Positions 1-64,000 of a stretch of DNA of 64,000 bases are shown piece by piece. The position numbers were made by a program, and so were the translations under genes. The stretch is taken from the NCBI RefSeq assembly GCF_001424165.1, contig NZ_LMOJ01000024.1:305749-369748 (forward strand). The letters run 5' to 3'. Below the pieces are notes generated by a model that made no database searches, was not told the origin of the DNA, and saw nothing but the letters and a program-made list of their open reading frames with translations. Position 1 is the first letter of the stretch. The number at the start of each line of letters is the position of its first letter. The DNA is from Massilia sp. Leaf139. GTDB lineage: Bacteria; Pseudomonadota; Gammaproteobacteria; Burkholderiales; Burkholderiaceae_D.

Positions 1-1717
1 CGAACCAGACGTCGAGCGTGTCCTTGTTCTTCTCGTAGACTTCCGCGTCGTCGCCCAGCAGTTCGCGCGGGTCGAGCGCCTGCCAGGCGTCGATGCCGTT
101 CTGCTCGATCAGTTTCGCGACCTGCTCCAGCAGTTCCGGAGTGCGCGGGTGCAGCTCGCCCGTCTCCTTGTGGATGAAGAAGGCCATTGGCACGCCCCAC
201 TGGCGCTGGCGCGACAGGGTCCAGTCCGGACGGTTCTCGATCATGCCGTGCAGGCGCGCCTGGCCCCAGTCCGGGAAGAACTGGGTCTTCTCGATGCCGG
301 CCAGCGCGGTCTCGCGCAGGGTCGGGCCGCCATCCTTCGGCGTGACATCCATGCCGGCGAACCACTGGCTGGTTGCGCGGTAGACGATCGGGGTCTTGTG
401 GCGCCAGCAGTGCATGTAGCTGTGGTCGAACATTTTGAGTTCGAACAGCGCGCCGGCGGCGGTCAAGGCCGCGCAAATCGGTTTACTGGCTTCCCAAATC
501 GTCAGGCCGCCGAACAGCGGCAAGGTCGACGCGAAGCGGCCGTCGCCCATCACGGGTTTCAGGATCTCGTCGTCCTTCATGCCGTGCGCCTTGCAGGACA
601 CGAAGTCTTCCAGGCCGTAGGCCGGGGCCGAGTGGACGACGCCGGTGCCGCTCTCGGTGGTGACGTAGTCGGCCAGGTAAACTGGCGAGCTGCGGTCGTA
701 GAACGGATCGGCCGCGTGCAGCGGGTGCTTGAAGCGCATGCCTTCGAGCTTGGCGCCGAGGGCCGTGGCGATGGTCTTGCCTTCGAGCTTATAGCGCGCC
801 AGGCAGGATTCGACCAGGTCTTGCGCCAGGATCAGCAGCAGCGGCTCGCCGTCGCGCTCGGCCTGCACCAGGGCGTAGGTCACTTCCGCGTTCACGTTCA
901 GGGCCTGGTTCGACGGGATCGTCCATGGCGTCGTCGTCCAGATCACGATGAAACCGTTCATGGTCGGCAGCGACGGAAGGCCGAAGGCTGCCGCCAGCTT
1001 CTCTTCCTCGGCGAATTTGAAACCGACGTCGATCGCCGGATCGCGCTTGTCCTGGTATTCGACTTCCGCTTCGGCCAGCGCCGAGCCGCAATCGAAGCAC
1101 CAATTCACCGGCTTCAGGCCGCGGTAGACATAACCCTTGTCGAGCAGCTTGCCCAGCGCGCGCAGTTCGTCGGCCTCGTTACCATAGGCCATGGTCATGT
1201 ACGGGTTTTCCCATTCGCCGAGCACGCCCAGGCGGATGAAACCGGCGCGCTGGCGGTCGATCTGCTCGAGCGCGTAGGCGCGGGCTTTCTGCAACACTTC
1301 GGCGGTCGGCAGGTTCTTGCCGTAGAGTTTTTCGATCTGGATCTCGATCGGCATGCCGTGGCAATCCCAGCCCGGCACGTAAGGCGCGTCGAAGCCGGCC
1401 ATGGTGCGCGATTTGACGACCATGTCTTTGAGGATCTTGTTCACGGCGTGGCCGAGGTGGATGTCGCCGTTCGCATACGGCGGCCCGTCGTGCAGCACGA
1501 AGCTCGGACGGCCCTTGGCTGCCTTGCGGATGCGGTGATAGATCTGCTTGTCCTGCCATCCCTTGACCCAGCACGGCTCGCGCTTGGCGAGGTCGCCGCG
1601 CATCGGGAACGGGGTATCGGTCATGTTGACCGGATATTTACTCACTGGCTTGCTCTCGGATTTCTTCGCGCCCTTCTGGGCAGGCGCGTTCTGGACGGGT
1701 TTGCTGTTTTCGGACAT
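1..1717 (-). CDS. ileS: Isoleucyl-tRNA synthetase, 3' end cut by window edge
   Basis: Charges tRNA-Ile with isoleucine in the cytoplasm. About 572 codons are visible, covering the N-terminal half. The class I signature HLGH lies at residues 87-90 inside [11 protein letters not shown], followed by the typical WDCHGMPIE stretch and the editing (CP1) domain with TTTPWT. Translation runs off the left edge at DVWF, the start of the DVWFDSG motif, so the KMSKS loop and anticodon-binding domain are outside. The ATG at 1717 is chosen because it opens the frame before a short Lys/Ser-rich extension of about 25 residues that precedes the part matching E. coli IleS. It lies 77 bp downstream of ribF on the same strand, the common betaproteobacterial ribF-ileS order. 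Confidence 0.97.
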
Positions 1718-1794
1718 ATATTTCTTCGGTAAGGGAATTCAGGATCGGCTGTGCGGCATAAGCCGTGCAGCCCGCGCGGGTCGGGACGCCCGCG

Positions 1795-2799
1795 TCAAAT
1801 TCGGTCGGTGGCGGTCAAGGCGCCGGCACGGGCCGGGCTCCTGGGATCGTGGCGCGGCGTATGCGTGGCGAACCAGGCGCGCGCCTGTTCGGCATCGCGG
1901 TGGATGGCGGCGGTGAGTGTGTCGAGGTCGACATACTTTTCCTCGTCGCGCAGTTTTTCCAGAAACTCGACGCGCACCAGCTTGCCGTAGCAGGGACGGT
2001 CGTAGTCGAAGATGTGCACTTCCAGCAGCATGTGGCCGGCGTCCTCGACGGTCGGGCGCACGCCCAGGCTGGCGACGGCCGGCAGCGGCTGCTCGGCCAG
2101 GCCATGCACCTGCACCACGAAGATGCCTTGCAGGGCGGGGCGGTGCGCGACGCGCAGGTTCAGGGTCGGAAAGCCCAGCGTGCGGCCGAGCTTGGCGCCG
2201 TGGATCACATGGCCCGACATCGCATACGGATGGCCGAGCAGGGCATTGGTAGCCTGCAGGTCGCCGGCCGCCAGCGCCGCGCGCACGGCGGACGAGGAGA
2301 TGCGCTGCTCGCCTTCGCGCACGGTGGGCAGGGTTTCGACGTGGAAGCCGTATTCGCGGCCCGCCTCCATCAGCATGGCGACCGTGCCGGCGCGCTTGGC
2401 GCCGAAGCAGAAATCGTCGCCCACCATCAGCCATTTGACGTGCAGGCCGTCGACCAGCACGCGCTCGATGAAGTCCTGGGGGGAGATGGAGGCGAATTGT
2501 TCGTTGAAGTGTTCGACGATGACGCGGTCGATGCCGGCCTGGGCCAGGTCTTCGAGCTTGTCGCGCAGGTTGGCGATGCGCGCCGGAGCGCGGCTGAGGT
2601 CGCCGCTGCGGCGGGCGAAGTATTCGCGCGGATGCGGCTCGAAGGTCATCACCGCCGCTTCCAGTCCCAGCGCCTGGCTCGCCGCCCGGACGCGCGCCAG
2701 CAAGGCCTGGTGGCCGCGATGGACACCATCGAAATTGCCGATGGTGAGGGCGCACGGTGCGCGCGCCGCGTCGTTGGGAAGTCCGCGAAATACCTTCAT
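1795..2799 (-). CDS. ribF: Bifunctional riboflavin kinase / FAD synthetase
   Basis: Makes FMN from riboflavin and then FAD from FMN in the cytoplasm. At 334 aa it has the usual length of bacterial RibF. The N-terminal FAD synthetase domain carries LTIGNFDGVHRGHQ at about residues 18-31, the nucleotidyltransferase HxGH-like motif. A linker contains SSSAVR, and the C-terminal flavokinase domain contains GRTLGFPTLNL (about residues 208-218). The start codon directly precedes KVFRGLP, the normal N-terminus. It reads into ileS and is probably co-transcribed with it. A perfect TATAAT box lies about 75 bp upstream. No FMN riboswitch was recognised in the leader. Confidence 0.97.
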   Translation of the reverse strand: MKVFRGLPNDAARAPCALTIGNFDGVHRGHQALLARVRAASQALGLEAAVMTFEPHPREYFARRSGDLSRAPARIANLRDKLEDLAQAGIDRVIVEHFNEQFASISPQDFIERVLVDGLHVKWLMVGDDFCFGAKRAGTVAMLMEAGREYGFHVETLPTVREGEQRISSSAVRAALAAGDLQATNALLGHPYAMSGHVIHGAKLGRTLGFPTLNLRVAHRPALQGIFVVQVHGLAEQPLPAVASLGVRPTVEDAGHMLLEVHIFDYDRPCYGKLVRVEFLEKLRDEEKYVDLDTLTAAIHRDAEQARAWFATHTPRHDPRSPARAGALTATDRI

Positions 2800-2870
2800 T
2801 GGTGGTTCCAGAGTGCCCGGCGGGTCGAGCTGTACGTCTGTGCTCGGCCATGCCTCGGGGCGAAACCTTG

Positions 2871-2899
2871 ATTATACGGTAAAGGCTTGTTGCAATGGC
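2871..2899 (-). promoter_or_regulatory. Putative promoter of ribF-ileS
   Basis: A perfect TATAAT (minus strand, 2871-2876) is present. Candidate -35 boxes 15-17 bp upstream (CATTGC, CCATTG, GCCATT) are weak. It is placed correctly to transcribe ribF with a leader of roughly 65 nt. It is an inference from sequence only. Confidence 0.4.
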
Positions 2900-2942
2900 G
2901 TATGAGGGCATTGTGGCCAATGGCCGCGATGCCGGTTTCACC

Positions 2943-3000
2943 GGGCGGCTCTACCAGTGCTGGCGGCGTTCGCGCGGCCCGTGCGCCGCCCACGCGTGAC
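2943..3000 (+). repeat. Degenerate REP-like element (long-loop type)
   Basis: The GGGCGGCTC...GCGCCGCCCACGCGTGACG architecture is the same as in the better preserved copies at 30858-30922 and 49085-49149. The leading GTAGGGTG has decayed here. It lies in the gap between ribF and the terminator of the TonB operon. Confidence 0.4.
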
Positions 3001-3022
3001 GTGTGCATCACGGCGGCGGGTC

Positions 3023-3054
3023 AAAAAAAACGCCGCCTGCGAACAGGCGGCGTC
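3023..3054 (-). terminator. Rho-independent terminator of the TonB operon
   Basis: On the minus strand a 9-bp GC stem (CGCCGCCTG with CAGGCGGCG, 4-nt loop) is followed by eight consecutive T residues. It lies 22 bp after the stop codon of the TPR gene. Confidence 0.92.
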
Positions 3055-3075
3055 TTTAGCGGAGCAAAGCGGCCA

Positions 3076-4302
3076 TCAAGCCAGCGGCTTGTTGATCGCC
3101 ATGATCCAGTAGCGTGCCAGTTCGGCGGTGCCTTCCTTGCCGGCGACGCCGCGCAGGGTGCTGATCGCCTGCTGCTTCTTGCCGGCCGCGGCGTAGGCTT
3201 CGCCCAGGCGCAGCTTGGCTTCGTCCGGATAGCGCAGGTTGCCGGCCTTGATCGCCGATTCCATCAGCTTCAGGCCGCGGTCGGCCTGGCCCGACTGCAC
3301 CATGCTGTAGCCGACAGCGACCAGGCCGTCGTTGTCCTTGGCGGCCGTGTACTCGGCTTCCAGGGCGGCGATGGTCTTGTTCTGCTCGGCCAGGTTCTTC
3401 TCGGCCAGGGCCTTCAGGCGGCCGTGACGCTCGGCGTCCGGGCCGGTGCCCAGTGCGCCGGCCTTGTAGCCCTTGTCGATGATCTTCAGCGCTTCAGCAG
3501 GCGCCTTCGCCTGCATGACGAGCTGGGCCATTTCCATGAACTCGCTCGGCTTCTTCAGCAGGCCGTTGGCCAGCTTCAGGCGGTAGACGTCGACCGCCAG
3601 GCGGCCCGAGAAACCAGGCTTGCCCTGCACGCGGTTGAGCAGGTCGTTCCAGTACTGGGCTTTCGGATAGTTGGCCGCCAGCTTTTCGATGGTGTTGACG
3701 TAGCCGGCCTTGTCGTTCTTCTTGAGCTGGATGTTGGCCAGCATGCCGAGCATGTCTTCGCTCATGCGGCCCGATTTCTCGGCGTTGCGCAGCTCGGTTT
3801 CCAGGGCAGCGATGTTACCTTGCTTGTAATAGTTCTGCATCAGGTAACCGCGCAGCTTCGCATCGTCGCCGTTCTTCAGTTGACGCTGGATGGCTTCGTT
3901 CGCCTTGTTCAGGTCGCCGCCGCGCATGTAGATGCCGATCAGGCCTTCCGAGAACTGGCCGCGTTCGGCAGCCGACAGCTTGCCGGAGGCGATCAGGGCT
4001 TCGAATGCCTTGGCTGCGGTGCCGTAGTCGCCGGCCGAGGAGGCGGCCGAGGCGCGCACGCGCTCGATCAGGTAGCTCTCATGGGCCGACTTGCCGGACA
4101 CGGCGTCCGCTTCGCGCAGTTTCGCCAGGGCGTCCTTGTGCTTGCCCTGTTTCATCAATGCCTGGGCTGCCTGCAGCGGTTTGCCAACCTGGGCGCTCAC
4201 GGTCTGCGCATGGGCAGGGGCCAGGCCGACGATCGGAGCAGCTGCGGTGAAGCCGAGGGCGGCCAGTGCGAGGCCGAGGTGTGCGAGACGGAATTTGCTC
4301 AT
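3076..4302 (-). CDS. Periplasmic TPR-repeat protein of the TonB operon
   Basis: A 408-aa protein with a signal peptide (hydrophobic run about residues 5-35 ending APAHAQ) followed by helical repeats of TPR type (for example QAAQALMKQGKHKDALAKL and a C-terminal LRLGEAYAAAGKKQQAISTL), so it probably acts in the periplasm as a binding scaffold. The ATG at 4302 is preferred over one at 4332 because AGAGGA lies about 10 bp upstream and the signal peptide then starts normally. It is the last gene after tonB, exbB and two exbD genes and precedes a strong terminator, so a role with TonB-dependent uptake is inferred. No enzymatic motif was seen. Confidence 0.85.
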   Translation of the reverse strand: MSKFRLAHLGLALAALGFTAAAPIVGLAPAHAQTVSAQVGKPLQAAQALMKQGKHKDALAKLREADAVSGKSAHESYLIERVRASAASSAGDYGTAAKAFEALIASGKLSAAERGQFSEGLIGIYMRGGDLNKANEAIQRQLKNGDDAKLRGYLMQNYYKQGNIAALETELRNAEKSGRMSEDMLGMLANIQLKKNDKAGYVNTIEKLAANYPKAQYWNDLLNRVQGKPGFSGRLAVDVYRLKLANGLLKKPSEFMEMAQLVMQAKAPAEALKIIDKGYKAGALGTGPDAERHGRLKALAEKNLAEQNKTIAALEAEYTAAKDNDGLVAVGYSMVQSGQADRGLKLMESAIKAGNLRYPDEAKLRLGEAYAAAGKKQQAISTLRGVAGKEGTAELARYWIMAINKPLA

Positions 4303-4371
4303 CGTGGATAAATCCTCTTTGAAAATGGACACGGCAGGGAAACCCTGCCGTGTTGTTCAAATCTAATGCGA

Positions 4372-4803
4372 TTACTGGAACTGCTCGTTACCGACCATGC
4401 CGATCTTCGTGACGCCGAGACGCTGTGCAGTTGCCATGACACCGGCAACCACCTTGTACTCGACCAGCTTGTTCGGACGCAGGTGCACTTCCGGCTGGTT
4501 CGCCTGGCCAGCCACTTCATTCATCTTGGCTTCCAGCGAAGGACGGTCAGGGATCGCAACGCCATCCCAGAGGATGGTGCCGTCGAAGTCGACGTCGATC
4601 GTGACCACTTGTGGCTTCTCCGTCTGCGGTGGTGGGGTACCGACCGGCATGTTCAGATTGACCGAGTGATCTTGCTTCGGAATCGTGATAATCAACATGA
4701 TGATCAAGACCAACAGAACGTCGATCAGGGGCGTCATGTTCATTTCCATCATCGGTTCCGGGTCGGCTGCCTTGGCGGAGCCTGAACCTACATTCATACC
4801 CAT
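4372..4803 (-). CDS. exbD: Biopolymer transport protein ExbD (second copy)
   Basis: Inner-membrane partner of ExbB and TonB that couples the proton gradient to outer-membrane transport. It is 143 aa, with a short cytoplasmic N-terminus, one membrane helix (TPLIDVLLVLIIMLII, about residues 24-42) containing the proton-carrying Asp28, and a periplasmic domain. The ATG at 4803 has AAAGGAAA just upstream, which decides it over an ATG 72 bp earlier. It is paralogous to the exbD just upstream (about 30 percent identical by eye), and the pair resembles exbD1-exbD2 of Xanthomonas-type operons. Confidence 0.93.
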   Translation of the reverse strand: MGMNVGSGSAKAADPEPMMEMNMTPLIDVLLVLIIMLIITIPKQDHSVNLNMPVGTPPPQTEKPQVVTIDVDFDGTILWDGVAIPDRPSLEAKMNEVAGQANQPEVHLRPNKLVEYKVVAGVMATAQRLGVTKIGMVGNEQFQ

Positions 4804-4887
4804 GGTGTTTCCTTTCAAATGACTGGGGTGCGATCGAGGCACCGGACGCGAGTCCAGTGCCTCCGCGGGTTTCACCTTGGTTGGTGA

Positions 4888-5316
4888 TTAGCCCTTGTCA
4901 GGTGGTTCGATAACGAAACCGACCTTCTGCACACCAGCACGTTGTGCCGTATAAAGCACCCGACCGACTGCTTCGTAGCGCGAGGCTTGGTCGCCACGCA
5001 CTTTGACTGCAGGCTGCGGCACTTTTACCGACTGCTCCGCGAAGAACTTGAACAGCTCGTCCGTGTTCGCGATGCGGGTCTGGTTCCAGTACATTTCACC
5101 GTCTTTGTTGATGGTGATGTTGATGTCTTCCGGCGCTGGCTTGGTAACTTCGTTCGTTTCCGCCGGCAGATTCACCTTTTGCAGCTGCAGAACCACTGGG
5201 CTGGTGATCAGGAAGATGATCAGGAGAACCAACATGATGTCGACGAGCGGCGTCGTGTTGATCTCTGACATCACGGCATCATCATCTCCGCTTTCGGAGC
5301 CGACACTCATTGACAT
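4888..5316 (-). CDS. exbD: Biopolymer transport protein ExbD (first copy)
   Basis: A 142-aa ExbD/TolR family protein. The acidic N-terminus is followed by INTTPLVDIMLVLLIIFLI, a single membrane helix with the conserved Asp26, and a periplasmic domain ending GVQKVGFVIEPP. It works with ExbB (3 bp upstream) and TonB to energise TonB-dependent receptors. The start sits almost directly on the exbB stop, so the two are translationally linked. Confidence 0.95.
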   Translation of the reverse strand: MSMSVGSESGDDDAVMSEINTTPLVDIMLVLLIIFLITSPVVLQLQKVNLPAETNEVTKPAPEDINITINKDGEMYWNQTRIANTDELFKFFAEQSVKVPQPAVKVRGDQASRYEAVGRVLYTAQRAGVQKVGFVIEPPDKG

Positions 5317-5319
5317 GAT

Positions 5320-6255
5320 TTATCCAATCTTTTTAGCGCCGGCAGCAGCACGGGCAGCTTCCGAGGTCGACATGGCGCCCGAAACCAGAACCGAGTGAAC
5401 GTCGGCGCTGAACGAACGGACATCTTCCATTGCTGCCTTGTTGCGGCGAACCAGCCAGTTGTAACCCAGAACGGCAGGAACTGCGACGAACAGACCGAAG
5501 GCGGTCATGATCAGCGCTTCACCGACTGGACCGGCGACCTTGTCGATCGATGCGTTACCCGACATACCGATGTTGGTCAGTGCGTTGTAGATGCCCCAGA
5601 CGGTACCGAACAGACCGATGAACGGCGAGGTCGAACCGACGGTTGCCAGGAACGACAGGCCATCTTGCAGGCGCGACTGGACGCGGTCCACGGCGCGCTG
5701 GATCTGCATGGTCACCCAGGTCGACAGGTCGATCTGCTCGAGCAGGGCGCCGTCGTGGTGCTGGGTTGCCTTGGTGCCGGTTTCAGCGATGAAGCGGAAT
5801 GGCGAACCTTCTTTCAGCTGAGCCGAACCGGCAGCGATCGAATTGGCTTTCCAGAACTTGGCCGACACTTCCTTCGACTGGCGCATGATCTTCGACTGGT
5901 CGATCAGCTTGGTGATGATGATGTACCACGAACCCATCGACATCAGCGACAGGATGATGATGGTGCCCTTGTTGACGAAGTCGCCTTCTTCCCACATGGC
6001 CTGGAAGCCGTATGGGTTGTGGACTTCTTCCTTGGCTTCGCCAGCGGCTGCAGCAGGCGCTGCGCCTTCGGCGGCAGGTGCCGCGGCGGCTGCGTCAGCT
6101 GCCGGAGCTGCTGCTGCGTCTGCCGGTGCTGCGGCTGCCGGAGCGGCTGCTGCCGGTGCGTCAGCGAAGGCTGGTGCCGAGACCAGGGCCGATGCTGCCG
6201 TAACCGAGAACAGGACTGCCGCCAGTACAGCGGACAAACGGGTATTCTTAAACAT
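5320..6255 (-). CDS. exbB: MotA/TolQ/ExbB proton channel protein
   Basis: Forms the proton channel of the TonB motor in the inner membrane. It is 311 aa, longer than E. coli ExbB, because it begins with a cleavable signal peptide (residues 1-32, ending APAFADA) and a low-complexity Ala/Pro segment of about 50 residues. Then come three membrane helices: GTIIILSLMSMGSWYIIIT, a second around FLATVGSTSPFIGLFGTVWG and a third around LIMTAFGLFVAVPAVLG. The ATG at 6255 has GGAGGAAGC immediately upstream. The Ala/Pro leader is seen in other betaproteobacterial ExbB proteins; its function is unknown. Confidence 0.95.
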   Translation of the reverse strand: MFKNTRLSAVLAAVLFSVTAASALVSAPAFADAPAAAAPAAAAPADAAAAPAADAAAAAPAAEGAAPAAAAGEAKEEVHNPYGFQAMWEEGDFVNKGTIIILSLMSMGSWYIIITKLIDQSKIMRQSKEVSAKFWKANSIAAGSAQLKEGSPFRFIAETGTKATQHHDGALLEQIDLSTWVTMQIQRAVDRVQSRLQDGLSFLATVGSTSPFIGLFGTVWGIYNALTNIGMSGNASIDKVAGPVGEALIMTAFGLFVAVPAVLGYNWLVRRNKAAMEDVRSFSADVHSVLVSGAMSTSEAARAAAGAKKIG

Positions 6256-6339
6256 GCTTCCTCCAGAAATATAAAAATAGACAGTTCGCTGATCTAAAGA
6301 CAACGAAAATCATAGTTGTGAGACGATCTTCTGTCTCGG

Positions 6340-7002
6340 TTATTGTTCCAGCGACCAGACGTACTGTACTGGGACCCATGCCTGTTCAGGCTGACCATTG
6401 ACCATTGCCGGTTTGAAGCGGCACTTGCCGATTGCAGTCTGTGCTGCACGGTCAAGATCACGCGAACCGCTCGATTTCGTGATCTTGGAATCAACCATCC
6501 GACCATCGACGCCGATCAGGAAGGAGATCGTCGTCGTGCCTTCTTCTTCGTTACGAGCCGAGGCCTTCGGGTATTCCGGTTTTGCACAGGTGCTGAAATC
6601 AGCCACTGCGGCGGTACGGCTCGGGCCGGCAGGCGCTGCCGCAGGAGCCGGTGGCGCCGGCGGTGCCGGAGGAGCCAGGCTCGTCGTCGGCGGCGGCGTC
6701 GTGGTCGCGGCGGCGATCGTGTTCTGCGGCGGCGGAGGCTGCTGCGTCTGGATCTCGACCGGCGGAATGAATGGAGGCGGCGGGGCCTTCATTTCCGGTG
6801 GCGGCGGTGGTGGAGGAGTCTCCGGTGGTGGCGGTGGCTTAACCTCTTCGATCAACTTCGTTTCCACTGCTTCCTGCACCTTCGTGATCACCTTCGTGCC
6901 GAGCCCGTTGAGGACTGCCCAGCCGACGAGAACGTGCAACAGGACCACAATGGTGATACCAGTGAGATTCTTCCCCGGTTCCTTCTCATGTGAAAAATTC
7001 AT
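6340..7002 (-). CDS. tonB: TonB energy transducer
   Basis: Spans the periplasm and transmits inner-membrane energy to outer-membrane receptors. It is 220 aa. One membrane helix (about residues 13-34) contains His23, equivalent to the functional His20 of E. coli. A Pro/Glu/Lys-rich spacer spans about residues 54-125, with runs of PPPPP. The C-terminal TonB domain contains KPEYPKASARNEEEGTTTI and ends FKPAMVNGQPEQAWVPV. The ATG at 7002 is chosen because the frame before it (MVLEKAG) is short and the cytoplasmic tail then has normal length. It is first in the tonB-exbB-exbD-exbD-TPR operon. Confidence 0.95.
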   Translation of the reverse strand: MNFSHEKEPGKNLTGITIVVLLHVLVGWAVLNGLGTKVITKVQEAVETKLIEEVKPPPPPETPPPPPPPEMKAPPPPFIPPVEIQTQQPPPPQNTIAAATTTPPPTTSLAPPAPPAPPAPAAAPAGPSRTAAVADFSTCAKPEYPKASARNEEEGTTTISFLIGVDGRMVDSKITKSSGSRDLDRAAQTAIGKCRFKPAMVNGQPEQAWVPVQYVWSLEQ

Positions 7003-7091
7003 GCCTGCTTTCTCCAATACCAACTCTTTTTGTTGCTACTAAACCCACAAAACACGACGAAATGACAAGGCCGCATCCGGGACATCGGCGA

Positions 7092-7120
7092 ATTATACCT
7101 ACGAATTCTTTTTTGCACAG
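7092..7120 (-). promoter_or_regulatory. tonB: Putative tonB promoter
   Basis: On the minus strand a perfect TATAAT lies at 7092-7097. The upstream -35 region (CTGTGC/TGTGCA, 16-17 bp away) is weak. The implied leader is about 80 nt. A second AT-rich candidate lies further up, around 7215-7235. Confidence 0.4.
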
Positions 7121-7487
7121 GTATTTTTGAGGCATCAAAACGGGCGTAAATGCCTGTAAAAACAGGCGATCCTGCTCATCCGGACGGCTCCCCGCTGTGC
7201 AAAAAAACGCAGGCCGTTCATATATAAAATTACAACATTGCAGCTTGATACTTACGCACTGTAGAAGATCAGGAAAGAATAGCCTGTTTGCCAAATTTTG
7301 CACGCCGAATTTGCCTAATGGCAAATATCATATAGTGCAATGCTGAGCTTTTCGCAAACTATAGCCAGTTTCGGAAAAGCCGAGCGTTCGCCAGCTAACA
7401 GAAGGAGAGGGAATGCGGGGCGTGGCGTATGACCCGAAGTGATGGCATGTCGCCGAGTCGTTATATATTGACATGCATCAGTGATGA

Positions 7488-7535
7488 GCTTGCCTCTACG
7501 ACATGATCTGGATTGGATGCATGCGAGAGGCAAGT
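7488..7535. repeat. 10-bp inverted repeat with 28-bp spacer behind spoVR
   Basis: The arms GCTTGCCTCT (7488-7497) and AGAGGCAAGT (7526-7535) pair over nine or ten bases. There is no T run on either side, so it is not a classical terminator. It starts 25 bp past the spoVR stop and may end or protect the prkA-yeaH-spoVR message. Confidence 0.45.
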
Positions 7536-7560
7536 GAGCAGCGAAGTCGCTGTAGTTTGA

Positions 7561-9087
7561 CTAGCGGTGGCGCTTCTCGCGGCGGCAGTCGAGGAAGCTG
7601 ACGACGTGGCCGCTCGTATCGACGGTTTCCAGGCGCACGTCGAAGCCCCACAGCCGGGCCACGTGCTTGAGCACTTCCTGGGCCTGGGCATTGAGCGGGC
7701 GGCGCTGGAACTGGGTGTGACGCAGGGTCAGCGCCCGGTCGTCGCGGGTATTGACCTGCCAGACCTGGATGTTCGGCTCGCGGTTGCCGATGTTGTACTG
7801 CTCGGCCAGCTGCTGGCGCACGTAGCGGTAGCCGGCTTCGTCGTGGATCGCCGAGATGGTGAGCTTGTCGCTGCGGTCGTCGTCGAGCACGGCGAAAAAG
7901 TGGAAGTCGCGGATCAGCTTGGGCGACAGGTACTGGGCGATGAAGCTCTCGTCCTTGAAATTGCGCATGGCAAAGTCGAGCGTCTTGATCCAGTCGCTGC
8001 CGGCCATGTCGGGGAACCAGGCCCTGTCCTCGTCGGTCGGGTTTTCGCAGATGCGCCGGATGTCGGTCATCATGGCGAAGCCCAGCGCGTAGGGATTGAT
8101 GCCGCTGTAATACGGGCTGGTCGCCGGCGGCTGATAGACCACGTTGGTATGGCTTTGCAGGAATTCGAGCATGAAGCCGTCGCCGACGATGCCCTCTTTA
8201 TATAGTTCTTGCAAGATCGTGTAGTGCCAGAAGGTCGCCCAGCCCTCGTTCATGACCTGGGTCTGGCGCTGCGGATAGAAGTATTGCGAGATCTTGCGCG
8301 TGATGCGCACCAGTTCGCGCTGCCAGGGTTCGAGCAGGGGCGCGTACTTCTCGATGAAGTAGAGCAGGTTTTCCTCGGGCTCGAGCGGAAAGCGCGGCGG
8401 CGGGGTGTCGCGCTCTTCCTCTTCACGCCGCGGCACCGTGCGCCAGAGGGCGTTCACCTGGGATTGCGCATACTCCTCGCGTTCCTTCTGGCGCGCCGCT
8501 TCCTGGGCCACCGACAGCTTGGCCGGACGTTTGTAGCGGTCGACGCCGTAGTTCTGGATCGCATGGCAGGAGTCAAGCAAGTCTTCGACGGCGTCGATGC
8601 CGTAGCGCTGCTCGCATTCGGCGATGTAATTCTTGGCGAACACCATGTAATCGACGATCGCTTCGGCATCCGTCCAGGTGCGGAACAGGTAATTACCCTT
8701 GAAGAAGGAGTTATGGCCGTAGGCGGCATGCGCGATCACCAGCGCCTGCATCGTCAGGCTGTTCTCCTCCATTAAATAGGCGATGCAGGGATTCGAATTG
8801 ATGACGATCTCGTAGGCCAGGCCCATCTGGCCGCGCTTGTAGCTCTTCTCGGTCGACAGGAAGTGCTTGCCGAACGACCAGTGGTTGTAGGACACCGGCA
8901 TGCCGACCGAGGTATAGGCGTCCATCATCTGCTCGGCGGTGATGATCTCGAGCTGGTTGGGGTAGGTGTCGAGGCCGAATTTCCTGGCCACGCGGCGGAT
9001 TTCCTCGTGCGCCTGCTCGATCAGGTCGAAAGTCCATTCCGACTGTTCGGGCAGGGCACGCGGATTTTTGATGAGGTCGTCTGGCAT
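7561..9087 (-). CDS. spoVR: SpoVR/YcgB family protein
   Basis: A 508-aa member of the SpoVR family, named for a Bacillus sporulation gene but widespread in non-sporulating proteobacteria as YcgB. The biochemical function is unknown. The family is visible from the N-terminal WTFDLIEQAHEEIRRVARKFGL region, HWSFGKHF, the conserved NPCIAYLMEENS and HAAYGHNSFFK stretches and QVMNEGWATFWHY. Those His/Glu-rich motifs resemble a metal site, which is an inference. It lies 28 bp downstream of yeaH and is third in the prkA-yeaH-spoVR cluster, which in enterobacteria is linked to stationary-phase and nitrogen-starvation responses. Confidence 0.93.
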   Translation of the reverse strand: MPDDLIKNPRALPEQSEWTFDLIEQAHEEIRRVARKFGLDTYPNQLEIITAEQMMDAYTSVGMPVSYNHWSFGKHFLSTEKSYKRGQMGLAYEIVINSNPCIAYLMEENSLTMQALVIAHAAYGHNSFFKGNYLFRTWTDAEAIVDYMVFAKNYIAECEQRYGIDAVEDLLDSCHAIQNYGVDRYKRPAKLSVAQEAARQKEREEYAQSQVNALWRTVPRREEEERDTPPPRFPLEPEENLLYFIEKYAPLLEPWQRELVRITRKISQYFYPQRQTQVMNEGWATFWHYTILQELYKEGIVGDGFMLEFLQSHTNVVYQPPATSPYYSGINPYALGFAMMTDIRRICENPTDEDRAWFPDMAGSDWIKTLDFAMRNFKDESFIAQYLSPKLIRDFHFFAVLDDDRSDKLTISAIHDEAGYRYVRQQLAEQYNIGNREPNIQVWQVNTRDDRALTLRHTQFQRRPLNAQAQEVLKHVARLWGFDVRLETVDTSGHVVSFLDCRREKRHR

Positions 9088-9115
9088 GGTAGGTCTCTCA
9101 ATGCGTGCCCTCTAT

Positions 9116-10387
9116 TTACTTGGGCTGCTTCTTGAACAGTTCGCGGAAGACCGGGTAGATGTCGGCCGGCGTCACGATTTTCTGCATCGCGAAGTTGGCA
9201 TGGTGGGCAGCGACCTCGGTGTACTGTTCCCACAGGTTCTGCGGGGGGCCGTCGGTGATCTCGACATAGGTGTAGTACTGCACTTTCGGCATGATGCCGT
9301 GATCCAGCAGCTGCTTGCACAGCACCGAATCGTTGTCCCAATTGTCGCCGTCGGAGGCCTGGGCCACATAGGCGTTCCAGTCGGAACTCGAATAGCGCTC
9401 GCCGATCACCTTCTGCAGCAGATGCAGGGCGGACGAGACGACGGTGCCGCCCGACTCGCGCGAGTGGAAGAATTCGTCCTCATCGACTTCGGCCGCGGCC
9501 GTGTGGTGGCGGATGAAGACGACGTCGATGCGCTCGTAGACGCGTTTCAGGAAGAGGTAGAGCAGGATGAAGAAGCGCTTGGCGGTGTCCTTGCGCGTTT
9601 CGTCCATCGACCCGGACACGTCCATGATGCAAAACATTACCGCCTGGGTGCTCGGCTTCGGCACCTTGATGCGGTTGCTGTAGCGCAGGTCGAACGGGTC
9701 GATGAAGGGGATCGCGTTGATGCGCGTGTGCAGGTGGTGAATCTTCTTTCTCAGTTCGACGACGCGCGGATCGTCCTCGGGAACCTCGGCATCGTACAGC
9801 GCCTGCAGTTCCTGCTGCAATTCGCCCACCGCGCGCCGGCTCGGGCCGCCCACGGCGATGCGCCGTCCGAGCGCGCCGCGCAGCGAACGCAGCACGTGGA
9901 TGTTCGACGGGGTGCCGGAGACGTTGTAGCCGGCGCGCTGGGTCTTGAAGTCGATCGTCTGCGTGAGCTGGGTTTTCACCATGTTCGGCAGCTCGAGGTC
10001 TTCGAAGAAGTAATTCATGAACTCTTCGCGCGAGAGTTCGAAGATGAAGTCGTCCTCGACCGTTTGCTCGCTGTTGCCGGCGCGGCCGCGGCCGGAACCG
10101 CCGCCGCCGCTGCGCGGCCGGTTGAACTGGTCGCCTTTCTGGTATTCGGTATTGCCGGGATTGACCGTTTCCCACACGCCGCCATGGGCATGGCCGAAGT
10201 GCGGTTCGTTGACGTCCTTGACGGGGATCGAGACTTTTTCGCCGTTCTCGATGTCGGTGATCGAGCGGCCCTTGATTGCGCGGCCGACCGCGTCCTTGAT
10301 TTGCGCCTTGTAGCGGCGCAGGAAGCGTTCGCGGTTCACCGCGGACTTGTTCTTGCCCTGCAAGCGTCGGTCGATGAGGTAAGTCAA
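9116..10387 (-). CDS. yeaH: YeaH/YhbH family protein (DUF444), VWA-like
   Basis: A 423-aa DUF444 protein. The N-terminal half is basic and Gly-rich (GGGGSGRGR). The C-terminal half is a von Willebrand A-like domain with a MIDAS signature DVSGSMDE near residue 255 and the later SGGTVVSSAL motif. VWA domains next to AAA+ ATPases often act as adaptors, and PrkA upstream has an AAA-like kinase domain, so a functional pair is inferred. Its substrate is unknown. It lies between prkA and spoVR on the same strand, with a 226-bp gap to prkA that contains a GC hairpin. Confidence 0.93.
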   Translation of the reverse strand: MTYLIDRRLQGKNKSAVNRERFLRRYKAQIKDAVGRAIKGRSITDIENGEKVSIPVKDVNEPHFGHAHGGVWETVNPGNTEYQKGDQFNRPRSGGGGSGRGRAGNSEQTVEDDFIFELSREEFMNYFFEDLELPNMVKTQLTQTIDFKTQRAGYNVSGTPSNIHVLRSLRGALGRRIAVGGPSRRAVGELQQELQALYDAEVPEDDPRVVELRKKIHHLHTRINAIPFIDPFDLRYSNRIKVPKPSTQAVMFCIMDVSGSMDETRKDTAKRFFILLYLFLKRVYERIDVVFIRHHTAAAEVDEDEFFHSRESGGTVVSSALHLLQKVIGERYSSSDWNAYVAQASDGDNWDNDSVLCKQLLDHGIMPKVQYYTYVEITDGPPQNLWEQYTEVAAHHANFAMQKIVTPADIYPVFRELFKKQPK

Positions 10388-10578
10388 AACATGCCTCCTG
10401 TTAAAACCGCTGCGGATCGCTGCGGAAAAACGCGCCGCGCGATCCCCCTATCTTAATACGCAGCGTGCATAAGCGGGGGGGCGCACGGCTGGCAGGGTGG
10501 TCAAAAACGCGCGAATCGATGGCTGATGCGCCGCGAGGCGACGCTTTCGATGCGGGCAAGCATTGGATGGAGCTGAAT

Positions 10579-10600
10579 GGGCGGCACGCCTGCGCCGCCC
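10579..10600 (-). other. GC-rich hairpin between prkA and yeaH
   Basis: The arms GGGCGGC and GCCGCCC with an 8-nt loop lie 13 bp after the prkA stop. No T run follows on the minus strand, so partial attenuation or an mRNA-stability boundary is more likely than full termination. Confidence 0.45.
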
Positions 10601-10613
10601 GCTTCCACTCTCC

Positions 10614-12536
10614 TTACGACGACTTCCGCACGCGCAGATACCATTCGCACAGCAGCCGTACCTGCTTGGCGGTATATCCCTTCTCGACCATGCGGTTGAC
10701 GAAGTCGGCGTGCTTCGTCGCATCCTCGGCGCTCGCCTTGGCATTGAACGAAATAACCGGCAGAAGTTCCTCCGTATTCGAAAACATCTTCTTCTCGATG
10801 ACGGTGCGGAATTTTTCGTAGCTGGTCCAGGCCGGGTTCTTGCCGCCGTTGGTCGCCCGGGCGCGCAGGCCGAAGTTGACGATCTCGTTGCGGAAATCCT
10901 TCGGATTCGAAATCCCGGCCGGCTTCTCGATCTTCTCCAGTTCGGCGTTGAGCGATTCGCGGTCGAAACTCTCGCCCGTGTCGGGATCGCGGAATTCCTG
11001 ATCCTGGATCCAGAAGTCGGCGAAGGTGACGTAGCGGTCGAAAATGTTCTGGCCGTATTCCGAATAGCTTTCCAGGTAGGCGGTCTGGATTTCCTTGCCG
11101 ATGAAATCGACATAGCGCTGCGCCAGGTGCTCCTTGATGTAGGAGTGGTAGCGCTGTTCGAGTTCGGGCGGGAACTGCTCGCGCTCGATCTGTTGCTCCA
11201 GCACATACAGCAGGTGCACCGGATTGGCGGCCACTTCGGTATTGTCGAAGTTGAACACCTTCGACAGGATCTTGAAGGCGAAGCGCGTCGATAGGCCGTT
11301 CATGCCTTCGTCCACCCCGGCATAGTCGACGTATTCGTGCAGCGATTTGGCCTTGGGATCGGTGTCCTTCAGGTTCTCGCCGTCGTAGACCAGCATCTTC
11401 GAATACACGCTGGAATTTTCCGGATCCTTCAGGCGCGACAGGATCGCGAACTGCGCCATCATGCGCAGCGTGCCCGGCGCGCAGGGCGCCTTTTCCAGCG
11501 ACGAATTGCGGATCAATTTATCGTAGATCTTGATCTCGTCGGAGATGCGCAGGCAATACGGCACCTTGACGATATAGATCCGGTCGAGGAAAGCCTCGTT
11601 GTTGCGGTTGTTGCGGAAGGTCTTCCATTCCGACTCGTTCGAGTGCGCCAGGATGATGCCCTCGAAGGGAATCGCGCCGAAGCCCTCGGTACCCTTGTAA
11701 TTGCCTTCCTGGGTGGCCGTCAGCAGCGGGTGCAGCACCTTGATCGGCGCCTTGAACATCTCGACGAATTCCATCAGACCCTGGTTCGCCAGGCACAGGC
11801 CGCCGGAATAGCTGTAGGCGTCCGGATCGTCCTGCGAATATTCCTCGAGCTTGCGGATGTCGACCTTGCCGACCAGCGAGGAAATGTCCTGGTTGTTTTC
11901 GTCGCCCGGTTCGGTCTTCGAGATGGCGACCTGCTTCAGGATCGAGGGGTAGCGCTTGACGACCCGGAACCTGTTGATGTCGCCGCCGAACTCGTGCAGG
12001 CGCTTGACGGCCCACGGGCTCGGAATCGAGCGCAGGTAGCGGCGCGGGATGCCGTAGTCTTCCTCGAGGATGACACCATCCTCGTCCTCGTTGAACAGGC
12101 CCAGCGGCGACTCGTTCACGGGCGAACCCTTGATCGCGTAGAAGGGCACCTGTTCCATCAGGTGTTTCAGCTTTTCCGCGATCGACGACTTGCCGCCGCC
12201 GACCGGCCCCAGCAGATACAGGATCTGCTTGCGCTCTTCCAGCCCTTGCGCCGCGTGGCGGAAGTAGGAGACGACCTGCTCGATCACTTCCTCCATGCCG
12301 TAGAACTCGCGGAAGGCAGGGTAGATCTTGATGACCTTGTTGGCAAAGATGCGCGAGAGGCGCGGATCGAGCCGGGTATCGACGAGCTGCGGCTCGCCGA
12401 TGGCGGCCAGCATGCGCTCCGGCGCGCTGGCATAGGTCAGCGGATCCTTCTTGCACAGGGCAAGATACTCGGACAGGGAATATTCCTCTTCACGGGTGCG
12501 CTCGTAACGGGCTGCGTAGTTGTCAAAAATGGTCAT
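10614..12536 (-). CDS. prkA: PrkA family serine protein kinase (YeaG)
   Basis: A 640-aa PrkA/YeaG kinase. An AAA-like ATP-binding domain has the Walker A GPVGGGKSS at residues 110-118, and a C-terminal PrkA kinase domain follows. The family phosphorylates proteins on serine and in E. coli acts with YeaH during nitrogen limitation and stationary phase. The ATG at 12536 is preferred because the sequence MTIFDNYAARYE is the usual family start and AAGGA sits upstream; the frame extends another 56 codons without family resemblance. It is first in the prkA-yeaH-spoVR cluster and follows a long leader region with several small hairpins. Confidence 0.95.
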   Translation of the reverse strand: MTIFDNYAARYERTREEEYSLSEYLALCKKDPLTYASAPERMLAAIGEPQLVDTRLDPRLSRIFANKVIKIYPAFREFYGMEEVIEQVVSYFRHAAQGLEERKQILYLLGPVGGGKSSIAEKLKHLMEQVPFYAIKGSPVNESPLGLFNEDEDGVILEEDYGIPRRYLRSIPSPWAVKRLHEFGGDINRFRVVKRYPSILKQVAISKTEPGDENNQDISSLVGKVDIRKLEEYSQDDPDAYSYSGGLCLANQGLMEFVEMFKAPIKVLHPLLTATQEGNYKGTEGFGAIPFEGIILAHSNESEWKTFRNNRNNEAFLDRIYIVKVPYCLRISDEIKIYDKLIRNSSLEKAPCAPGTLRMMAQFAILSRLKDPENSSVYSKMLVYDGENLKDTDPKAKSLHEYVDYAGVDEGMNGLSTRFAFKILSKVFNFDNTEVAANPVHLLYVLEQQIEREQFPPELEQRYHSYIKEHLAQRYVDFIGKEIQTAYLESYSEYGQNIFDRYVTFADFWIQDQEFRDPDTGESFDRESLNAELEKIEKPAGISNPKDFRNEIVNFGLRARATNGGKNPAWTSYEKFRTVIEKKMFSNTEELLPVISFNAKASAEDATKHADFVNRMVEKGYTAKQVRLLCEWYLRVRKSS

Positions 12537-14193
<1,657 letters not shown>

Positions 14194-14205
14194 AGAGAGC
14201 AGACG

Positions 14206-16740
14206 ATGCTGATGCAGTCCCTTCGCATGACTGCGCGCGACTGGCGCGCGGGCGAACTGCGCTTCCTGCTGGTGGCCCTGATCGTGGCCGTGTCGGCCCT
14301 GTCCTCGGTCGGCTTCTTCATCGACCGCATGCGCGCGGGACTAGCGCGCGACGCCAACCAATTGCTAGGCGCCGACCTGCTGGTCAACAGCGACAATCCG
14401 GTGCGTCCGGCCTGGCGCGAGGAAGCCGCGCGGCGCGGCCTGCTGCTGGCCGACACGGTCACCTTCCCCAGCATGGCGCAGGGCGGAGAAGGCGAGAACT
14501 CGCAGGCGCAGCTGGCCTCGATCAAGGCCGTCTCGAACGGCTATCCGCTGCGCGGCGAGCTGCGCATCACCACCGACCCGGATCAGGCCAGCGCCGCGCG
14601 CGGCACGGCGGCGAATGCGATCCCGGCGCCAGGCACGGTCTGGGTCGACGCCAACCTGCTGCCGGCGCTGAACGTCAAGGTCGGCGACGCGCTGCAGGTG
14701 GGCGAGCGCAAGTTCACCATCGCCCAGCTGGTGGCGGCCGAACCGGACCGCGGCGCTTCCTTCGCCAACTTCGCGCCGCGCGTGATGCTGGCGCTGCCCG
14801 ACCTGAAGTCCACCGGCCTGGTCGACGATTTTGCACGCGTCACCTACAAGCTGCTGGTATCGGCGCCGTCGAACAACGACCTGGCGCGCGTGCGCGATTT
14901 CGAAACCTGGCTGCGCGCGCGCATCGCCCAGGACAATGTCAAGGGCGTGCGCATCGAGTCGATCGAGAACGGCCGCCCCGAGATGCAGGCCACGCTCGAC
15001 CGCGCCGACCGCTTCCTCTCGCTGGTCGGCCTGCTGTCGGCCATGCTGGCAGCGGTCGCCGTCGCCATGGCCGCGCGCCGCTTCATGCAGCGCCACCTCG
15101 ACGCCTGCGCCATGCTGCGCTGCCTCGGCATGACGCAAAATGCCGTCGGCGCCATGTACCTGATCGAATTCGCACTGGTCGGCCTGGCCGGCAGCATCAT
15201 CGGCGTGCTGGTCGGTTTCGGCGCGCACTTCGTGCTGCTGCAGCTGATCGGCACGCTGTTGCCGCCGGATCTGCCGCCGGTGTCTATGCTGCCGGCGCTG
15301 CAGGGCATCGCCACCGGCATGCTGCTCCTGGTCGGCTTCGCGCTGCCGCCGGTTCTGCAATTACGGAACGTGCCGCACAACCGCGTCATCCGCCGCGAGC
15401 AGGCCGCGCCGCAGCCGATGGCGCTGGCCACCTATGGCCTCGGCATCGGCGTCTTCCTCGCGCTGCTGCTGTGGCAGGCGGGCGATCCGAAGCTGGCGCT
15501 GCTGACGGCGGGCGGCTTCCTCGGCGGCTTCGCGGTGTTCGCACTGGTCGCCTGGCTGGGCCTGAAACTGCTGCGCCGCCTGCGCGGCATCTCGACGCAC
15601 CAGGGCTGGCGCTTTGCCGTCACCTCGCTGCAGCGCCGGCCCGGCGCCACCATCGTGCAGGTGGTGTCGCTGGCGCTCGGCCTGATGGCGCTGCTGCTCC
15701 TGACCGTGGTGCGCGGCGACCTGGTCGCGGCCTGGCAGCGCGCCACGCCGGAAAACGCGCCGAACCGCTTCGTCATCAACGTGCTGCCCGAGCAGAAGGA
15801 CGATGTGGCAAAACGCATTGCCGCCGCCGGCGTCGACAGCCCGGTGCTGTATCCGATGATCCGCGGCCGCCTGACCGCCGTCAACGGCAAGCCCGTCACG
15901 CGCGACACCTATGCCAGCGACGACGCGCGGCGCCTGGCGAACCGCGAGTTCAACCTCTCCACCACAACCCAGGCACCGGAGGGCAACGACATCGTCGCCG
16001 GCAAGTGGTATGCCGATGCGCCGGGCGTGTCCGAAGCCTCGGTGGAGCAGGGCATCGCCAAGACCCTGGGACTGAAGCTCGGCGACGTGATGCGCTTCGA
16101 CATGGCCGGCAACGTGGTCGATGCGAAGGTGACGAGCCTGCGCAAGCTCGAATGGGGCTCGATGCGCGCCAACTTCTTCGTCATCATCAATCCGGCCGCG
16201 ATGGCCAATGCCCCGGCGACCTACATGACGGCCTTCCACCTGGCGCAGCAGGGCGCGAGCCTGGCCAATTCGCTGGCGCGAACCTACCCGAACCTGACCG
16301 TGATCGACGTCAGCGGCATCATCCGCCAGGTGCAGGACGTGGTCGACCAGGTCGTGGTCGCCGTCGAATTCCTGTTCCTGTTCACGCTGGCTTCGGGCGT
16401 GCTGGTGCTGTACGCGGCCCTGATGGGATCGCAGTCGGAGCGCACGCGCGAAGCGGGCCTGCTGCGCGCACTGGGCGCGACGCGCAAGCAGCTGGCCCAG
16501 GCGCAGCGCATCGAGTTCGTGCTCGTGGGCGGCCTGGCCGGCCTGCTGGCGGCGAGCGGCGCGGCGCTGCTGGGCTGGGCGCTGGCGACCTACCAGTTCA
16601 AGTTCCCGTGGATCTTCGAGCCGGGCGTATGGCTGGCCGGGATCGTGGTCGGCGCCGTCTGCGCGCTGATCGGCGGCTGGCTGGGGCTGCGCAGCGTGCT
16701 GCGCCAGCCGCCGCTGCAGACGCTGCGCGAAGCAGGCTAA
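14206..16740 (+). CDS. Large FtsX-type ABC transporter permease (YbbP-like)
   Basis: An 844-aa inner-membrane permease with two FtsX domains, each with membrane helices flanking a periplasmic region. An N-terminal helix lies at about residues 20-40, a helix cluster at about 270-480 and a second cluster at about 725-840 (for example FLFLFTLASGVLVLYAAL). Length and layout match E. coli YbbP, which partners the ATPase YbbA and is thought to work in lipid or lipoprotein handling rather than import. No ATPase gene adjoins it here, which is unusual. GTG and ATG alternatives exist close to the chosen ATG; MLMQS or MQS starts differ by two residues. Confidence 0.9.
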   Translation: MLMQSLRMTARDWRAGELRFLLVALIVAVSALSSVGFFIDRMRAGLARDANQLLGADLLVNSDNPVRPAWREEAARRGLLLADTVTFPSMAQGGEGENSQAQLASIKAVSNGYPLRGELRITTDPDQASAARGTAANAIPAPGTVWVDANLLPALNVKVGDALQVGERKFTIAQLVAAEPDRGASFANFAPRVMLALPDLKSTGLVDDFARVTYKLLVSAPSNNDLARVRDFETWLRARIAQDNVKGVRIESIENGRPEMQATLDRADRFLSLVGLLSAMLAAVAVAMAARRFMQRHLDACAMLRCLGMTQNAVGAMYLIEFALVGLAGSIIGVLVGFGAHFVLLQLIGTLLPPDLPPVSMLPALQGIATGMLLLVGFALPPVLQLRNVPHNRVIRREQAAPQPMALATYGLGIGVFLALLLWQAGDPKLALLTAGGFLGGFAVFALVAWLGLKLLRRLRGISTHQGWRFAVTSLQRRPGATIVQVVSLALGLMALLLLTVVRGDLVAAWQRATPENAPNRFVINVLPEQKDDVAKRIAAAGVDSPVLYPMIRGRLTAVNGKPVTRDTYASDDARRLANREFNLSTTTQAPEGNDIVAGKWYADAPGVSEASVEQGIAKTLGLKLGDVMRFDMAGNVVDAKVTSLRKLEWGSMRANFFVIINPAAMANAPATYMTAFHLAQQGASLANSLARTYPNLTVIDVSGIIRQVQDVVDQVVVAVEFLFLFTLASGVLVLYAALMGSQSERTREAGLLRALGATRKQLAQAQRIEFVLVGGLAGLLAASGAALLGWALATYQFKFPWIFEPGVWLAGIVVGAVCALIGGWLGLRSVLRQPPLQTLREAG

Positions 16741-16751
16741 GGATCCTCAGC

Positions 16752-16780
16752 GTAGGGTAGGCACGGAGTGCCCACCCTAC
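16752..16780 (+). repeat. REP element, 14-bp stem
   Basis: GTAGGGTAGGCAC-GGA-GTGCCCACCCTAC forms an almost perfect hairpin with one mismatch. It begins with GTAG and, read in reverse, also begins with GTAG. It lies in the 54-bp gap before glbO, where a TATGAT box directly follows it. Confidence 0.85.
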
Positions 16781-16794
16781 GGTATGATGCTGCC

Positions 16795-17184
16795 ATGTCC
16801 GAGAACCAAACCCTGTACGAAATCATCGGCGGCGAAGCGCGCCTGCGCGAACTGGTCGACCGCTTTTACGACCTGATGGAGCTGGAGCCCGAATTCGCCG
16901 GCATCCACGCCCTGCACCCCAAGCCGAACGACAGTTCGCGCGAAAAACTCTTCATGTTCCTGTCCGGCTGGATGGGCGGGCCCGACCTCTTCGTCGAGCG
17001 CCACGGCCACCCGCGCCTGCGCGCGCGCCATCTGCCCTTCGGCATCGGCACGAGCGAGCGCGATCAATGGCTGCGCGCGATGGCCTGGGCGATGGAAGAC
17101 ATCGGCATGGACGAGGATCTGCGCATGCGCCTGATGCAGTCCTTCTACCAGACCGCCGACTGGATGCGCAACAAGGCCGACTGA
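16795..17184 (+). CDS. glbO: Group II truncated haemoglobin
   Basis: A 129-aa haem protein of the TrHb2 (GlbO) class, soluble, likely binding oxygen or NO or aiding oxidative metabolism. The proximal haem ligand is His79 (RARHLPF), and the group II hallmark Trp at G8 is W92 in SERDQWLRAM. The N-terminal YEIIGGEARLRELVDRFYDLM is the normal TrHb start. The ATG at 16795 (MSENQ) is preferred over one at 16768, which would start inside the REP hairpin. The stop overlaps the rmuC start (TGATG), so the two are translationally coupled. Confidence 0.94.
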   Translation: MSENQTLYEIIGGEARLRELVDRFYDLMELEPEFAGIHALHPKPNDSSREKLFMFLSGWMGGPDLFVERHGHPRLRARHLPFGIGTSERDQWLRAMAWAMEDIGMDEDLRMRLMQSFYQTADWMRNKAD

Positions 17185-18503
17185 TGTCCACTCTCCAATT
17201 TGCATTGTTATTGGCCGCGGTGCTGACCGTGATCGCCCTGCAGGTGCTGCTGTTACTTCGCGGACGCAGCGACGGCAGCGCGCTTGCCTTCGAACGCCTG
17301 GAACGCGAACTGCGCCAGGAACTCCAGCACAGCGCCCAGGCCACGCGCCAGGAACTGGCCGGCCACATGGCCCAGCACCAGGGCGCCACCGCCCAGCAAC
17401 TCGACAGCATGCGCCAGCAGATGCAGCTGCACGCGGCCGGCGGGCGCGAAGAGCAGGCGCGTTCGCTGAAACGCTTCGCCGACACGCTGCAGCAGACGCT
17501 CGCCAACCTGACCGAATCGAACGCGCAGCGCATGCTGGAAGTGCGCGCCACGCTCGAACACAAGATCCGCGACCTGCAGGTCGACAACGCCAAGCGCCTG
17601 GAAGAGATGCGGCAGACGGTCGACGAGAAGCTGCACACGACGCTGGAAACGCGCCTGACCGAATCCTTCCGCCAGGTCTCCGAGCGGCTGGAAAAGGTGC
17701 ACCAGGGCCTGGGCGAAATGCAGCAGCTGGCCATCGGCGTGGGCGATCTGAAACGCGTGCTGACCAACGTGAAAACGCGCGGCACCTGGGGCGAAGTCCA
17801 GCTCGAGATGCTGCTCGAGCAGGTGCTCACCGTCGACCAGTACGCCAAGAACGTCGAGACCGTGGCGGGGACGAACGCGCGCGTCGAGTTCGCGATCAAG
17901 CTGCCGGGCGTGGTCGACGGCGGTGCGCCGCTGTGGCTGCCGATCGACGCCAAGTTCCCGAAGGAGCAGTACGAGCGCCTGATCGAATCGCAAGACCGCG
18001 CCGACGCCGAGGGCGTGGCCCGCTACGGCACCGAACTGGAGCGCGCGGTGCGCCTGGAGGCCAAGACGATCTGCGAAAAATACGTCTCGCCGCCGCAGAC
18101 GACCGATTTCGCCATCCTGTTCCTGCCGACCGAAGGCCTGTATGCCGAAGTCATGCGCCGCCCCGGCCTGGCCGACGACCTGCAGCGCAGTCTGCGCGTC
18201 ACGATCGCCGGCCCCTCGACCCTGTCGGCGCTGCTCAACAGCCTGCAGATGGGCTTCCGCACGCTGGCACTGGAAAAGCGTTCCTCGGAAGTCTGGCAGG
18301 TGCTGGGCGCCGTCAAGACCGAGTTCGGCAAGTTCGGCGACGTGCTCGCTGCGACCAAGCTGACCCTGGAAAAGGCCGCCAAGAACATCGAGAACGCCGA
18401 AGTGCGCAGCCGGCAAATGGCGAGGAAACTCAAATCGGTGGAGGCCTTGCCGAGCGAGGCGGCGCAGCTGATGCTTGGCCCCGAAATCGAACGCGACGAA
18501 TAA
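17184..18503 (+). CDS. rmuC: DNA recombination protein RmuC
   Basis: A 439-aa RmuC protein, thought to limit inversions and recombination at short repeats, anchored in the inner membrane. It has an N-terminal helix (about residues 5-26), a long coiled coil rich in Gln/Glu/Arg (about 35-190), then the nuclease-like RmuC domain with TRGTWGEVQLEMLLEQVL, IDAKFPKEQY and ILFLPTEGLYAEV. Start by ATG overlapping the glbO stop. It is followed by a REP element and a REP-associated transposase, notable because RmuC acts on repeat-mediated rearrangement, though the adjacency may be chance. Confidence 0.95.
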   Translation: MSTLQFALLLAAVLTVIALQVLLLLRGRSDGSALAFERLERELRQELQHSAQATRQELAGHMAQHQGATAQQLDSMRQQMQLHAAGGREEQARSLKRFADTLQQTLANLTESNAQRMLEVRATLEHKIRDLQVDNAKRLEEMRQTVDEKLHTTLETRLTESFRQVSERLEKVHQGLGEMQQLAIGVGDLKRVLTNVKTRGTWGEVQLEMLLEQVLTVDQYAKNVETVAGTNARVEFAIKLPGVVDGGAPLWLPIDAKFPKEQYERLIESQDRADAEGVARYGTELERAVRLEAKTICEKYVSPPQTTDFAILFLPTEGLYAEVMRRPGLADDLQRSLRVTIAGPSTLSALLNSLQMGFRTLALEKRSSEVWQVLGAVKTEFGKFGDVLAATKLTLEKAAKNIENAEVRSRQMARKLKSVEALPSEAAQLMLGPEIERDE

Positions 18504-18565
18504 CGCGTCTGCGATGGATTGTGCCTTGGTGCCGCGGGGGCGATCATCCGACGATCACACCAGCT

Positions 18566-18590
18566 GTAGGGTGGGCGCCCCGTGCCCACC
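18566..18590 (+). repeat. REP element, left flank of the RAYT gene
   Basis: GTAG is followed by the hairpin GGTGGGC-GCCCCGT-GCCCACC. It is 24 of 25 bases identical to the inverted copy on the other side of the transposase gene (19228-19252). Confidence 0.92.
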
Positions 18591-18672
18591 AGAAACGACG
18601 CGTTGACGTGCCTCATCGTTCTTCCTGCTCCGTACCTGACCGCTGCGCGCGCACTCTACAATGCGCGCCACC

Positions 18673-19212
18673 ATGCCCCAATACCGTCGCGCTCGTACCG
18701 GCTCCACCTATTTCTTTACGCTGGTGACCTTCCGTCGGCAGCCGATCCTGTGCCTGCCGCCGATGCGCTCTGCACTGCGCCGGGCGCTGGAAAACGTGCG
18801 CACCACAAGACCATTCCGGATCGACGCCTGGGTATTAATGCCCGACCACATGCACTGCATCTGGACCCTGCCGGACGGTGACGTGGATTACTCGACCCGC
18901 TGGGCACTCATCAAGAATTCGGTATCGCGCTTTGCCGGCGTTGCAACGCCCTTGGCCGGAACGGCCACTACCTCACGCATCAAGCACCGCGACGCCGCCA
19001 TCTGGCAGCGCCGGTTTTACGAACATCAGATACGCGACGAGCGCGATTTCGAAACGCACATGGATTACGTCCATTTCAATCCCGTGCGGCATGGGCATGC
19101 CGAAAGTGCGGCGAGCTGGCCGTTTTCGACATTTGATCGGTATGTGCGGGAAGGAGTCTATGCGCCGGATTGGGGTGGGTCGCAGCTGGCGCGGTCGATG
19201 TGGATGGAATAA
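18673..19212 (+). CDS. rayT: REP-associated tyrosine transposase (RAYT)
   Basis: A 179-aa member of the Y1/IS200-like HUH nuclease superfamily, RAYT branch. These enzymes bind and cleave REP hairpins preceded by GTAG. Visible features are the N-terminal YRRARTGSTYFFT, the HUH motif H59-M60-H61 within LMPDHMHCIW, the IWQRRFYEHQIRDERDF segment and DYVHFNPVRHG with the candidate nucleophile Tyr132. The start MPQYRR matches the family; an ATG four codons earlier (18661) is possible and neither has a clear ribosome site. All expected catalytic residues are present, so it looks intact. It is bracketed by inverted REPs, and about a dozen related hairpins are scattered over the window. Confidence 0.93.
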   Translation: MPQYRRARTGSTYFFTLVTFRRQPILCLPPMRSALRRALENVRTTRPFRIDAWVLMPDHMHCIWTLPDGDVDYSTRWALIKNSVSRFAGVATPLAGTATTSRIKHRDAAIWQRRFYEHQIRDERDFETHMDYVHFNPVRHGHAESAASWPFSTFDRYVREGVYAPDWGGSQLARSMWME

Positions 19213-19227
19213 GTAGACGCTCATAAT

Positions 19228-19252
19228 GGTGGGCACAGGGCGCCCACCCTAC
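19228..19252 (-). repeat. REP element, right flank of the RAYT gene, overlaps mobA-moeA stop
   Basis: On the minus strand it reads GTAGGGTGGGCGCCC-T-GTGCCCACC, an inverted near-copy of the left flank. Its GTAG contains the TAG stop codon of the mobA-moeA gene. Confidence 0.92.
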
Positions 19253-21126
19253 ACCAGCCCTTCGAACATTAATACATCGACCATGTCGCCGGCCGCGACA
19301 TTCCCCTGCCCATCATGCAGCACCACCATGCAATTCGCCTCCGACATCGAGTGCAGGATGCCCGAGCCTTGCGAGCCGGTGATGCGTACCTGCGGCACGC
19401 CATCCTCGCCCTGCGCCAGGATGCCGCGCTGGTATTCGGTGCGGCCGGATTTCTTGCGGATGGCGCCGACCGAGCGGGCGCGCAGCAGGGGCAGGGGCGC
19501 GTCGGCGCCCATCATGCGCAGCAGGGCGTCGCGGGCGAAGAAGTAGAAGGAGACCATCACCGCCACCGGGTTGCCCGGCAGGCCGAACAGGAAGGCGTTG
19601 TGGCCGTTCGAGGCGATGCGGCCAAAGGCAAGGGGGCGGCCGGGGCGCATGCCGATCTTCCAGAACGTGACGTCGCCGAGCCGCGCCATGATCTGCTTGG
19701 TGTAGTCCGCCGCGCCGACCGAGACGCCGCCCGAGGTCACGATGGCGTCTGCGTTCTCGCAGGCGCTGCGCAGCGCTTCTTCGAGCGCGGCCGGGTCGTC
19801 GCGCACGATGCCCATGTCGATGATGTCGCAGCCGAGGCGCTGCAGCATGCCGTAGATCGTGTAGCGGTTGCTGTCGTAGACGCTGCCCTCGTCGAGCGCC
19901 TGGCCGATCGAGCGCAGCTCGTCGCCGGTCGAGAAGAAGGCCACGCGCAGGCGGCGCCGCACCGGCACTTCGGCGATGCCGAGCGAAGCGACCAGGCCGA
20001 GATCCGCGGGACGGATGATCTTGCCGGCGGCAAGGGCCGCGCTGCCGGCCTTGAGATCTTCACCGGCGAAGCGGCGGTTGTCGCCCGGTTTCAGCACGCC
20101 GGCCGCGATGACGATCGATTCCTCGCCTTCCTCGGCCACGAATTCCTGCGGGATCACGCTGTCGCAGCCCTCGGGCATGACGCCGCCCGTCATGATGCGC
20201 ACGCATTCGCCGGCCTGCGGCACCAGCCCCGTCGGTTTGCCCGCATACACGGTGCCGATCACGCGCAGGCGCACCTGGCCGTCCTGGGGCAGGTCGGCGC
20301 CGCGCAAGGCGTAGCCGTCCATCGCCGAGTTGTCGTGGGCCGGTACGTTGATGGGCGAGACGATGTCGCGCGCCAGCACGCGCCCCAAGGCGGCGCGCAG
20401 TGCCACCTGCTCGACGGCCTGCACGGGCTGCACGAAGTCGCGGATGATGCGCTGCGCGTCTTTTACGGGCAGCGCGTCCGGGTCGTAGCTTGACAAGCAG
20501 CTCGTGACGTCGGCCAGCCGTGGCGCGCGCGCGGTATCGAGGCTGTGCAGCTCGTCGAGGGTGTTGATGTTGCGGAAGGCATCGGCATCCTCGAAGGGCA
20601 CCTCGACCGCCTTCACATCCTTGTACCAGCCGTCCATGCGCCGGCCGCCTTCGCGTAGGTAGCTCGACAGGATCGGCAGCAGCGAAGCTTTTACCAGGCA
20701 GAACACCGGATGCGGCTGCGGCCGCTGTCCCGGCTCCTGGGTCACGGCAAAGGCGAGGTCGGCATCCTGTTCGCGCAGCGCCGCCAGCAGGCGCGCTGCC
20801 AGGTCGGGCGGCAGGAAGGGCGAATCGCAGGGCGCGGTGAGCAGGAACTCGGTCTGGCAGCGCCGCATCCCGGTCTCCATGCCGGCCAGCGGCCCTGCGA
20901 AGCCTGATAGATCGTCGGGCCACACGGGCACGCCGAGTGCGGCATAGGTGTCCAGGTTCTGGTTGGCGTTAACGGCCACGCTTGCCACTTGCGGCGCCAG
21001 CCGTTCCAGCACGTGCGCCGCCATGGTCTTGCCGCGGAAGGGCTGCAGCCCCTTGTCGACTTGCCCCATGCGCGTGCCGCGTCCGCCGGCGAGGATCAAC
21101 CCGCTGATCGATGCTTGTTCTGTCAT
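19249..21126 (-). CDS. MobA-MoeA fusion: molybdenum cofactor guanylyltransferase / molybdopterin molybdotransferase
   Basis: A single 625-aa frame joins two molybdenum-cofactor enzymes. Residues 1 to about 195 are MobA, with LILAGGRGTRMGQVDKGL and the PCDSPFLP metal site; it attaches GMP to make the MGD form. A linker around residues 196-235 leads into MoeA (about 236-625), which inserts molybdate. Its motifs are PAHDNSAMDGYAL, FFSTGDEL, SGGVSVG, GMRPGRPLAFG and GLPGNPVAV. No stop codon and no suitable internal start separate them, so this is a true fusion in sequence. In most bacteria the two are separate genes. It lies downstream of moaA on the same strand. The stop codon falls in a REP element. 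Confidence 0.93.
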   Translation of the reverse strand: MTEQASISGLILAGGRGTRMGQVDKGLQPFRGKTMAAHVLERLAPQVASVAVNANQNLDTYAALGVPVWPDDLSGFAGPLAGMETGMRRCQTEFLLTAPCDSPFLPPDLAARLLAALREQDADLAFAVTQEPGQRPQPHPVFCLVKASLLPILSSYLREGGRRMDGWYKDVKAVEVPFEDADAFRNINTLDELHSLDTARAPRLADVTSCLSSYDPDALPVKDAQRIIRDFVQPVQAVEQVALRAALGRVLARDIVSPINVPAHDNSAMDGYALRGADLPQDGQVRLRVIGTVYAGKPTGLVPQAGECVRIMTGGVMPEGCDSVIPQEFVAEEGEESIVIAAGVLKPGDNRRFAGEDLKAGSAALAAGKIIRPADLGLVASLGIAEVPVRRRLRVAFFSTGDELRSIGQALDEGSVYDSNRYTIYGMLQRLGCDIIDMGIVRDDPAALEEALRSACENADAIVTSGGVSVGAADYTKQIMARLGDVTFWKIGMRPGRPLAFGRIASNGHNAFLFGLPGNPVAVMVSFYFFARDALLRMMGADAPLPLLRARSVGAIRKKSGRTEYQRGILAQGEDGVPQVRITGSQGSGILHSMSEANCMVVLHDGQGNVAAGDMVDVLMFEGLV

Positions 21127-21159
21127 TGTCTTTGCGTGTTTAGCTTAACCGCCACTGGG

Positions 21160-22269
21160 TTATCCGCCTATATAGGACATTTCAACTTTGCGCGCGCCCT
21201 GGGGCAGGCCCGCCGTATCGGCCGTGCGCGTCTCGGAATAGCGATCCGTGCGGCCGCGCCACAGGTTGGCGATCGCCCCGCCGATGGCCAGGTCGTCGTG
21301 GCCGGCGCGCAGCAGGGTGCGCAGGTCGTGGCCGCGGGTGGCGAACAGACAGGTGTACAGCTTGCCCTCGGTCGACAGGCGCATGCGGCTGCAATCCTTG
21401 CAGAAGGCCCCGGTGACGCTCGAGATCACGCCGACTTCGCCGCCGCCGTCGAGATAGCGCCAGCGCGCGGCTGTTTCGCCCTTGTAGTTGGCGCCGACCG
21501 GCACCAGCGGCAGCTCGGCGCCGATGCGCCGCACCACTTCGCCCGAGGGCACGACCTCGTCCATGTTCCAGCCGTTCGAAGCGCCCACGTCCATGTATTC
21601 GATGAAGCGCAGGATGGTGGGCGAGCCTTTGAAATGGCGCGCCATCGGCACGATCTGGTCGTCGTTGGTGCCGCGCTTGACGACCATGTTGACCTTCACC
21701 GGTCCCAGCCCGGCGGCATGCGCGGCCTCGATCCCGGCCAGCACGTCGGCCACCGCGAAGTCGACGTCGTTCATGCGCTTGAAGACGGCGTCGTCGAGCG
21801 CGTCGAGCGAGACCGTGACACGATCCAGGCCTGCCTCCTTCAGCGCGCGCGCTTTCCTTGCCAGCAGCGAGCCGTTGGTGGTCAGGGTCAGGTCGAGCGG
21901 GCGGCCCGATGGCGTCGGCAGGGCGCGCAGCATCGCCACCAGGTGTTCCAGGTTCTTGCGCAGCAGCGGCTCGCCACCGGTCAGGCGGATCTTCTCGACG
22001 CCATGGGCGATGAAGATGCGCGCCACGCGCGTGATTTCCTCGAAGGAGAGCAGGTCGCCGTGCGGCAGGTAGGGATAATCCTTGCCGAACACTTCCTTCG
22101 GCATGCAGTACACGCAGCGGAAATTGCAGCGGTCGGTGACGGAGATGCGCAGGTCGTGCAAGGGACGCGACAGGGCATCGGTCAGCAGGCCGGCGGGCGC
22201 CACGGGTGCTGCCGGGACGGCCAGCGCGGGCGCGCGCAGGTCGTGCAGCTTGATGATTTTTTCAGACAT
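21160..22269 (-). CDS. moaA: GTP 3',8-cyclase MoaA
   Basis: A radical SAM enzyme catalysing the first step of molybdenum-cofactor synthesis from GTP; 369 aa, cytoplasmic. The SAM-binding iron-sulfur cluster uses Cys48, Cys52 and Cys55 ([12 protein letters not shown]). The C-terminal cluster motif is [20 protein letters not shown] (Cys-x2-Cys-x13-Cys). The protein ends MSYIGG with the functional Gly-Gly tail. An N-terminal Ala/Pro extension of about 30 residues precedes the core. The ATG at 22269 (MSEKIIKL) is preferred over an ATG 33 bp earlier. It overlaps chrA by 8 bp and leads into mobA-moeA, 33 bp away. Confidence 0.96.
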
Positions 22270-23593
22270 GCCAATACGATAGCACGAGGCCAGCGCACGC
22301 ACAGGCGCCCAGCAAGGCGATCGTGCCGACCTTGAAGCGCAGCAGGGCCGCCGCGGCGAGTACGCCGATCACGATCGCCTGCGGCTGGGCTGCGCCGCCG
22401 GCGAAGAATACCTCGCGCCCGAAGTAGAGCGCCAGGCTGGCGATCACGCCGACCACGGCCGCCGAGATCGCGGTCAGCGGTGCCGTCAGGCGCAGGTTGC
22501 CGCGCGTGGACTCGACCAGCGGGCCGCCGGCCAGGATGAACACGAAGGATGGAATGAAGGTGAACAGGGCGGCCACGAATGCGCCGGCGATGCCGCCCAG
22601 CCAGGGCAGGGCGGCGCCGAACACGGCATGCGTCCAGCCGCCGACGAAGCCGACGAAGGCGACGATCATGATCAAGGGGCCGGGCGTGGTTTCGCCCAGG
22701 GCCAGGCCGTCGATCATCTGCGGCGCCGTGAGCCAGCCGTAATGCTCGACCGCGCCCTGCACCACGTACGGCAGCACGGCATAGGCGCCGCCGAAGGTCA
22801 GCAGGGCCGCCTTGCTGAAGAACCAGCCCATCTGCGCGAGCGTGCCCTGGCTGCCGCCCCAGCCGGCCAGCAGCAGCCAGCAGGCCAGCATCAGGCCGAC
22901 GCCGACGGACACCACGGCGAGCAGCCGCGTGCGCGAAAAGCGGGCGTGGACGGGCGTCGGGGTGTCGTCGTCGATGAGCGCGCGCGGCCGGAGCGCAGCG
23001 GCTTGCGTGTGATGTGCTTGCACGCCGCCGGGCTGGAAGGCTTGCGGACGCAGGCGCGCGCCCAGCACGCCACAGAGGGCCGCGGCCAGCACGATCAGCG
23101 GAAAGGACAGGCCGAGGAAAGCGATGGCGACAAAGGCGGCGAGCGCGATGCCGATCAGGATGCCGTTCCTCAGCGTGCGGCTGCCGATGCGCCAGGCGGC
23201 GGCCAGCACGATCGCCACCACCGCCGGCTTGATGCCGTTCATGATCCCGCTGACGAGCGTCAGGTGGCCGTAGGCGAGATAGATCCAGGCCAGGCCGGTC
23301 AGGAGCAGCAGCGAGGGCAGGATGAACAGCAGGCCGGCGACGATGCCGCCGCGCGTGCGGTGCAGCAGCCAGCCGATGTAAACGGCCAGTTGCGTCGCCT
23401 CCGGGCCGGGCAGCAGCATGCAGTAGTTCAGCGCATGCAGGAAGCGGCCTTCGGAAATCCAGCGCCGCCGTTCGACCAATTCGCTATGCATCAGGGCGAT
23501 CTGCCCGGCCGGGCCGCCGAAGCTGATGAAGCCGAGTTTCAGCCAGTAGAGGAAGGCGGTGCGCAGACTGACGGGGGCGGGTTGATCGGTCAT
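22262..23593 (-). CDS. chrA: Chromate transporter ChrA (two-domain type)
   Basis: A 443-aa inner-membrane protein of the CHR family that exports chromate. It has two homologous halves. The first carries [20 protein letters not shown] and [15 protein letters not shown]; the second carries [19 protein letters not shown] and [22 protein letters not shown] charged loop of about 60 residues joins them. The start is 20 bp from the rne terminator, leaving almost no room for its own promoter, so expression may depend on a promoter inside the end of rne or on readthrough. It overlaps moaA, an unusual pairing of a resistance transporter with cofactor genes; both handle oxyanions, but a functional link is speculative. 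Confidence 0.95.
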
Positions 23594-23612
23594 GGGTGGA
23601 GAACTCGGCGAT

Positions 23613-23642
23613 AAAAAAAGGGAAGCGCGCGGCTTCCCTTTT
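23613..23642 (-). terminator. Rho-independent terminator of rne
   Basis: On the minus strand AAGGGAAGCC-GCGC-GCTTCCCTT forms a stem followed by a run of T residues. It lies 21 bp past the rne stop and 20 bp before the chrA start. Confidence 0.9.
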
Positions 23643-23662
23643 CAGTCAACAGACAGAATCGA

Positions 23663-26600
23663 TCACTGGCGCGTATCGACCTGGATCAGCGGCTCGTCGA
23701 CCAGCTTCGGCGCCGGCTTGCGGGCACGGCCGACGCGTACCGGTGCGGTTGCCTGGGCGGCCGCTTCCTGGGCTGCGCGCAGCTTTTCCGGATCGGTCGA
23801 GGCCAGGGTCAGGCCGGCGGCGCCGAGGGCTTCGGCGAGGTCGGCCGTGGCCGGCGCTGCCGGCGCTGCCGGAGCAGGCGCAGGTGCCGCGGCGACTGGC
23901 GCAGGTGCAGGAGCTGGCGCAGCGACAGGCGCCACAGCCTGGACAGCTGGCGCCTCGGCTGCTGGTGCTTCAGCAACTGGTGCCTGAGCGGCCGGTGCTT
24001 CAGGGGCCGGTGCTTCAGCAACCGCCGGGGCAGCCTGCACCGGCTTGGCGGCCGGTTTCGGCTGGGCCGCGGCGATCGAGGCGGCGGTCGGGAAGAACCA
24101 GGTCTGGCTGGTCGCTGCCGGCACGCCGAACGACGGCACCGGCTGTGCTACAGGCGCCGGGGCAGCGGCCGGTGCAGCCGCAGCGGCTGCCTTGGCTTGC
24201 GCCGCGGCCGAGGCAGCTGCCACTGAGGCGGCGGTCGGGAACGGCCATGGCGCCTGCTTGGCGGCTTGCTGGCGGCCTTCGCCGCGGCCGCGGCCACGGC
24301 TGCTCTTCTCGGCGGCGGCGACCTTGGCGGCTTCCTCGTCGGCGACCGGCATGAATGCCGGCGTGCCTTCGTTCTCGCCGTGTTCGCCTGCCTCGATCTC
24401 GCTGCCGTCGCGGTCGCGGCGGTTACGGTTGCGGCCACCGCGGCGGCGGCGGCGGCGCGGCTCGTCGCCGCCTTCGCCGTCGATCTCTTCACCCTGCGGG
24501 CCGGTGCTCGTCACGGCCTTGACGGCGTGCTCGAGCTGGTCGCCGTGCGGCGTCGTGGTCGACAGGTCCGATTCAGGCGTCGGGATGGCCGTCACGTTGA
24601 CTTCGTCGAGCTTGGTCTCGAGCGGCTGCTGGCGCTCGGCGCGTTCGCGCGGCTGGCGCGGTGCGCGTTCCGGACGCTCGGCACGCTCCGGACGTTCGGC
24701 GCGTTCGCCACGTTCGGCGCGTGGCGCCTGCACGGCGGCCTCGGCGCCTTCGCGGGCTTCACGCGGTGCGCGCGGCTCGCGCGGCGGACGCGGTGCGCGT
24801 GCCGGCTTGCCTTCCTGCTCGGCTGCCTTGACGGTCTCGTCGACGCCGGGTTTCACGCCTTCGCGTTGACCTTCGCGGTCTTCGCGGCTGCGCTCGGACT
24901 TGCCGTTGCGGCCCTCGTTGCGGCCCTCATTGCGGCCATTCCGGGTACGCTGGCCACGGCCATTGCGCTCGCCGCGCTCGGCCGGCGCCGGGGCTGCCGG
25001 CTTGACCGGCTCGGCCACGACCGGCGCCGGAGCAAGTGGTTCCGGTGCACCGAAGAAGAAGCTCTTCAGTTTGCCGAAGAAGCCGGTCGGAGCAGGCGCA
25101 ATCTGCACCGGGGCGACCGGCACCTCGACCGGCTTGGCCGGTTTCGCCGCTTCGCTGCGGTCGACCACCGGCGCCGGCTGGGCCGGGGTGATGGTCTTGA
25201 CCATGGCTTCCTGGCGCGGCTTGGCTTCTTCCTTCTGGCGCTTGCTGTAAGCCATGTCGGTTTCGGCGGTCTCGGCCAGCGTGTAGCTCGACGGCGCTTC
25301 TTCCAGGCGCGGATCGTCGTGCTTGATGCGCTCGAGCTTGTAGTGCGGGGTGTCGAGGTGCTTGTTCGGCACCAGGATCACGGTGATGCGGTGGCGGTTC
25401 TCGATCTTCAGGACTTCGCCGCGCTTTTCGTTCAACAGGAAGGCGGCGACGTCGACCGGCACTTGCACGTGGATCGTGGCCGAGTTTTCCTTCATCGCCT
25501 CTTCCTGGATGATGCGCAGGACTTGCAGGGCCGAGGATTCGGTGTCGCGGATGTGGCCGGTACCCGAGCAGCGCGGGCAGGTCACGTGCGAGCCTTCGGA
25601 CAGCGACGGACGCAGGCGCTGGCGCGACAGTTCCATCAGGCCGAAGCGCGAGATCTTGCCCATCTGCACGCGTGCACGGTCGTGGTGCAGGGCGTCCTTC
25701 AGGCGGGTTTCGACTTCGCGCTGGTTCTTGGCGACTTCCATGTCGATGAAGTCGATGACGATCAGGCCGCCAAGGTCGCGCAGGCGCAGCTGGCGCGCCA
25801 CTTCGTCGGCCGCTTCGCAGTTGGTGTTGAAGGCGGTGGTCTCGATGTCCGAGCCGCGCGTGGCGCGCGCCGAGTTGACGTCGATGGAGACCAGCGCTTC
25901 GGTGTGGTCGATGACGATCGCGCCGCCCGATGGCAGGGGCACAGTACGTGCGTAGGCGGTTTCGATCTGGTGTTCGATCTGGAAACGCGAGAACAGCGGC
26001 ACGTCGTCGCTGTAGCGCTTCACGCGGTGCGCCATGTCGGGCATCACGTGGCTCATGAACTGCTGGGCCTGGTCGTAGATCTCGTCGGTGTCGATCAGGA
26101 CTTCGCCGATGTCAGGCTGGAAATAATCGCGGATGGCGCGGATGACCAGCGAGCTTTCCTGGTAGATCAGGAAGGCGCCCGATGCCGACTTGCCGGCGCC
26201 TTCGATGGCGCGCCAGAGTTGCATCAGGTAGTTCAGATCCCACTGCAGTTCTTCGACGTTGCGGCCGATGCCGGCGGTGCGGGCAATCACCGACATACCT
26301 TGCGGCAAGTCCAGCTTGTCCATCGTCTCGCGCAGTTCCTGGCGCTCTTCGCCTTCGACACGGCGCGACACGCCGCCGCCGCGCGGGTTATTCGGCATCA
26401 GCACCAGGTAGCGGCCGGCCAGCGAGATGAACGAGGTCAGGGCCGCGCCCTTGTTGCCGCGCTCTTCCTTCTCGACCTGCACCATGATTTCCTGGCCTTC
26501 GCGCAGGGCTTCCTTGATGGAGGCATTGCGAACGTCGACGCCCTCGCGGAAGTAAGTACGGGCAACTTCTTTGAAGGGGAGGAAGCCGTGGCGGTCTTCG

Positions 26601-26782
26601 CCGTAGCTGACGAAGCAAGCTTCGAGGGAGGGTTCGATGCGGGTGATGACACCCTTGTAGATATTCGACTTGCGCTGTTCGCGTCCGGCCGTTTCAATAT
26701 CGATGTCGATCAGTTTCTGGCCATCGACGATTGCTACGCGCAACTCTTCTTGCTGCGTAGCGTTAAACAACATGCGTTTCAT
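23663..26782 (-). CDS. rne: Ribonuclease E
   Basis: The essential endoribonuclease for mRNA decay and rRNA/tRNA processing, attached to the inner membrane and organising the degradosome; 1039 aa. The catalytic half holds an S1 domain (residues about 35-120), the DNase I-like active site with Asp in [13 protein letters not shown] and Asp in VIDFIDM, and the zinc-link CPRCSGTGH. The C-terminal half (from about residue 540) is disordered: Arg/Glu-rich repeats ([19 protein letters not shown]), the basic [12 protein letters not shown], then Ala/Pro repeats. The ATG at 26782 ([10 protein letters not shown]) is the family start. It is divergent from rluC, a typical arrangement, with a long leader that may serve autoregulation as in E. 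coli. Confidence 0.97.
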
Positions 26783-27332
26783 TTTTATTAACTCCGCGAC
26801 CCGTGGGCCGTTCCATGCCGCCTTGCCAGGGCGGCGCAACTACAGGGACATACGCGGGAGGGGAGAGCTGGAGGGGGGTATGCCCGGGCGTGCGGCAGAG
26901 CGATGCATACAACTCGCTGCCGCAACAGGGCGCATGGAATCAATCGTCATGCCGAGGGCACGCCCTACCTGGGCCGCTCATCCCGAGCGGCACGTCAAGG
27001 TGGAGGCAATGCGCACAAAACCAGCCAGACCGTTTATAGCGACCAAACCTGGGCTGCGGCGACAGGCGATGGAATCAGCCTTGCCGCGCGAGCCTTGGGG
27101 ATGAGGCCTGCAACAATCGGGCGAAACGACAAGCGTTATCGACACCATCTAACCGGCGAGCTTCGTTGGGAAGCTTTCCGGTACTTATCCTTACAGTTCC
27201 AAACAATCCAATCCGGCACTCCTGCACGCGATCCGATTACAACTGCGGTGCAACCTTGAACTGCGCAGGAATGTGCGTACACGTTTTTTCCATCGAATTT
27301 GCAAGCCTGCGGGGCCGATGGAGCGTGCCCCT

Positions 27333-27360
27333 GTGTAAAATATCGTTTTAATTCTTACAC
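27333..27360. promoter_or_regulatory. GTGTAA-N16-TTACAC inverted repeat in rne/rluC region
   Basis: Two 6-bp arms face each other across 16 AT-rich bases, upstream of the rluC promoter candidate. It may be a regulator site or part of promoters on both strands. The assignment is weak. Confidence 0.3.
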
Positions 27361-27370
27361 CTGCAGAGGT

Positions 27371-27399
27371 TTGACCGCCGCCTGTCGATTATATATTCA
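27371..27399 (+). promoter_or_regulatory. rluC: Putative rluC promoter
   Basis: TTGACC at 27371-27376 is followed by TATATT (15-bp spacer) or TATTCA (17-bp spacer). The transcript would begin near 27403, which argues for translation starting at 27441 rather than at the ATG at 27402. Confidence 0.4.
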
Positions 27400-27440
27400 A
27401 AATGAAGGACTTAGAGAGAATTTCTGGGAAGACAATCCAA

Positions 27441-28421
27441 ATGAAGATGCAAAGCGATGTTGTTCCCCCTTCATCACAGGCGTTAGCAGCAACTTTCGTC
27501 ACGATCACCGAAGAAGAAGCTGGACAGCGCATCGATAATTACCTGCTGCGCGTCTGCAAGGGCGTACCGAAAAGCCACATTTACCGCATCCTGCGTTCCG
27601 GCGAAGTCCGGGTCAACAAGGGCCGCATCGACCAGTTATACCGTCTCGCCGCCGGCGACCTGGTGCGCATTCCGCCGATCCGCCTGGCTGAAAAGACGCA
27701 CACCGCGCCGGTGCCGGGCGCCGAATTCAAGATCGTCCACGAGGACAATCACCTGCTGGTCATCGACAAGCCGGCCGGCGTGGCCGTGCATGGCGGCTCG
27801 GGCGTCTCGTATGGTGTGATCGAGCAATTGCGCGCGGCGCGGCCGGATGCCAAGTTCCTGGAACTGGTGCACCGCCTCGACCGCGAAACCTCGGGCCTGC
27901 TCCTGCTGGCAAAGAAGCGTTCGGCGCTCACCAATTTGCACGAGCAGATGCGCGACGGCCACACGGACAAGCGTTACCTGGCGGCCGTGGCCGGCGACTG
28001 GATCAACAAGCGCCAGCACGTCAAGTTGCCGCTGCACAAGTTTTCGACGCCGGACGGCGAGCGCCGCGTGGTGGTGCAGGCGGGCGGTATGGAATCGCAC
28101 ACGATTTTCAACCTGCTGCGCAAATGGGAAAGTTTCGCCCTGCTGGAAGCCGAACTCAAGACCGGACGGACGCACCAGATCCGCGTGCACCTGGCGTCGA
28201 GCGGTTTTCCGATCCTGGGCGACGAAAAATATGGCGATTTCGCCCTGAACAAGCAATTGCAAAAGGCCGATGCCACGCGCGGCGCCCTGCGGCGCATGTT
28301 CCTGCACGCCTATAAGATCACCTTCACGCATCCGGAAACGGGCAAACCGCTGACCCTGCAGGCACCCTTGCCAGCGGAATGCGATCGTTTCTTGTTAAGC
28401 TTGGGGCAGGCAATGAATTAA
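27441..28421 (+). CDS. rluC: 23S rRNA pseudouridine synthase RluC
   Basis: Modifies uridines 955, 2504 and 2580 (E. coli numbering) of 23S rRNA; 326 aa from this start. It has an N-terminal S4 RNA-binding domain (AGQRIDNYLLRVCKGVPKSH) and the catalytic domain with HRLDRETSGLLLLAKK, the nucleophile being about Asp147, plus KTGRTHQIRVHL. Three in-frame ATGs are possible (27402, 27441, 27447). The one at 27441 has GGGAAG nine bases upstream and leaves space for a leader after the candidate promoter. It opens the cluster rluC / HAD phosphatase / Rieske / S49 peptidase and is divergent from rne. Confidence 0.95.
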   Translation: MKMQSDVVPPSSQALAATFVTITEEEAGQRIDNYLLRVCKGVPKSHIYRILRSGEVRVNKGRIDQLYRLAAGDLVRIPPIRLAEKTHTAPVPGAEFKIVHEDNHLLVIDKPAGVAVHGGSGVSYGVIEQLRAARPDAKFLELVHRLDRETSGLLLLAKKRSALTNLHEQMRDGHTDKRYLAAVAGDWINKRQHVKLPLHKFSTPDGERRVVVQAGGMESHTIFNLLRKWESFALLEAELKTGRTHQIRVHLASSGFPILGDEKYGDFALNKQLQKADATRGALRRMFLHAYKITFTHPETGKPLTLQAPLPAECDRFLLSLGQAMN

Positions 28422-28425
28422 ATGT

Positions 28426-28451
28426 CGTGTGGATGGCTTGCCGTCCACACG
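28426..28451 (+). other. Strong hairpin between rluC and the HAD gene
   Basis: CGTGTGGATGG-CTTG-CCGTCCACACG forms an 11-bp stem (one G-T pair) with a 4-nt loop, directly after the rluC stop. There is no T run after it, so it may attenuate or protect the message rather than end it. It lacks the GTAG lead of the REP family. Confidence 0.55.
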
Positions 28452-28491
28452 TTACGCACAATAACGAGGAGCCGGTAAAACGCCGGATGAA

Positions 28492-29151
28492 ATGCCAAGA
28501 AAGCAATTTGATCTGATCGTATTCGACTGGGACGGCACGCTGATGGACAGCACGGTCGCCATCGTCAAGTGCATCCAGGCAGCCGCACGCGACGTCGGCC
28601 TGCCGGTGCCGAGCGACGCGGCCGCCGCCCATGTCATCGGACTGGCGCTGCCGGAAGCGATGCAGGCGGCCGTGCCCGACATGCCGGCGGCAATGTACCC
28701 GCGCATGGTCGAGCGCTACCGCTATCACTTCCTCACCAAAGACCATGAACTAGTGCTGTTCAAGGGCGTTCGCGAGATGTTGAGCGAACTTAGCCAGCAG
28801 GGCTATTTCCTGGCAGTGGCTACCGGCAAGAGCCGGGTCGGCCTGAACCGGGCGCTGAATGCGGCCGGCTTGTTGTCGATGTTCGACGCCACGCGCTGCG
28901 CCGACGAAACCTTTTCCAAGCCGCATCCGGCCATGCTGCAGGAATTGACGCGCGAACTGGGCCAGGACATGCGGCGCACGGTGATGATCGGCGACACCAC
29001 CCACGACCTGCTGATGGCCAAGAACGCCGGCGCCGCCGCCATCGCGGTGGAGTATGGCGCCCATCCGGTCGATCAGCTGCAAGCCTGCCGTCCGCTCTAT
29101 TCGGCGAAAAGCGCGGTCGAGCTGCACGCCTGGCTGGCCGAGTACGCGTGA
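28492..29151 (+). CDS. HAD-family phosphatase, phosphoglycolate phosphatase-like
   Basis: A 219-aa haloacid dehalogenase-family hydrolase, cytoplasmic. The nucleophile motif is FDWDGTLMDS with Asp12 and Asp14. Motif II is VATGKSR, and motif III/IV is KPHPAML with IGDTTHDLLMA. The cap domain follows motif I, as in phosphoglycolate phosphatase (Gph). The substrate cannot be read from sequence. It sits between rluC and a Rieske protein gene, an order conserved in many Burkholderiales. The stop overlaps the GTG start of the next gene. Confidence 0.92.
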   Translation: MPRKQFDLIVFDWDGTLMDSTVAIVKCIQAAARDVGLPVPSDAAAAHVIGLALPEAMQAAVPDMPAAMYPRMVERYRYHFLTKDHELVLFKGVREMLSELSQQGYFLAVATGKSRVGLNRALNAAGLLSMFDATRCADETFSKPHPAMLQELTRELGQDMRRTVMIGDTTHDLLMAKNAGAAAIAVEYGAHPVDQLQACRPLYSAKSAVELHAWLAEYA

Positions 29152-29552
29152 GCCCGCATGTGAGCCCGAAGCCCGCTGCGCTGCCCGAGATATTGATCTG
29201 CGATTCCGCCGCGCTGGTCGACGGCGGAGCGGGCGTGCGCTTTCCGGTCGCCGTGTTTGGCGAGGAGGCGGTCGGCTTCGTGGTACGGTTCCGGGGCACG
29301 GCCTATGCCTACCTGAACCGCTGCGTCCATGTGCCGATGGAATTGGACTGGGTGCAAGGCCAGTTTTTCGAGTCGGGCGGGGAATACCTGATGTGCGCCA
29401 CGCACGGCGCCGTCTACCGGCCCGACACGGGCGCCTGCGCCGGCGGCCCTTGCCGTGGCGGCAAGCTGCGACCGATCGCAGTGCGCGAAGAGGGCGGCAA
29501 GGTGTACTGGCAACCGGACGAGCGCATGAGCCCGCCGATTTCCACCAACTAA
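29148..29552 (+). CDS. Rieske [2Fe-2S] domain protein
   Basis: A 134-aa small Rieske protein, soluble, probably an electron carrier or sensor. The cluster ligands are visible as CVH in NRCVHVPMELDW and CATH in LMCATHGAVYRPDTG, a Cys-x-His and Cys-x2-His pair. The start is GTG at 29148, overlapping the HAD stop; a second GTG at 29160 is also in frame and no ATG is available. No partner oxygenase adjoins it. The role in this conserved cluster is unknown. Confidence 0.9.
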   Translation: MSPHVSPKPAALPEILICDSAALVDGGAGVRFPVAVFGEEAVGFVVRFRGTAYAYLNRCVHVPMELDWVQGQFFESGGEYLMCATHGAVYRPDTGACAGGPCRGGKLRPIAVREEGGKVYWQPDERMSPPISTN

Positions 29553-29592
29553 AACAGCATTCTTTTAATTCACGGGGCCTCGAGAAACCGTA

Positions 29593-30585
29593 ATGAGCGA
29601 GAACATCAACAACGACGGCGAAGGCCGGTTTGCCGCCGATCCCACGGCGGGCAACTGGGAGCGCGAGACGCTCGAAAAACTTGTGTTCGCCACGATCAAG
29701 GAGCGGCGCGCGGCGCGGCGCTGGAGCATCTTCTTCAGGCTGGCTTTTCTCATCGTCATCATCGCCGGCTTGTGGACTTATTTCGACATCAGCCTGGGAG
29801 GCGACGACGAAAACCTCGGCCGCCACACGGCGTTAATCGAAATTAACGGCGAAATCGAAGCAGAAGGCAGCGGCGCGGCCGACAATGTGATCCCGTCGCT
29901 GAACAAGGCCTTCGCCGACGCCGGCTCGGCCGCGGTGGTGCTGCGCATCGACAGCCCCGGCGGCAGTCCGGTGCAGGCGGGCATCATCGTCGACGAGATC
30001 CGGCGCCTGAAACGCGGCTATCCCGACAAGCCTCTGTATGTCGTGGTCGACGAGATCTGCGCCTCGGGCGGCTATTACATCGCCGCCGCAGCCGACCGCA
30101 TCTATGTGAACAAGGCTAGCATCGTCGGCTCGGTCGGCGTGCTGATGGACAGCTTCGGCTTCACCGGCACCATGGAAAAGCTGGGCGTCGAACGGCGCCT
30201 GTTGACGGCCGGCGCCAACAAGGGCTTCCTCGACCCGTTCAGCCCGCAGTCGGACAAGCACCGCGCCCACGCCCAGGAAATGCTCAACGAAATCCACCAG
30301 CAATTCATCACAGTGGTGCGCGCCGGCCGCGGCACGCGGCTGAAGGAAACGCCGGACATGTTCTCGGGCCTGTACTGGACGGGTGCGAAAGCCGTCGACA
30401 TGGGCCTGGCTGACGGCTTCGGCACAGTCGACACGGTGGCGCGCGACATCGTCAAGGCCGAAGACATCGTCGACTACACCGCGCACGAAGGCTTGCCAGA
30501 AAGAGTGCTGAAGAAATTCGGCGCTTCGGTGGGTGAGGGTGCGATGAAGGCAATGTCCCGCACGACACTTCCTAAACTTAACTGA
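29593..30585 (+). CDS. sppA: S49 family signal peptide peptidase (SppA/SohB-like)
   Basis: A 330-aa membrane-anchored serine protease expected to degrade signal peptides in the inner membrane. The N-terminus is cytoplasmic (about residues 1-43), then comes one membrane helix (about 44-62, FFRLAFLIVIIAGLWTYF) and the S49 domain. Conserved stretches are VVLRIDSPGGSPVQAG, the catalytic-serine region DEICASGGYYIAAAADRIY and IVGSVGVLMDSFG. It is the short single-domain type, not the double-length E. coli SppA. It is last in the rluC cluster, with a terminator 190 bp downstream after a possible small RNA. Confidence 0.94.
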   Translation: MSENINNDGEGRFAADPTAGNWERETLEKLVFATIKERRAARRWSIFFRLAFLIVIIAGLWTYFDISLGGDDENLGRHTALIEINGEIEAEGSGAADNVIPSLNKAFADAGSAAVVLRIDSPGGSPVQAGIIVDEIRRLKRGYPDKPLYVVVDEICASGGYYIAAAADRIYVNKASIVGSVGVLMDSFGFTGTMEKLGVERRLLTAGANKGFLDPFSPQSDKHRAHAQEMLNEIHQQFITVVRAGRGTRLKETPDMFSGLYWTGAKAVDMGLADGFGTVDTVARDIVKAEDIVDYTAHEGLPERVLKKFGASVGEGAMKAMSRTTLPKLN

Positions 30586-30602
30586 TTATGCTCAATATGT
30601 CC

Positions 30603-30630
30603 TTGAATGTTCCGCAATATGCACTATAGT
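30603..30630 (+). promoter_or_regulatory. Sigma-70-type promoter of candidate small RNA
   Basis: TTGAAT (30603-30608), a 16-bp spacer and TATAGT (30625-30630). It starts only 18 bp after the S49 peptidase stop and points away from that gene. Confidence 0.5.
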
Positions 30631-30636
30631 GAAGCT

Positions 30637-30806
30637 TGTAGTTCTTTCCAGGAGGGGCGATCAATAACACGTGCCAACCTGTTCGCAATCCTTCAAAGTT
30701 TGGTGACACAGCCATCCGCATACGTGCGGTTTTCGAGAGAATTCAATTCCTCATAGCAACAGTCCTTTCTGGGAAACGAAAACGACGGCGTAAGCCGTCG
30801 TTTTCA
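30637..30806 (+). ncRNA. Candidate small RNA of about 170 nt
   Basis: A promoter-like pair ends at 30630 and a strong terminator hairpin ends at 30800 with TTTT after it, enclosing about 170 nt with no credible reading frame. Near the 5' end TTTCCAG can pair with CTGGGAAA near the 3' end, and CCGCA-TACG-TGCGG (30716-30729) forms an internal hairpin. It does not match 6S RNA, tmRNA or a riboswitch that I can recognise. It could instead be a trailer of the peptidase message. Confidence 0.35.
30778..30806 (+). terminator. Rho-independent terminator, near-symmetric
   Basis: GAAAACGACGGC-GTAA-GCCGTCGTTTTC is a perfect 12-bp stem; on the plus strand the last four T residues follow a 7-bp GC core. 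Because of its symmetry it could also work on the minus strand. Confidence 0.88.
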
Positions 30807-30857
30807 TTTATGCGTGGGATTGATGAATCGGCACGAATTAATGAGCCAAGGTCATAA

Positions 30858-30922
30858 GTAGGGTGGGCGGCTCCACTCAGGCTGATGCGCTGACGCTGCG
30901 GACGCGCCGCCCACGCGTTCAA
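30858..30922 (+). repeat. REP element, long-loop type
   Basis: GTAGGGTGGGCGGCTCCAC followed by about 28 variable bases and GCGCCGCCCACGCGTTCAA. GTGGGCGGC pairs with GCCGCCCAC. The copy at 49085-49149 has the same ends and the same spacing. Confidence 0.85.
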
Positions 30923-30957
30923 CGATCTTCTGAACTTCTGTGGTACGCGTCTGTGCA

Positions 30958-30976
30958 TTGAACGCGTGGGCGGCGC
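30958..30976 (-). repeat. Inverted half of a REP element
   Basis: It is a perfect 19-bp inverted match to 30904-30922 (GCGCCGCCCACGCGTTCAA), separated by 35 bp. Together with 30858-30922 it forms a paired, BIME-like arrangement. The GTAG end is missing from this half. Confidence 0.75.
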
Positions 30977-31042
30977 ATCGACAGCGTGAGCATATAGTTT
31001 CGGGTGAAGCCGGCTATCCTAAGCTCGACCCGCCGCGCGCAT

Positions 31043-31333
31043 TCACGCCGCCTCATCCTCGGTCGTCTCTTCGTCATGCTGCACGAATCCCCCCTGCTCG
31101 AGCCAGGCCTGGAAGTCGCGCTGGGCGCGGGCGAACCAGGCGGCGCGCAGGGGCGGGCGGCCATGGCCGCTCAGGTGCGGCAGGTTGCCGCTGCTTGTCC
31201 AGCGCGCCAGCGCCAGGCGGGTGGGAAACTGGGCGCACTGCGAACGCGCCAGCGCGAGACGCGCCGACCGGAGCGACGCGGAAGCGACGGCAGGGCGGGG
31301 GGCATCGTGTGGCGTGAATTTCAATGCTTGCAT
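31043..31333 (-). CDS. Small hypothetical protein
   Basis: A 96-aa protein of unknown function. The gene has strong third-position GC bias and a clear AGAGGA ribosome site 5 bp before the ATG at 31333, so it is probably real. The protein begins MQALKFTPHDAP, is Arg/Leu/Ala-rich in the middle, contains PPLRAAWFARAQRDFQAWLEQ and ends with an acidic tail (HDEETTEDEAA). No signal peptide, membrane helix or known motif was seen. It stands alone between the S49 peptidase and rsuA, transcribed towards the REP pair. Confidence 0.6.
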   Translation of the reverse strand: MQALKFTPHDAPRPAVASASLRSARLALARSQCAQFPTRLALARWTSSGNLPHLSGHGRPPLRAAWFARAQRDFQAWLEQGGFVQHDEETTEDEAA

Positions 31334-31574
31334 GTTGTCCTCTTTTTGTTGAGTAATTAGTCCTAGCGCTTCCTCATCGATTCCGGACACGCTGTAGGTC
31401 GATTCCTAATGGAGTTGAAGTCTATCAATGGATCTCCCGCTACGATTGATCTAGCGCAAACGGACGCATGGTTACGATCCTCAGGGCAACAGTCCGTTCC
31501 CGCCATTGGCCCGGCCCTTGTGTAAAGCTGGCCGCTTTTGTGGAAGGCGCGCCCCTTCTGTTAAAGTCTCGCCC

Positions 31575-32294
31575 ATGAGTAAATTATCCCTGGATCGCAT
31601 CCTGCAATCGCAGGGCTTCGGCACCCGCAAGTACTGCCGCGCCCTGATCGAGGACGGCGACGTTGCCGTCAACGGCGACATCGTCGACAACTACAAACTG
31701 AGCGTCGAAACCGACGGCCTGGTGCTCACCGTCTTCGACGAGGAATGGGTATACCGCGAGCGCGTCTACATCGCCCTGTACAAGCCCGCCAATTTCGAGT
31801 GTTCGCGCAAACCCAGCCACCATCCGGGCGTGCTGACCCTGTTGCCGGAACAGTTCGGCTGGCGCGACGTGCAGCCGGTCGGCCGCCTCGACCACGACAC
31901 CACCGGTCTGCTGCTGATGTCGGACGACGGCCCCTTCATCCACGCCCAGTCCTCGCCCAAGCGCCACGTGCCCAAGGTCTACCAGGCCACGACCGCCGAG
32001 CCGGTGACCCCCGAGCTGGTGGCGCAATTGCTGGACGGCGTGCAGCTGCACGACGAACCGGCGCCGCTGCGCGCCGTGTCCTGCGTCGCGCGCGGCGACA
32101 AGGGCATCGAGATCGTGCTGGAGCAGGGCAAATACCATCAGGTAAAGCGCATGCTGGCGGCCGCCGGCAACCATTGCAGCGCCCTGCATCGCTCGGCGAT
32201 CGGCGGGCTTACGCTGGAATCGCTGGGGATCAAGGAAGGAGAGTGGTGCTTCCTGGAGCAGGCGCAGCTGGATCTGCTGGTGCCCTCGACCTGA
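31575..32294 (+). CDS. rsuA: 16S rRNA pseudouridine synthase RsuA-type
   Basis: Converts a uridine of 16S rRNA (U516 in E. coli) to pseudouridine; 239 aa. The N-terminal S4 domain is residues 1 to about 50 (MSKLSLDRILQSQGFGTRK). The catalytic motif VGRLDHDTTGLLLMSDDG carries Asp106. GKYHQVKRMLAAAGNH is the RsuA/RluB family signature. The overall pattern fits RsuA more closely than RluB, RluE or RluF by eye, but family members are similar. The ATG at 31575 starts the S4 domain; an upstream ATG at 31506 adds an unrelated Arg-rich stretch. Confidence 0.88.
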   Translation: MSKLSLDRILQSQGFGTRKYCRALIEDGDVAVNGDIVDNYKLSVETDGLVLTVFDEEWVYRERVYIALYKPANFECSRKPSHHPGVLTLLPEQFGWRDVQPVGRLDHDTTGLLLMSDDGPFIHAQSSPKRHVPKVYQATTAEPVTPELVAQLLDGVQLHDEPAPLRAVSCVARGDKGIEIVLEQGKYHQVKRMLAAAGNHCSALHRSAIGGLTLESLGIKEGEWCFLEQAQLDLLVPST

Positions 32295-32459
32295 ACCCGT
32301 ACTGCATGCCTGGGGCCGTCCTCAGGCATGCAGACCGCATACGTGCGACGGAAAATTGCGGTTTTAGTCACAATACGTATTGACTCGCGTCAGATCGTGG
32401 TCGGCGCGCATGTGCAGTCGGACGCGACGGCGTATTTTCGCAACCGATCCCCGTTCACT

Positions 32460-33536
32460 ATGCCGTATTCCACTCGCCCCCTCCTGTTATCCCTGCCCCT
32501 GCTGTTTTCCTTCAACGCGGCCGCGCAAGATGCGCCGAAGGTGCTGGCCGATTGCGCCAACATCGGCGACAACACCCTGCGCCTGGCCTGCTTCGACAAG
32601 CTGGCCGCCACGCCGGCGCCGCGTACCGAGGCCGCCGTCGTCGTCAACCCGGCGGTCGATCCGGCCAACCCGGCCGCCGGCGCCGCGCCTGCCACCGCGA
32701 CGGTCGCGGTCGTCACCGCCCAGCCGTCGGCCGAGAGCAGCGCCAAGTTCAGCCAGTTCGACCATTGGGAACTCGATCAACCGTATCGCCGCGGCGTCTT
32801 CAAGTTCCGTCCGCACCATGCGAATTACCTGATCGCGACCCGTACCTACCGTCCGAACGACAAGCCCTACGAGGTCTTCCGCGAACTGGCCGGCGAGGAC
32901 ATCAACCTGTCAAAGGGCGAACTCGCCTACCAGCTCAGCTTCAAGCTGAAGATGATGGAAGGCGCCTTCGGCAAACCGGTCGACCTGTGGTTCGGCTATA
33001 CCCAGAATAGCTTCTGGCAGGCCGCCAACAGCAAGGCTTCCAGCCCTTTCCGCGAGACTAATTACCAGCCGGAAGTAATGGCGATCGTGCCGCTCAAGCT
33101 GGAACTGGGTGGCGTCAAGATCACCCATGCCGGCCTCGGCCTGAACCACCAGTCGAATGGCCAGTCGGGCATGCTGTCGCGCAGCTGGAACCGGATCTAT
33201 GCCCAGTTCGGCATCGAGAAGGATGGTTTTTCGGCCACCGGCCGCGTCTGGAAGCGCCTGAACGAAAACGCCAACGAGGACGACAACCCGGATCTGGTCG
33301 ACTACATGGGCCGCGGCGACCTGGCGCTGGCCTACCGCCGCGACGGCCACATCTATTCGTCGACGCTGCGCTACAACCTGCACACCAACCGCGGCGCGAT
33401 CCAGGCCGGCTGGGCCTTCCCGCTGGCCGGCAACCTCAAGGGCTACGCTCAGGCCTTCGCCGGCTATGGCCAGAGCCTGATCGACTACAACTATTTCCAG
33501 CGCTCGATCGGCCTGGGCATGCTCGGCACTTTCTGA
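32460..33536 (+). CDS. pldA: Outer membrane phospholipase A
   Basis: A calcium-dependent outer-membrane phospholipase (OMPLA) that removes misplaced phospholipids; 358 aa. It has a signal peptide (residues 1-22, ending NAAAQ), then a Cys-containing segment CANIGDNTLRLACFDKLA and an Ala/Pro linker, then the 12-strand barrel domain from about residue 100. Catalytic residues are His230 and Ser232 in GLNHQSNGQSG, with Asn244 in SWNRIY. The ATG at 32460 gives a proper signal peptide; an ATG 132 bp upstream does not. The N-terminal 75-residue extension is longer than in E. coli. Confidence 0.94.
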   Translation: MPYSTRPLLLSLPLLFSFNAAAQDAPKVLADCANIGDNTLRLACFDKLAATPAPRTEAAVVVNPAVDPANPAAGAAPATATVAVVTAQPSAESSAKFSQFDHWELDQPYRRGVFKFRPHHANYLIATRTYRPNDKPYEVFRELAGEDINLSKGELAYQLSFKLKMMEGAFGKPVDLWFGYTQNSFWQAANSKASSPFRETNYQPEVMAIVPLKLELGGVKITHAGLGLNHQSNGQSGMLSRSWNRIYAQFGIEKDGFSATGRVWKRLNENANEDDNPDLVDYMGRGDLALAYRRDGHIYSSTLRYNLHTNRGAIQAGWAFPLAGNLKGYAQAFAGYGQSLIDYNYFQRSIGLGMLGTF

Positions 33537-33579
33537 CCTGCACTACAATGGCGGGCTCGATGATTTTGTCTGTCCGCCA

Positions 33580-34527
33580 ATGAAACTTGCAACGATCAAG
33601 GATGGCAGCCGCGACGGCCAGCTGGCCGTCGTCGCGCGCGACCTGAAAACTGCCCACATGGCCGACGCCATCGCGCCGACCCTGCAGGCCGCGCTCGACG
33701 ACTGGGCCTTCATGGCGCCCCAACTCGACGGCCTGTACGCGCAACTCAATAGCGGCCAGGCACGGCGCGCCTTCGATTTCGATCCCGCGCACTGCATGGC
33801 GCCGCTGCCGCGCGCGTCCAGCTGGACGATGGGCGCAGCCTGGCAGCAGCCCACGGCCGAAGAACCGGTGATGGTGGGCGGCGGCGAGCCGCTTGGTGCG
33901 CATGAGGAGATTGTCCTTGCCCACGAGGAATGGGGCATCGATTTCGGGGCCGGAATCGCGGCCATCCTCGACGACGTACCGATGGGCGCGACGCCCGACG
34001 AGGCCCATGGCCGCATCCGCCTGCTCACCCTCGTCAATGAGATCAGCCTGCGCGCCCTGATGCCGGACGAGCTGGCTCGGGGCGGCGGTCTCCTGCAATC
34101 GAAGCCGGCCACGGGGTTTGCGCCGGTGGCGATCACGCCCGACGAACTGGGCGACGCCTGGCGCGGCGGCAAACTGCACCTGCGCCTGCGCGCGGCCCTG
34201 AACGGCAACCTGGTGGGGCAGCCGGATGCCGGCGTCGACATGACCTTCAATTTTCCGCAACTGGTGGCGCACCTCTGCAAGACGCGCCGGGTGCGTGCCG
34301 GCAGCATCGTCGGCGCCGGGCCGGTGGCGAACAAAACCAGTACCAAACGCGGAGCGGTGGCGCCGGGATATGCCAGTATTGCCGACCAGCGCGCCATCGA
34401 AACCCTGGCCGACGGGGAGGCGAGTACGCCGTATTTGCGCTTCGGCGATACGATTCGCGTGGAGATGCTGGATGAAAGGGGGAAGTCGGTGTTTGGGGCG
34501 ATTGAACAGAAAATCGCGAAGGCGTAG
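33580..34527 (+). CDS. Fumarylacetoacetate hydrolase (FAH) family protein
   Basis: A 315-aa FAH-family enzyme, cytoplasmic. Members hydrolyse or decarboxylate diketo acids using a Mg or Ca site. Supporting stretches are PLPRASSWTMGAAW, the metal-site region HEEWGIDFGAGIAAIL and a C-terminal FGDTIRVEML. A two-glycine SIVGAGPVANKT stretch replaces the more usual GTPxG loop. No tyrosine-degradation genes flank it, so the substrate is unknown. It ends 45 bp before a REP hairpin, with a minus-strand gene converging on the other side. Confidence 0.88.
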   Translation: MKLATIKDGSRDGQLAVVARDLKTAHMADAIAPTLQAALDDWAFMAPQLDGLYAQLNSGQARRAFDFDPAHCMAPLPRASSWTMGAAWQQPTAEEPVMVGGGEPLGAHEEIVLAHEEWGIDFGAGIAAILDDVPMGATPDEAHGRIRLLTLVNEISLRALMPDELARGGGLLQSKPATGFAPVAITPDELGDAWRGGKLHLRLRAALNGNLVGQPDAGVDMTFNFPQLVAHLCKTRRVRAGSIVGAGPVANKTSTKRGAVAPGYASIADQRAIETLADGEASTPYLRFGDTIRVEMLDERGKSVFGAIEQKIAKA

Positions 34528-34571
34528 GTTGCCGGTTTTATCGGGATTTCGATTGCCGGCTTTTAACGGCC

Positions 34572-34594
34572 GTGGAGTCGGGACTCCACTCTAC
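34572..34594 (-). repeat. REP-like hairpin, divergent sequence type
   Basis: On the minus strand GTAG-A is followed by GTGGAGTC-CC-GACTCCAC, a perfect 8-bp stem. It keeps the GTAG-plus-hairpin plan but has a different stem sequence from the others. It sits between two converging genes and might also reduce read-through. Confidence 0.65.
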
Positions 34595-34610
34595 GAAGCC
34601 CGGTACAGCA

Positions 34611-35825
34611 TCACCGTCCATTCCAGAAACTGCCCTCCACCGCCTTCCCGCGTAAATCCACCTCCACCGGCGGCGCCATTTTTCTGACGGTGCGCGCCAG
34701 CCGCAATGTGCCATCCGGCGCATGCACCCGAAACCAGAGCAGGGCAATCGCCGAGAGGCGCAGCTGTTGGCCCGTAAATAACTTGTCCTCCACGATGCTC
34801 ATCCCTTCCAGGCGCAGGTCGAAATCGAGCACGGGCGCACCGGCCGTGCGCTGGGCATAGCCGAGATAGCGCGCGGCATTCGTCAGTGGACTCCTATCGC
34901 CCGTTTCGCCGGCGCGCAGCGAGTCGATAAAGGCGTCGATGGCTTTCAGGACGGCGCCGGCCGCGCTGGCCACCGCCCCCATGTCGCGTTTTTCCTCGCC
35001 TTTCGCCGCGTCGGCCAGCTTGTCCAGGATCGCGATGCGGTTGGCATAGTCGGCGCGGTGGCTGGCGAGCGAGCGCAGCTTGCCGAGCAGGCGCTCGTGC
35101 TGGGCCGCGTCGAGTTCGCCCAGGTAGCCGCCGCCGAGGCCGGCGATGCGCTCGGGGCAGCGCTCCGCCAGGGCGCTCGCGAACAGGGCGCGGGCGCCGT
35201 CGCCATAGGCGATGCCGGACGCGGTCACGTCGGTCTTGAACAGGGAGCTGGTATCCGCCGCGGCGCGTAGGACGCCTGGCACCACGGTCAGCGCGACTGC
35301 CAGCGTGCCGCCGAGCGCGCCGGGCGGGGTGTGGGCGTCGATATAGGCCTGCATGTCCTTGTTGCGGCGCGCCAGCTCGTCAGCCAAACGCAGGAGTGCA
35401 TCGTTAACACCGCGCGCGGCGACGATCCCGGCGCTGGTGGCCGGGTCGTGGACGACGCTGCGCGCATCGGACGGCAGGGCAGTGCAGACCTCGCCGGCGA
35501 GCTCGCGCGCCAGGTCGACCGCGCGCACCAGGCCGGCAGCGCCGAACTGGCGCATGTCGAGCTTACCTTCCAGGGGACGGCTCATTGCCGGCGGCAACTG
35601 GGCGAGCAGGGCCGCGCGCTCGGCCTCGCGCATAGCCTGGCGCGTTTCGGCTTCGCGCTGGGCCATGATGGCATCGGCGTTCGATTCCAGAATCCGCAAT
35701 TCGAGCGCCTGTTTCGCGGCATCGAGATCGCTTTTGGAAATGGATTGAGCATGTCCTGGAGAAACGGAAAAAACGAAAATGAATAATGCTAGGCAACCAT
35801 ATTGAACACTGAGAAAGAATTTCAA
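34611..35825 (-). CDS. Hypothetical secreted protein, TTG start
   Basis: A 404-aa protein of unknown function. TTG at 35825 is preferred: GGAG lies 6 bp upstream and the product begins KFFLSVQYGCLALFIFVF...SPGHAQ, a normal signal peptide. An ATG 69 bp further out would place 23 unrelated residues before it and has no ribosome site. The mature protein is alpha-helical, Ala/Arg-rich, with a coiled-coil-like start (EAETRQAMREAERAALLAQ), a central FKTDVTASGIAYGDGARALFA and the C-terminal VLDFDLRLEGMSIVEDKLF. It is probably periplasmic. The upstream region is AT-rich and carries a TATAAT on the minus strand. Confidence 0.75.
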   Translation of the reverse strand: MKFFLSVQYGCLALFIFVFSVSPGHAQSISKSDLDAAKQALELRILESNADAIMAQREAETRQAMREAERAALLAQLPPAMSRPLEGKLDMRQFGAAGLVRAVDLARELAGEVCTALPSDARSVVHDPATSAGIVAARGVNDALLRLADELARRNKDMQAYIDAHTPPGALGGTLAVALTVVPGVLRAAADTSSLFKTDVTASGIAYGDGARALFASALAERCPERIAGLGGGYLGELDAAQHERLLGKLRSLASHRADYANRIAILDKLADAAKGEEKRDMGAVASAAGAVLKAIDAFIDSLRAGETGDRSPLTNAARYLGYAQRTAGAPVLDFDLRLEGMSIVEDKLFTGQQLRLSAIALLWFRVHAPDGTLRLARTVRKMAPPVEVDLRGKAVEGSFWNGR

Positions 35826-36118
35826 GCGTGGCTCCGAATAAAGGTGTAACGGGATGTAAATATTGGCGCTTAAAACGTGGCAGAAATACGTCATAACCTG
35901 TCACCAAATGTCGGAAAATATTATAAAAAGCTGCTTCAATAAATATTGCCATTCCTCAATTCGGTTATCGAACCCCCAAAACGCCACACAAAATCAGCGA
36001 CTTAGGCTTTTGCCATGCGCGCTGGATGAACCGGAAGTGAATAAGGCACGATTGCCGTCCGGTTGATGCTTTCTGTGGAGAAATGCGTTAGAATTCGGCG
36101 GCTAATCAAGTCCCATTT

Positions 36119-37267
36119 ATGGAACCAATAGAAACCAACATCGTTGCTTTTGAACTCGGCCTGGCAGTTTCGCTGGTGTGTTCCCTGCTGCTGGTCGCGA
36201 CAACGCGCTGGCATGGCCGGTTCACGCTCGACGCCACCGCCGGCGTGCAGAAGTTCCACAGCGTGCCGACGCCCCGCATCGGCGGACTGGCGATCATGCT
36301 GGGACTGGTGTTCGCCTGCGTGGTGTCCTCGCCATCGCAGCAGCAATTGCTCGCGCCGTTGCTCTGCGCCGCCGCGCCCGCTTTCCTGTTCGGCATCGCC
36401 GAAGACATGACGCGCCGCGTCTCGATCGGCGCGCGCCTGATCGCGACCATGGCCAGCGGCGTGGCCTGCTGGGCGCTGACGGGCGTCAGCATTACCCACA
36501 CCGGTATCGACCTGCTCGACGTGGCGCTGACCTGGCTGCCGCTGTCGGTGCTGTTCACCGCGTTTGCCGTGGGCGGCGTGGCGAATGCGGTCAACATCAT
36601 TGACGGTTTCAATGGCCTGGCCAGCGGCACGGTCGTGATCGGCCTGGTGGCGGTCGGCATGATCGCCCTCGAGTGCGGCGACGCCGAACTGGCGCAAACC
36701 TGCTTCATCATCTGCGCCGTGACGGCCGGTTTCTTCCTTGTTAATTTCCCGTACGGTAAATTGTTCCTGGGCGATGGCGGCGCCTACCTGCTGGGCTTCC
36801 TGCTTGCCTGGCTGTCGGTGACCCTGGTCTACCGCAATCCGCAGGTGTCGAGCTGGGCACCGTTGCTGGCCTGCGCTTACCCGACCTTCGAAACCGTGTT
36901 CACGATCGCGCGCCGCCTCTGGTGCCGCCGCCATCCCGGCCAGCCCGACAGCTGCCACCTGCACAGCCTGGTCAAGATCGCCGTCGCCAGCCGCTATTTC
37001 CGCAAGTTCCGCGCACCGGTGCGCAATGCCTGCGTGTCGCCGTTCTCCTGGCTGCTGGCCGCCGTGCCGGCCTGGTTCGCGGTGCGCTTCCCGCAGGATT
37101 CGACCACCCTGGTGCAGGGCACGCTGATCAGCTTCGGCCTCTACCTGGGCTGCTACTGGTACATGGCGTCCGCGGCCCGTGCGCGCCGCCGCCGCGCGAT
37201 GCGTCCGCAACCGGCGCGCGTCTCGCTGGCCGACCTCGAATCCGAATCCGCCTCGCTGCAGTCCTGA
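36119..37267 (+). CDS. WecA/MraY-like glycosyl-1-phosphate transferase
   Basis: A 382-aa inner-membrane enzyme of glycosyltransferase family 4, which links a sugar phosphate (usually GlcNAc-1-P) to undecaprenyl phosphate and starts polysaccharide synthesis. It has about ten membrane helices. Conserved points are HSVPTPRIGGLAIMLG, the Asp-rich GVANAVNIIDGFNGLASG and FPYGKLFLGDGGAYLLGFLLAW. It resembles WecA more than MraY in length and loops. The long Arg-rich C-terminus is cytoplasmic. rfbC follows 25 bp later, so a link to O-antigen or exopolysaccharide is inferred. Confidence 0.93.
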   Translation: MEPIETNIVAFELGLAVSLVCSLLLVATTRWHGRFTLDATAGVQKFHSVPTPRIGGLAIMLGLVFACVVSSPSQQQLLAPLLCAAAPAFLFGIAEDMTRRVSIGARLIATMASGVACWALTGVSITHTGIDLLDVALTWLPLSVLFTAFAVGGVANAVNIIDGFNGLASGTVVIGLVAVGMIALECGDAELAQTCFIICAVTAGFFLVNFPYGKLFLGDGGAYLLGFLLAWLSVTLVYRNPQVSSWAPLLACAYPTFETVFTIARRLWCRRHPGQPDSCHLHSLVKIAVASRYFRKFRAPVRNACVSPFSWLLAAVPAWFAVRFPQDSTTLVQGTLISFGLYLGCYWYMASAARARRRRAMRPQPARVSLADLESESASLQS

Positions 37268-37292
37268 TCCGGGGCGCCCCGGCGCCCACATC

Positions 37293-37838
37293 ATGTTCGT
37301 CCAAGCCCTCGCCATCCCCGATGTATTGCTGCTCACGCCCCAGGTGCACGGGGACGGGCGCGGCTTTCTCTACGAAAGTTTTCACCAGGAGCGCTTCGAC
37401 GCCGCCATCGGACGCCCCGTGCGCTTCGTCCAGGACAACCACTCGAAATCCGGCGCCGGCGTGCTGCGCGGCCTGCATTACCAGGTAAAACAAGCGCAAG
37501 GCAAGCTGGTGCGCGCCGTGGCCGGCAGCGTGTTCGACGTGGCGGTCGACCTGCGCCGTCGATCGCCCCATTTCGGGAAATGGGTCGGCGCCGAGCTGAG
37601 CGCGGAGAATTGCCGCCAGATGTGGATTCCGGAAGGGTTTGCGCACGGCTTCCTGGTGCTCTCGCAAGAGGCTGAGCTTCTGTACAAAGCCACCGACTAC
37701 TGGGCGCCGGAGCACGAGCGCTGCATCGCCTGGGACGATCCGCAGCTGGCGGTCGCCTGGCCGCTGGCCGCGCCGCCTGTCCTGTCGGCCAAAGACCTGG
37801 GCGGCAGCGCCTTTCGCAACGCCGACCTGTTCGACTGA
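37293..37838 (+). CDS. rfbC: dTDP-4-dehydrorhamnose 3,5-epimerase
   Basis: The third step of dTDP-L-rhamnose synthesis; 181 aa, cytoplasmic cupin. Family motifs are DGRGFLYESFHQERF, the active-site GVLRGLHYQ, GSVFDVAVDLRRRSPHFG and IPEGFAHGFLVLS. Other rfb genes are absent from the window, so this copy is isolated from its pathway. It lies after a WecA-like transferase and before flhB. The ATG at 37293 gives the normal N-terminus; a frame 38 codons longer starts inside the preceding gene. Confidence 0.95.
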   Translation: MFVQALAIPDVLLLTPQVHGDGRGFLYESFHQERFDAAIGRPVRFVQDNHSKSGAGVLRGLHYQVKQAQGKLVRAVAGSVFDVAVDLRRRSPHFGKWVGAELSAENCRQMWIPEGFAHGFLVLSQEAELLYKATDYWAPEHERCIAWDDPQLAVAWPLAAPPVLSAKDLGGSAFRNADLFD

Positions 37839-37937
37839 TTTGGCGGTACTTTTCCTCCTTGTTCCTTCTATAGCCGTAGTGCAATAGCGGCGATAATCCC
37901 TCCTTGCATGGTGTAACGGTAACCAGGGGAGCGGAAG

Positions 37938-39113
37938 ATGGCGGAAGACAGCGACGCAGAGAAGACAGAAGACGCAAGCCCCAGAAGACTGGAAAAGGCC
38001 CGCGAAGACGGCGACGTTCCCCGGTCGCGCGAGCTCGCCACCTTCGCCGTCCTGATGACCGCCGGCGCCGGCCTCTGGATCACCGGCGGCAGCCTCGCCG
38101 GCCGCCTGTCGGGCGCGCTCGCTTCCGGCCTGAGCCTGAACCGCGACCAGATCTACAACCCGAACGTTCTCCTGGAACGCATCGCCAACGACGTCGGCGG
38201 CGTGATGCTGGCCTGCCTGCCGCTGGCCTTCGCCATCATGCTCGTCGCGCTGGCCGCGCCGCTGCTGATCGGCGGCTTCAATTTCAGTTCCAAAGCCTTC
38301 ATGCCGAACTTCATGAAGCTGAACCCGATCAGCGGGATCGGCAACATGTTTTCCACCAATGCCCTGATCGAACTCCTCAAGGCGATCGCCAAGACCGTAC
38401 TGGTCGGGGCCGTCGCCTGGGTCGTCATCATGAGCCAGAAGGACGCCGTGCTGGGCCTGGCCGTCGAGCCGCTGGGCGCGGGCACCGGCCACGTGGCTGA
38501 CCTGATGGCGCGCGCCTTTCTCTTCATCGTCGGTTCGCTGGGCGTGGTCGCCCTGATCGACGCGCCTTACCAGCTTTGGCACTACAACAACAAGCTGAAG
38601 ATGACGCGCCAGGAAATGATCCAGGAATCGAAGGAATCGGACGGCAATCCTCAGATTAAAGGGAAGATTCGCCAGATGCAGCGGCAAATGGCGCGCAACC
38701 GCATGATGCAGAATGTGCCCACTGCCGACGTCGTGGTGACCAACCCGACCCACTATGCGGTGGCGCTGAAGTACACCGACGGCCAGTCGGGCGCGCCGCG
38801 CGTCGTCGCCAAGGGCGCCGACGAGGTGGCGGCCAAGATCCGCGAACTGGCGCGCGAAAACAAGGTCGCGCTGCTGGAAGCACCGGCCCTGGCCCGTGCG
38901 CTCTGGAAGCACACGGAAATCGACGACGAAATCCCGGAAAAGCTGTACTCGGCGGTGGCGGAAGTGCTGGCCTACGTCTTCCAGCTGCGTAACTACAGCA
39001 AGGTCGGCGGCCATTATCCGGATCGTCCTACCAAGCTGCCGGTGCCGCCGGAGATGGATCCGCACAACCCAGCTTCACAAGTCAAACCCGCTGCAAAGCC
39101 GAACAACGAATAA
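37938..39113 (+). CDS. flhB: Flagellar export protein FlhB
   Basis: Inner-membrane part of the flagellar type III export gate that switches substrate specificity from rod/hook to filament; 391 aa. It has four membrane helices in the first 210 residues and a cytoplasmic domain with the autocleavage site NPTHY at Asn269-Pro270, the same numbering as E. coli. The N-terminus MAEDSDAEKTEDASPRRLEKAREDGDV is typical. GGGGAGCGGAAG precedes the ATG, and it is the first gene of the flhB-flhA-flhF-flhG-fliA-motC-motD run. Confidence 0.97.
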   Translation: MAEDSDAEKTEDASPRRLEKAREDGDVPRSRELATFAVLMTAGAGLWITGGSLAGRLSGALASGLSLNRDQIYNPNVLLERIANDVGGVMLACLPLAFAIMLVALAAPLLIGGFNFSSKAFMPNFMKLNPISGIGNMFSTNALIELLKAIAKTVLVGAVAWVVIMSQKDAVLGLAVEPLGAGTGHVADLMARAFLFIVGSLGVVALIDAPYQLWHYNNKLKMTRQEMIQESKESDGNPQIKGKIRQMQRQMARNRMMQNVPTADVVVTNPTHYAVALKYTDGQSGAPRVVAKGADEVAAKIRELARENKVALLEAPALARALWKHTEIDDEIPEKLYSAVAEVLAYVFQLRNYSKVGGHYPDRPTKLPVPPEMDPHNPASQVKPAAKPNNE

Positions 39114-39125
39114 CGGAGCACCTGA

Positions 39126-41234
39126 ATGAATAGTTTGAGACTGCCGGGCTGGATGGGAGCGATCGGTGCCAAGGGCAATGCCCTGGCGGCGCCGATCCTG
39201 ATCATCCTGCTGCTGGCGATGATGATCCTGCCGCTGCCGGCCTTCATCCTCGACCTGTTCTTCAGCTTTAATATCGCGCTGTCGGTGATCGTGCTGCTGA
39301 CCGCGTTGTACACGGTCAAGCCGCTCGACTTCATGGCTTTCCCGGCGATCCTGCTGGTGTCCACGATGTTGCGCCTGTCGCTGAATGTAGCTTCTACTCG
39401 CATTGTCCTGACCGAAGGCCACACCGGCGGCGCGGCGGCCGGCAAGGTCATCGAAGCCTTCGGTCACTTCCTGATCGGCGGCAACTACACGGTCGGTATC
39501 GTCGTGTTCGTCATTCTCACCATCATCAACTTTACCGTCGTCACCAAGGGTGCGGGCCGTATCGCCGAAGTCGGCGCGCGCTTCGCCCTGGATGCGATGC
39601 CCGGTAAACAGATGGCGATCGACGCCGACCTGAACGCCGGCATGATTTCCGAGCCGGAAGCGCGCAAGCGCCGTACCGAGGTTGCCCAGGAAGCCGAATT
39701 CTACGGCGCCATGGACGGTGCCTCGAAATACGTCAAGGGCGACGCCGTGGCCGGCATCATGGTCACGCTGATCAACGTCATCGGCGGCCTGATCGTCGGC
39801 GTGGTGCAGCACGACATGGCCGTGGGCGAGGCCGCCAAGACCTATACGCTGCTGGCCATCGGTGACGGCCTGGTGGCGCAGATTCCATCGCTGATCATCT
39901 CGATCGCGGCCGGTATGGTCGTCTCGCGCGTGGCCAACGACGAGGACATCGGCGGCCAGATGATCGGCCAGCTGTTCGCAAAACCGGAAGTGTTGTACAT
40001 CACCGGCGCCATCATCGCCGGCATGGGCCTGATCCCGGGCATGCCGAACCTGGTCTTCCTGCTGCTGGGCGGCGTACTGGGCGGCAGCGGCTACCTGCTG
40101 GCCAAGCGCGCGAAATCGGCGCCGGAACGCGAAGCGGAAGCGGCGGCCACGGAAGCGGCGGCGGGCGCCGAGCGCAGCGGCGCGGCCGAGGCGGAAGAGG
40201 CGACCTGGCAGGACATCATGCCGGTTGATACCCTGGGCCTGGAAGTGGGCTACCGCCTGATTCCGCTGGTCGACAAGACGCAAGGCGGCGAGCTGCTCAA
40301 GCGTATCAAGGGTATTCGTAAAAAGTTCGCCCAGGAAGTCGGCTTCCTGGCGCCGCCGGTACACATCCGCGACAACCTGGAATTGAAACCCTCAAGCTAC
40401 CGCATCACCCTGAAGGGCGTGGAAGTGGGCACTGGCGAGGCGATCAACGGCCAGTTCCTGGCGATCAACCCGGGCATGGCCAGCGGCACGTTGCCGGGCC
40501 AGGCGACGACCGATCCGGCTTTCGGTTTGCCGGCCGTGTGGATCGAGGCGAGCATGCGCGACGAAGCGCAGAACCTGGGCTATACCGTGGTCGATGCCGG
40601 TACCGTCGTCGCGACCCACCTGAACCACCTGATCACGACGCACGCGTCGGAACTGCTGGGCCGCATGGAAGTGCAGGCGCTGCTGGATCACCTGGGCAAG
40701 GACACGCCGAAGCTGGTCGAAGACCTGGTGCCGAAGGTCGTGTCGCTGTCGACCCTGCAGAAGGTGTTGCAGAACCTGTTGACCGAAGGCGTGCACATCC
40801 GCGACATGCGCACCATTATCGAGACCCTGTCCGAACACTCGAACGGCGCCCAGGATCCAAGCGACCTGACGGCCGTTGTGCGGGTGGCGCTGGGCCGCGC
40901 GATCGTGCAGCAGCTGTTCCCGGGCACCAATGAATTGTCCGTGATGACCCTGGACAACCGCCTCGAGCGCCTGCTGATGCAGGCCCTGGGCGCGGGCGGC
41001 GACGGCACCGGCATCGAGCCGGGCCTGGCCGACACCATCGCCCAGCAGGCGCACAACGCCGCGCAGCAGCAGGAAGCGATGGGGCACACGCCGGTGCTGC
41101 TGGTGCCGGCGCCGCTGCGGGTACTGCTGTCGCGTTTCCTGCGCCGGGCATTGCCGCAGTTGAAGGTCTTGTCGCATTCGGAGATTCCGGAGACCAAGAC
41201 GATTCGTGTGACGAGTCTCGTCGGCGCAGGTTGA
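39126..41234 (+). CDS. flhA: Flagellar export protein FlhA
   Basis: Largest component of the flagellar export gate; 702 aa. An N-terminal block of eight membrane helices (residues to about 330) includes the FHIPEP family region KPLDFMAFPAILLVSTMLRL and the loop EVGARFALDAMPGKQMAIDADLNAG. A cytoplasmic domain follows that binds export chaperones such as FlgN. The gene lies 12 bp after flhB. A pair of inverted REP hairpins follows the stop and separates it from flhF. Confidence 0.97.
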   Translation: MNSLRLPGWMGAIGAKGNALAAPILIILLLAMMILPLPAFILDLFFSFNIALSVIVLLTALYTVKPLDFMAFPAILLVSTMLRLSLNVASTRIVLTEGHTGGAAAGKVIEAFGHFLIGGNYTVGIVVFVILTIINFTVVTKGAGRIAEVGARFALDAMPGKQMAIDADLNAGMISEPEARKRRTEVAQEAEFYGAMDGASKYVKGDAVAGIMVTLINVIGGLIVGVVQHDMAVGEAAKTYTLLAIGDGLVAQIPSLIISIAAGMVVSRVANDEDIGGQMIGQLFAKPEVLYITGAIIAGMGLIPGMPNLVFLLLGGVLGGSGYLLAKRAKSAPEREAEAAATEAAAGAERSGAAEAEEATWQDIMPVDTLGLEVGYRLIPLVDKTQGGELLKRIKGIRKKFAQEVGFLAPPVHIRDNLELKPSSYRITLKGVEVGTGEAINGQFLAINPGMASGTLPGQATTDPAFGLPAVWIEASMRDEAQNLGYTVVDAGTVVATHLNHLITTHASELLGRMEVQALLDHLGKDTPKLVEDLVPKVVSLSTLQKVLQNLLTEGVHIRDMRTIIETLSEHSNGAQDPSDLTAVVRVALGRAIVQQLFPGTNELSVMTLDNRLERLLMQALGAGGDGTGIEPGLADTIAQQAHNAAQQQEAMGHTPVLLVPAPLRVLLSRFLRRALPQLKVLSHSEIPETKTIRVTSLVGAG

Positions 41235-41247
41235 TTAAGTAACCCCC

Positions 41248-41266
41248 GCGGGCATGCCCGCCCTAC
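41248..41266 (-). repeat. REP element, GGGCATGCCC type (left of pair)
   Basis: GTAGGGCGGGCATGCCCGC on the minus strand. It is a perfect inverted copy of 41281-41299, with 14 bp between the two. Confidence 0.9.
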
Positions 41267-41280
41267 GGTGCATCGCCGTT

Positions 41281-41299
41281 GTAGGGCGGGCATGCCCGC
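41281..41299 (+). repeat. REP element, GGGCATGCCC type (right of pair)
   Basis: GTAGGGCGGGCATGCCCGC. The 41248-41299 pair can fold into one long stem or two short hairpins. The same 19 bases recur at 54143-54161 and 54205-54223. Confidence 0.9.
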
Positions 41300-41472
41300 G
41301 TTTCGTGCGTATTCCTGTGCCCGATCGTCCGCAAACCCCATCTAAATCGAATTAACCCCTTTTCCCCATCCTTTTCCCCGGATGCTTGCTTCACGGCATC
41401 GTCAATAATTGCTTCTATAGACCGGCCGTTCGTGTGCCGGACACAATCGAATAGAGCAGTGCGGAGAATAAG

Positions 41473-42939
41473 ATGAATGTGAAGAAATTTACAGCGGCAA
41501 CATCCCGGGAAGCCTTGCGCAAGGTGCGCGATGCGCTGGGCCCTGACGCCGTCATCCTCTCGAACCGTCCTGTCGACGGCGTCGTCGAAATCCTGGCGCT
41601 CGACAACGACGATGTCGCTTCCCTGGCCGCCCCCGCGCCGGGTTCCGACATGGCCCAGCCGCAGCCGCGCCTCGACCTGAACGCCTTCGAACCGGAAGCG
41701 CCGAGCTTCACGAACCGCCGCGCCGCCGCCACTGCCGCCACGCCGGAACAGATCTACGCAGCCCGCCGCGCACCGCAAACCGACGATTTCGCCGCCGAGC
41801 CCGTCTACGCCACCCGCCGCGCCGCGCAGCCGCTGCCGGAAGAGCGCGACTTCGCCGCCGAGCACAGCTATGCCAACCGCCGCGCGCCGCAGCCGGAGCC
41901 GGCTTTCGACATGGCCGCCATGACCTCGATGATGTCGGCCGCCATCGCGCAAGCCAAAGAGTCCGCAGCGCAAGAGATGAGCGGCATGATGAGCGAACTG
42001 CGCGCCATGCGCGGCATGATGGAAACGCAATTGGCCGAAATGTCCTGGGGCGGCACCCAGCAGCGCGAACCGCAAAAGGCGGCCGTGCTGCGCGAAATGC
42101 TGGCTGCCGGCTTTTCGGCTTCGCTGTCGCGCTACTTGATCGACAAGATGCCGGCCAACAAGGATGCGGCGGAAGCGATGCGCTGGATTAAGACCGTGCT
42201 CGCCCGTAACCTGACGACCATGGCCGACGAAGACAACCTGCTCGACAAGGGCGGCGTCTTCGCCCTGGTCGGCCCGACCGGCGTGGGTAAAACCACCACC
42301 ACCGCGAAACTGGCCGCGCGCTGCGTCATGCGCCACGGCCCGGAAAAGCTGGCCCTGATCACCACCGACGCCTACCGTATCGGCGGCCACGAGCAGCTGC
42401 GCATCTACGGCAAGATCCTGGGCGTGATGGTGCACTCGGTGAAGGACGAAGCCGACCTGCGCATCGCCCTCAAGGAACTCAAGAACAAGCACACCGTGCT
42501 GATCGACACCATCGGCATGTCGCAGCGCGACCAGATGGTGACCGAACAGGTCGCCATGCTGACCGGCGCCGGCGCCGACGTGAAACGTCTGCTGTGCCTG
42601 AACGCGACCTCGACCAACGAAACCCTGGCCGAAGTCGTGCGCGCCTACCAGGGCAGCGGCCTGCACGGCTGCATCATGACCAAGCTCGACGAAGCCGCCT
42701 CGATCGGCAACGTGCTCGACGTCGTGATCCGCCAGAAGCTGAACCTGCACTACATCTCGAACGGCCAGCGCGTGCCGGAAGACCTGCACCTGGCCGACCG
42801 CGCCATGCTGGTCGACCGCGCCTTCCGCGGCCGCCGCGACGGCGCCAATCAATATGAAGATGCCGACCTGCCGCTGATGATGGCCGGCACCGGCAACGTG
42901 CACAAGGACGAAAGCCTGCGCGAGGTGCGCTTTGGCTAG
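41473..42939 (+). CDS. flhF: Flagellar placement GTPase FlhF
   Basis: An SRP-family GTPase that sets the polar site and number of flagella; 488 aa. An N-terminal basic helix (MNVKKFTAATSREALRKV) is followed by an unusually long low-complexity region with a repeated (A/N)RRAxQ-type pattern (residues about 85-145), then the NG domain with Walker A GPTGVGKTTTTAKLAAR, TTDAYRIGGHEQL, IDTIGMSQRD and TKLDEAASIGN. The stop overlaps the TTG start of flhG. Its presence suggests polar or lateral single flagella rather than peritrichous. Confidence 0.96.
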   Translation: MNVKKFTAATSREALRKVRDALGPDAVILSNRPVDGVVEILALDNDDVASLAAPAPGSDMAQPQPRLDLNAFEPEAPSFTNRRAAATAATPEQIYAARRAPQTDDFAAEPVYATRRAAQPLPEERDFAAEHSYANRRAPQPEPAFDMAAMTSMMSAAIAQAKESAAQEMSGMMSELRAMRGMMETQLAEMSWGGTQQREPQKAAVLREMLAAGFSASLSRYLIDKMPANKDAAEAMRWIKTVLARNLTTMADEDNLLDKGGVFALVGPTGVGKTTTTAKLAARCVMRHGPEKLALITTDAYRIGGHEQLRIYGKILGVMVHSVKDEADLRIALKELKNKHTVLIDTIGMSQRDQMVTEQVAMLTGAGADVKRLLCLNATSTNETLAEVVRAYQGSGLHGCIMTKLDEAASIGNVLDVVIRQKLNLHYISNGQRVPEDLHLADRAMLVDRAFRGRRDGANQYEDADLPLMMAGTGNVHKDESLREVRFG

Positions 42940-43756
42940 TTTCGATTTCGACCAGGCCGAAGGCCTGCGCCGGATGCTGGCCGGCCCCAAGCCACGCATC
43001 GTCACGTTTTTATCCGCCACCCCGAGCGACGACAAGGGCGCGATGCTGGTCAACCTGGGCGCCTCACTGGCCCAGGCCGGCAACGAAGTCCTGATCGTCG
43101 ACGCCTGCCGCCGCGATTACGGCGTCGCCCGCCGCCTGGAGATGGAACGCCACGTCAGCCTGCTGCAGGTGGCGCGCCAGGAATGCGCGCTGAACCAGGT
43201 GGTGCAGACCGCGCCCCAAGGTTTCAATGTGGCGCTGCTGGCGCGCGACGGTCAGGCGGCCGGCAATGCCGACGAAGCACGCCGCCTGTCGAAAGCCTTC
43301 GATGTGCTGGTCAAAAAGCAGGGCGGCATCGTCATCGTCGATGGCGAACTGAACCGCGATGGCAGCTTCGCCGTGCCGCAGCTGGCCGACTCGGAAATCG
43401 TGGTGCAGGTCTCGACCGGCGCCACCTCGATCACCAACGCCTACGGCCTGATCAAGCGCCTGTCGCAGGAACTCGGACGCCGTCCCTTCGGCATCCTGGT
43501 CACCGGGGCAAGCGAAGCCGAGGCGAAGATTGTTTACGATAATATGTCGGCAGCAGCAAGTCGTTACCTTGCAGTAACGTTGAGTTCCATGGGCTCGGTG
43601 CCGGCCGACGAATACCTGCATCGCGCGGCGCGGCTGGGACGCTCGGTGGTCGACGCCTTCCCGCTGGCCGGGGCGTCGGTGGCCTTCCGCGCGCTGGCCG
43701 GACGCTTTACGCTGCCGCGCATGCGCCAGGGCGGTGGCGCCCGTTTTGGTTCCTGA
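42932..43756 (+). CDS. flhG: FlhG/FleN-like MinD-family protein with degenerate Walker A
   Basis: A 274-aa partner of FlhF that limits flagellar number. The start is TTG at 42932, overlapping the flhF stop; the product begins ASFDFDQAEGLRRML, the FlhG activator-helix type. The fold has ATPase-like strands (VTFLSATP, NEVLIVDACRRDY, GIVIVDGELNRDG). The region that should read KGGVGKT reads SATPSDDKGAMLVNLG (residues 28-43), so the Walker A lysines and threonine are absent, and the DTPAG motif is replaced by DGEL. It may therefore be a nucleotide-free scaffold. Identity as FlhG is from position and the N-terminus. A true ATP-binding version was not seen in the window. Confidence 0.82.
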   Translation: MASFDFDQAEGLRRMLAGPKPRIVTFLSATPSDDKGAMLVNLGASLAQAGNEVLIVDACRRDYGVARRLEMERHVSLLQVARQECALNQVVQTAPQGFNVALLARDGQAAGNADEARRLSKAFDVLVKKQGGIVIVDGELNRDGSFAVPQLADSEIVVQVSTGATSITNAYGLIKRLSQELGRRPFGILVTGASEAEAKIVYDNMSAAASRYLAVTLSSMGSVPADEYLHRAARLGRSVVDAFPLAGASVAFRALAGRFTLPRMRQGGGARFGS

Positions 43757-43772
43757 GAAAAGCATAAAAAGT

Positions 43773-44501
43773 ATGTATACCGTTAAAGGAAAAGCGGACA
43801 AGAACCACTTGCTCACCGAGCACGCGCCGCTCGTGAAGCGCCTTGCGCACCAGATGAAGGCGAAGCTGCCGCCCTCGGTCGAGGTCGACGACCTGATCCA
43901 GGCCGGGATGATGGGCCTGTTGGACGCCATCAACCGCTACGAAGACAACCACGGCGCCCAGTTCGAGACCTATGCCGTGCTGCGCATCCGCGGCGCCATG
44001 GTCGACGAGCTGCGCAGTAACGACTGGATGCCGCGCAGTACGCGCCAGACCATGAAGAAAGTCGAGACGGCCATGACCTCGCTCCAGCAAAAGCTCGGCC
44101 GTCCGCCGACCGAAACCGAAGTGGCGAAGTCGCTCGACATCCCGCTCTCCGAATACCAGGAAATGCTGTTCGAAGGCGGCGGCCACCAACTCGTGTACTA
44201 CGAAGACTTCCACGACGAGGACGGCAACGACAGCTTCCTCGACCGCTATGCGGTGGACGAGGACGACCCGCTGCGCGCGCTGCTCGACACCGACTTCCGC
44301 TCGGCCGTGATCGACGCCATCGACTCCTTGCCGCCGCGCGAAAAGATCCTGATGGGCCTCTACTATGAGGAAGAGCTGAACCTGAAGGAAATCGGTGCGG
44401 TGCTCGGCGTGTCCGAGTCGCGCGTCTCCCAGCTGCATACCCAGGCGGTGGCCCGCCTGCGCGCTTCGCTCAAGGAAAAGCTGTGGACTTCGCCAGCCTG
44501 A
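43773..44501 (+). CDS. fliA: Flagellar sigma factor FliA (sigma-28)
   Basis: An alternative sigma factor that directs transcription of late flagellar genes; 242 aa. Regions 2 (LIQAGMMGLLDAINRYED, FETYAVLRIRGAMVDELR), 3 and 4 (LPPREKILMGLYYEEELNLKEIGAVLGVSESRVSQ) are present. The ATG at 43773 (MYTVKGKA) is preferred; an earlier in-frame ATG at 43734 lies inside flhG. FlgM at 49697-50008 is its inhibitor. Its 3' end overlaps motC by 19 bp. Confidence 0.95.
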   Translation: MYTVKGKADKNHLLTEHAPLVKRLAHQMKAKLPPSVEVDDLIQAGMMGLLDAINRYEDNHGAQFETYAVLRIRGAMVDELRSNDWMPRSTRQTMKKVETAMTSLQQKLGRPPTETEVAKSLDIPLSEYQEMLFEGGGHQLVYYEDFHDEDGNDSFLDRYAVDEDDPLRALLDTDFRSAVIDAIDSLPPREKILMGLYYEEELNLKEIGAVLGVSESRVSQLHTQAVARLRASLKEKLWTSPA

Positions 44502-45226
44502 TCGGGCTGGCCCTCGCCCTCGCGGGACTCGTCGTCGGGCATACGCTCGACGGTGGGCGTTTTGCCTCCCTGATTCAACCGGCGGCCTTTGCCATCGTCG
44601 TGGTCGGCACCTTCGGCGCCGTGCTGCTGCAGTCCGAAGCCCGCACCTTCCGCCGCGGCGTGCAAATGCTGCGCTGGGTGTTCTTTCCGCCCAAAAGCCG
44701 GCGCCAGCCGCTGTCGCGCGAGATCGCCCTGTGGAGCCACACGGCGCGGCGCGACGGCCTGCTTTCGCTCGAGCAGTACATGGCGACCAAGGATCCGTTC
44801 GTCCAGAAAGGCCTGCGCCTCGTGGTCGACGGCATCGCGCCCGAGAAGATCCGCGGCCTGCTGGAAACGGAAATCACCGCCTTCGAATTCGCCGAGCGCC
44901 AGGCCGCGCGCATCTGGGAAGCGGCGGCGGGCTATGCGCCGACGATCGGCATCCTGGGCGCCGTACTCGGCCTGATCCACGTGATGGAAAATTTAAGCGA
45001 CCCGTCGCGCCTGGGTTCGGGCATTGCGGTGGCCTTTGTCTCGACCGTGTACGGCGTGGGCCTGGCCAATCTGTTCTTCCTGCCGGTCGGGAACAAGCTC
45101 AAGGCGATCGTGTCGGATCAGGTGGCGCAATACGAAATCCTGCTCGAGGTGTTCCACGACCTGGCGAGCGGCAACCACACGCGCGTGGTCGAGGAGCGCG
45201 TGGCCAGCCTGCTGGCGAAGCGTTGA
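44483..45226 (+). CDS. motC: Flagellar motor stator protein MotC (MotA-like)
   Basis: A 247-aa MotA/PomA-family stator protein in the inner membrane with four helices. It starts at GTG (44483) inside the fliA end. Features are SLIQPAAFAIVVVGTFGAVLL, the cytoplasmic loop with charged residues, AAGYAPTIGILGAVLGLIHVMENLSDPSRLGSGI and AFVSTVYGVGLANLFFLPVG. The pattern fits the MotC/PomA subgroup next to fliA rather than the longer MotA. It pairs with MotD, 1 bp downstream. The coupling ion cannot be read safely from sequence. Confidence 0.92.
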   Translation: MDFASLIGLALALAGLVVGHTLDGGRFASLIQPAAFAIVVVGTFGAVLLQSEARTFRRGVQMLRWVFFPPKSRRQPLSREIALWSHTARRDGLLSLEQYMATKDPFVQKGLRLVVDGIAPEKIRGLLETEITAFEFAERQAARIWEAAAGYAPTIGILGAVLGLIHVMENLSDPSRLGSGIAVAFVSTVYGVGLANLFFLPVGNKLKAIVSDQVAQYEILLEVFHDLASGNHTRVVEERVASLLAKR

Positions 45227-45227
45227 G

Positions 45228-45956
45228 ATGGCGCGCAAACGCTACGACGACGACGACCACACGCGCGAGAGCCACGAGCGCTGGCTGATTTCCTACGTCG
45301 ATTTCATCACGCTGCTGTTCGCCTTCTTCGTCGTCATGTATGCGATCTCGGTGGTCAACACCGGCAAGTACAAGGCGCTGTCGGACGCGCTGGGCGATGC
45401 CTTCGGCGGCCGTCCCGAAGTGCCGCAGGCCAGCTCCACCATCGAACAGCTTCCCCTCACGAGCATCATCGCGCGCAAGCGGGCGGAAGCGGCGCGGCGC
45501 GAACGCGAACGCCTGAACACCTTGGCGCGCGAGCTGAACGCCTCGCTGGCGCCGCTGATTCAAAACGGGCAGGTGCGCGTGACCCAGACCGCGCGCGGCG
45601 TCACGGTCGAGATCAATGCCAAGGTGCTGTTCGAGGAAGGGCAGGCGGCGCTCGGCGGCGAGGCGCGCACGACGCTGGGCACGGTGGCCTCCTTGCTCAA
45701 GGGTGAGCCGCATGCGATCGAAGTCGAAGGGCATACCGATAACCTGCCGATCGCCAATCCGGCCTTTCCCTCGAACTGGGAGCTGTCGAGCGCGCGCGCG
45801 AGCAGCGTGGTGCGCCTGTTCATCGACAGCGGGGTGGCGGAAGGGCGGCTGACGGCGGTGGGGCATGCGGCGAATCGGCCGCTGGCGCCGAATACGGACG
45901 AGGCGGGCAGGGCGCGGAACCGGCGCGTGGCCGTGACGATTTTAGCGGCGATGTAG
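45228..45956 (+). CDS. motD: Flagellar motor stator protein MotD (MotB-like)
   Basis: A 242-aa MotB-family protein that anchors the stator to peptidoglycan. It has one membrane helix (SYVDFITLLFAFFVVMYAIS, about residues 22-41) carrying the ion-binding Asp24, a linker and a C-terminal OmpA-like domain with IEVEGHTDNLPIANPAFPSNWELSSARA. Pairs with MotC just upstream. The TAG stop codon lies within the GTAG of a REP element, so the repeat forms the end of the gene. Confidence 0.93.
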   Translation: MARKRYDDDDHTRESHERWLISYVDFITLLFAFFVVMYAISVVNTGKYKALSDALGDAFGGRPEVPQASSTIEQLPLTSIIARKRAEAARRERERLNTLARELNASLAPLIQNGQVRVTQTARGVTVEINAKVLFEEGQAALGGEARTTLGTVASLLKGEPHAIEVEGHTDNLPIANPAFPSNWELSSARASSVVRLFIDSGVAEGRLTAVGHAANRPLAPNTDEAGRARNRRVAVTILAAM

Positions 45957-45978
45957 GGTGGGCGGATCCTCCGCCCAC
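45953..45978 (+). repeat. REP element overlapping the motD stop
   Basis: GTAGGGTGGGCGGATCCTCCGCCCAC: GTAG, then GTGGGCGGA-TCC-TCCGCCCAC. The TAG in GTAG is the motD stop. It faces an inverted copy at 46039-46061, and further homology (ACGCGTTGATACG) follows in both. Confidence 0.9.
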
Positions 45979-46038
45979 GCGTTGATACGCGACAGCGAGA
46001 TCGCCGAGCACGAAATCGGAGCCGGTACGTATCACCGC

Positions 46039-46061
46039 GTGGCTCGGAGAGTCCACCCTAC
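46039..46061 (-). repeat. REP element, inverted partner
   Basis: On the minus strand GTAGGGTGGACTC-TCC-GAGCCAC, followed by ACGCGGTGATACG as in the copy at 45953. The 60-bp gap between the two makes a BIME-like pair. Confidence 0.8.
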
Positions 46062-46102
46062 GTCCATCGTACAATAAGCGACACAACCATACGGAGCTGA
46101 CA

Positions 46103-46594
46103 ATGCAGCGCAGACTGATCCTGCTGGCCGCCCTCGGCGCGGCGAGCTTCCTGCCCCAACTCGCGGGCGCTGCCGGAGAACCGAACGTGAGCGTCAAGCA
46201 CAGCATCGACATCGAAACGCCGCCCGGCAAGGTGCTGGTGGAACTGACCTTCACCAACCAGGGCAAGACCACGGTCTGGATTCCGCGCGAACTGGCGGCG
46301 GGCAACGAGTTGACGGGCGCCCGTTTCGACGTGCGCGACGCCGGCGGCAAGCCGCTCAAGTACACGGGCAAGATGGTCAAGCGCGCCGCGCTGACGGGCG
46401 CGGATTACCAGCCGCTCGAGCCGGGCAAGATGCTGATGAACACGATCGACATCACGCACAGCTATGCCTTCGTCAAGGGCCGCCACAACTACCACATCGG
46501 CTACAACGGCCCGGTGCTGGCCGACCTCAAGCAGCTCGACAAGCCCCTCGAATTCGGCGCGCGGCCCGTTTCCTTCATCTACAACATGAAATGA
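46103..46594 (+). CDS. Secreted stand-alone homologue of the M35 peptidase N-terminal domain
   Basis: A 163-aa secreted protein with a signal peptide (residues about 1-23, ending LAGAAG). The mature part matches the N-terminal domain of the two M35 peptidases next door: a pattern of VELTFTNQG, FDVRDAGGKPLKYTGKMVKRAA, ADYQPLEPG and a Tyr-Asn-Gly end lines up with KVTLTNTSS, FDITRDGAKVAYTGALIKRG, ADYYLLKPG and KYRTA in the peptidase. It has no catalytic HExxH, so it cannot be a protease. A binding, folding or inhibitory partner is inferred. It converges on the first peptidase across a shared terminator. Confidence 0.75.
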   Translation: MQRRLILLAALGAASFLPQLAGAAGEPNVSVKHSIDIETPPGKVLVELTFTNQGKTTVWIPRELAAGNELTGARFDVRDAGGKPLKYTGKMVKRAALTGADYQPLEPGKMLMNTIDITHSYAFVKGRHNYHIGYNGPVLADLKQLDKPLEFGARPVSFIYNMK

Positions 46595-46596
46595 AA

Positions 46597-46623
46597 AACG
46601 CCGCGGCATGAGGCCGCGGCGTT
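46597..46623. terminator. Bidirectional terminator between converging genes
   Basis: AACGCCGCGGC-ATGAG-GCCGCGGCGTT is a perfect 11-bp stem flanked by AAAAA on the left and only TTC on the right. It sits between the stop codons of the small secreted protein (plus) and of the M35 peptidase (minus), with the A run giving U residues for the minus strand. Confidence 0.85.
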
Positions 46624-46639
46624 CATCGCTGCCGACCGA

Positions 46640-47743
46640 TTAGTTCAGCGCCGGGGTGTTCTCGGCGAAGTACTCGTGGTTGTCGGCGTTCTGCACGGCG
46701 GCGGCCGGATTGCTGATCGCCAGGCTGGCGGCGCCGCTCTGGCCATACACGTTGTCGTCGGTGCCGGCGACGGCGTCGAAGTGGCTCATCTCATGCACCA
46801 GGGTGCCGCCCTTCGAGTCGGTGCCGGTGAGCGGCGCCGTCCAGAAGGCCTTGCAGACATAGATCTTGTACGGCTGGGTCGGGTACACATAGGCGTAGTA
46901 GCTCTGCTTGCAGCTGCAGTCGACGACGACGTTCTTGTTGTCGAAGCCATCCTTGATCGCCGCGAAGTTCGCCTTGACTTGCGCCTGGCGGGTGGAATTG
47001 ACGGCGCCGAACCACTTGGTATAACGCGGGCCCATGGTCGTCTTGGCCATGTAGCTGACCGAGCCGTTGCTCATCGTCTTCGCCGCCGAAATCGCCGAAG
47101 CGATCGTGCTCTGCTGGGAAGCCGTGCAGGAGGCGTAGCTCAGGCCCATCGGCGAGACGGTGCCGCCGCCGTCGGGACGCTTGAGCGCCTGCATGATCGG
47201 CGACTCGGCGCCGCGCGGCAGGCGGCCTTCGATGTAGACGCGGGCCGCGTCCGACTGCAGTTCGCCGATGTCGGCGGCACCGGCCGCGGCGGCGCGGGCA
47301 CGGCCGTTGTCGGCGGCGAGGAACAGATCCGGCGAGGCGGTACGGTACTTGATCGCATAGTCGCCGCTGACGCTCATGTCGTACAGCGAGGAGAGCTCGA
47401 CCTTCACCGTGTGCGAAGCGCCCGGCTTGAGGAGGTAGTAGTCAGCCTGGGTCGGCTTGCCGCGCTTGATCAGGGCGCCCGTGTAGGCAACCTTGGCGCC
47501 GTCGCGGGTGATGTCGAACAAGGGCGCCGACAGGCCTTCGAAGGGCGTGCGCGCCTTGAGCACGTATTGCGGCGTGGACGAGGTGTTGGTGAGGGTCACC
47601 TTCACCACCACGTCGTCGCTCGGGCCGAGCGTGCTCTTGTCGAGCGCCACGTCCACCTTCACGCCGTTCGATCCTGCCTGTGCGCCAACTGCGATGCCAA
47701 GTGCTGCGATACCGAATACCGACTTCCAGATGCTGTTGCTCAT
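46640..47743 (-). CDS. Secreted M35 (aspzincin) metallopeptidase, first copy
   Basis: A secreted zinc endopeptidase, 367 aa, of the peptidyl-Lys metalloendopeptidase group. It has a signal peptide (about residues 1-23), an Ig-like or propeptide-like N-terminal domain (about 24-135), a linker with IEGRLPRG and the M35 domain from about residue 200. Zinc and catalytic residues are HEMSH (His317, Glu318, His321) and Asp330 in the GTDDNVYG aspzincin motif. Paired cysteines (DCSCKQ, YVCKAF) suggest disulfides. The ATG at 47743 has GGAGAAG upstream; an ATG 78 bp earlier is unlikely. Followed by a similar peptidase gene upstream on the same strand. Confidence 0.92.
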   Translation of the reverse strand: MSNSIWKSVFGIAALGIAVGAQAGSNGVKVDVALDKSTLGPSDDVVVKVTLTNTSSTPQYVLKARTPFEGLSAPLFDITRDGAKVAYTGALIKRGKPTQADYYLLKPGASHTVKVELSSLYDMSVSGDYAIKYRTASPDLFLAADNGRARAAAAGAADIGELQSDAARVYIEGRLPRGAESPIMQALKRPDGGGTVSPMGLSYASCTASQQSTIASAISAAKTMSNGSVSYMAKTTMGPRYTKWFGAVNSTRQAQVKANFAAIKDGFDNKNVVVDCSCKQSYYAYVYPTQPYKIYVCKAFWTAPLTGTDSKGGTLVHEMSHFDAVAGTDDNVYGQSGAASLAISNPAAAVQNADNHEYFAENTPALN

Positions 47744-47986
47744 GTGTCTTCTCCGTATGTGGTTTGTCGGGGCCGTATCGGCCCTTCTTTTGATGAGTTT
47801 CCGCATAAACCTTGACTTCAATCTAACGAAAACTCACCCCCATACTGGCGAATTCATGAGCTGACAGCAATGCAATTCGGATTGTGTGTGGCATGCGTTT
47901 GCGAAAAAGTAACAATCATGCATTTACTTTGTGCTTCGCTGGATTTCTTTTCCCCGTCGTGCTAGCGCGTATTGACACAGGTCGAA
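47744..47986. other. Gap between the two M35 peptidase genes
   Basis: 243 bp with no gene. It contains a short GC hairpin GGGCCG-TAT-CGGCCC (47770-47784) followed by TTCTTTT on the plus strand, which could act on antisense transcription. Each peptidase probably has its own promoter. Confidence 0.45.
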
Positions 47987-49009
47987 TCAATTCAGCGGCG
48001 GCGTGTTTTCGCCAAAGTATTCGTGCGAATCCGCATTGTTGATCGCGCGTTGCGGCGCCGTCCGTGCCATCTCGGCCGCGCCCTGCTGGCCGTACACGTG
48101 GTCGTCGGTGCCGGCGACGATGTCGAAGTGGCTCATCTCGTGCAGCATGGTGCCGCCCTTCGAGTCGGTGCCCGTCATCGGCGCCGTCCAGAAGGCGTTG
48201 CAGACATAGATGGTGTAGGGCTGGAAGGGATAGACGTAGGCGAAATAATCCTCGTCGCAGCCGCAATCGACCTTCACCGGTTTCGTTTCGAAGGCGTCCT
48301 TGATGGCCGCGAAGTTCTTGTTGACCGTTGCCTGGCGCGCCGCGTCGAGGGCGCCGAACCAGTTGAGGTAGCGCTGGCCCTGCTCCTTGCCGCTGGTGAG
48401 ATACGCCAAGCCGTTGGCCGCCATCGCGCTGCCGGCGGCGACCGCTTCGGCGATCGTGTCCTGCTGGGCGTTCGAGCACTGGGCGTAGGACAGGCTCGGC
48501 GCCGTCGGCGCGGCCAGCAGCGGCGTGCTGGTGCCGCGCGGCAGGCGGCCTTCGATGAAGATGGCGGCCGTGTTCGAGGTGATGGCGCCGGCCTGCAGGG
48601 CGGCGGCAGGCGCCGCGCCGCGGTAGCGTACGGCATAGGCGCCGGTGGCGGCCATGTCGTAGGAGCGCGAGAGTTCGACCCGGGCGCTGCGGCTTTCGCC
48701 AGGCGCCATCAGCATGTAGTCCGCTGCGCGCGGCACCGGGCGCTTGACCTCGCGCCCCAGGTAGCGCACCGGCTGGCCGTCGCGGGTGATGTCGAACAGG
48801 GCGAATTCGGCCGGGCCGAAGGGCGTGCGCGCGCTCAGGATGCGTTCCGGCGCGCTGCCGGTATTGGTGAGCGTGACGGTCACGAACACGTCGTCGCGCT
48901 TGCCGAGGGCGGCGCGCTCGGGCGTGATGGTGACGGCAGTGTCGGCCTGGGCGGGCAGGGCGGGCAGGGCGGCGGCCAGGAGCAGGGAAGCGAGGGCGGT
49001 GCGGTGCAT
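47987..49009 (-). CDS. Secreted M35 (aspzincin) metallopeptidase, second copy
   Basis: A 340-aa paralogue of the previous peptidase, with the same plan: signal peptide (about 1-22), N-terminal domain (TVTLTNTGS, LFDITRDGQPVRYLGREVKR), linker with IEGRLPRG and catalytic HEMSH (His290, Glu291, His294) with Asp303 in GTDDHVYG. The C-terminal DSHEYFGENTPPLN matches the other copy. GGAGG lies 6 bp before the ATG. Both keep all catalytic residues, so they are a recent tandem pair that may differ in substrate. A stand-alone N-domain protein lies on the other side of the first copy. Confidence 0.92.
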   Translation of the reverse strand: MHRTALASLLLAAALPALPAQADTAVTITPERAALGKRDDVFVTVTLTNTGSAPERILSARTPFGPAEFALFDITRDGQPVRYLGREVKRPVPRAADYMLMAPGESRSARVELSRSYDMAATGAYAVRYRGAAPAAALQAGAITSNTAAIFIEGRLPRGTSTPLLAAPTAPSLSYAQCSNAQQDTIAEAVAAGSAMAANGLAYLTSGKEQGQRYLNWFGALDAARQATVNKNFAAIKDAFETKPVKVDCGCDEDYFAYVYPFQPYTIYVCNAFWTAPMTGTDSKGGTMLHEMSHFDIVAGTDDHVYGQQGAAEMARTAPQRAINNADSHEYFGENTPPLN

Positions 49010-49084
49010 GGATTCCTCCGTCAGTTGATGACAATCAGGAATACTTTCCGCTTGTTAGAAGTGATGGAGCTTGCGTTACAGCAA

Positions 49085-49149
49085 GTAGGGTGGTCGGCTC
49101 CACCCTTCGGCCCGCATCCACGCGGCTTGTGCGCCGCCCACGCGTTCAG
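49085..49149 (+). repeat. REP element, long-loop type
   Basis: GTAGGGTGGTCGGCTCCA followed by about 30 bases and GCGCCGCCCACGCGTTCA, the same plan and spacing as 30858-30922. It borders the protease block on the flagellar flgN side. Confidence 0.85.
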
Positions 49150-49180
49150 CGCACAATCGATTGGAGGCGAAGTTTGATTC

Positions 49181-49213
49181 CAAAAACAACAACGGCCGCA
49201 TCGGCGGCCGTGT
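49181..49213 (-). terminator. Rho-independent terminator of flgA-flgM-flgN
   Basis: On the minus strand ACGGCCGC-CGAT-GCGGCCGT is followed by TGTTGTTTTTG, 10 bp past the flgN stop. Confidence 0.85.
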
Positions 49214-49222
49214 TATCGATAT

Positions 49223-49690
49223 TTAACCGAGCACGAAGCGCCGCGACGGCGCCGTCCCGAAAGTCTGTCCCTTCGCCCCATACAGGGTCGACTCCGGCGC
49301 CGCCGTGGGCGTACGCAAGGCATTCAACACGGTCTGGTTATGTGCCATCTGCCGGTTGATCAGCATGCCGTTGACCCGGTTCAGTTCCTTGGCGTCGGCG
49401 GTGAGCGCCAGCAAGCCCGTCCAGGCAGTGCGCGCGGCTTCGTCGCCCTGCGCCGCCAGCCACGGTTCCATGCCCGCTTCCGAGGCCATGAAGCCGGCGC
49501 CGGCCAGCGCGGCATGGCGCTGGTGCGCCAGTTGGGCCAGCTCCTGCACCAGCGCCACCTTGCGTGGCGTGAGCGCTCCCAGCGCGTCCGCGTCCGCCGC
49601 CACCAGCAATTGCTGCTCCTGCTTCATCAGTTCGACCAGCGCTGCGATGCGCTCGTGTTCGGCGGGGAGGGTGGCGTTCGGACGGGTCAT
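49223..49690 (-). CDS. flgN: Flagellar export chaperone FlgN
   Basis: A 155-aa cytoplasmic chaperone for FlgK and FlgL (both in this window). It is helical, with the family regions EHERIAALVELMKQEQQLL and LLALTADAKELNRVNGMLINRQMAHNQ. It lies 6 bp after flgM and is last in the flgA-flgM-flgN set, before a terminator. Confidence 0.92.
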   Translation of the reverse strand: MTRPNATLPAEHERIAALVELMKQEQQLLVAADADALGALTPRKVALVQELAQLAHQRHAALAGAGFMASEAGMEPWLAAQGDEAARTAWTGLLALTADAKELNRVNGMLINRQMAHNQTVLNALRTPTAAPESTLYGAKGQTFGTAPSRRFVLG

Positions 49691-49696
49691 GGGTCG

Positions 49697-50008
49697 TTAT
49701 CGGTTGCGTGAGTGGAGCAGGTCGCGCACGGTATCGAGCAGGCCGTCCGCGATCCTTTCGGAATTCACTTGGAACTGCCCATCGGCAATTGCAAGTTTGA
49801 TACGTTCAACTTTCTTGGCGTCGAATACTTGCGAGCTCGACGAGGTGCCGCTGGCCCCTTGCGCCTGCGACGACAGGCGCACGCTGTCGGTCTGCGTCTG
49901 GGTCGGGGCGGCCGCTGCGGCAGCCTTTTCGGCCTGCTTGGCGTTCGCTGCCGGGGTGTTCTGAAGCTGTTGGGCTTGTTGGCCCTTGAGGGTATCGTTA
50001 ATTTTCAC
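49697..50008 (-). CDS. flgM: Anti-sigma-28 factor FlgM
   Basis: Binds FliA (sigma-28) until the hook is finished, then is exported; 103 aa. The conserved C-terminal region VERIKLAIADGQFQVNSERIADGLLDTVRDLL is the FliA-binding part. The start is GTG at 50008: AGAAGGA lies upstream and the product begins KINDTLKG, the normal N-terminus. An ATG 69 bp further upstream is inside the promoter. A clear FliA-type promoter lies about 50-75 bp upstream, giving feedback control. Confidence 0.94.
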   Translation of the reverse strand: MKINDTLKGQQAQQLQNTPAANAKQAEKAAAAAAPTQTQTDSVRLSSQAQGASGTSSSSQVFDAKKVERIKLAIADGQFQVNSERIADGLLDTVRDLLHSRNR

Positions 50009-50056
50009 AGCACTATCCTTCTCTGTTCGGAGCAGGAACTCCGGGATCTGCAGTGT

Positions 50057-50083
50057 GTAACGGCTGTTCGGCCACAAACTTTA
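50057..50083 (-). promoter_or_regulatory. flgM: FliA (sigma-28) promoter of flgM
   Basis: On the minus strand TAAAGTTT, an 11-bp spacer and GCCGTTAC. This agrees with the sigma-28 consensus TAAAGTTT-N11-GCCGATAA in all of the -35 and six of eight -10 positions. It lies about 50 bp before the flgM GTG. Confidence 0.9.
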
Positions 50084-50157
50084 GCGCAGAACCCAAAACA
50101 AAGAAGTTTTTTCAAAGACAAGCCCGGCCTTGCCGCCAGGCCTGCTGCAAGTCCTTC

Positions 50158-50850
50158 TTACAATGCCACTTCGACAATACCGCCAGCGCGCGCGGTGCCG
50201 CTGACGATCGCCCCGCGCGGCGTGCGCACCTGCACGATCTGGCCTTCGCCGGCATTCCCGATCGCCTTGCCTTCGCCGGAAACCGAGAACCCCTCGCCGC
50301 GCGAGACGACGCGCACGGCCTGGTTCTGCTGCACCACCGGCTTGCTCTTCAACCCATCCAGGCGCAGCGGGGCACCGGCGGGTAGCGAGACCGTCGGCGT
50401 GCGGCCGATCGCCTGCGCCGTGTCGGTGATGATCCCGTTCGGCATGGCCGCGATGTCGCCCTGTACGGTCGTCAGCTGGCTGGCGTCGATCGCCTGGCCC
50501 TGGGCCAGCGGCACGGCAGCGGTGACGTAGTCGGCGATGACGTTCACCTGGGCCTGCAGGAACATCGACCAGACGGGCGCCGTGCAGCGCACGCCGACCG
50601 TGGTCTTGCCCCAGGGGCGGGCGCCCGGCTGCTGGAAAGCTTCCGGCGCCGGACAAGCGGCCAGCGACAGGCGCGGGTCGACCGCGCCGACCTTGATCGT
50701 GACCTTGCCCGGCAATCCGGCGCTTTGCGCCTGGAGATAGCCTTCGGCGAGCTTGCGCAGCGCGGCGCCGTCCTGGCGCGCGCCGTTCTGCGCCAGCGCC
50801 AGGGGTGCGGCCAACAACAACAGGGAGAACAGCTTGAAATTCTTGAACAT
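50158..50850 (-). CDS. flgA: P-ring assembly chaperone FlgA
   Basis: A periplasmic chaperone for the flagellar P ring (FlgI, also in the window); 230 aa. It has a signal peptide (residues 1-20, ending ALAQ) and a SAF domain in the C-terminal half (VTAAVPLAQGQAIDASQLTTV, GRTPTVSLPAGAPLRLDGL). It ends VEVAL. It is divergent from flgB across 159 bp that should hold promoters for both; no certain boxes were recognised, though TATGAT at 50967-50972 could serve flgB. Confidence 0.94.
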   Translation of the reverse strand: MFKNFKLFSLLLLAAPLALAQNGARQDGAALRKLAEGYLQAQSAGLPGKVTIKVGAVDPRLSLAACPAPEAFQQPGARPWGKTTVGVRCTAPVWSMFLQAQVNVIADYVTAAVPLAQGQAIDASQLTTVQGDIAAMPNGIITDTAQAIGRTPTVSLPAGAPLRLDGLKSKPVVQQNQAVRVVSRGEGFSVSGEGKAIGNAGEGQIVQVRTPRGAIVSGTARAGGIVEVAL

Positions 50851-51009
50851 GAATGATCAGCCTTTCGTGATGGCTGCCATCTTAGGCGTGTTGATGCCGT
50901 AGCGAAACTTTGAATAGGAGGGGTATTGGCGGCCTGATCCTTCGATTGGGTGGTGTTGCCCAAACGTATGATTCACGCTGTCCCAACAAGAAATCGGCCC
51001 GGAGGCGGC

Positions 51010-51429
51010 ATGATCGGCAAACTCGACAACTACTTACGCTTCAACGAATCCGCGCTGTCCCTGCGCGCCCAGCGCCAGGAACTGATCGCGTCGAATATCG
51101 CCAACGCCGACACGCCCAATTTCAAGGCGCGCGACATCGATTTCGCCAGCGCCATGCAGGGTGCCCTGGCAAAAGCCCCAGGCGCTGCCGCTCCGCTGGC
51201 AGCCACGAATAAAGGCCACGTCCAGCCGGCGGCGGACGGCAAGGCGCTGCCCGACGGCACCCCGGTGCTGTACCGCGGCGTGGTGCAGGGCGCAGTGGAC
51301 GGCAATACGGTCGACATGGATGTCGAGCGCAACCAGTTCGCCGACAACGCGCTGCGCTACGAAGCCGGCATCACGATGATCAACCACCAGATCCGCGGCT
51401 TGATGGCGGCGATCCAGAACGGTCAATAA
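51010..51429 (+). CDS. flgB: Flagellar proximal rod protein FlgB
   Basis: A 139-aa rod protein exported by the flagellar system. The N-terminal [37 protein letters not shown] is the classic axial-protein start, and the C-terminus has [20 protein letters not shown]. The ATG at 51010 is the family start; GGAGG lies 6 bp upstream. First gene of flgBCDEFGHIJKL. Confidence 0.95.
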
Positions 51430-51434
51430 TTACC

Positions 51435-51836
51435 ATGTCGCTCTTCAATATCTTCAATGTCTCCGGCTCGGCCATGAGCGCCCAGGCCCAGCGCCTGAAC
51501 ACGGTCGCCAGCAACCTCGCCAACGTCGACAGCGCCACCTCCGCCACGGGGGAGGCCTACCGCGCCAAGCAGGTCGTCTTCGAAGCCGTACCGATGCAGA
51601 CCGGCGGCACCGGCGTCAAGGTCAAGGAAGTGGTCGACGATCCGTCGCCGATGAAACAGGTCTACGACCCGAAGAACCCGATGGCCGACGACAAGGGCTA
51701 TGTGACGATGCCGAACGTGAACCCGGTGGACGAGATGGTGAACATGCTGTCGGCCTCGCGTTCTTACCAGAACAACGTCGAAACGATGAACGCGGCCAAG
51801 AGCATGCTGCTGAAAACCCTGACCCTCGGTCAATAA
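51435..51836 (+). CDS. flgC: Flagellar proximal rod protein FlgC
   Basis: A 133-aa rod protein. [32 protein letters not shown] is the usual N-terminus, and [26 protein letters not shown] is the usual C-terminus. It is 5 bp after flgB and 19 bp before flgD. Confidence 0.96.
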
Positions 51837-51855
51837 TCCAAGCGAGTACTGAACA

Positions 51856-52548
51856 ATGTCCACCGTCAACGCCGCCGCCGGCACGTCGATCACCGACCTG
51901 ATGTCGACCATGAACGCCAAGAAGAAGGAGTCGACCGACAGCGTCCAGGCCGACACCGACAAGTTCATGACCCTGCTGGTCACCCAGCTGAAGAACCAGG
52001 ATCCGCTGAACCCGCTCGACAACGCCCAGGTCACCAGCCAGCTGGCCCAGCTGCAGACCGTCACCGGCGTCAATAAACTGAACGAGACGCTGGAATCGCT
52101 GAAGTCGAGCTACCAGTCGACCGAGGCGATGTCGGCCACCAGCCTGATCGGCCACGGCGTGCTGGTCGAAGGCAGCACCCTGAACCTCTCGGGCGGCAAG
52201 TCGGTGTTCGGCGTCGAGCTGGCTACCGCTGCCGACAACGTGCAGGTGATCGTCACCGATCCGCGCACCGGCAAGGACGTGGCGACGATCGAGCTCGGGT
52301 CGGCCGAGGCGGGCGCGATGCCGCTGGCCTGGGACGGCAGCAGCGACAGCGTCGACGCCGCCACCCTGGCCGACGGCAAGTACAGCTTCCGCGTGGTGGC
52401 CACCCAAGGCGGCCAGCCGCTGACGGACGTGAAAGCCCTGACGCTCGACACGGTCGCCAGCGTCAGCACGAATACCAAAGACGGGGTCAAGGTGAACCTC
52501 GCAGGCAAAGGGGCGATCACCCTCGCCGACATCAAGCAAGTTCTCTAA
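51856..52548 (+). CDS. flgD: Flagellar hook cap / hook assembly scaffold FlgD
   Basis: A 230-aa hook cap protein that guides FlgE assembly and is discarded later. The N-terminal region DKFMTLLVTQLKNQDPLNPLDNAQVTSQLAQL is the FlgD signature. The C-terminal half has the FlgD Tudor-like and Ig-like domains (AGAMPLAWDGSSDSVDAATLADGKYSFRV). Confidence 0.96.
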   Translation: MSTVNAAAGTSITDLMSTMNAKKKESTDSVQADTDKFMTLLVTQLKNQDPLNPLDNAQVTSQLAQLQTVTGVNKLNETLESLKSSYQSTEAMSATSLIGHGVLVEGSTLNLSGGKSVFGVELATAADNVQVIVTDPRTGKDVATIELGSAEAGAMPLAWDGSSDSVDAATLADGKYSFRVVATQGGQPLTDVKALTLDTVASVSTNTKDGVKVNLAGKGAITLADIKQVL

Positions 52549-52579
52549 TTACGACCCCAATACTTTCCGGGAGCATCAC

Positions 52580-54103
52580 ATGTCTTTCCAACAAGGCCTG
52601 AGCGGCTTGAACGGCGCAGCCAAATCGCTGGACGTCATCGGTAACAACATCGCCAACGCCAGCACCGTCGGCTTCAAGGGCGCGCAGGCGCAGTTCGCCG
52701 ACGTGTATGCCAGCTCGCTCAACGGCGCCGGCGGCGTGACGGCCGGTATCGGCACCAAGGTGTCGACCATTGCCCAGCAGTTCACCCAAGGCAATATCGA
52801 ATCCTCGAACAACTCGCTCGACGTCGCCATCAACGGCCAGGGCTTCTTCCGCACCGTTTCCTCGGGCATGGTGCAGTACACCCGCAACGGCCAGTTCTCG
52901 CTCGACAAGGACGGCTACATGACGAACGCCCAGGGCGCCAAGCTAACCGGCTATAGCACCGGCCCGAGCGGAGAGATCCTGGCCGGCGCGCCGACGCCCG
53001 TGCAGATCAGCACCAGCGACATCAAACCGGTCTCGACCACCAAGGTGGGCATCGAGATGAACCTCGACTCGCGCGTTGCCGCGCCGACCGTGACCCCGTT
53101 CGACGCCACCGATCCGAACACCTACAACAAGCAGTCGCCGGTGGACGTGTATGACACGCTCGGCAACCCGCACGTGCTGTCGACCTTCTACGTGAAGAAC
53201 GGTTCCGGCACCTGGGACATCTACGCGGCCAACGACGGCACCGAAGTGACGAACCTGAAGGTGGCGCAGGCCGCCCAGGGTGACACGGGCGTCGCCAACG
53301 CGCGCGCTGCCTGGGATGCGGCAACGAAGGCCGTGCCGCCGGTCGCCGCGACGATCTCGGCGGCCCTGGCCACCTATGCCGCCGCTGCCTCGGGCGCCGT
53401 CTCCAATGCAGCCGGCGCGGCCGGCGCCGACGCGACCGCCCGGGCCGCGATCGTCGCCGCCGGCGGCGATGCCGCCCTGGTGGCCGGCAGCACGCCGGAT
53501 CTGGTCGACAAGGCGATCCTGGCCTCGGTCAAGGTGCCGGCCGTGCCGGTCGGCACCCTGCGCTTCGACGAGAACGGCGCGCTGAACGCGGCGACCACCG
53601 CGAACGCCGGCAAGTTCACCGTCGACCTGCCGATCTTCCCGTCGACCGGCGCGGAACAGACCCAGTCGATGGAACTGGCCTTTACCGGCACCACGCAATA
53701 CGGCACCGCGACCAGCGACAAGAAGCTGGTGCAGGACGGCTACACGGCCGGCCACCTGCAGCGCTTCTCGATCGGCAAGGAAGGCATCATCCTGGGCCAG
53801 TACAGCAATGGCCAGTCGAAGCCCCTGGGCCAGGTCGTGCTGGCGAACTTCGCCAACAGCAACGGCCTCGAGCCGCTCGGTAACAACGCCTGGGCCGAAT
53901 CGGCCAATTCCGGCACCCCGCTGATCGGCACGCCGAACTCGGGCAGCTTCGGCGTGATGCAGTCGTCGGCGGTGGAAACCTCGAACGTCGATCTGACGGC
54001 CGAGCTGGTCAACATGATCACCGCGCAGCGCGTGTACCAGGCGAATGCGCAGACCATCAAGACGCAGGATTCGGTGTTGCAGACGTTGGTGAGCATGCGT
54101 TAA
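52580..54103 (+). CDS. flgE: Flagellar hook protein FlgE with an Ala-rich insertion
   Basis: Forms the hook; 507 aa, longer than the roughly 400 aa of many homologues. N-terminal MSFQQGLSGLNGAAKSLDVIGNNIANA and C-terminal VDLTAELVNMITAQRVYQANAQTIKTQDSVL are conserved. Between WDIYAANDGT (about 212-221) and VPVGTLRFDENGALN (about 323-337) lies an insertion of roughly 95 residues, Ala-rich and probably helical (about residues 228-322). This falls in the exposed D2/D3 region of the hook. Base composition is the same as the neighbours, so it is not an obvious recent foreign insert. Followed by three REP hairpins. Confidence 0.95.
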   Translation: MSFQQGLSGLNGAAKSLDVIGNNIANASTVGFKGAQAQFADVYASSLNGAGGVTAGIGTKVSTIAQQFTQGNIESSNNSLDVAINGQGFFRTVSSGMVQYTRNGQFSLDKDGYMTNAQGAKLTGYSTGPSGEILAGAPTPVQISTSDIKPVSTTKVGIEMNLDSRVAAPTVTPFDATDPNTYNKQSPVDVYDTLGNPHVLSTFYVKNGSGTWDIYAANDGTEVTNLKVAQAAQGDTGVANARAAWDAATKAVPPVAATISAALATYAAAASGAVSNAAGAAGADATARAAIVAAGGDAALVAGSTPDLVDKAILASVKVPAVPVGTLRFDENGALNAATTANAGKFTVDLPIFPSTGAEQTQSMELAFTGTTQYGTATSDKKLVQDGYTAGHLQRFSIGKEGIILGQYSNGQSKPLGQVVLANFANSNGLEPLGNNAWAESANSGTPLIGTPNSGSFGVMQSSAVETSNVDLTAELVNMITAQRVYQANAQTIKTQDSVLQTLVSMR

Positions 54104-54119
54104 TCGATAAGGTGATGGC

Positions 54120-54138
54120 GTAGGGTAGGCATGCCGTG
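54120..54138 (+). repeat. REP element, partial GGCATGCC type
   Basis: GTAGGGTAGGCATGCCGTG: GTAG plus a shorter GGCATGCC hairpin. It is a diverged or shortened member of the type found next to it. Confidence 0.7.
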
Positions 54139-54142
54139 AAAC

Positions 54143-54161
54143 GCGGGCATGCCCGCCCTAC
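54143..54161 (-). repeat. REP element, GGGCATGCCC type (inverted)
   Basis: Minus-strand GTAGGGCGGGCATGCCCGC, identical over 19 bases to the copies at 41248-41299. Confidence 0.9.
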
Positions 54162-54204
54162 GGTGCACCACCGTTTCGATTGACCCCATTGGCCGTCGCG
54201 TAAC

Positions 54205-54223
54205 GTAGGGCGGGCATGCCCGC
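54205..54223 (+). repeat. REP element, GGGCATGCCC type
   Basis: GTAGGGCGGGCATGCCCGC on the plus strand, inverted relative to 54143-54161 with 43 bp between them. Confidence 0.9.
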
Positions 54224-54278
54224 GTACCAACGAACGCACATCGAAACGCTTGAAAACGGCACGAACAAGGAACAATAA

Positions 54279-55019
54279 ATGGATCGCTTGATCTACACGG
54301 CCGCCTCCGGCGCCAAGCACATCCTCGAGCAGCAGGCCACGACCTCGAACAACATGGCCAACCTGAACACCACAGGTTTCCGTGCCCAGCTCGACACCTT
54401 CCGCGCCGTGCCCGTGCAAAGCGAAGGCCTCCCGACCCGTACCTTCGTCGTCAACAACACCGTCGGCGCCGATTTCTCTTCCGGCCCGCTGCAGATGACG
54501 GGCCGCGACCTCGACGTCGCCATCAAGGGCCCGGGCTGGATCGCCGTGCAGAATCCGGACGGCAGCGAAGCGTACACAAGGAATGGCGCCCTGCAGATGA
54601 GCCCGAACGGCGTGCTGACCACGACCGGCGGCCAGACCATCGCGGGCGAGGGCGGCCCGATCACGATTCCGCCCGACGTTACCGTGACGGTGGGCGGCGA
54701 CGGCACCATCTCCACGGTGTCGAACGCCGAGCGCCCGGCCGCGCCGGTGATCCTCGGCCGTATCAAGCTGGTGAACCCGCCCGAGAAGGATCTGGTGCGC
54801 GGCGACGACGGCCTGTTCCGGTTGAAGGATGGCGCCCCGGCCCAGATCGATCCGAACGTGCGCGTCGCCGGCGGCGCGCTGGAGGGCAGCAACGTGAACG
54901 CCGTCGATGCCATGGTGTCAATGATCGGCCTGGCAAGATCCTTCGAAACCCAAATGAGCCTGATGAAGAACGCCGAGAATAACGCCGCGAAAGCCAGTCA
55001 GATCCTTGCTTTGAACTAA
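54279..55019 (+). CDS. flgF: Flagellar distal rod protein FlgF
   Basis: A 246-aa rod protein. MDRLIYTAASGAKHILEQQATTSNNMANL at the start and SNVNAVDAMVSMIGLARSFETQMSLMKNAE at the end are conserved axial motifs. It lies after the REP-filled gap; AAGGA is 8 bp upstream of the ATG. Confidence 0.96.
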   Translation: MDRLIYTAASGAKHILEQQATTSNNMANLNTTGFRAQLDTFRAVPVQSEGLPTRTFVVNNTVGADFSSGPLQMTGRDLDVAIKGPGWIAVQNPDGSEAYTRNGALQMSPNGVLTTTGGQTIAGEGGPITIPPDVTVTVGGDGTISTVSNAERPAAPVILGRIKLVNPPEKDLVRGDDGLFRLKDGAPAQIDPNVRVAGGALEGSNVNAVDAMVSMIGLARSFETQMSLMKNAENNAAKASQILALN

Positions 55020-55083
55020 GTGTTTCTCCAGCATAATTCTCCTATACGCGGCGGCTCTCGTCTGTCGCCCTTAGGAGAAACCC

Positions 55084-55866
55084 ATGATTCGTTCGCTGTA
55101 TATCGCCAAGACCGGCCTCGAGGCGCAGCAAACCAACCTCGACGTCATCACCAACAACCTCGCCAACGTCAGCACCAACGGCTTCAAGCGTTCGCGTGCG
55201 GTGTTCGAGGATCTGCTGTACCAGACCGTGCGCCAGCCCGGCGCCCAATCCTCGCAGCAAACCAATCTGCCGTCCGGCCTGCAGCTCGGTACCGGTGTGC
55301 GCGCCGTCTCGACCGAACGCATCTTCACCCAGGGTAATCCCCAGCAGACGGGCAACTCGAAAGACGTGATGGTCAACGGCGCGGGTTTCTTCCCGGTGCT
55401 GCTGCCTGACGGCACCCAGGCCTATACCCGCGACGGCTCCTTCCAGACCGACGCCAACGGCACCCTCGTCACTTCCAGCGGTTATCCGGTGCAGCCGCCG
55501 ATCACCGTGCCGGCGAACGCCGAATCGATCACGGTCGGCCGCGACGGCACCGTCTCGATCAAGGTCGCCGGCAGCACCGCCACCACGCAAATCGGCAACC
55601 TGCAATTGATGACCTTCGTGAACCCGGCCGGGTTGGAATCGAAGGGCGAGAACCTGTACCTGGAAACGACCGCATCCGGCAACCCCAACGCCAACACTCC
55701 GGGCACCAACGGCGCCGGCGTGCTGATGCAGGGTTTCGTCGAAACCTCGAACGTCAACGTGGTCGAGGAAATGGTCAACATGATCCAGACCCAGCGCGCC
55801 TACGAGATCAACAGCAAGGCGATTACGACGTCCGACCAGATGCTGCAAAAACTGTCCCAGCTATGA
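55084..55866 (+). CDS. flgG: Flagellar distal rod protein FlgG
   Basis: A 260-aa distal rod protein. N-terminus [36 protein letters not shown]-terminus [41 protein letters not shown] precedes the ATG. Its stop overlaps the flgH start (ATGA). Confidence 0.97.
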
Positions 55867-56510
55867 AAACACTGATCTTCTCGCTCATCCTTGCGGCCCT
55901 GGCCGGTTGCGCCGTCACGCCAAGCACCATCGTTCAGGAAACGCGCAGCGCGCGTCCGGCGCTGGCCGAGCTCGCGCCGCCGACCGACGGCGCCATCTAC
56001 AACGCGCGCAGCTACCGTCCGATGTTCGAAGACCGCCGCGCGCGCCAGATCGGCGACCTGCTGACGATCAACATCGTCGAGAAGACCTCGGCCAACAAGG
56101 CTGGCAACAGCTCGGGCAACAAGTCGGGCAGCGCTAGCTTTGGCCTGCCGGGCCCGCTGCAATCGAAGCTGGGCGCGAACGTGGCGACCGAAGGCGGCAT
56201 CAAGTTCGCCGACGGCGACAACCAGAGCGCGAGCAATGCCTTCACCGGCACCATCGGCGTGACCGTCACCGAAGTGCTGTCGAACGGTAATTTGATCGTC
56301 GCCGGCGAGAAGCAGGTCGCGATGAACAAGGGCATCGAGTTCATCCGCTTCTCGGGCATGGTCAGCCCCGACACCATCCAGAACGGCAATGTCGTCTCGT
56401 CGACCCTGGTCGCCGACGCCCGTGTCGAATACCGCACCAACAGCCGGATCGACCGCGCCGAAGTCAATTCGATGATGTCGCGTTTCTTCCAGTCCCTGCT
56501 GCCATTCTGA
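55863..56510 (+). CDS. flgH: Flagellar L-ring lipoprotein FlgH
   Basis: Outer-membrane L ring of the basal body; 215 aa. A lipobox LAALAGC (Cys16) marks it as a lipoprotein. The conserved segment [26 protein letters not shown] and the C-terminal [20 protein letters not shown]-like region (here [20 protein letters not shown]) are typical. Translationally coupled to flgG. Confidence 0.96.
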
Positions 56511-56524
56511 TTCAAGGATCGATC

Positions 56525-57589
56525 ATGCGTTTCGCTTTCCCGTTGCTGGCCCTCTGCGCCGCCCTGACCGCCATCACCCCAGCCGCTCACGCCGAGCGAT
56601 TGAAGGACATGGCCAGCATCGCCGGCGTGCGCCAGAACCAGCTGTCGGGCTATGGCCTCGTGGTCGGCCTCGACGGTACCGGCGACCAGACCAGCCAGAC
56701 CCCGTTCACGGTGCAGTCGATCATCGCCATGCTGCAGCAGAAGGGCGTCAACCTGCCGCCGGCCGGCCAGCTGCAATTGAAGAATGTCGCCGCCGTGATG
56801 GTCACGACCTCGCTGCCGGCCTTTGCCCAGCCGGGCCAGAACATCGACATCACGGTGTCCTCGATCGGCAATGCGAAAAGCCTGCGCGGCGGCACCTTGC
56901 TCATGACGCCGCTGCAGGGCGCCGACGGCCAGGTGTACGCCATGGCCCAGGGTAACGTGCTGGTCGGCGGCGTGGGCGCATCCGCCGGCGGCGCGCAGGT
57001 GCAGGTGAATCACCTGGCGGTCGGCAAGATCTCGGCCGGCGCCACGGTGGAAAAGGCCGTCGCCTCGAACCTGGGCGAGAACAACCAGATCCGCCTGGAA
57101 CTGAACACCACCGATTTCGCCACCGCCAGCCGCGTCGTCGCCGCCCTGAACGACCAGTTCGGCGTCGGCACCGCCACGGCCCTGGACGGCCGCGTGATCC
57201 GCGTGCGCACGCCATCCTCGTCGGACGCGCGTGTGAGCTTCATCGGCATGATGGAAAACATCGAAGTCAAGCCGGCCGCGGCCAGCGCCAAGGTGATCCT
57301 CAACGCCCGTACCGGCTCCGTCGTGATGAACCAGGCCGTGCGCCTGGATACCTGCGCCATCTCGCACGGCAACCTGTCGGTGACGGTCGGTGCCGACCCA
57401 AGCACGGCCGCTGCCGCCGTGGAAGTGAAGAAGGATCCGGGCAAGGTGCTGCTGGTGAAAGGCGGCGCTTCGCTGGCCGAAGTCGTCAAGGCGATGAACT
57501 CGATCGGCGCGACCCCGCAAGACCTGCTGGCCATCCTGCAGGCCCTGAAGGCCGCCGGCTCGCTGCGCGCCGAACTCGAAATCATCTAA
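56525..57589 (+). CDS. flgI: Flagellar P-ring protein FlgI
   Basis: Periplasmic ring around the rod, bound to peptidoglycan; 354 aa. It has a signal peptide (about residues 1-23, ending AAHA) and the family sequence ERLKDMASIAGVRQNQLSGYGLVVGLDGTGDQT. The C-terminus is VVKAMNSIGATPQDLLAILQALKAAGSLRAELEII. FlgA at 50158-50850 is its chaperone. Confidence 0.97.
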   Translation: MRFAFPLLALCAALTAITPAAHAERLKDMASIAGVRQNQLSGYGLVVGLDGTGDQTSQTPFTVQSIIAMLQQKGVNLPPAGQLQLKNVAAVMVTTSLPAFAQPGQNIDITVSSIGNAKSLRGGTLLMTPLQGADGQVYAMAQGNVLVGGVGASAGGAQVQVNHLAVGKISAGATVEKAVASNLGENNQIRLELNTTDFATASRVVAALNDQFGVGTATALDGRVIRVRTPSSSDARVSFIGMMENIEVKPAAASAKVILNARTGSVVMNQAVRLDTCAISHGNLSVTVGADPSTAAAAVEVKKDPGKVLLVKGGASLAEVVKAMNSIGATPQDLLAILQALKAAGSLRAELEII

Positions 57590-57598
57590 GGGCCAGCC

Positions 57599-58528
57599 AT
57601 GTCCATGACTCCCTCCCGCCACGACGTCAGCAGCAGCTTCGCGCTCGACACCCAGGGCCTCGGCAACCTAAAGCGTTCGGCCAAGGCAGGGTCGCTTGAA
57701 GCCACGCGCGGCGCCGCCCAGCAGTTCGAGGCGCTCTTCATCAACCAGATGATGAAGAGCATGCGCGACGCCACGCCCTCGGAGGGGCTGATGGACAACC
57801 AGCAGACCAAGATGTTCACCTCGATGCTCGACCAGCAGCTGAGCCAGAACATGGCCAAGCGCGGCATGGGCCTGGCCGACGTGCTGGTGCGCCAGTTATC
57901 CAGCCAGACGGACGCCAAGGCCCTGGCCATTGGCACTGACGGTGCTAATGGCACCAATGGCGCGGCGAGTGCGCTCGACATCCCGATGCTGCCGAAGAAC
58001 CTCGGCCCGCTGAAGGGCATGGAAGGCGCGATCCAGACCAACGGCCTGAGCGCGAGCGGGCGCAGCCAGGCGCCGCACGTGCGCGCCTTCCAGGAAAAGC
58101 TGGGCGCGCACGCGGCCGAGGCGGAAGCCGTCACCGGCGTGCCGGCCAAGTTCATGCTCGGCCAGGCGGCGCTGGAAACCGGCTGGGGCAAGCGCATGAT
58201 CCGCAATGCCGACGGCAGCAACGCCAACAACCTGTTCGGCATCAAGGCCGGGCCGAACTGGAAAGGGAAGGTCGCGACCGCTGTGACCACCGAATACGTG
58301 AACGGCGTGGCGCGCCAGAAGGTGGAGAAGTTCCGCGCCTACGATACGCCGGCCGATTCGTTCAAGGATTACGCGCGCATGCTGGCGAATAACCCGCGCT
58401 ACGAGAAGGTGCTGGATCACGCCGGCGACGCCTCGGCCTTCGCGCACGGCCTGCAGCGCGCCGGTTACGCGACCGATCCGCAGTACGCCGCCAAGCTGTC
58501 GAAGATTATCAAGAACTCGTTGGCATAA
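57599..58528 (+). CDS. flgJ: FlgJ: rod cap with peptidoglycan hydrolase domain
   Basis: A 309-aa two-domain protein. The N-terminal rod-capping domain (about residues 35-100, QQFEALFINQMMKSMRDATP) is followed by a Gly/Ala linker and the C-terminal beta-N-acetylglucosaminidase (about 165-309). The catalytic Glu is in GQAALETGWGKR; NANNLFGIKAG and a Tyr-rich C-terminus are also conserved. It clears peptidoglycan for the rod. The chosen ATG is 9 bp after flgI. Confidence 0.95.
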   Translation: MSMTPSRHDVSSSFALDTQGLGNLKRSAKAGSLEATRGAAQQFEALFINQMMKSMRDATPSEGLMDNQQTKMFTSMLDQQLSQNMAKRGMGLADVLVRQLSSQTDAKALAIGTDGANGTNGAASALDIPMLPKNLGPLKGMEGAIQTNGLSASGRSQAPHVRAFQEKLGAHAAEAEAVTGVPAKFMLGQAALETGWGKRMIRNADGSNANNLFGIKAGPNWKGKVATAVTTEYVNGVARQKVEKFRAYDTPADSFKDYARMLANNPRYEKVLDHAGDASAFAHGLQRAGYATDPQYAAKLSKIIKNSLA

Positions 58529-58563
58529 ACATTGACGTAAAAATCACGACCGGTAATCAACGC

Positions 58564-58590
58564 TCAAGTTTTTGCGCGGCCTGCCGTAGA
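58564..58590 (+). promoter_or_regulatory. flgK: FliA (sigma-28) promoter of flgK-flgL
   Basis: TCAAGTTT, an 11-bp spacer and GCCGTAGA. It matches the sigma-28 consensus well (seven of eight in the -35 part) and lies 23 bp before the flgK ATG. It lets the hook-filament junction genes be expressed late. Confidence 0.8.
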
Positions 58591-58613
58591 AGAAAAGTCA
58601 CCTAGAGAAAAAC

Positions 58614-60566
58614 ATGTCCGGAAACCTCCTCAGCATCGGCAAAAGCGGATTGTACGCAGCGCAAACCGCGCTGACGACGACCGGCCATAACATTACCAAC
58701 GCCAACGTGGAAGGCTATAGCCGCCAGGGCGTGGTGCAGGCGACGTCGATCACGATGGAGACCGGCGTCGGTTTCGTCGGCACCGGCACCAAGGTGGCCG
58801 AAATCAAGCGCTACAGCGACGATTTCCTGAACAACCAGGTGCGCACGGCCACCGCCTCGACGGGCTCGCTCGACGCCTATTACGCCCAGATCAGCCAGAT
58901 CGACAACCTGCTGGCCGACACCACCTCCGGCCTGTCGCCGGCGATCCAGAATTTCTTCTCGAGCGTGCAGGACGTGACCGGCAACGGCGCTTCGATCCCG
59001 TCGCGCCAGGCCCTGCTGTCGTCCTCGGAAACGCTGGCGGCCAGCTTCCAGCAGATCGACGCGCGCCTGGAGGAAATCGGCGAGGGCGTGAACAGCCAGA
59101 TCGAATCGAACGTCAATCTGATCAACACCTACGCCAAGCAGATCGCCGAGATCAACGCGAAGATCGGCTCCTACGGCTCGACCGCCCAGCGCCAGCCGAA
59201 CGACCTGCTCGACCAGCGCGACCAGCTCGTCATGGAACTGAACAAGCACGTCAAGGCATCGGTCACCCCCGGCAGCAACAATGCGCTGAACGTCTCGATC
59301 GGCAACGGCCAGCCGCTGGTCGTGGGCCAGCAGGCCTTCCAGCTGGCGACCATGAAGACGCCGACCGACCTCACGCGCGTCACCGTCGGCTATGTCACCG
59401 GCGACAAGGTCACCCAATTGCCGGAAAACGCCGTGACCGGCGGCGAACTGGGCGGCCTTCTCGAGTTCCGCAGCGGCACCCTCGACCGCGTGCAGAATTC
59501 CATCGGCCGCCTGGCCATCGGCATGGCCTTCACCTTCAACGCCCAGCACAAGCTCGGCATCGACGGCGCCGGCCAGCAGGGCAAGGACTTCTTCGTGCAG
59601 GCCCCGGCTTACGTGGCCGCGGCGGTCGACAACGCCGGCACCGCCAAGGTCGGCGCCACCGTCACCGATCCGACCAAGCTGACCGACAGCGACTACAAGG
59701 TCGAGTCCGACGGCAGCAGCTTCTTTGTCACGCGCCTGTCCGACAACCAGCGCACCAAGGTCGATCCCTACAACGCGGCCGGCACCACGGTCAAGGTCGA
59801 CGGTGTCGACTTCGCCATTTCCGGTACGGCTTCCTCGGGCGACAACTACCTGGTGCGTCCGACCGCGAACGGCGCCTCCGGCTTCAACCTGGCCCTGAGC
59901 GACGTCGGCCAGATCGCCGCCGGCACGCCGATCGCCACCGCCGCCCCGATCGCCAACAAGGGCAGCGGCCAGATCAGCGCCGGCAGCGTCAGCGCCAGTT
60001 ATTTCACGGCGCCGCCTGCGCTGCCGGTCTCGCTCAGCTTCGATGCCGCCGGCGGCGGCCAGCTGACCGGCTTCCCGGCGGGCGCCTCCGTCACCATGAC
60101 GCTCAACGGCGCCACCACCACCCACACCGGCGGCAGCGCACCGTTCAAGGCCGGCGCCAGCTACAGTTTCAGCGGCGTGAACCTGACGATGTCGGGCGTG
60201 CCGCAGCAGGGCGACAAGTTCACCGTCAGCGCGAATACCGCCGGCACCGCCGACACCCGCAACATCCAGGCGCTCGGCGCCCTGCAGACCAAGAACATCT
60301 TCAACGGCGGCAGCGCGACTTACCAGTCGGCCTTTGCCCAGACGGTGAGCGCGGTCGGCAACAAGACGCGCGAAGTGCAGGTCAATGCCAGCGCCGGCGA
60401 GGCCCTGCTCAAGCAGGTGACGGGCGCGGCCTCGGACGTCTCGGGCGTGAACCTGGACGAGGAAGCGACCAATCTGCTGAAGTACCAGCAGGCCTACCAG
60501 GCCGCCGGCAAGGTCATGCAGATCGCCAACACCATTTTCGACACGCTGCTGTCGATCGCACGCTAA
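58614..60566 (+). CDS. flgK: Hook-filament junction protein FlgK (HAP1)
   Basis: A 650-aa junction protein, about 100 residues longer than in Salmonella. The N-terminus SGNLLSIGKSGLYAAQTALTTTGHNITNANVEGYSRQG and C-terminus SGVNLDEEATNLLKYQQAYQAAGKVMQIANTIFDTLLSI are conserved. The extra residues lie in a middle region (about 440-560) of small beta-like Ala/Gly/Thr segments. Exported with the help of FlgN. Confidence 0.96.
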   Translation: MSGNLLSIGKSGLYAAQTALTTTGHNITNANVEGYSRQGVVQATSITMETGVGFVGTGTKVAEIKRYSDDFLNNQVRTATASTGSLDAYYAQISQIDNLLADTTSGLSPAIQNFFSSVQDVTGNGASIPSRQALLSSSETLAASFQQIDARLEEIGEGVNSQIESNVNLINTYAKQIAEINAKIGSYGSTAQRQPNDLLDQRDQLVMELNKHVKASVTPGSNNALNVSIGNGQPLVVGQQAFQLATMKTPTDLTRVTVGYVTGDKVTQLPENAVTGGELGGLLEFRSGTLDRVQNSIGRLAIGMAFTFNAQHKLGIDGAGQQGKDFFVQAPAYVAAAVDNAGTAKVGATVTDPTKLTDSDYKVESDGSSFFVTRLSDNQRTKVDPYNAAGTTVKVDGVDFAISGTASSGDNYLVRPTANGASGFNLALSDVGQIAAGTPIATAAPIANKGSGQISAGSVSASYFTAPPALPVSLSFDAAGGGQLTGFPAGASVTMTLNGATTTHTGGSAPFKAGASYSFSGVNLTMSGVPQQGDKFTVSANTAGTADTRNIQALGALQTKNIFNGGSATYQSAFAQTVSAVGNKTREVQVNASAGEALLKQVTGAASDVSGVNLDEEATNLLKYQQAYQAAGKVMQIANTIFDTLLSIAR

Positions 60567-60592
60567 GCGTCGCGATAGCCGGAGAATAAGAC

Positions 60593-61816
60593 ATGCGCAT
60601 CAGCACGAAAAGCATCTACGAAAACGCGACGACCCAGCTCAACACGCTGCAGTCCGGCATGGCGCGCACCCAAATGCAGCTGGCCACGAACAAGCGCATG
60701 CTGACCGCGGCCGACGACCCGATCGCCTCGGCGCGCGCGCTCGAAGTGACCCAGTCGAAATCGCTGAACGAACAGTACGCCACCAACCGTTCGAACGCGA
60801 ACAGCTCGCTGGCCCTGGTCGAAGGTGCGCTCAGCGACAGCGGCGACCTGCTGATGGACGTGCAGACCCTCGTCGTCCAGGCCGGCAACGGCACCCTGTC
60901 GAAGGCCGACCGCAACATGATCGCCACCGAGATCGAAGCGCGCATGCAGGACTTGCTGGGCGTGGCCAACACCTCGGACGGCACCGGCGGCTACCTGTTC
61001 TCGGGCTACCGCGGCACCACCATCCCCTTCATCCAGACCGAGACCGGCGCGGCCTACCAGGGCGACCAGGGCCAGCGCAAGCTGCAGGTCGGCTCCTCGC
61101 GCTCGATCCCGATCAGCGACTCGGGCAGCGCCGTGTTCGAGAACAACCGTACCGGCAACGGCAGCTACCAGACCGTCATGGTCGACGGCAACCAGGGCGG
61201 GGCGATCGCCGTCACGGGCTCGGTGTCGGACGCGACCAAGCTCACCGGCCACAACTACACGCTGCAATTCTCGGTAACGGGCACGCCGGCCGTGACCACG
61301 TATTCCGTTGTCGACAACAGCGGCTCGCCCGCCGGCCCGCTGCCGACCAACGAGCCGTACGTGAGCGGCAAGCAGATCACCTTCGACGGCACCTCGTTCT
61401 CGATCACGGGCGAACCGGCTAACGGCGACAAGTTCGAGGTCAAGCCGAGCGAAAAGGAATCGATCTTCACCACCATGACCAACCTGGTCAAGGCCCTGCG
61501 TGATTCCGGCGAAGACACCAACGCCCGCGCGACCCTGTCGAACAAGCTGAACACGGCCAGCGAAGGCCTGAAGTCCTCGCTCGACAACATCCTGACGGTG
61601 CGCGCCTCGGTCGGCTCGCGCATGAAGGAACTCGACTACCTCGACAGCTCGGGTTCGGATCTCGGCATCCAGTACGACGCTACCCTGTCGAAGCTGCAGG
61701 ATCTGGATATCGTCAAGGCGATCTCCCAGTACGCCACCCAGCAGCAGACGCTGGAAGCGGCGCAGAAATCGTTCAAGACGATGTCGGGGCTGTCGCTGTT
61801 CAACTATATCGGCTAA
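60593..61816 (+). CDS. flgL: Hook-filament junction protein FlgL (HAP3)
   Basis: A 407-aa junction protein. N-terminus MRISTKSIYENATTQLNTLQSGMARTQMQLAT and the C-terminal flagellin-like coiled coil (ILTVRASVGSRMKELDYLDS, ISQYATQQQTLEAAQKSFKTMSGLSLFNYI). An insertion with a flagellin hook motif pattern is seen around residues 260-290. Its end overlaps the convergent merR gene by 17 bp. Confidence 0.96.
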   Translation: MRISTKSIYENATTQLNTLQSGMARTQMQLATNKRMLTAADDPIASARALEVTQSKSLNEQYATNRSNANSSLALVEGALSDSGDLLMDVQTLVVQAGNGTLSKADRNMIATEIEARMQDLLGVANTSDGTGGYLFSGYRGTTIPFIQTETGAAYQGDQGQRKLQVGSSRSIPISDSGSAVFENNRTGNGSYQTVMVDGNQGGAIAVTGSVSDATKLTGHNYTLQFSVTGTPAVTTYSVVDNSGSPAGPLPTNEPYVSGKQITFDGTSFSITGEPANGDKFEVKPSEKESIFTTMTNLVKALRDSGEDTNARATLSNKLNTASEGLKSSLDNILTVRASVGSRMKELDYLDSSGSDLGIQYDATLSKLQDLDIVKAISQYATQQQTLEAAQKSFKTMSGLSLFNYIG

Positions 61817-62210
61817 TTGCGGGAACATCGGGGCTAGTAGCCTCGATACCGGCAGGCCGCAGCGGGCAATCGGCGCCCAGATCCTCCAGTTTGGCAGCCA
61901 GCGCGCCGCGCAGCTGCGTGAGGCCGGCGATGCGGGCGTCGATGTCGCCGAGTTTACGCGCCAGCGCCGCGCGCAACTCTTCTCCGGCCTGCGCCGGATC
62001 GGCCAGGAGCGGCATGCCCGCCTCGATATCGGCCAGCGTGAAGCCGAGCGCCTGCGCGCTGCGCAGGTAGCACAGCCATTCCACTGCTTCGGGCGGATAG
62101 TCGCGGTAGCCATTGGCGCGCCGGCGCGCCGCGAGCAGGCCGCGCTCCTCGTAGAAGCGCAGGGTGTCGCGGGTCAGGCCCGTCGCCGCCGCCAGTTCGC
62201 CGATGCGCAT
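61800..62210 (-). CDS. MerR family transcriptional regulator
   Basis: A 136-aa one-component regulator. The winged helix-turn-helix is at residues 1-70 (MRIGELAAATGLTRDTLRFYEERGLL), followed by the dimerisation helix and a short C-terminal effector region. There is one Cys (GADCPL), so the ligand is unclear; it is not a clear CadR, CueR or SoxR. The ATG at 62210 is the family start; the longer frame (110 extra codons) runs through the divergent operator and gene. It is divergent from a small membrane protein with a 22-bp palindrome between them. Confidence 0.92.
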   Translation of the reverse strand: MRIGELAAATGLTRDTLRFYEERGLLAARRRANGYRDYPPEAVEWLCYLRSAQALGFTLADIEAGMPLLADPAQAGEELRAALARKLGDIDARIAGLTQLRGALAAKLEDLGADCPLRPAGIEATSPDVPAISRYS

Positions 62211-62228
62211 GGTGCCTCCAGAAATGCC

Positions 62229-62260
62229 TTGACCCTGGAGTGTACTCCAGGGTTGATGAT
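62229..62260 (+). promoter_or_regulatory. MerR-type operator and promoter
   Basis: ACCCTGGAGT-GT-ACTCCAGGGT (62232-62253) is a 22-bp near-perfect palindrome. It lies between TTGACC (62229-62234) and a -10-like TGATGA/GATGAT (62254-62260), giving a 19-20-bp spacer as in MerR-regulated promoters. It would drive the small membrane protein. Confidence 0.85.
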
Positions 62261-62285
62261 GCGGTCTCACCTTCTGGAGACCGCC

Positions 62286-62717
62286 ATGCAACTGCCCGCT
62301 TACCTTCGCCTTGTGCGCGCCAGCGCCTTCTACGACATCGTCGTCACCGGCGCGCTCGCCACGCCCTGGACGCTGCCGTTTGCCCACGCATTGATGTCGC
62401 ACCTGAACCAGCAGCTCGGCGGCGCGGCGCTGCCGGCATTTGCACCCTTCCACATGTTCATCGGCGGCCTGCTGGGCAGCGTGGTGCTGGTCTGGTCGCT
62501 GCTGCGCCTGCGCATGCCGAGCCTGGTGCTGGGCCGCCACGACGGCGCCGCGCGCTTCCTGTTCTCGGGCTGGATGGTGTGGGCGCTGGCGCAGACCGGG
62601 GCGCCGGTGCTGTGGCTGCTGCTGGTGCCGGAATTCGCCTGGGGCGTGGCGCAGTGGTGGCCGGTCGCGCCGGCCGCCGTGCCTCAGTCGGGCGTCGGCC
62701 GGCTCCAGACCAGCTGA
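62286..62717 (+). CDS. Small multi-pass membrane protein, MerR-regulated
   Basis: A 143-aa membrane protein of unknown function with four predicted helices (for example VTGALATPWTLPFAHAL, GGLLGSVVLVWSLLRL, LFSGWMVWALAQTGAPVLWLLLVP). No transport or enzyme motif was recognised. The ATG at 62286 has TGGAGA upstream. The divergent MerR gene and palindromic promoter suggest it is induced by an unidentified signal. Its last 34 bp overlap the convergent DUF504 gene. Confidence 0.82.
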   Translation: MQLPAYLRLVRASAFYDIVVTGALATPWTLPFAHALMSHLNQQLGGAALPAFAPFHMFIGGLLGSVVLVWSLLRLRMPSLVLGRHDGAARFLFSGWMVWALAQTGAPVLWLLLVPEFAWGVAQWWPVAPAAVPQSGVGRLQTS

Positions 62718-62944
62718 CCGTTGCGGATCACTTCGCGCACCCGGTGGTAGGGCACCATGCGCGCTTCTCCGTCGCTGCCGATCAGGTCGAAGCCGAAATG
62801 TTGGCCGCGTTCGATGCGGATGCGCTCGAAGGAGACGCGCACCACGCGCTTGAAGACGCGGTCGTAATAGCCGATGACGAATTCGGCATTGCCGAAGTCG
62901 ACGTCCCAGACGATGCGGTTGACGACTTCGTGGATGGGCGTCAT
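62684..62944 (-). CDS. DUF504 / UPF0248 family protein (MJ1316 RNA cyclic-end domain)
   Basis: An 86-aa protein that matches DUF504 (MJ1316 RNA cyclic group end recognition domain): PIHEVVNRIVWDVDF, VIGYYDRVFKRVVRVSFERI and MVPYHRVREVIRNGQLVWSR follow the family pattern. The domain is common in archaea, where it is linked to RNA 2',3'-cyclic phosphate ends and is sometimes fused to RNA ligase or polymerase domains. It also occurs in proteobacteria. GGAGAG lies 6 bp before the ATG. It starts 12 bp after the EAL gene and is probably in its operon. Confidence 0.8.
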   Translation of the reverse strand: MTPIHEVVNRIVWDVDFGNAEFVIGYYDRVFKRVVRVSFERIRIERGQHFGFDLIGSDGEARMVPYHRVREVIRNGQLVWSRPTPD

Positions 62945-62956
62945 GGCGCTCTCCGT

Positions 62957-64000
62957 CTATTCAGCCGCGGCGACGGCGTCCGTGACGGCCGTTTGCGCCA
63001 GCAGTTGCGCCAGCTTCCCGGCGCCCACCGGCTCGTGCACGGCGGCGCCCTGGGCGGCATCGCAGCCCATGGCCTGCAGGTCGGCCAGTTGTGCCTCGGT
63101 CTCGACGCCGTCGGCGATCACGCGCATGCGCAGGCGGTGCGCCAGGTCGACGACCGATTGCGCCAGCGCCCAGGCGCGCTCATCGCACTCATTGCGCTGC
63201 GGCTGCCCGAGCGGCGCGACAAAGGCGCGCTCGAGCCTGAGACTGTCGGCCGGGAGCTCCGCCAGGTAGCCCAGGCCCGCGCTGGCGCCGAAACCATCGA
63301 TGCAGATGCGGATGCCGGCGCGGCGCAGCCGGCCCAAACCAGCGCGCTGCAGCGGTTGATCGTCGGCGAGCGCCGCTTCGCTCACGTGCAGCGCCAGGCA
63401 CTGCGGATCGATGCCGCTGCCCTTGACGATGGCGAGGATGCGCTCGGCCATGCCGGGATGGGCGAGCTGGCCGGCGCTCAAGCGCAAGGAGGTGGCGACC
63501 GGCGCCAGGCCGGCCGCGCGCCAGGCGGCGTTCTGCATGCAGGCGCGGCGCAGGGCCCATTCGCCGATCGGCAGATCCAGCCACGTCTCCTCGGCCAGCG
63601 GCATCAGGCGCGCCGCTTCGATCAAACCGTGTTCCGGATGGGCCCAGCCGACCAGGGCTTCGACGCCGGCGATGCGGCCGCCGGCGAGCTCGCGCTGCGG
63701 CTGGTATTGGATCAGCAACTGCTCGGCGCCCAAGGCCGCGCGCAGGTCGTTCTTCAGCGCCATGCGCGCGTTCGGCGCCGGTGCGGCGTCCTGGCCGTAC
63801 AGGTGGACGCCGTTGCCGCCGCGGTTGCGGGCGTGCAGCATGGCGCGTTCGGCGCGCGCCAGCAGCGCGTCCAGGTCGCAGGACGGCGCCGGGAAGAGGG
63901 CGATGCCGATGGCGAGCGTGACCGCGCATTCGCGTCCGCCCACGAGCAGCGGCAGGGCGAAGCGTTCGAGGATCCGGTCCGCCACCAGCTGGGTGTCGGC
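62957..64000 (-). CDS. GGDEF-EAL domain protein with degenerate EAL, 5' end beyond window
   Basis: At least 348 codons remain; the start lies past the right edge. The visible N-terminal part is the end of a GGDEF-like domain (LAIGIALFP, RAERAMLHARNRGGNGVHLY). It is followed by an EAL domain (from about residue 85) in which key residues differ: EALVGW instead of EALLRW, IDGFGASAGLGYL instead of DDFGTGYSSL, and ADGVET instead of AEGVET. The metal-binding Asp pair is broken, so the EAL is probably inactive as a phosphodiesterase and could be a c-di-GMP sensor. It is followed directly by the DUF504 gene. Confidence 0.85.
   Translation of the reverse strand, partial: ADTQLVADRILERFALPLLVGGRECAVTLAIGIALFPAPSCDLDALLARAERAMLHARNRGGNGVHLYGQDAAPAPNARMALKNDLRAALGAEQLLIQYQPQRELAGGRIAGVEALVGWAHPEHGLIEAARLMPLAEETWLDLPIGEWALRRACMQNAAWRAAGLAPVATSLRLSAGQLAHPGMAERILAIVKGSGIDPQCLALHVSEAALADDQPLQRAGLGRLRRAGIRICIDGFGASAGLGYLAELPADSLRLERAFVAPLGQPQRNECDERAWALAQSVVDLAHRLRMRVIADGVETEAQLADLQAMGCDAAQGAAVHEPVGAGKLAQLLAQTAVTDAVAAAE

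Follow-up and report, generated by a model that had tools for sequence, protein, structure and literature searches.

A RAYT gene between inverted REP hairpins in Massilia and the varied occupancy of its rmuC-moeA junction

In those sections of the literature considered here, REPtrons consist of a gene for an HUH-Tyr protein, an inverted pair of GTAG-headed REP sequences adjoining it and many further copies without a gene; several REPtrons, each specific for its own REP, can reside in one genome (PMC2817692, PMC3733652, PMC8266576). That GTAG REPs often supply the TAG stop codons of neighbouring genes is likewise already known from these sections (PMC3733652). Within the family of the transposases (RAYT or TnpA-REP), group 2 is told apart by long, bulged REPs and a C-terminal tail and group 3 by short, perfect hairpins. 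The E. coli enzyme depends critically on GTAG, whereas the two group 3 enzymes examined mostly tolerated changes to it (PMC8266576). Mobility of tnpA-REP genes is not known according to the relevant passages of two papers (PMC8266576, PMC6006769), and for a small number of RAYTs located at new sites duplication or horizontal gain has been considered (Nunvar et al., PMC3686654, as excerpted). The same excerpts describe the orthoswitch in Pseudomonas fluorescens and Stenotrophomonas, in which syntenic RAYTs are accompanied by different REPs and a new REP spreads while the old one decays. Massilia is not mentioned in the main text of PMC2817692, PMC3733652 and PMC6006769, and a coarse search of titles and the beginnings of abstracts, mostly outside the subscription literature, revealed neither an account of REPtrons in Massilia nor one of a docking site for RAYTs.

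The window analyzed in this work is a stretch of 64,000 nucleotides from Massilia sp. Leaf139, whose genome (G000) was compared with further genomes of the genus (other G labels; 62 in total). It contains a RAYT gene between two open reading frames that we provisionally name rmuC and mobA-moeA. The unit is a REPtron and thus of an already known kind. Its features and those of its neighbours are:

17067-18503, plus strand: rmuC-like open reading frame from the reading frame list, left neighbour and site marker, true start uncertain
18566-18590, plus strand: left REP, GTAG head and hairpin of class GCGCCCYGTGC with tail CACC, GTAGGGTGGGCGCCCCGTGCCCACC
18673-19212, plus strand: RAYT / TnpA-REP (HUH-Y1) gene, matching NF047646, PF01797 and PDB 4ER8
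18847-18855, plus strand: codons of the HMH (HUH) motif, residues 59-61, aligned to 4ER8
19066-19068, plus strand: codon of Tyr132, the candidate catalytic residue (YVHFNPV), aligned to 4ER8
19228-19252, minus strand: right REP, one base different from the inverted left REP, GTAGGGTGGGCGCCCTGTGCCCACC
19249-19251, minus strand: TAG stop of the convergent moeA-containing reading frame, supplied by the GTAG that heads the right REP, as read from the sequence
19249-21126, minus strand: mobA-moeA-like open reading frame from the reading frame list, right neighbour and site marker

The RAYT reading frame is intact and comprises 179 codons from the ATG at 18673 to the stop at 19212. This ATG is more probably the start than an alternative further upstream at 18661, from which the frame would have 183 codons and the HMH motif and the tyrosine would be numbered 63-65 and 136. 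The family had been named correctly in the original prediction: the protein scores 185.8 bits against the NCBIfam model for REP-associated tyrosine transposases (NF047646, cut-off 80), a model exceeding its cut-off in one of 14 control genomes, and 25.5 bits against Pfam PF01797 (Y1_Tnp, cut-off 23), and matches E. coli TnpA-REP (PDB 4ER8) with a phmmer E value of 1.2e-40. Over query residues 5-174 the HUH motif, the tyrosine and nearby motifs align with 4ER8, such that both predicted positions, 59-61 and 132, are in place and neither residue is missing. The repeats differ: E. coli REPs are long and bulged (PMC8266576), whereas the Massilia REP is a short, near-perfect hairpin. Such a hairpin with a G-T pair resembles those of group 3, whereas the sole solved protein match, in a comparison made without group 3 sequences, is the group 2 enzyme of E. 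coli.

Left and right REP show one mismatch in 25 nt, exactly as originally described for the GTAG-headed left hairpin and its inverted 25-base counterpart, and the arms are 96% complementary across 27 nt. A gapped pattern that finds both arms yields two matches in the 64-kb window and none in 100 shuffles of it, by which chance hairpins are ruled out. On the strand that carries GTAG each arm folds into a hairpin of -9.3 kcal/mol, equalled by 4 of 200 shuffles per arm, whereas the opposite strands fold more weakly (-7.8 kcal/mol; 15 and 12 of 200 shuffles as good). The former fold has eight pairs, of which the one next to the loop is G-T, by which the stem of this class differs from published REPtrons; the latter has seven. 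When occupied sites were inspected by eye, no convincing target-site duplication was apparent at the junctions; similar letters occur on both sides of the window copy, those on the right being moeA codons. The 25-base REP gave no exact match in viral contigs, in a search that may omit near records, and a tblastn search of plasmids with the RAYT returned 25 records, all below 60% identity, with no Massilia among the ten organism names listed.

In the genome of the window the REP class GCGCCCYGTGC is represented by 62 exact stems and by 99 places when up to one mismatch is allowed, only two of which adjoin the gene. The earlier statement that the copies start with GTAG agrees with the first 30 of the 62 exact stems, 29 of which are preceded by GTAGG and one by ATAGG, GTAG having been no part of the search. 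A high-copy cognate REP with a GTAG head is thus present together with a RAYT that is single-copy in its own genome, where the next best match has 61% identity and no near-identical second copy was detected. These numbers also bear on the idea that the unit is an ordinary autonomous insertion sequence of the IS200/IS605 type, with which the Y1 transposase family match above the PF01797 cut-off would agree. Symmetrical inverted GTAG hairpins and the many stems elsewhere in the genome make this extremely improbable; multiple near-identical full copies were not found in this genome, and membership in IS200/IS605 was rejected, the protein scoring 14.6 bits with the IS200 equivalog model, whose cut-off is 55.

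A script located nine REP hairpins in the window, seven of which belong to other classes. The genome has six RAYT matches, five above the model cut-off; of these five, L031-L034 are each bracketed by their own inverted pair of GTAG hairpins. The stems differ from RAYT to RAYT and read GCACTTGTGC, GCGCCCYGTGC (window RAYT), GCATGC and GACGGG/CCCGTC. Around the fifth (L035) no GTAGGG hairpin was found within the distance searched, and for the sixth, sub-threshold match (L036) the only REP pair lies upstream. L035 (G000:C23:40510-40929), which itself does not match the simple HUH pattern used, represents a second, divergent RAYT type that occurs, at 36-44% identity and once per genome, in 56 of the 62 genomes. 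The same genome harbours GTAGGGTGGGC...GCCCACCCTAC elements that are full palindromes and thus show GTAG on either strand, at G000:C1:1447605-1447635 and nine other places; their stems, for example GCGGGTCTCCCGC and GCTCGAGAGC, are absent from the RAYT-flanking REPs examined in G000.

The original prediction had presented the link between this gene and these particular repeats as inference. The distribution of the repeats across the genus supports the link at the level of sequence. Copies were counted per genome as the exact pattern with tail CACC plus the pattern with tail CACG, the latter also allowing GCGCTC (the form of 4 of the 37 CACG-pattern copies in G000). Six of the 62 genomes carry 41-109 copies (CACC + CACG: G000 22 + 37, G034 100 + 9, G050 0 + 86, G011 1 + 50, G040 0 + 45, G037 4 + 37) and the other 56 have 0-5 in total and, for the CACG pattern alone, at most four each. 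The six are exactly the genomes with a RAYT of at least 72% identity, and in them a REP of this class flanks the gene on the left in six of six and on the right in five of six, the right REP of G034 being broken. Because the six form one clade, few independent events stand behind this association. Their host clade comprises nine genomes, and the three without this RAYT/REP pair have five copies (G016) or none (G045, G048); G045 has a RAYT of 64% identity without an adjoining REP, and G048, a genome 84% complete, contains RAYT fragments. The search for repeats spread through genomes without a tie to the gene or its orthologues, which had been named as the observation that would speak against the link, turned up none of this class. 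A RAYT lineage closely allied to that of the window (100/100), represented by L067, L068 and L069 in G011, G045 and G050, occupies one common site and has no adjoining GTAGGG hairpin.

It might be argued that the REPs are independent structural elements, for example terminators of convergent genes, whose position next to the gene reflects chance or site preference, as they sit at the stop codons of convergent genes and as the same intergenic spots hold different REP classes in different genomes. We regard this as very unlikely, given that most homologues examined have a matched inverted pair and that both stem and copy number of this class track the RAYT lineage. For two other REP classes, counted across all 62 genomes as well, the link is looser, and these follow their RAYTs only partly. 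The class ACTYGT is abundant in genomes with a RAYT so flanked (G001 92, G011 195, G040 80 copies), whereas G000, with such a RAYT in L031, has only eight copies and G016, G037, G045 and G050, without one among the RAYTs examined, have 49, 41, 40 and 17. Similarly, the class ASTCCYGAST reaches 94 and 43 copies in G040 and G037, where it flanks a RAYT, and 66, 47, 24, 15 and 12 in G045, G034, G050, G016 and G011, where it flanks none of those examined; for both classes the RAYTs examined left out the divergent RAYT of each genome. The same mixed pattern in Pseudomonas and Stenotrophomonas is attributed, in the sections considered, to loss of the RAYT or to a change of the flanking REP, the orthoswitch (Nunvar et al., PMC3686654).

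Very probably the whole arrangement is explained by the action of the RAYT on its cognate REP pair, from which REPs would be dispersed with the pair as template. As a single-strand HUH-Tyr nuclease, the protein would recognize the GTAG-headed cognate hairpin whenever the strand is single, for instance in the lagging-strand template, cut beside the hairpin through Tyr132 and move or copy REPs and DNA of REP pairs to other intergenic places; the inverted REPs adjoining the gene would be the pair cognate to it and probably serve as the template from which new copies arise. Binding and cutting are ascribed to the window RAYT because of its family membership, and together with copying and the order of events they stay predictions. 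The original prediction relied on the need of E. coli TnpA-REP for GTAG, which accords with the published account of that enzyme as far as it was available, the group 3 enzymes described there being the largely tolerant ones (PMC8266576).

If the bracketing pair is the template, a change in it, such as that from tail CACG to CACC, should spread through the genome. CACC is found on both window REPs and on the left REP of the sister RAYT in G034 (100/92), and outside G000 and G034 there are at most four CACC copies in each of the other 60 genomes. That CACC is frequent only in the two genomes with sister RAYTs suggests dispersal since those lineages parted, and CACC is probably the newer tail because it is absent or rare in relatives. 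The distribution of both tails is what copying from gene-flanking REPs would be expected to produce, and it fits the orthoswitch pattern, although the tree frequently shows syntenic RAYTs at the Massilia junction to be non-orthologous, and their orientation can be reversed. The tail difference looks as if caught part-way, at 22 CACC to 37 CACG in G000 and 100 to 9 in G034. The description of the unit as live or recently live is thereby indirectly upheld for the repeats, by the intact gene and by a tail variant shared, in two genomes only, between bracketing and dispersed copies; for the enzyme it goes beyond the evidence.

Conversion in place of REPs shared by G000 and G034 was also considered and set aside, as just one of three candidate pairs (L170/L179) aligned as the same REP pair; L155/L212 and L161/L217 looked shared and did not so align. 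Of 16 CACC loci of G000 other than that of the window, 3 matched on both sides one of 41 G034 loci drawn from 64 listed of 100 places, where gain and loss are inseparable.

The interval was also compared in related genomes, as had been proposed. The rmuC gene was detected in 61 of the 62 genomes, and the DNA beyond it was read in all 61; in five (G013, G019, G020, G022, G057) moeA lies outside the stretch read, in which no RAYT was seen. Between rmuC and moeA a RAYT resides in 26 of the 61 genomes, interrupted in one of them (G017), and a 27th (G048) has a fragment. The junction RAYT has the orientation of rmuC in 19 cases and the opposite one in seven, and some are accompanied by extra DNA (e.g. 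G004, G011, G024, G029, G045, G001). Seven junctions are empty and lack a GTAGGG hairpin, the last aligned codons being just 27-59 bases apart (G003, G018, G027, G031, G047, G052, G056); others contain REPs without a RAYT (e.g. G061) or other DNA. At several of the occupied sites inspected the GTAG of a REP forms, as seen by eye, the TAG stop of rmuC or moeA. Outside the genus neither rmuC nor moeA was found beside the RAYT in any of 24 family loci with flanks of up to 1.5 kb, and a GTAG hairpin lies near the gene in 18 of these 24 by a loose test.

A static, vertically inherited and domesticated RAYT would agree with several of these observations, provided that the variety at the junction arose only when Massilia strains swapped the entire locus by ordinary homologous recombination, without REP-mediated movement. 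Seven of the nine genomes of the host clade carry the window RAYT lineage at the same site and in the same orientation, there is no second near-copy in its own genome, and the published view, in the sections consulted, is that evidence for tnpA-REP mobility is lacking and inheritance is mainly vertical below genus level (PMC8266576, PMC6006769). The host tree is built on the two flanking genes only, and whole-locus exchange would therefore be hidden in it. Against this stands the tree of the RAYTs themselves, which comprises the 58 of 139 matches scoring at least 187 bits and thereby excludes weak matches, fragments and the divergent 36-44% RAYTs; the interrupted L092 is likewise absent from it. 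The junction RAYTs are not one clade in this tree, which requires 11 label changes, eight of them forced by well-supported branches, and a single clade is rejected by the AU test (p 0.0009); several have kin at other sites. L059, L085, L087 and L091 are on long branches, and their placement is unsure.

The alignments of the junction likewise disagree with a static RAYT. Flanks of 86-100% identity give way abruptly to cassettes of 35-75% in the pairs G029/G001, G023/G015 and G040/G016, and in G004/G026 the moeA side alone stays aligned. The hosts G029 and G001 are sisters (100/97 in the flanking-gene tree) with flanks 86-95% and 97-100% identical and RAYTs of 52% protein identity, the lineages of which are less sure as both are long branches. 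The junction RAYT of G016 is backwards and has as its nearest kin a G000 RAYT at another site (68%); its grouping with the lineage of the window is rejected (AU p 0.0003, a test chosen after inspection of the tree). In three further pairs, of kin at this site (G030/G060, G049/G010, G051/G054), the cassette aligns reversed at 74-80% DNA identity with the flanks in forward order. The reversed part is bounded by a REP at either end in two of them, whereas in G049/G010 it begins at one REP and stops shortly beyond the gene. Whole-locus exchange by itself explains neither the first arrival of each lineage nor the flips, and we consider the static RAYT possible but rather doubtful.

Cassette differences between conserved flanks and inversions in kin argue for turnover of the RAYT cassette at the rmuC-moeA site, by transposition, by recombination through the REPs or by exchange of flanking DNA. 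The junction is evidence against a strictly static RAYT gene in Massilia, but its states could also arise without transposition, by recombination through the REPs or exchange of flanks. We put forward tentatively, as a reading that may or may not prevail, that a RAYT and its inverted REPs form a mobile or recombining cassette and that rmuC-moeA is a recurrent docking site, where unrelated cassettes replace each other and flip between their REPs. If so, the REPs would be the ends of a replaceable and invertible cassette in addition to being a substrate of dispersal, contrary to the published view that tnpA-REP genes are not mobile. Both the spread of REPs and the movement of RAYT genes are testable in Massilia, a compact natural experiment with four RAYTs in G000, each with its own REP pair, and with one junction that is occupied, empty, swapped or flipped among similar hosts.

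Three other places in the window (54136-54230, 45953-45978 and 16752-16780) correspond to orthologous intergenic spots with different REP classes in different relatives, as if such spots were re-used or the REPs replaced in place. In this comparison the label "empty" proved unreliable, since the left REP of G034 at rmuC-moeA was so labelled though present, and only occupied spots were therefore used. At 54136-54230 the window has a GCATGC pair, G011 a GACGGG/GACGGC pair and G045 a GACACC/GACTCC pair.
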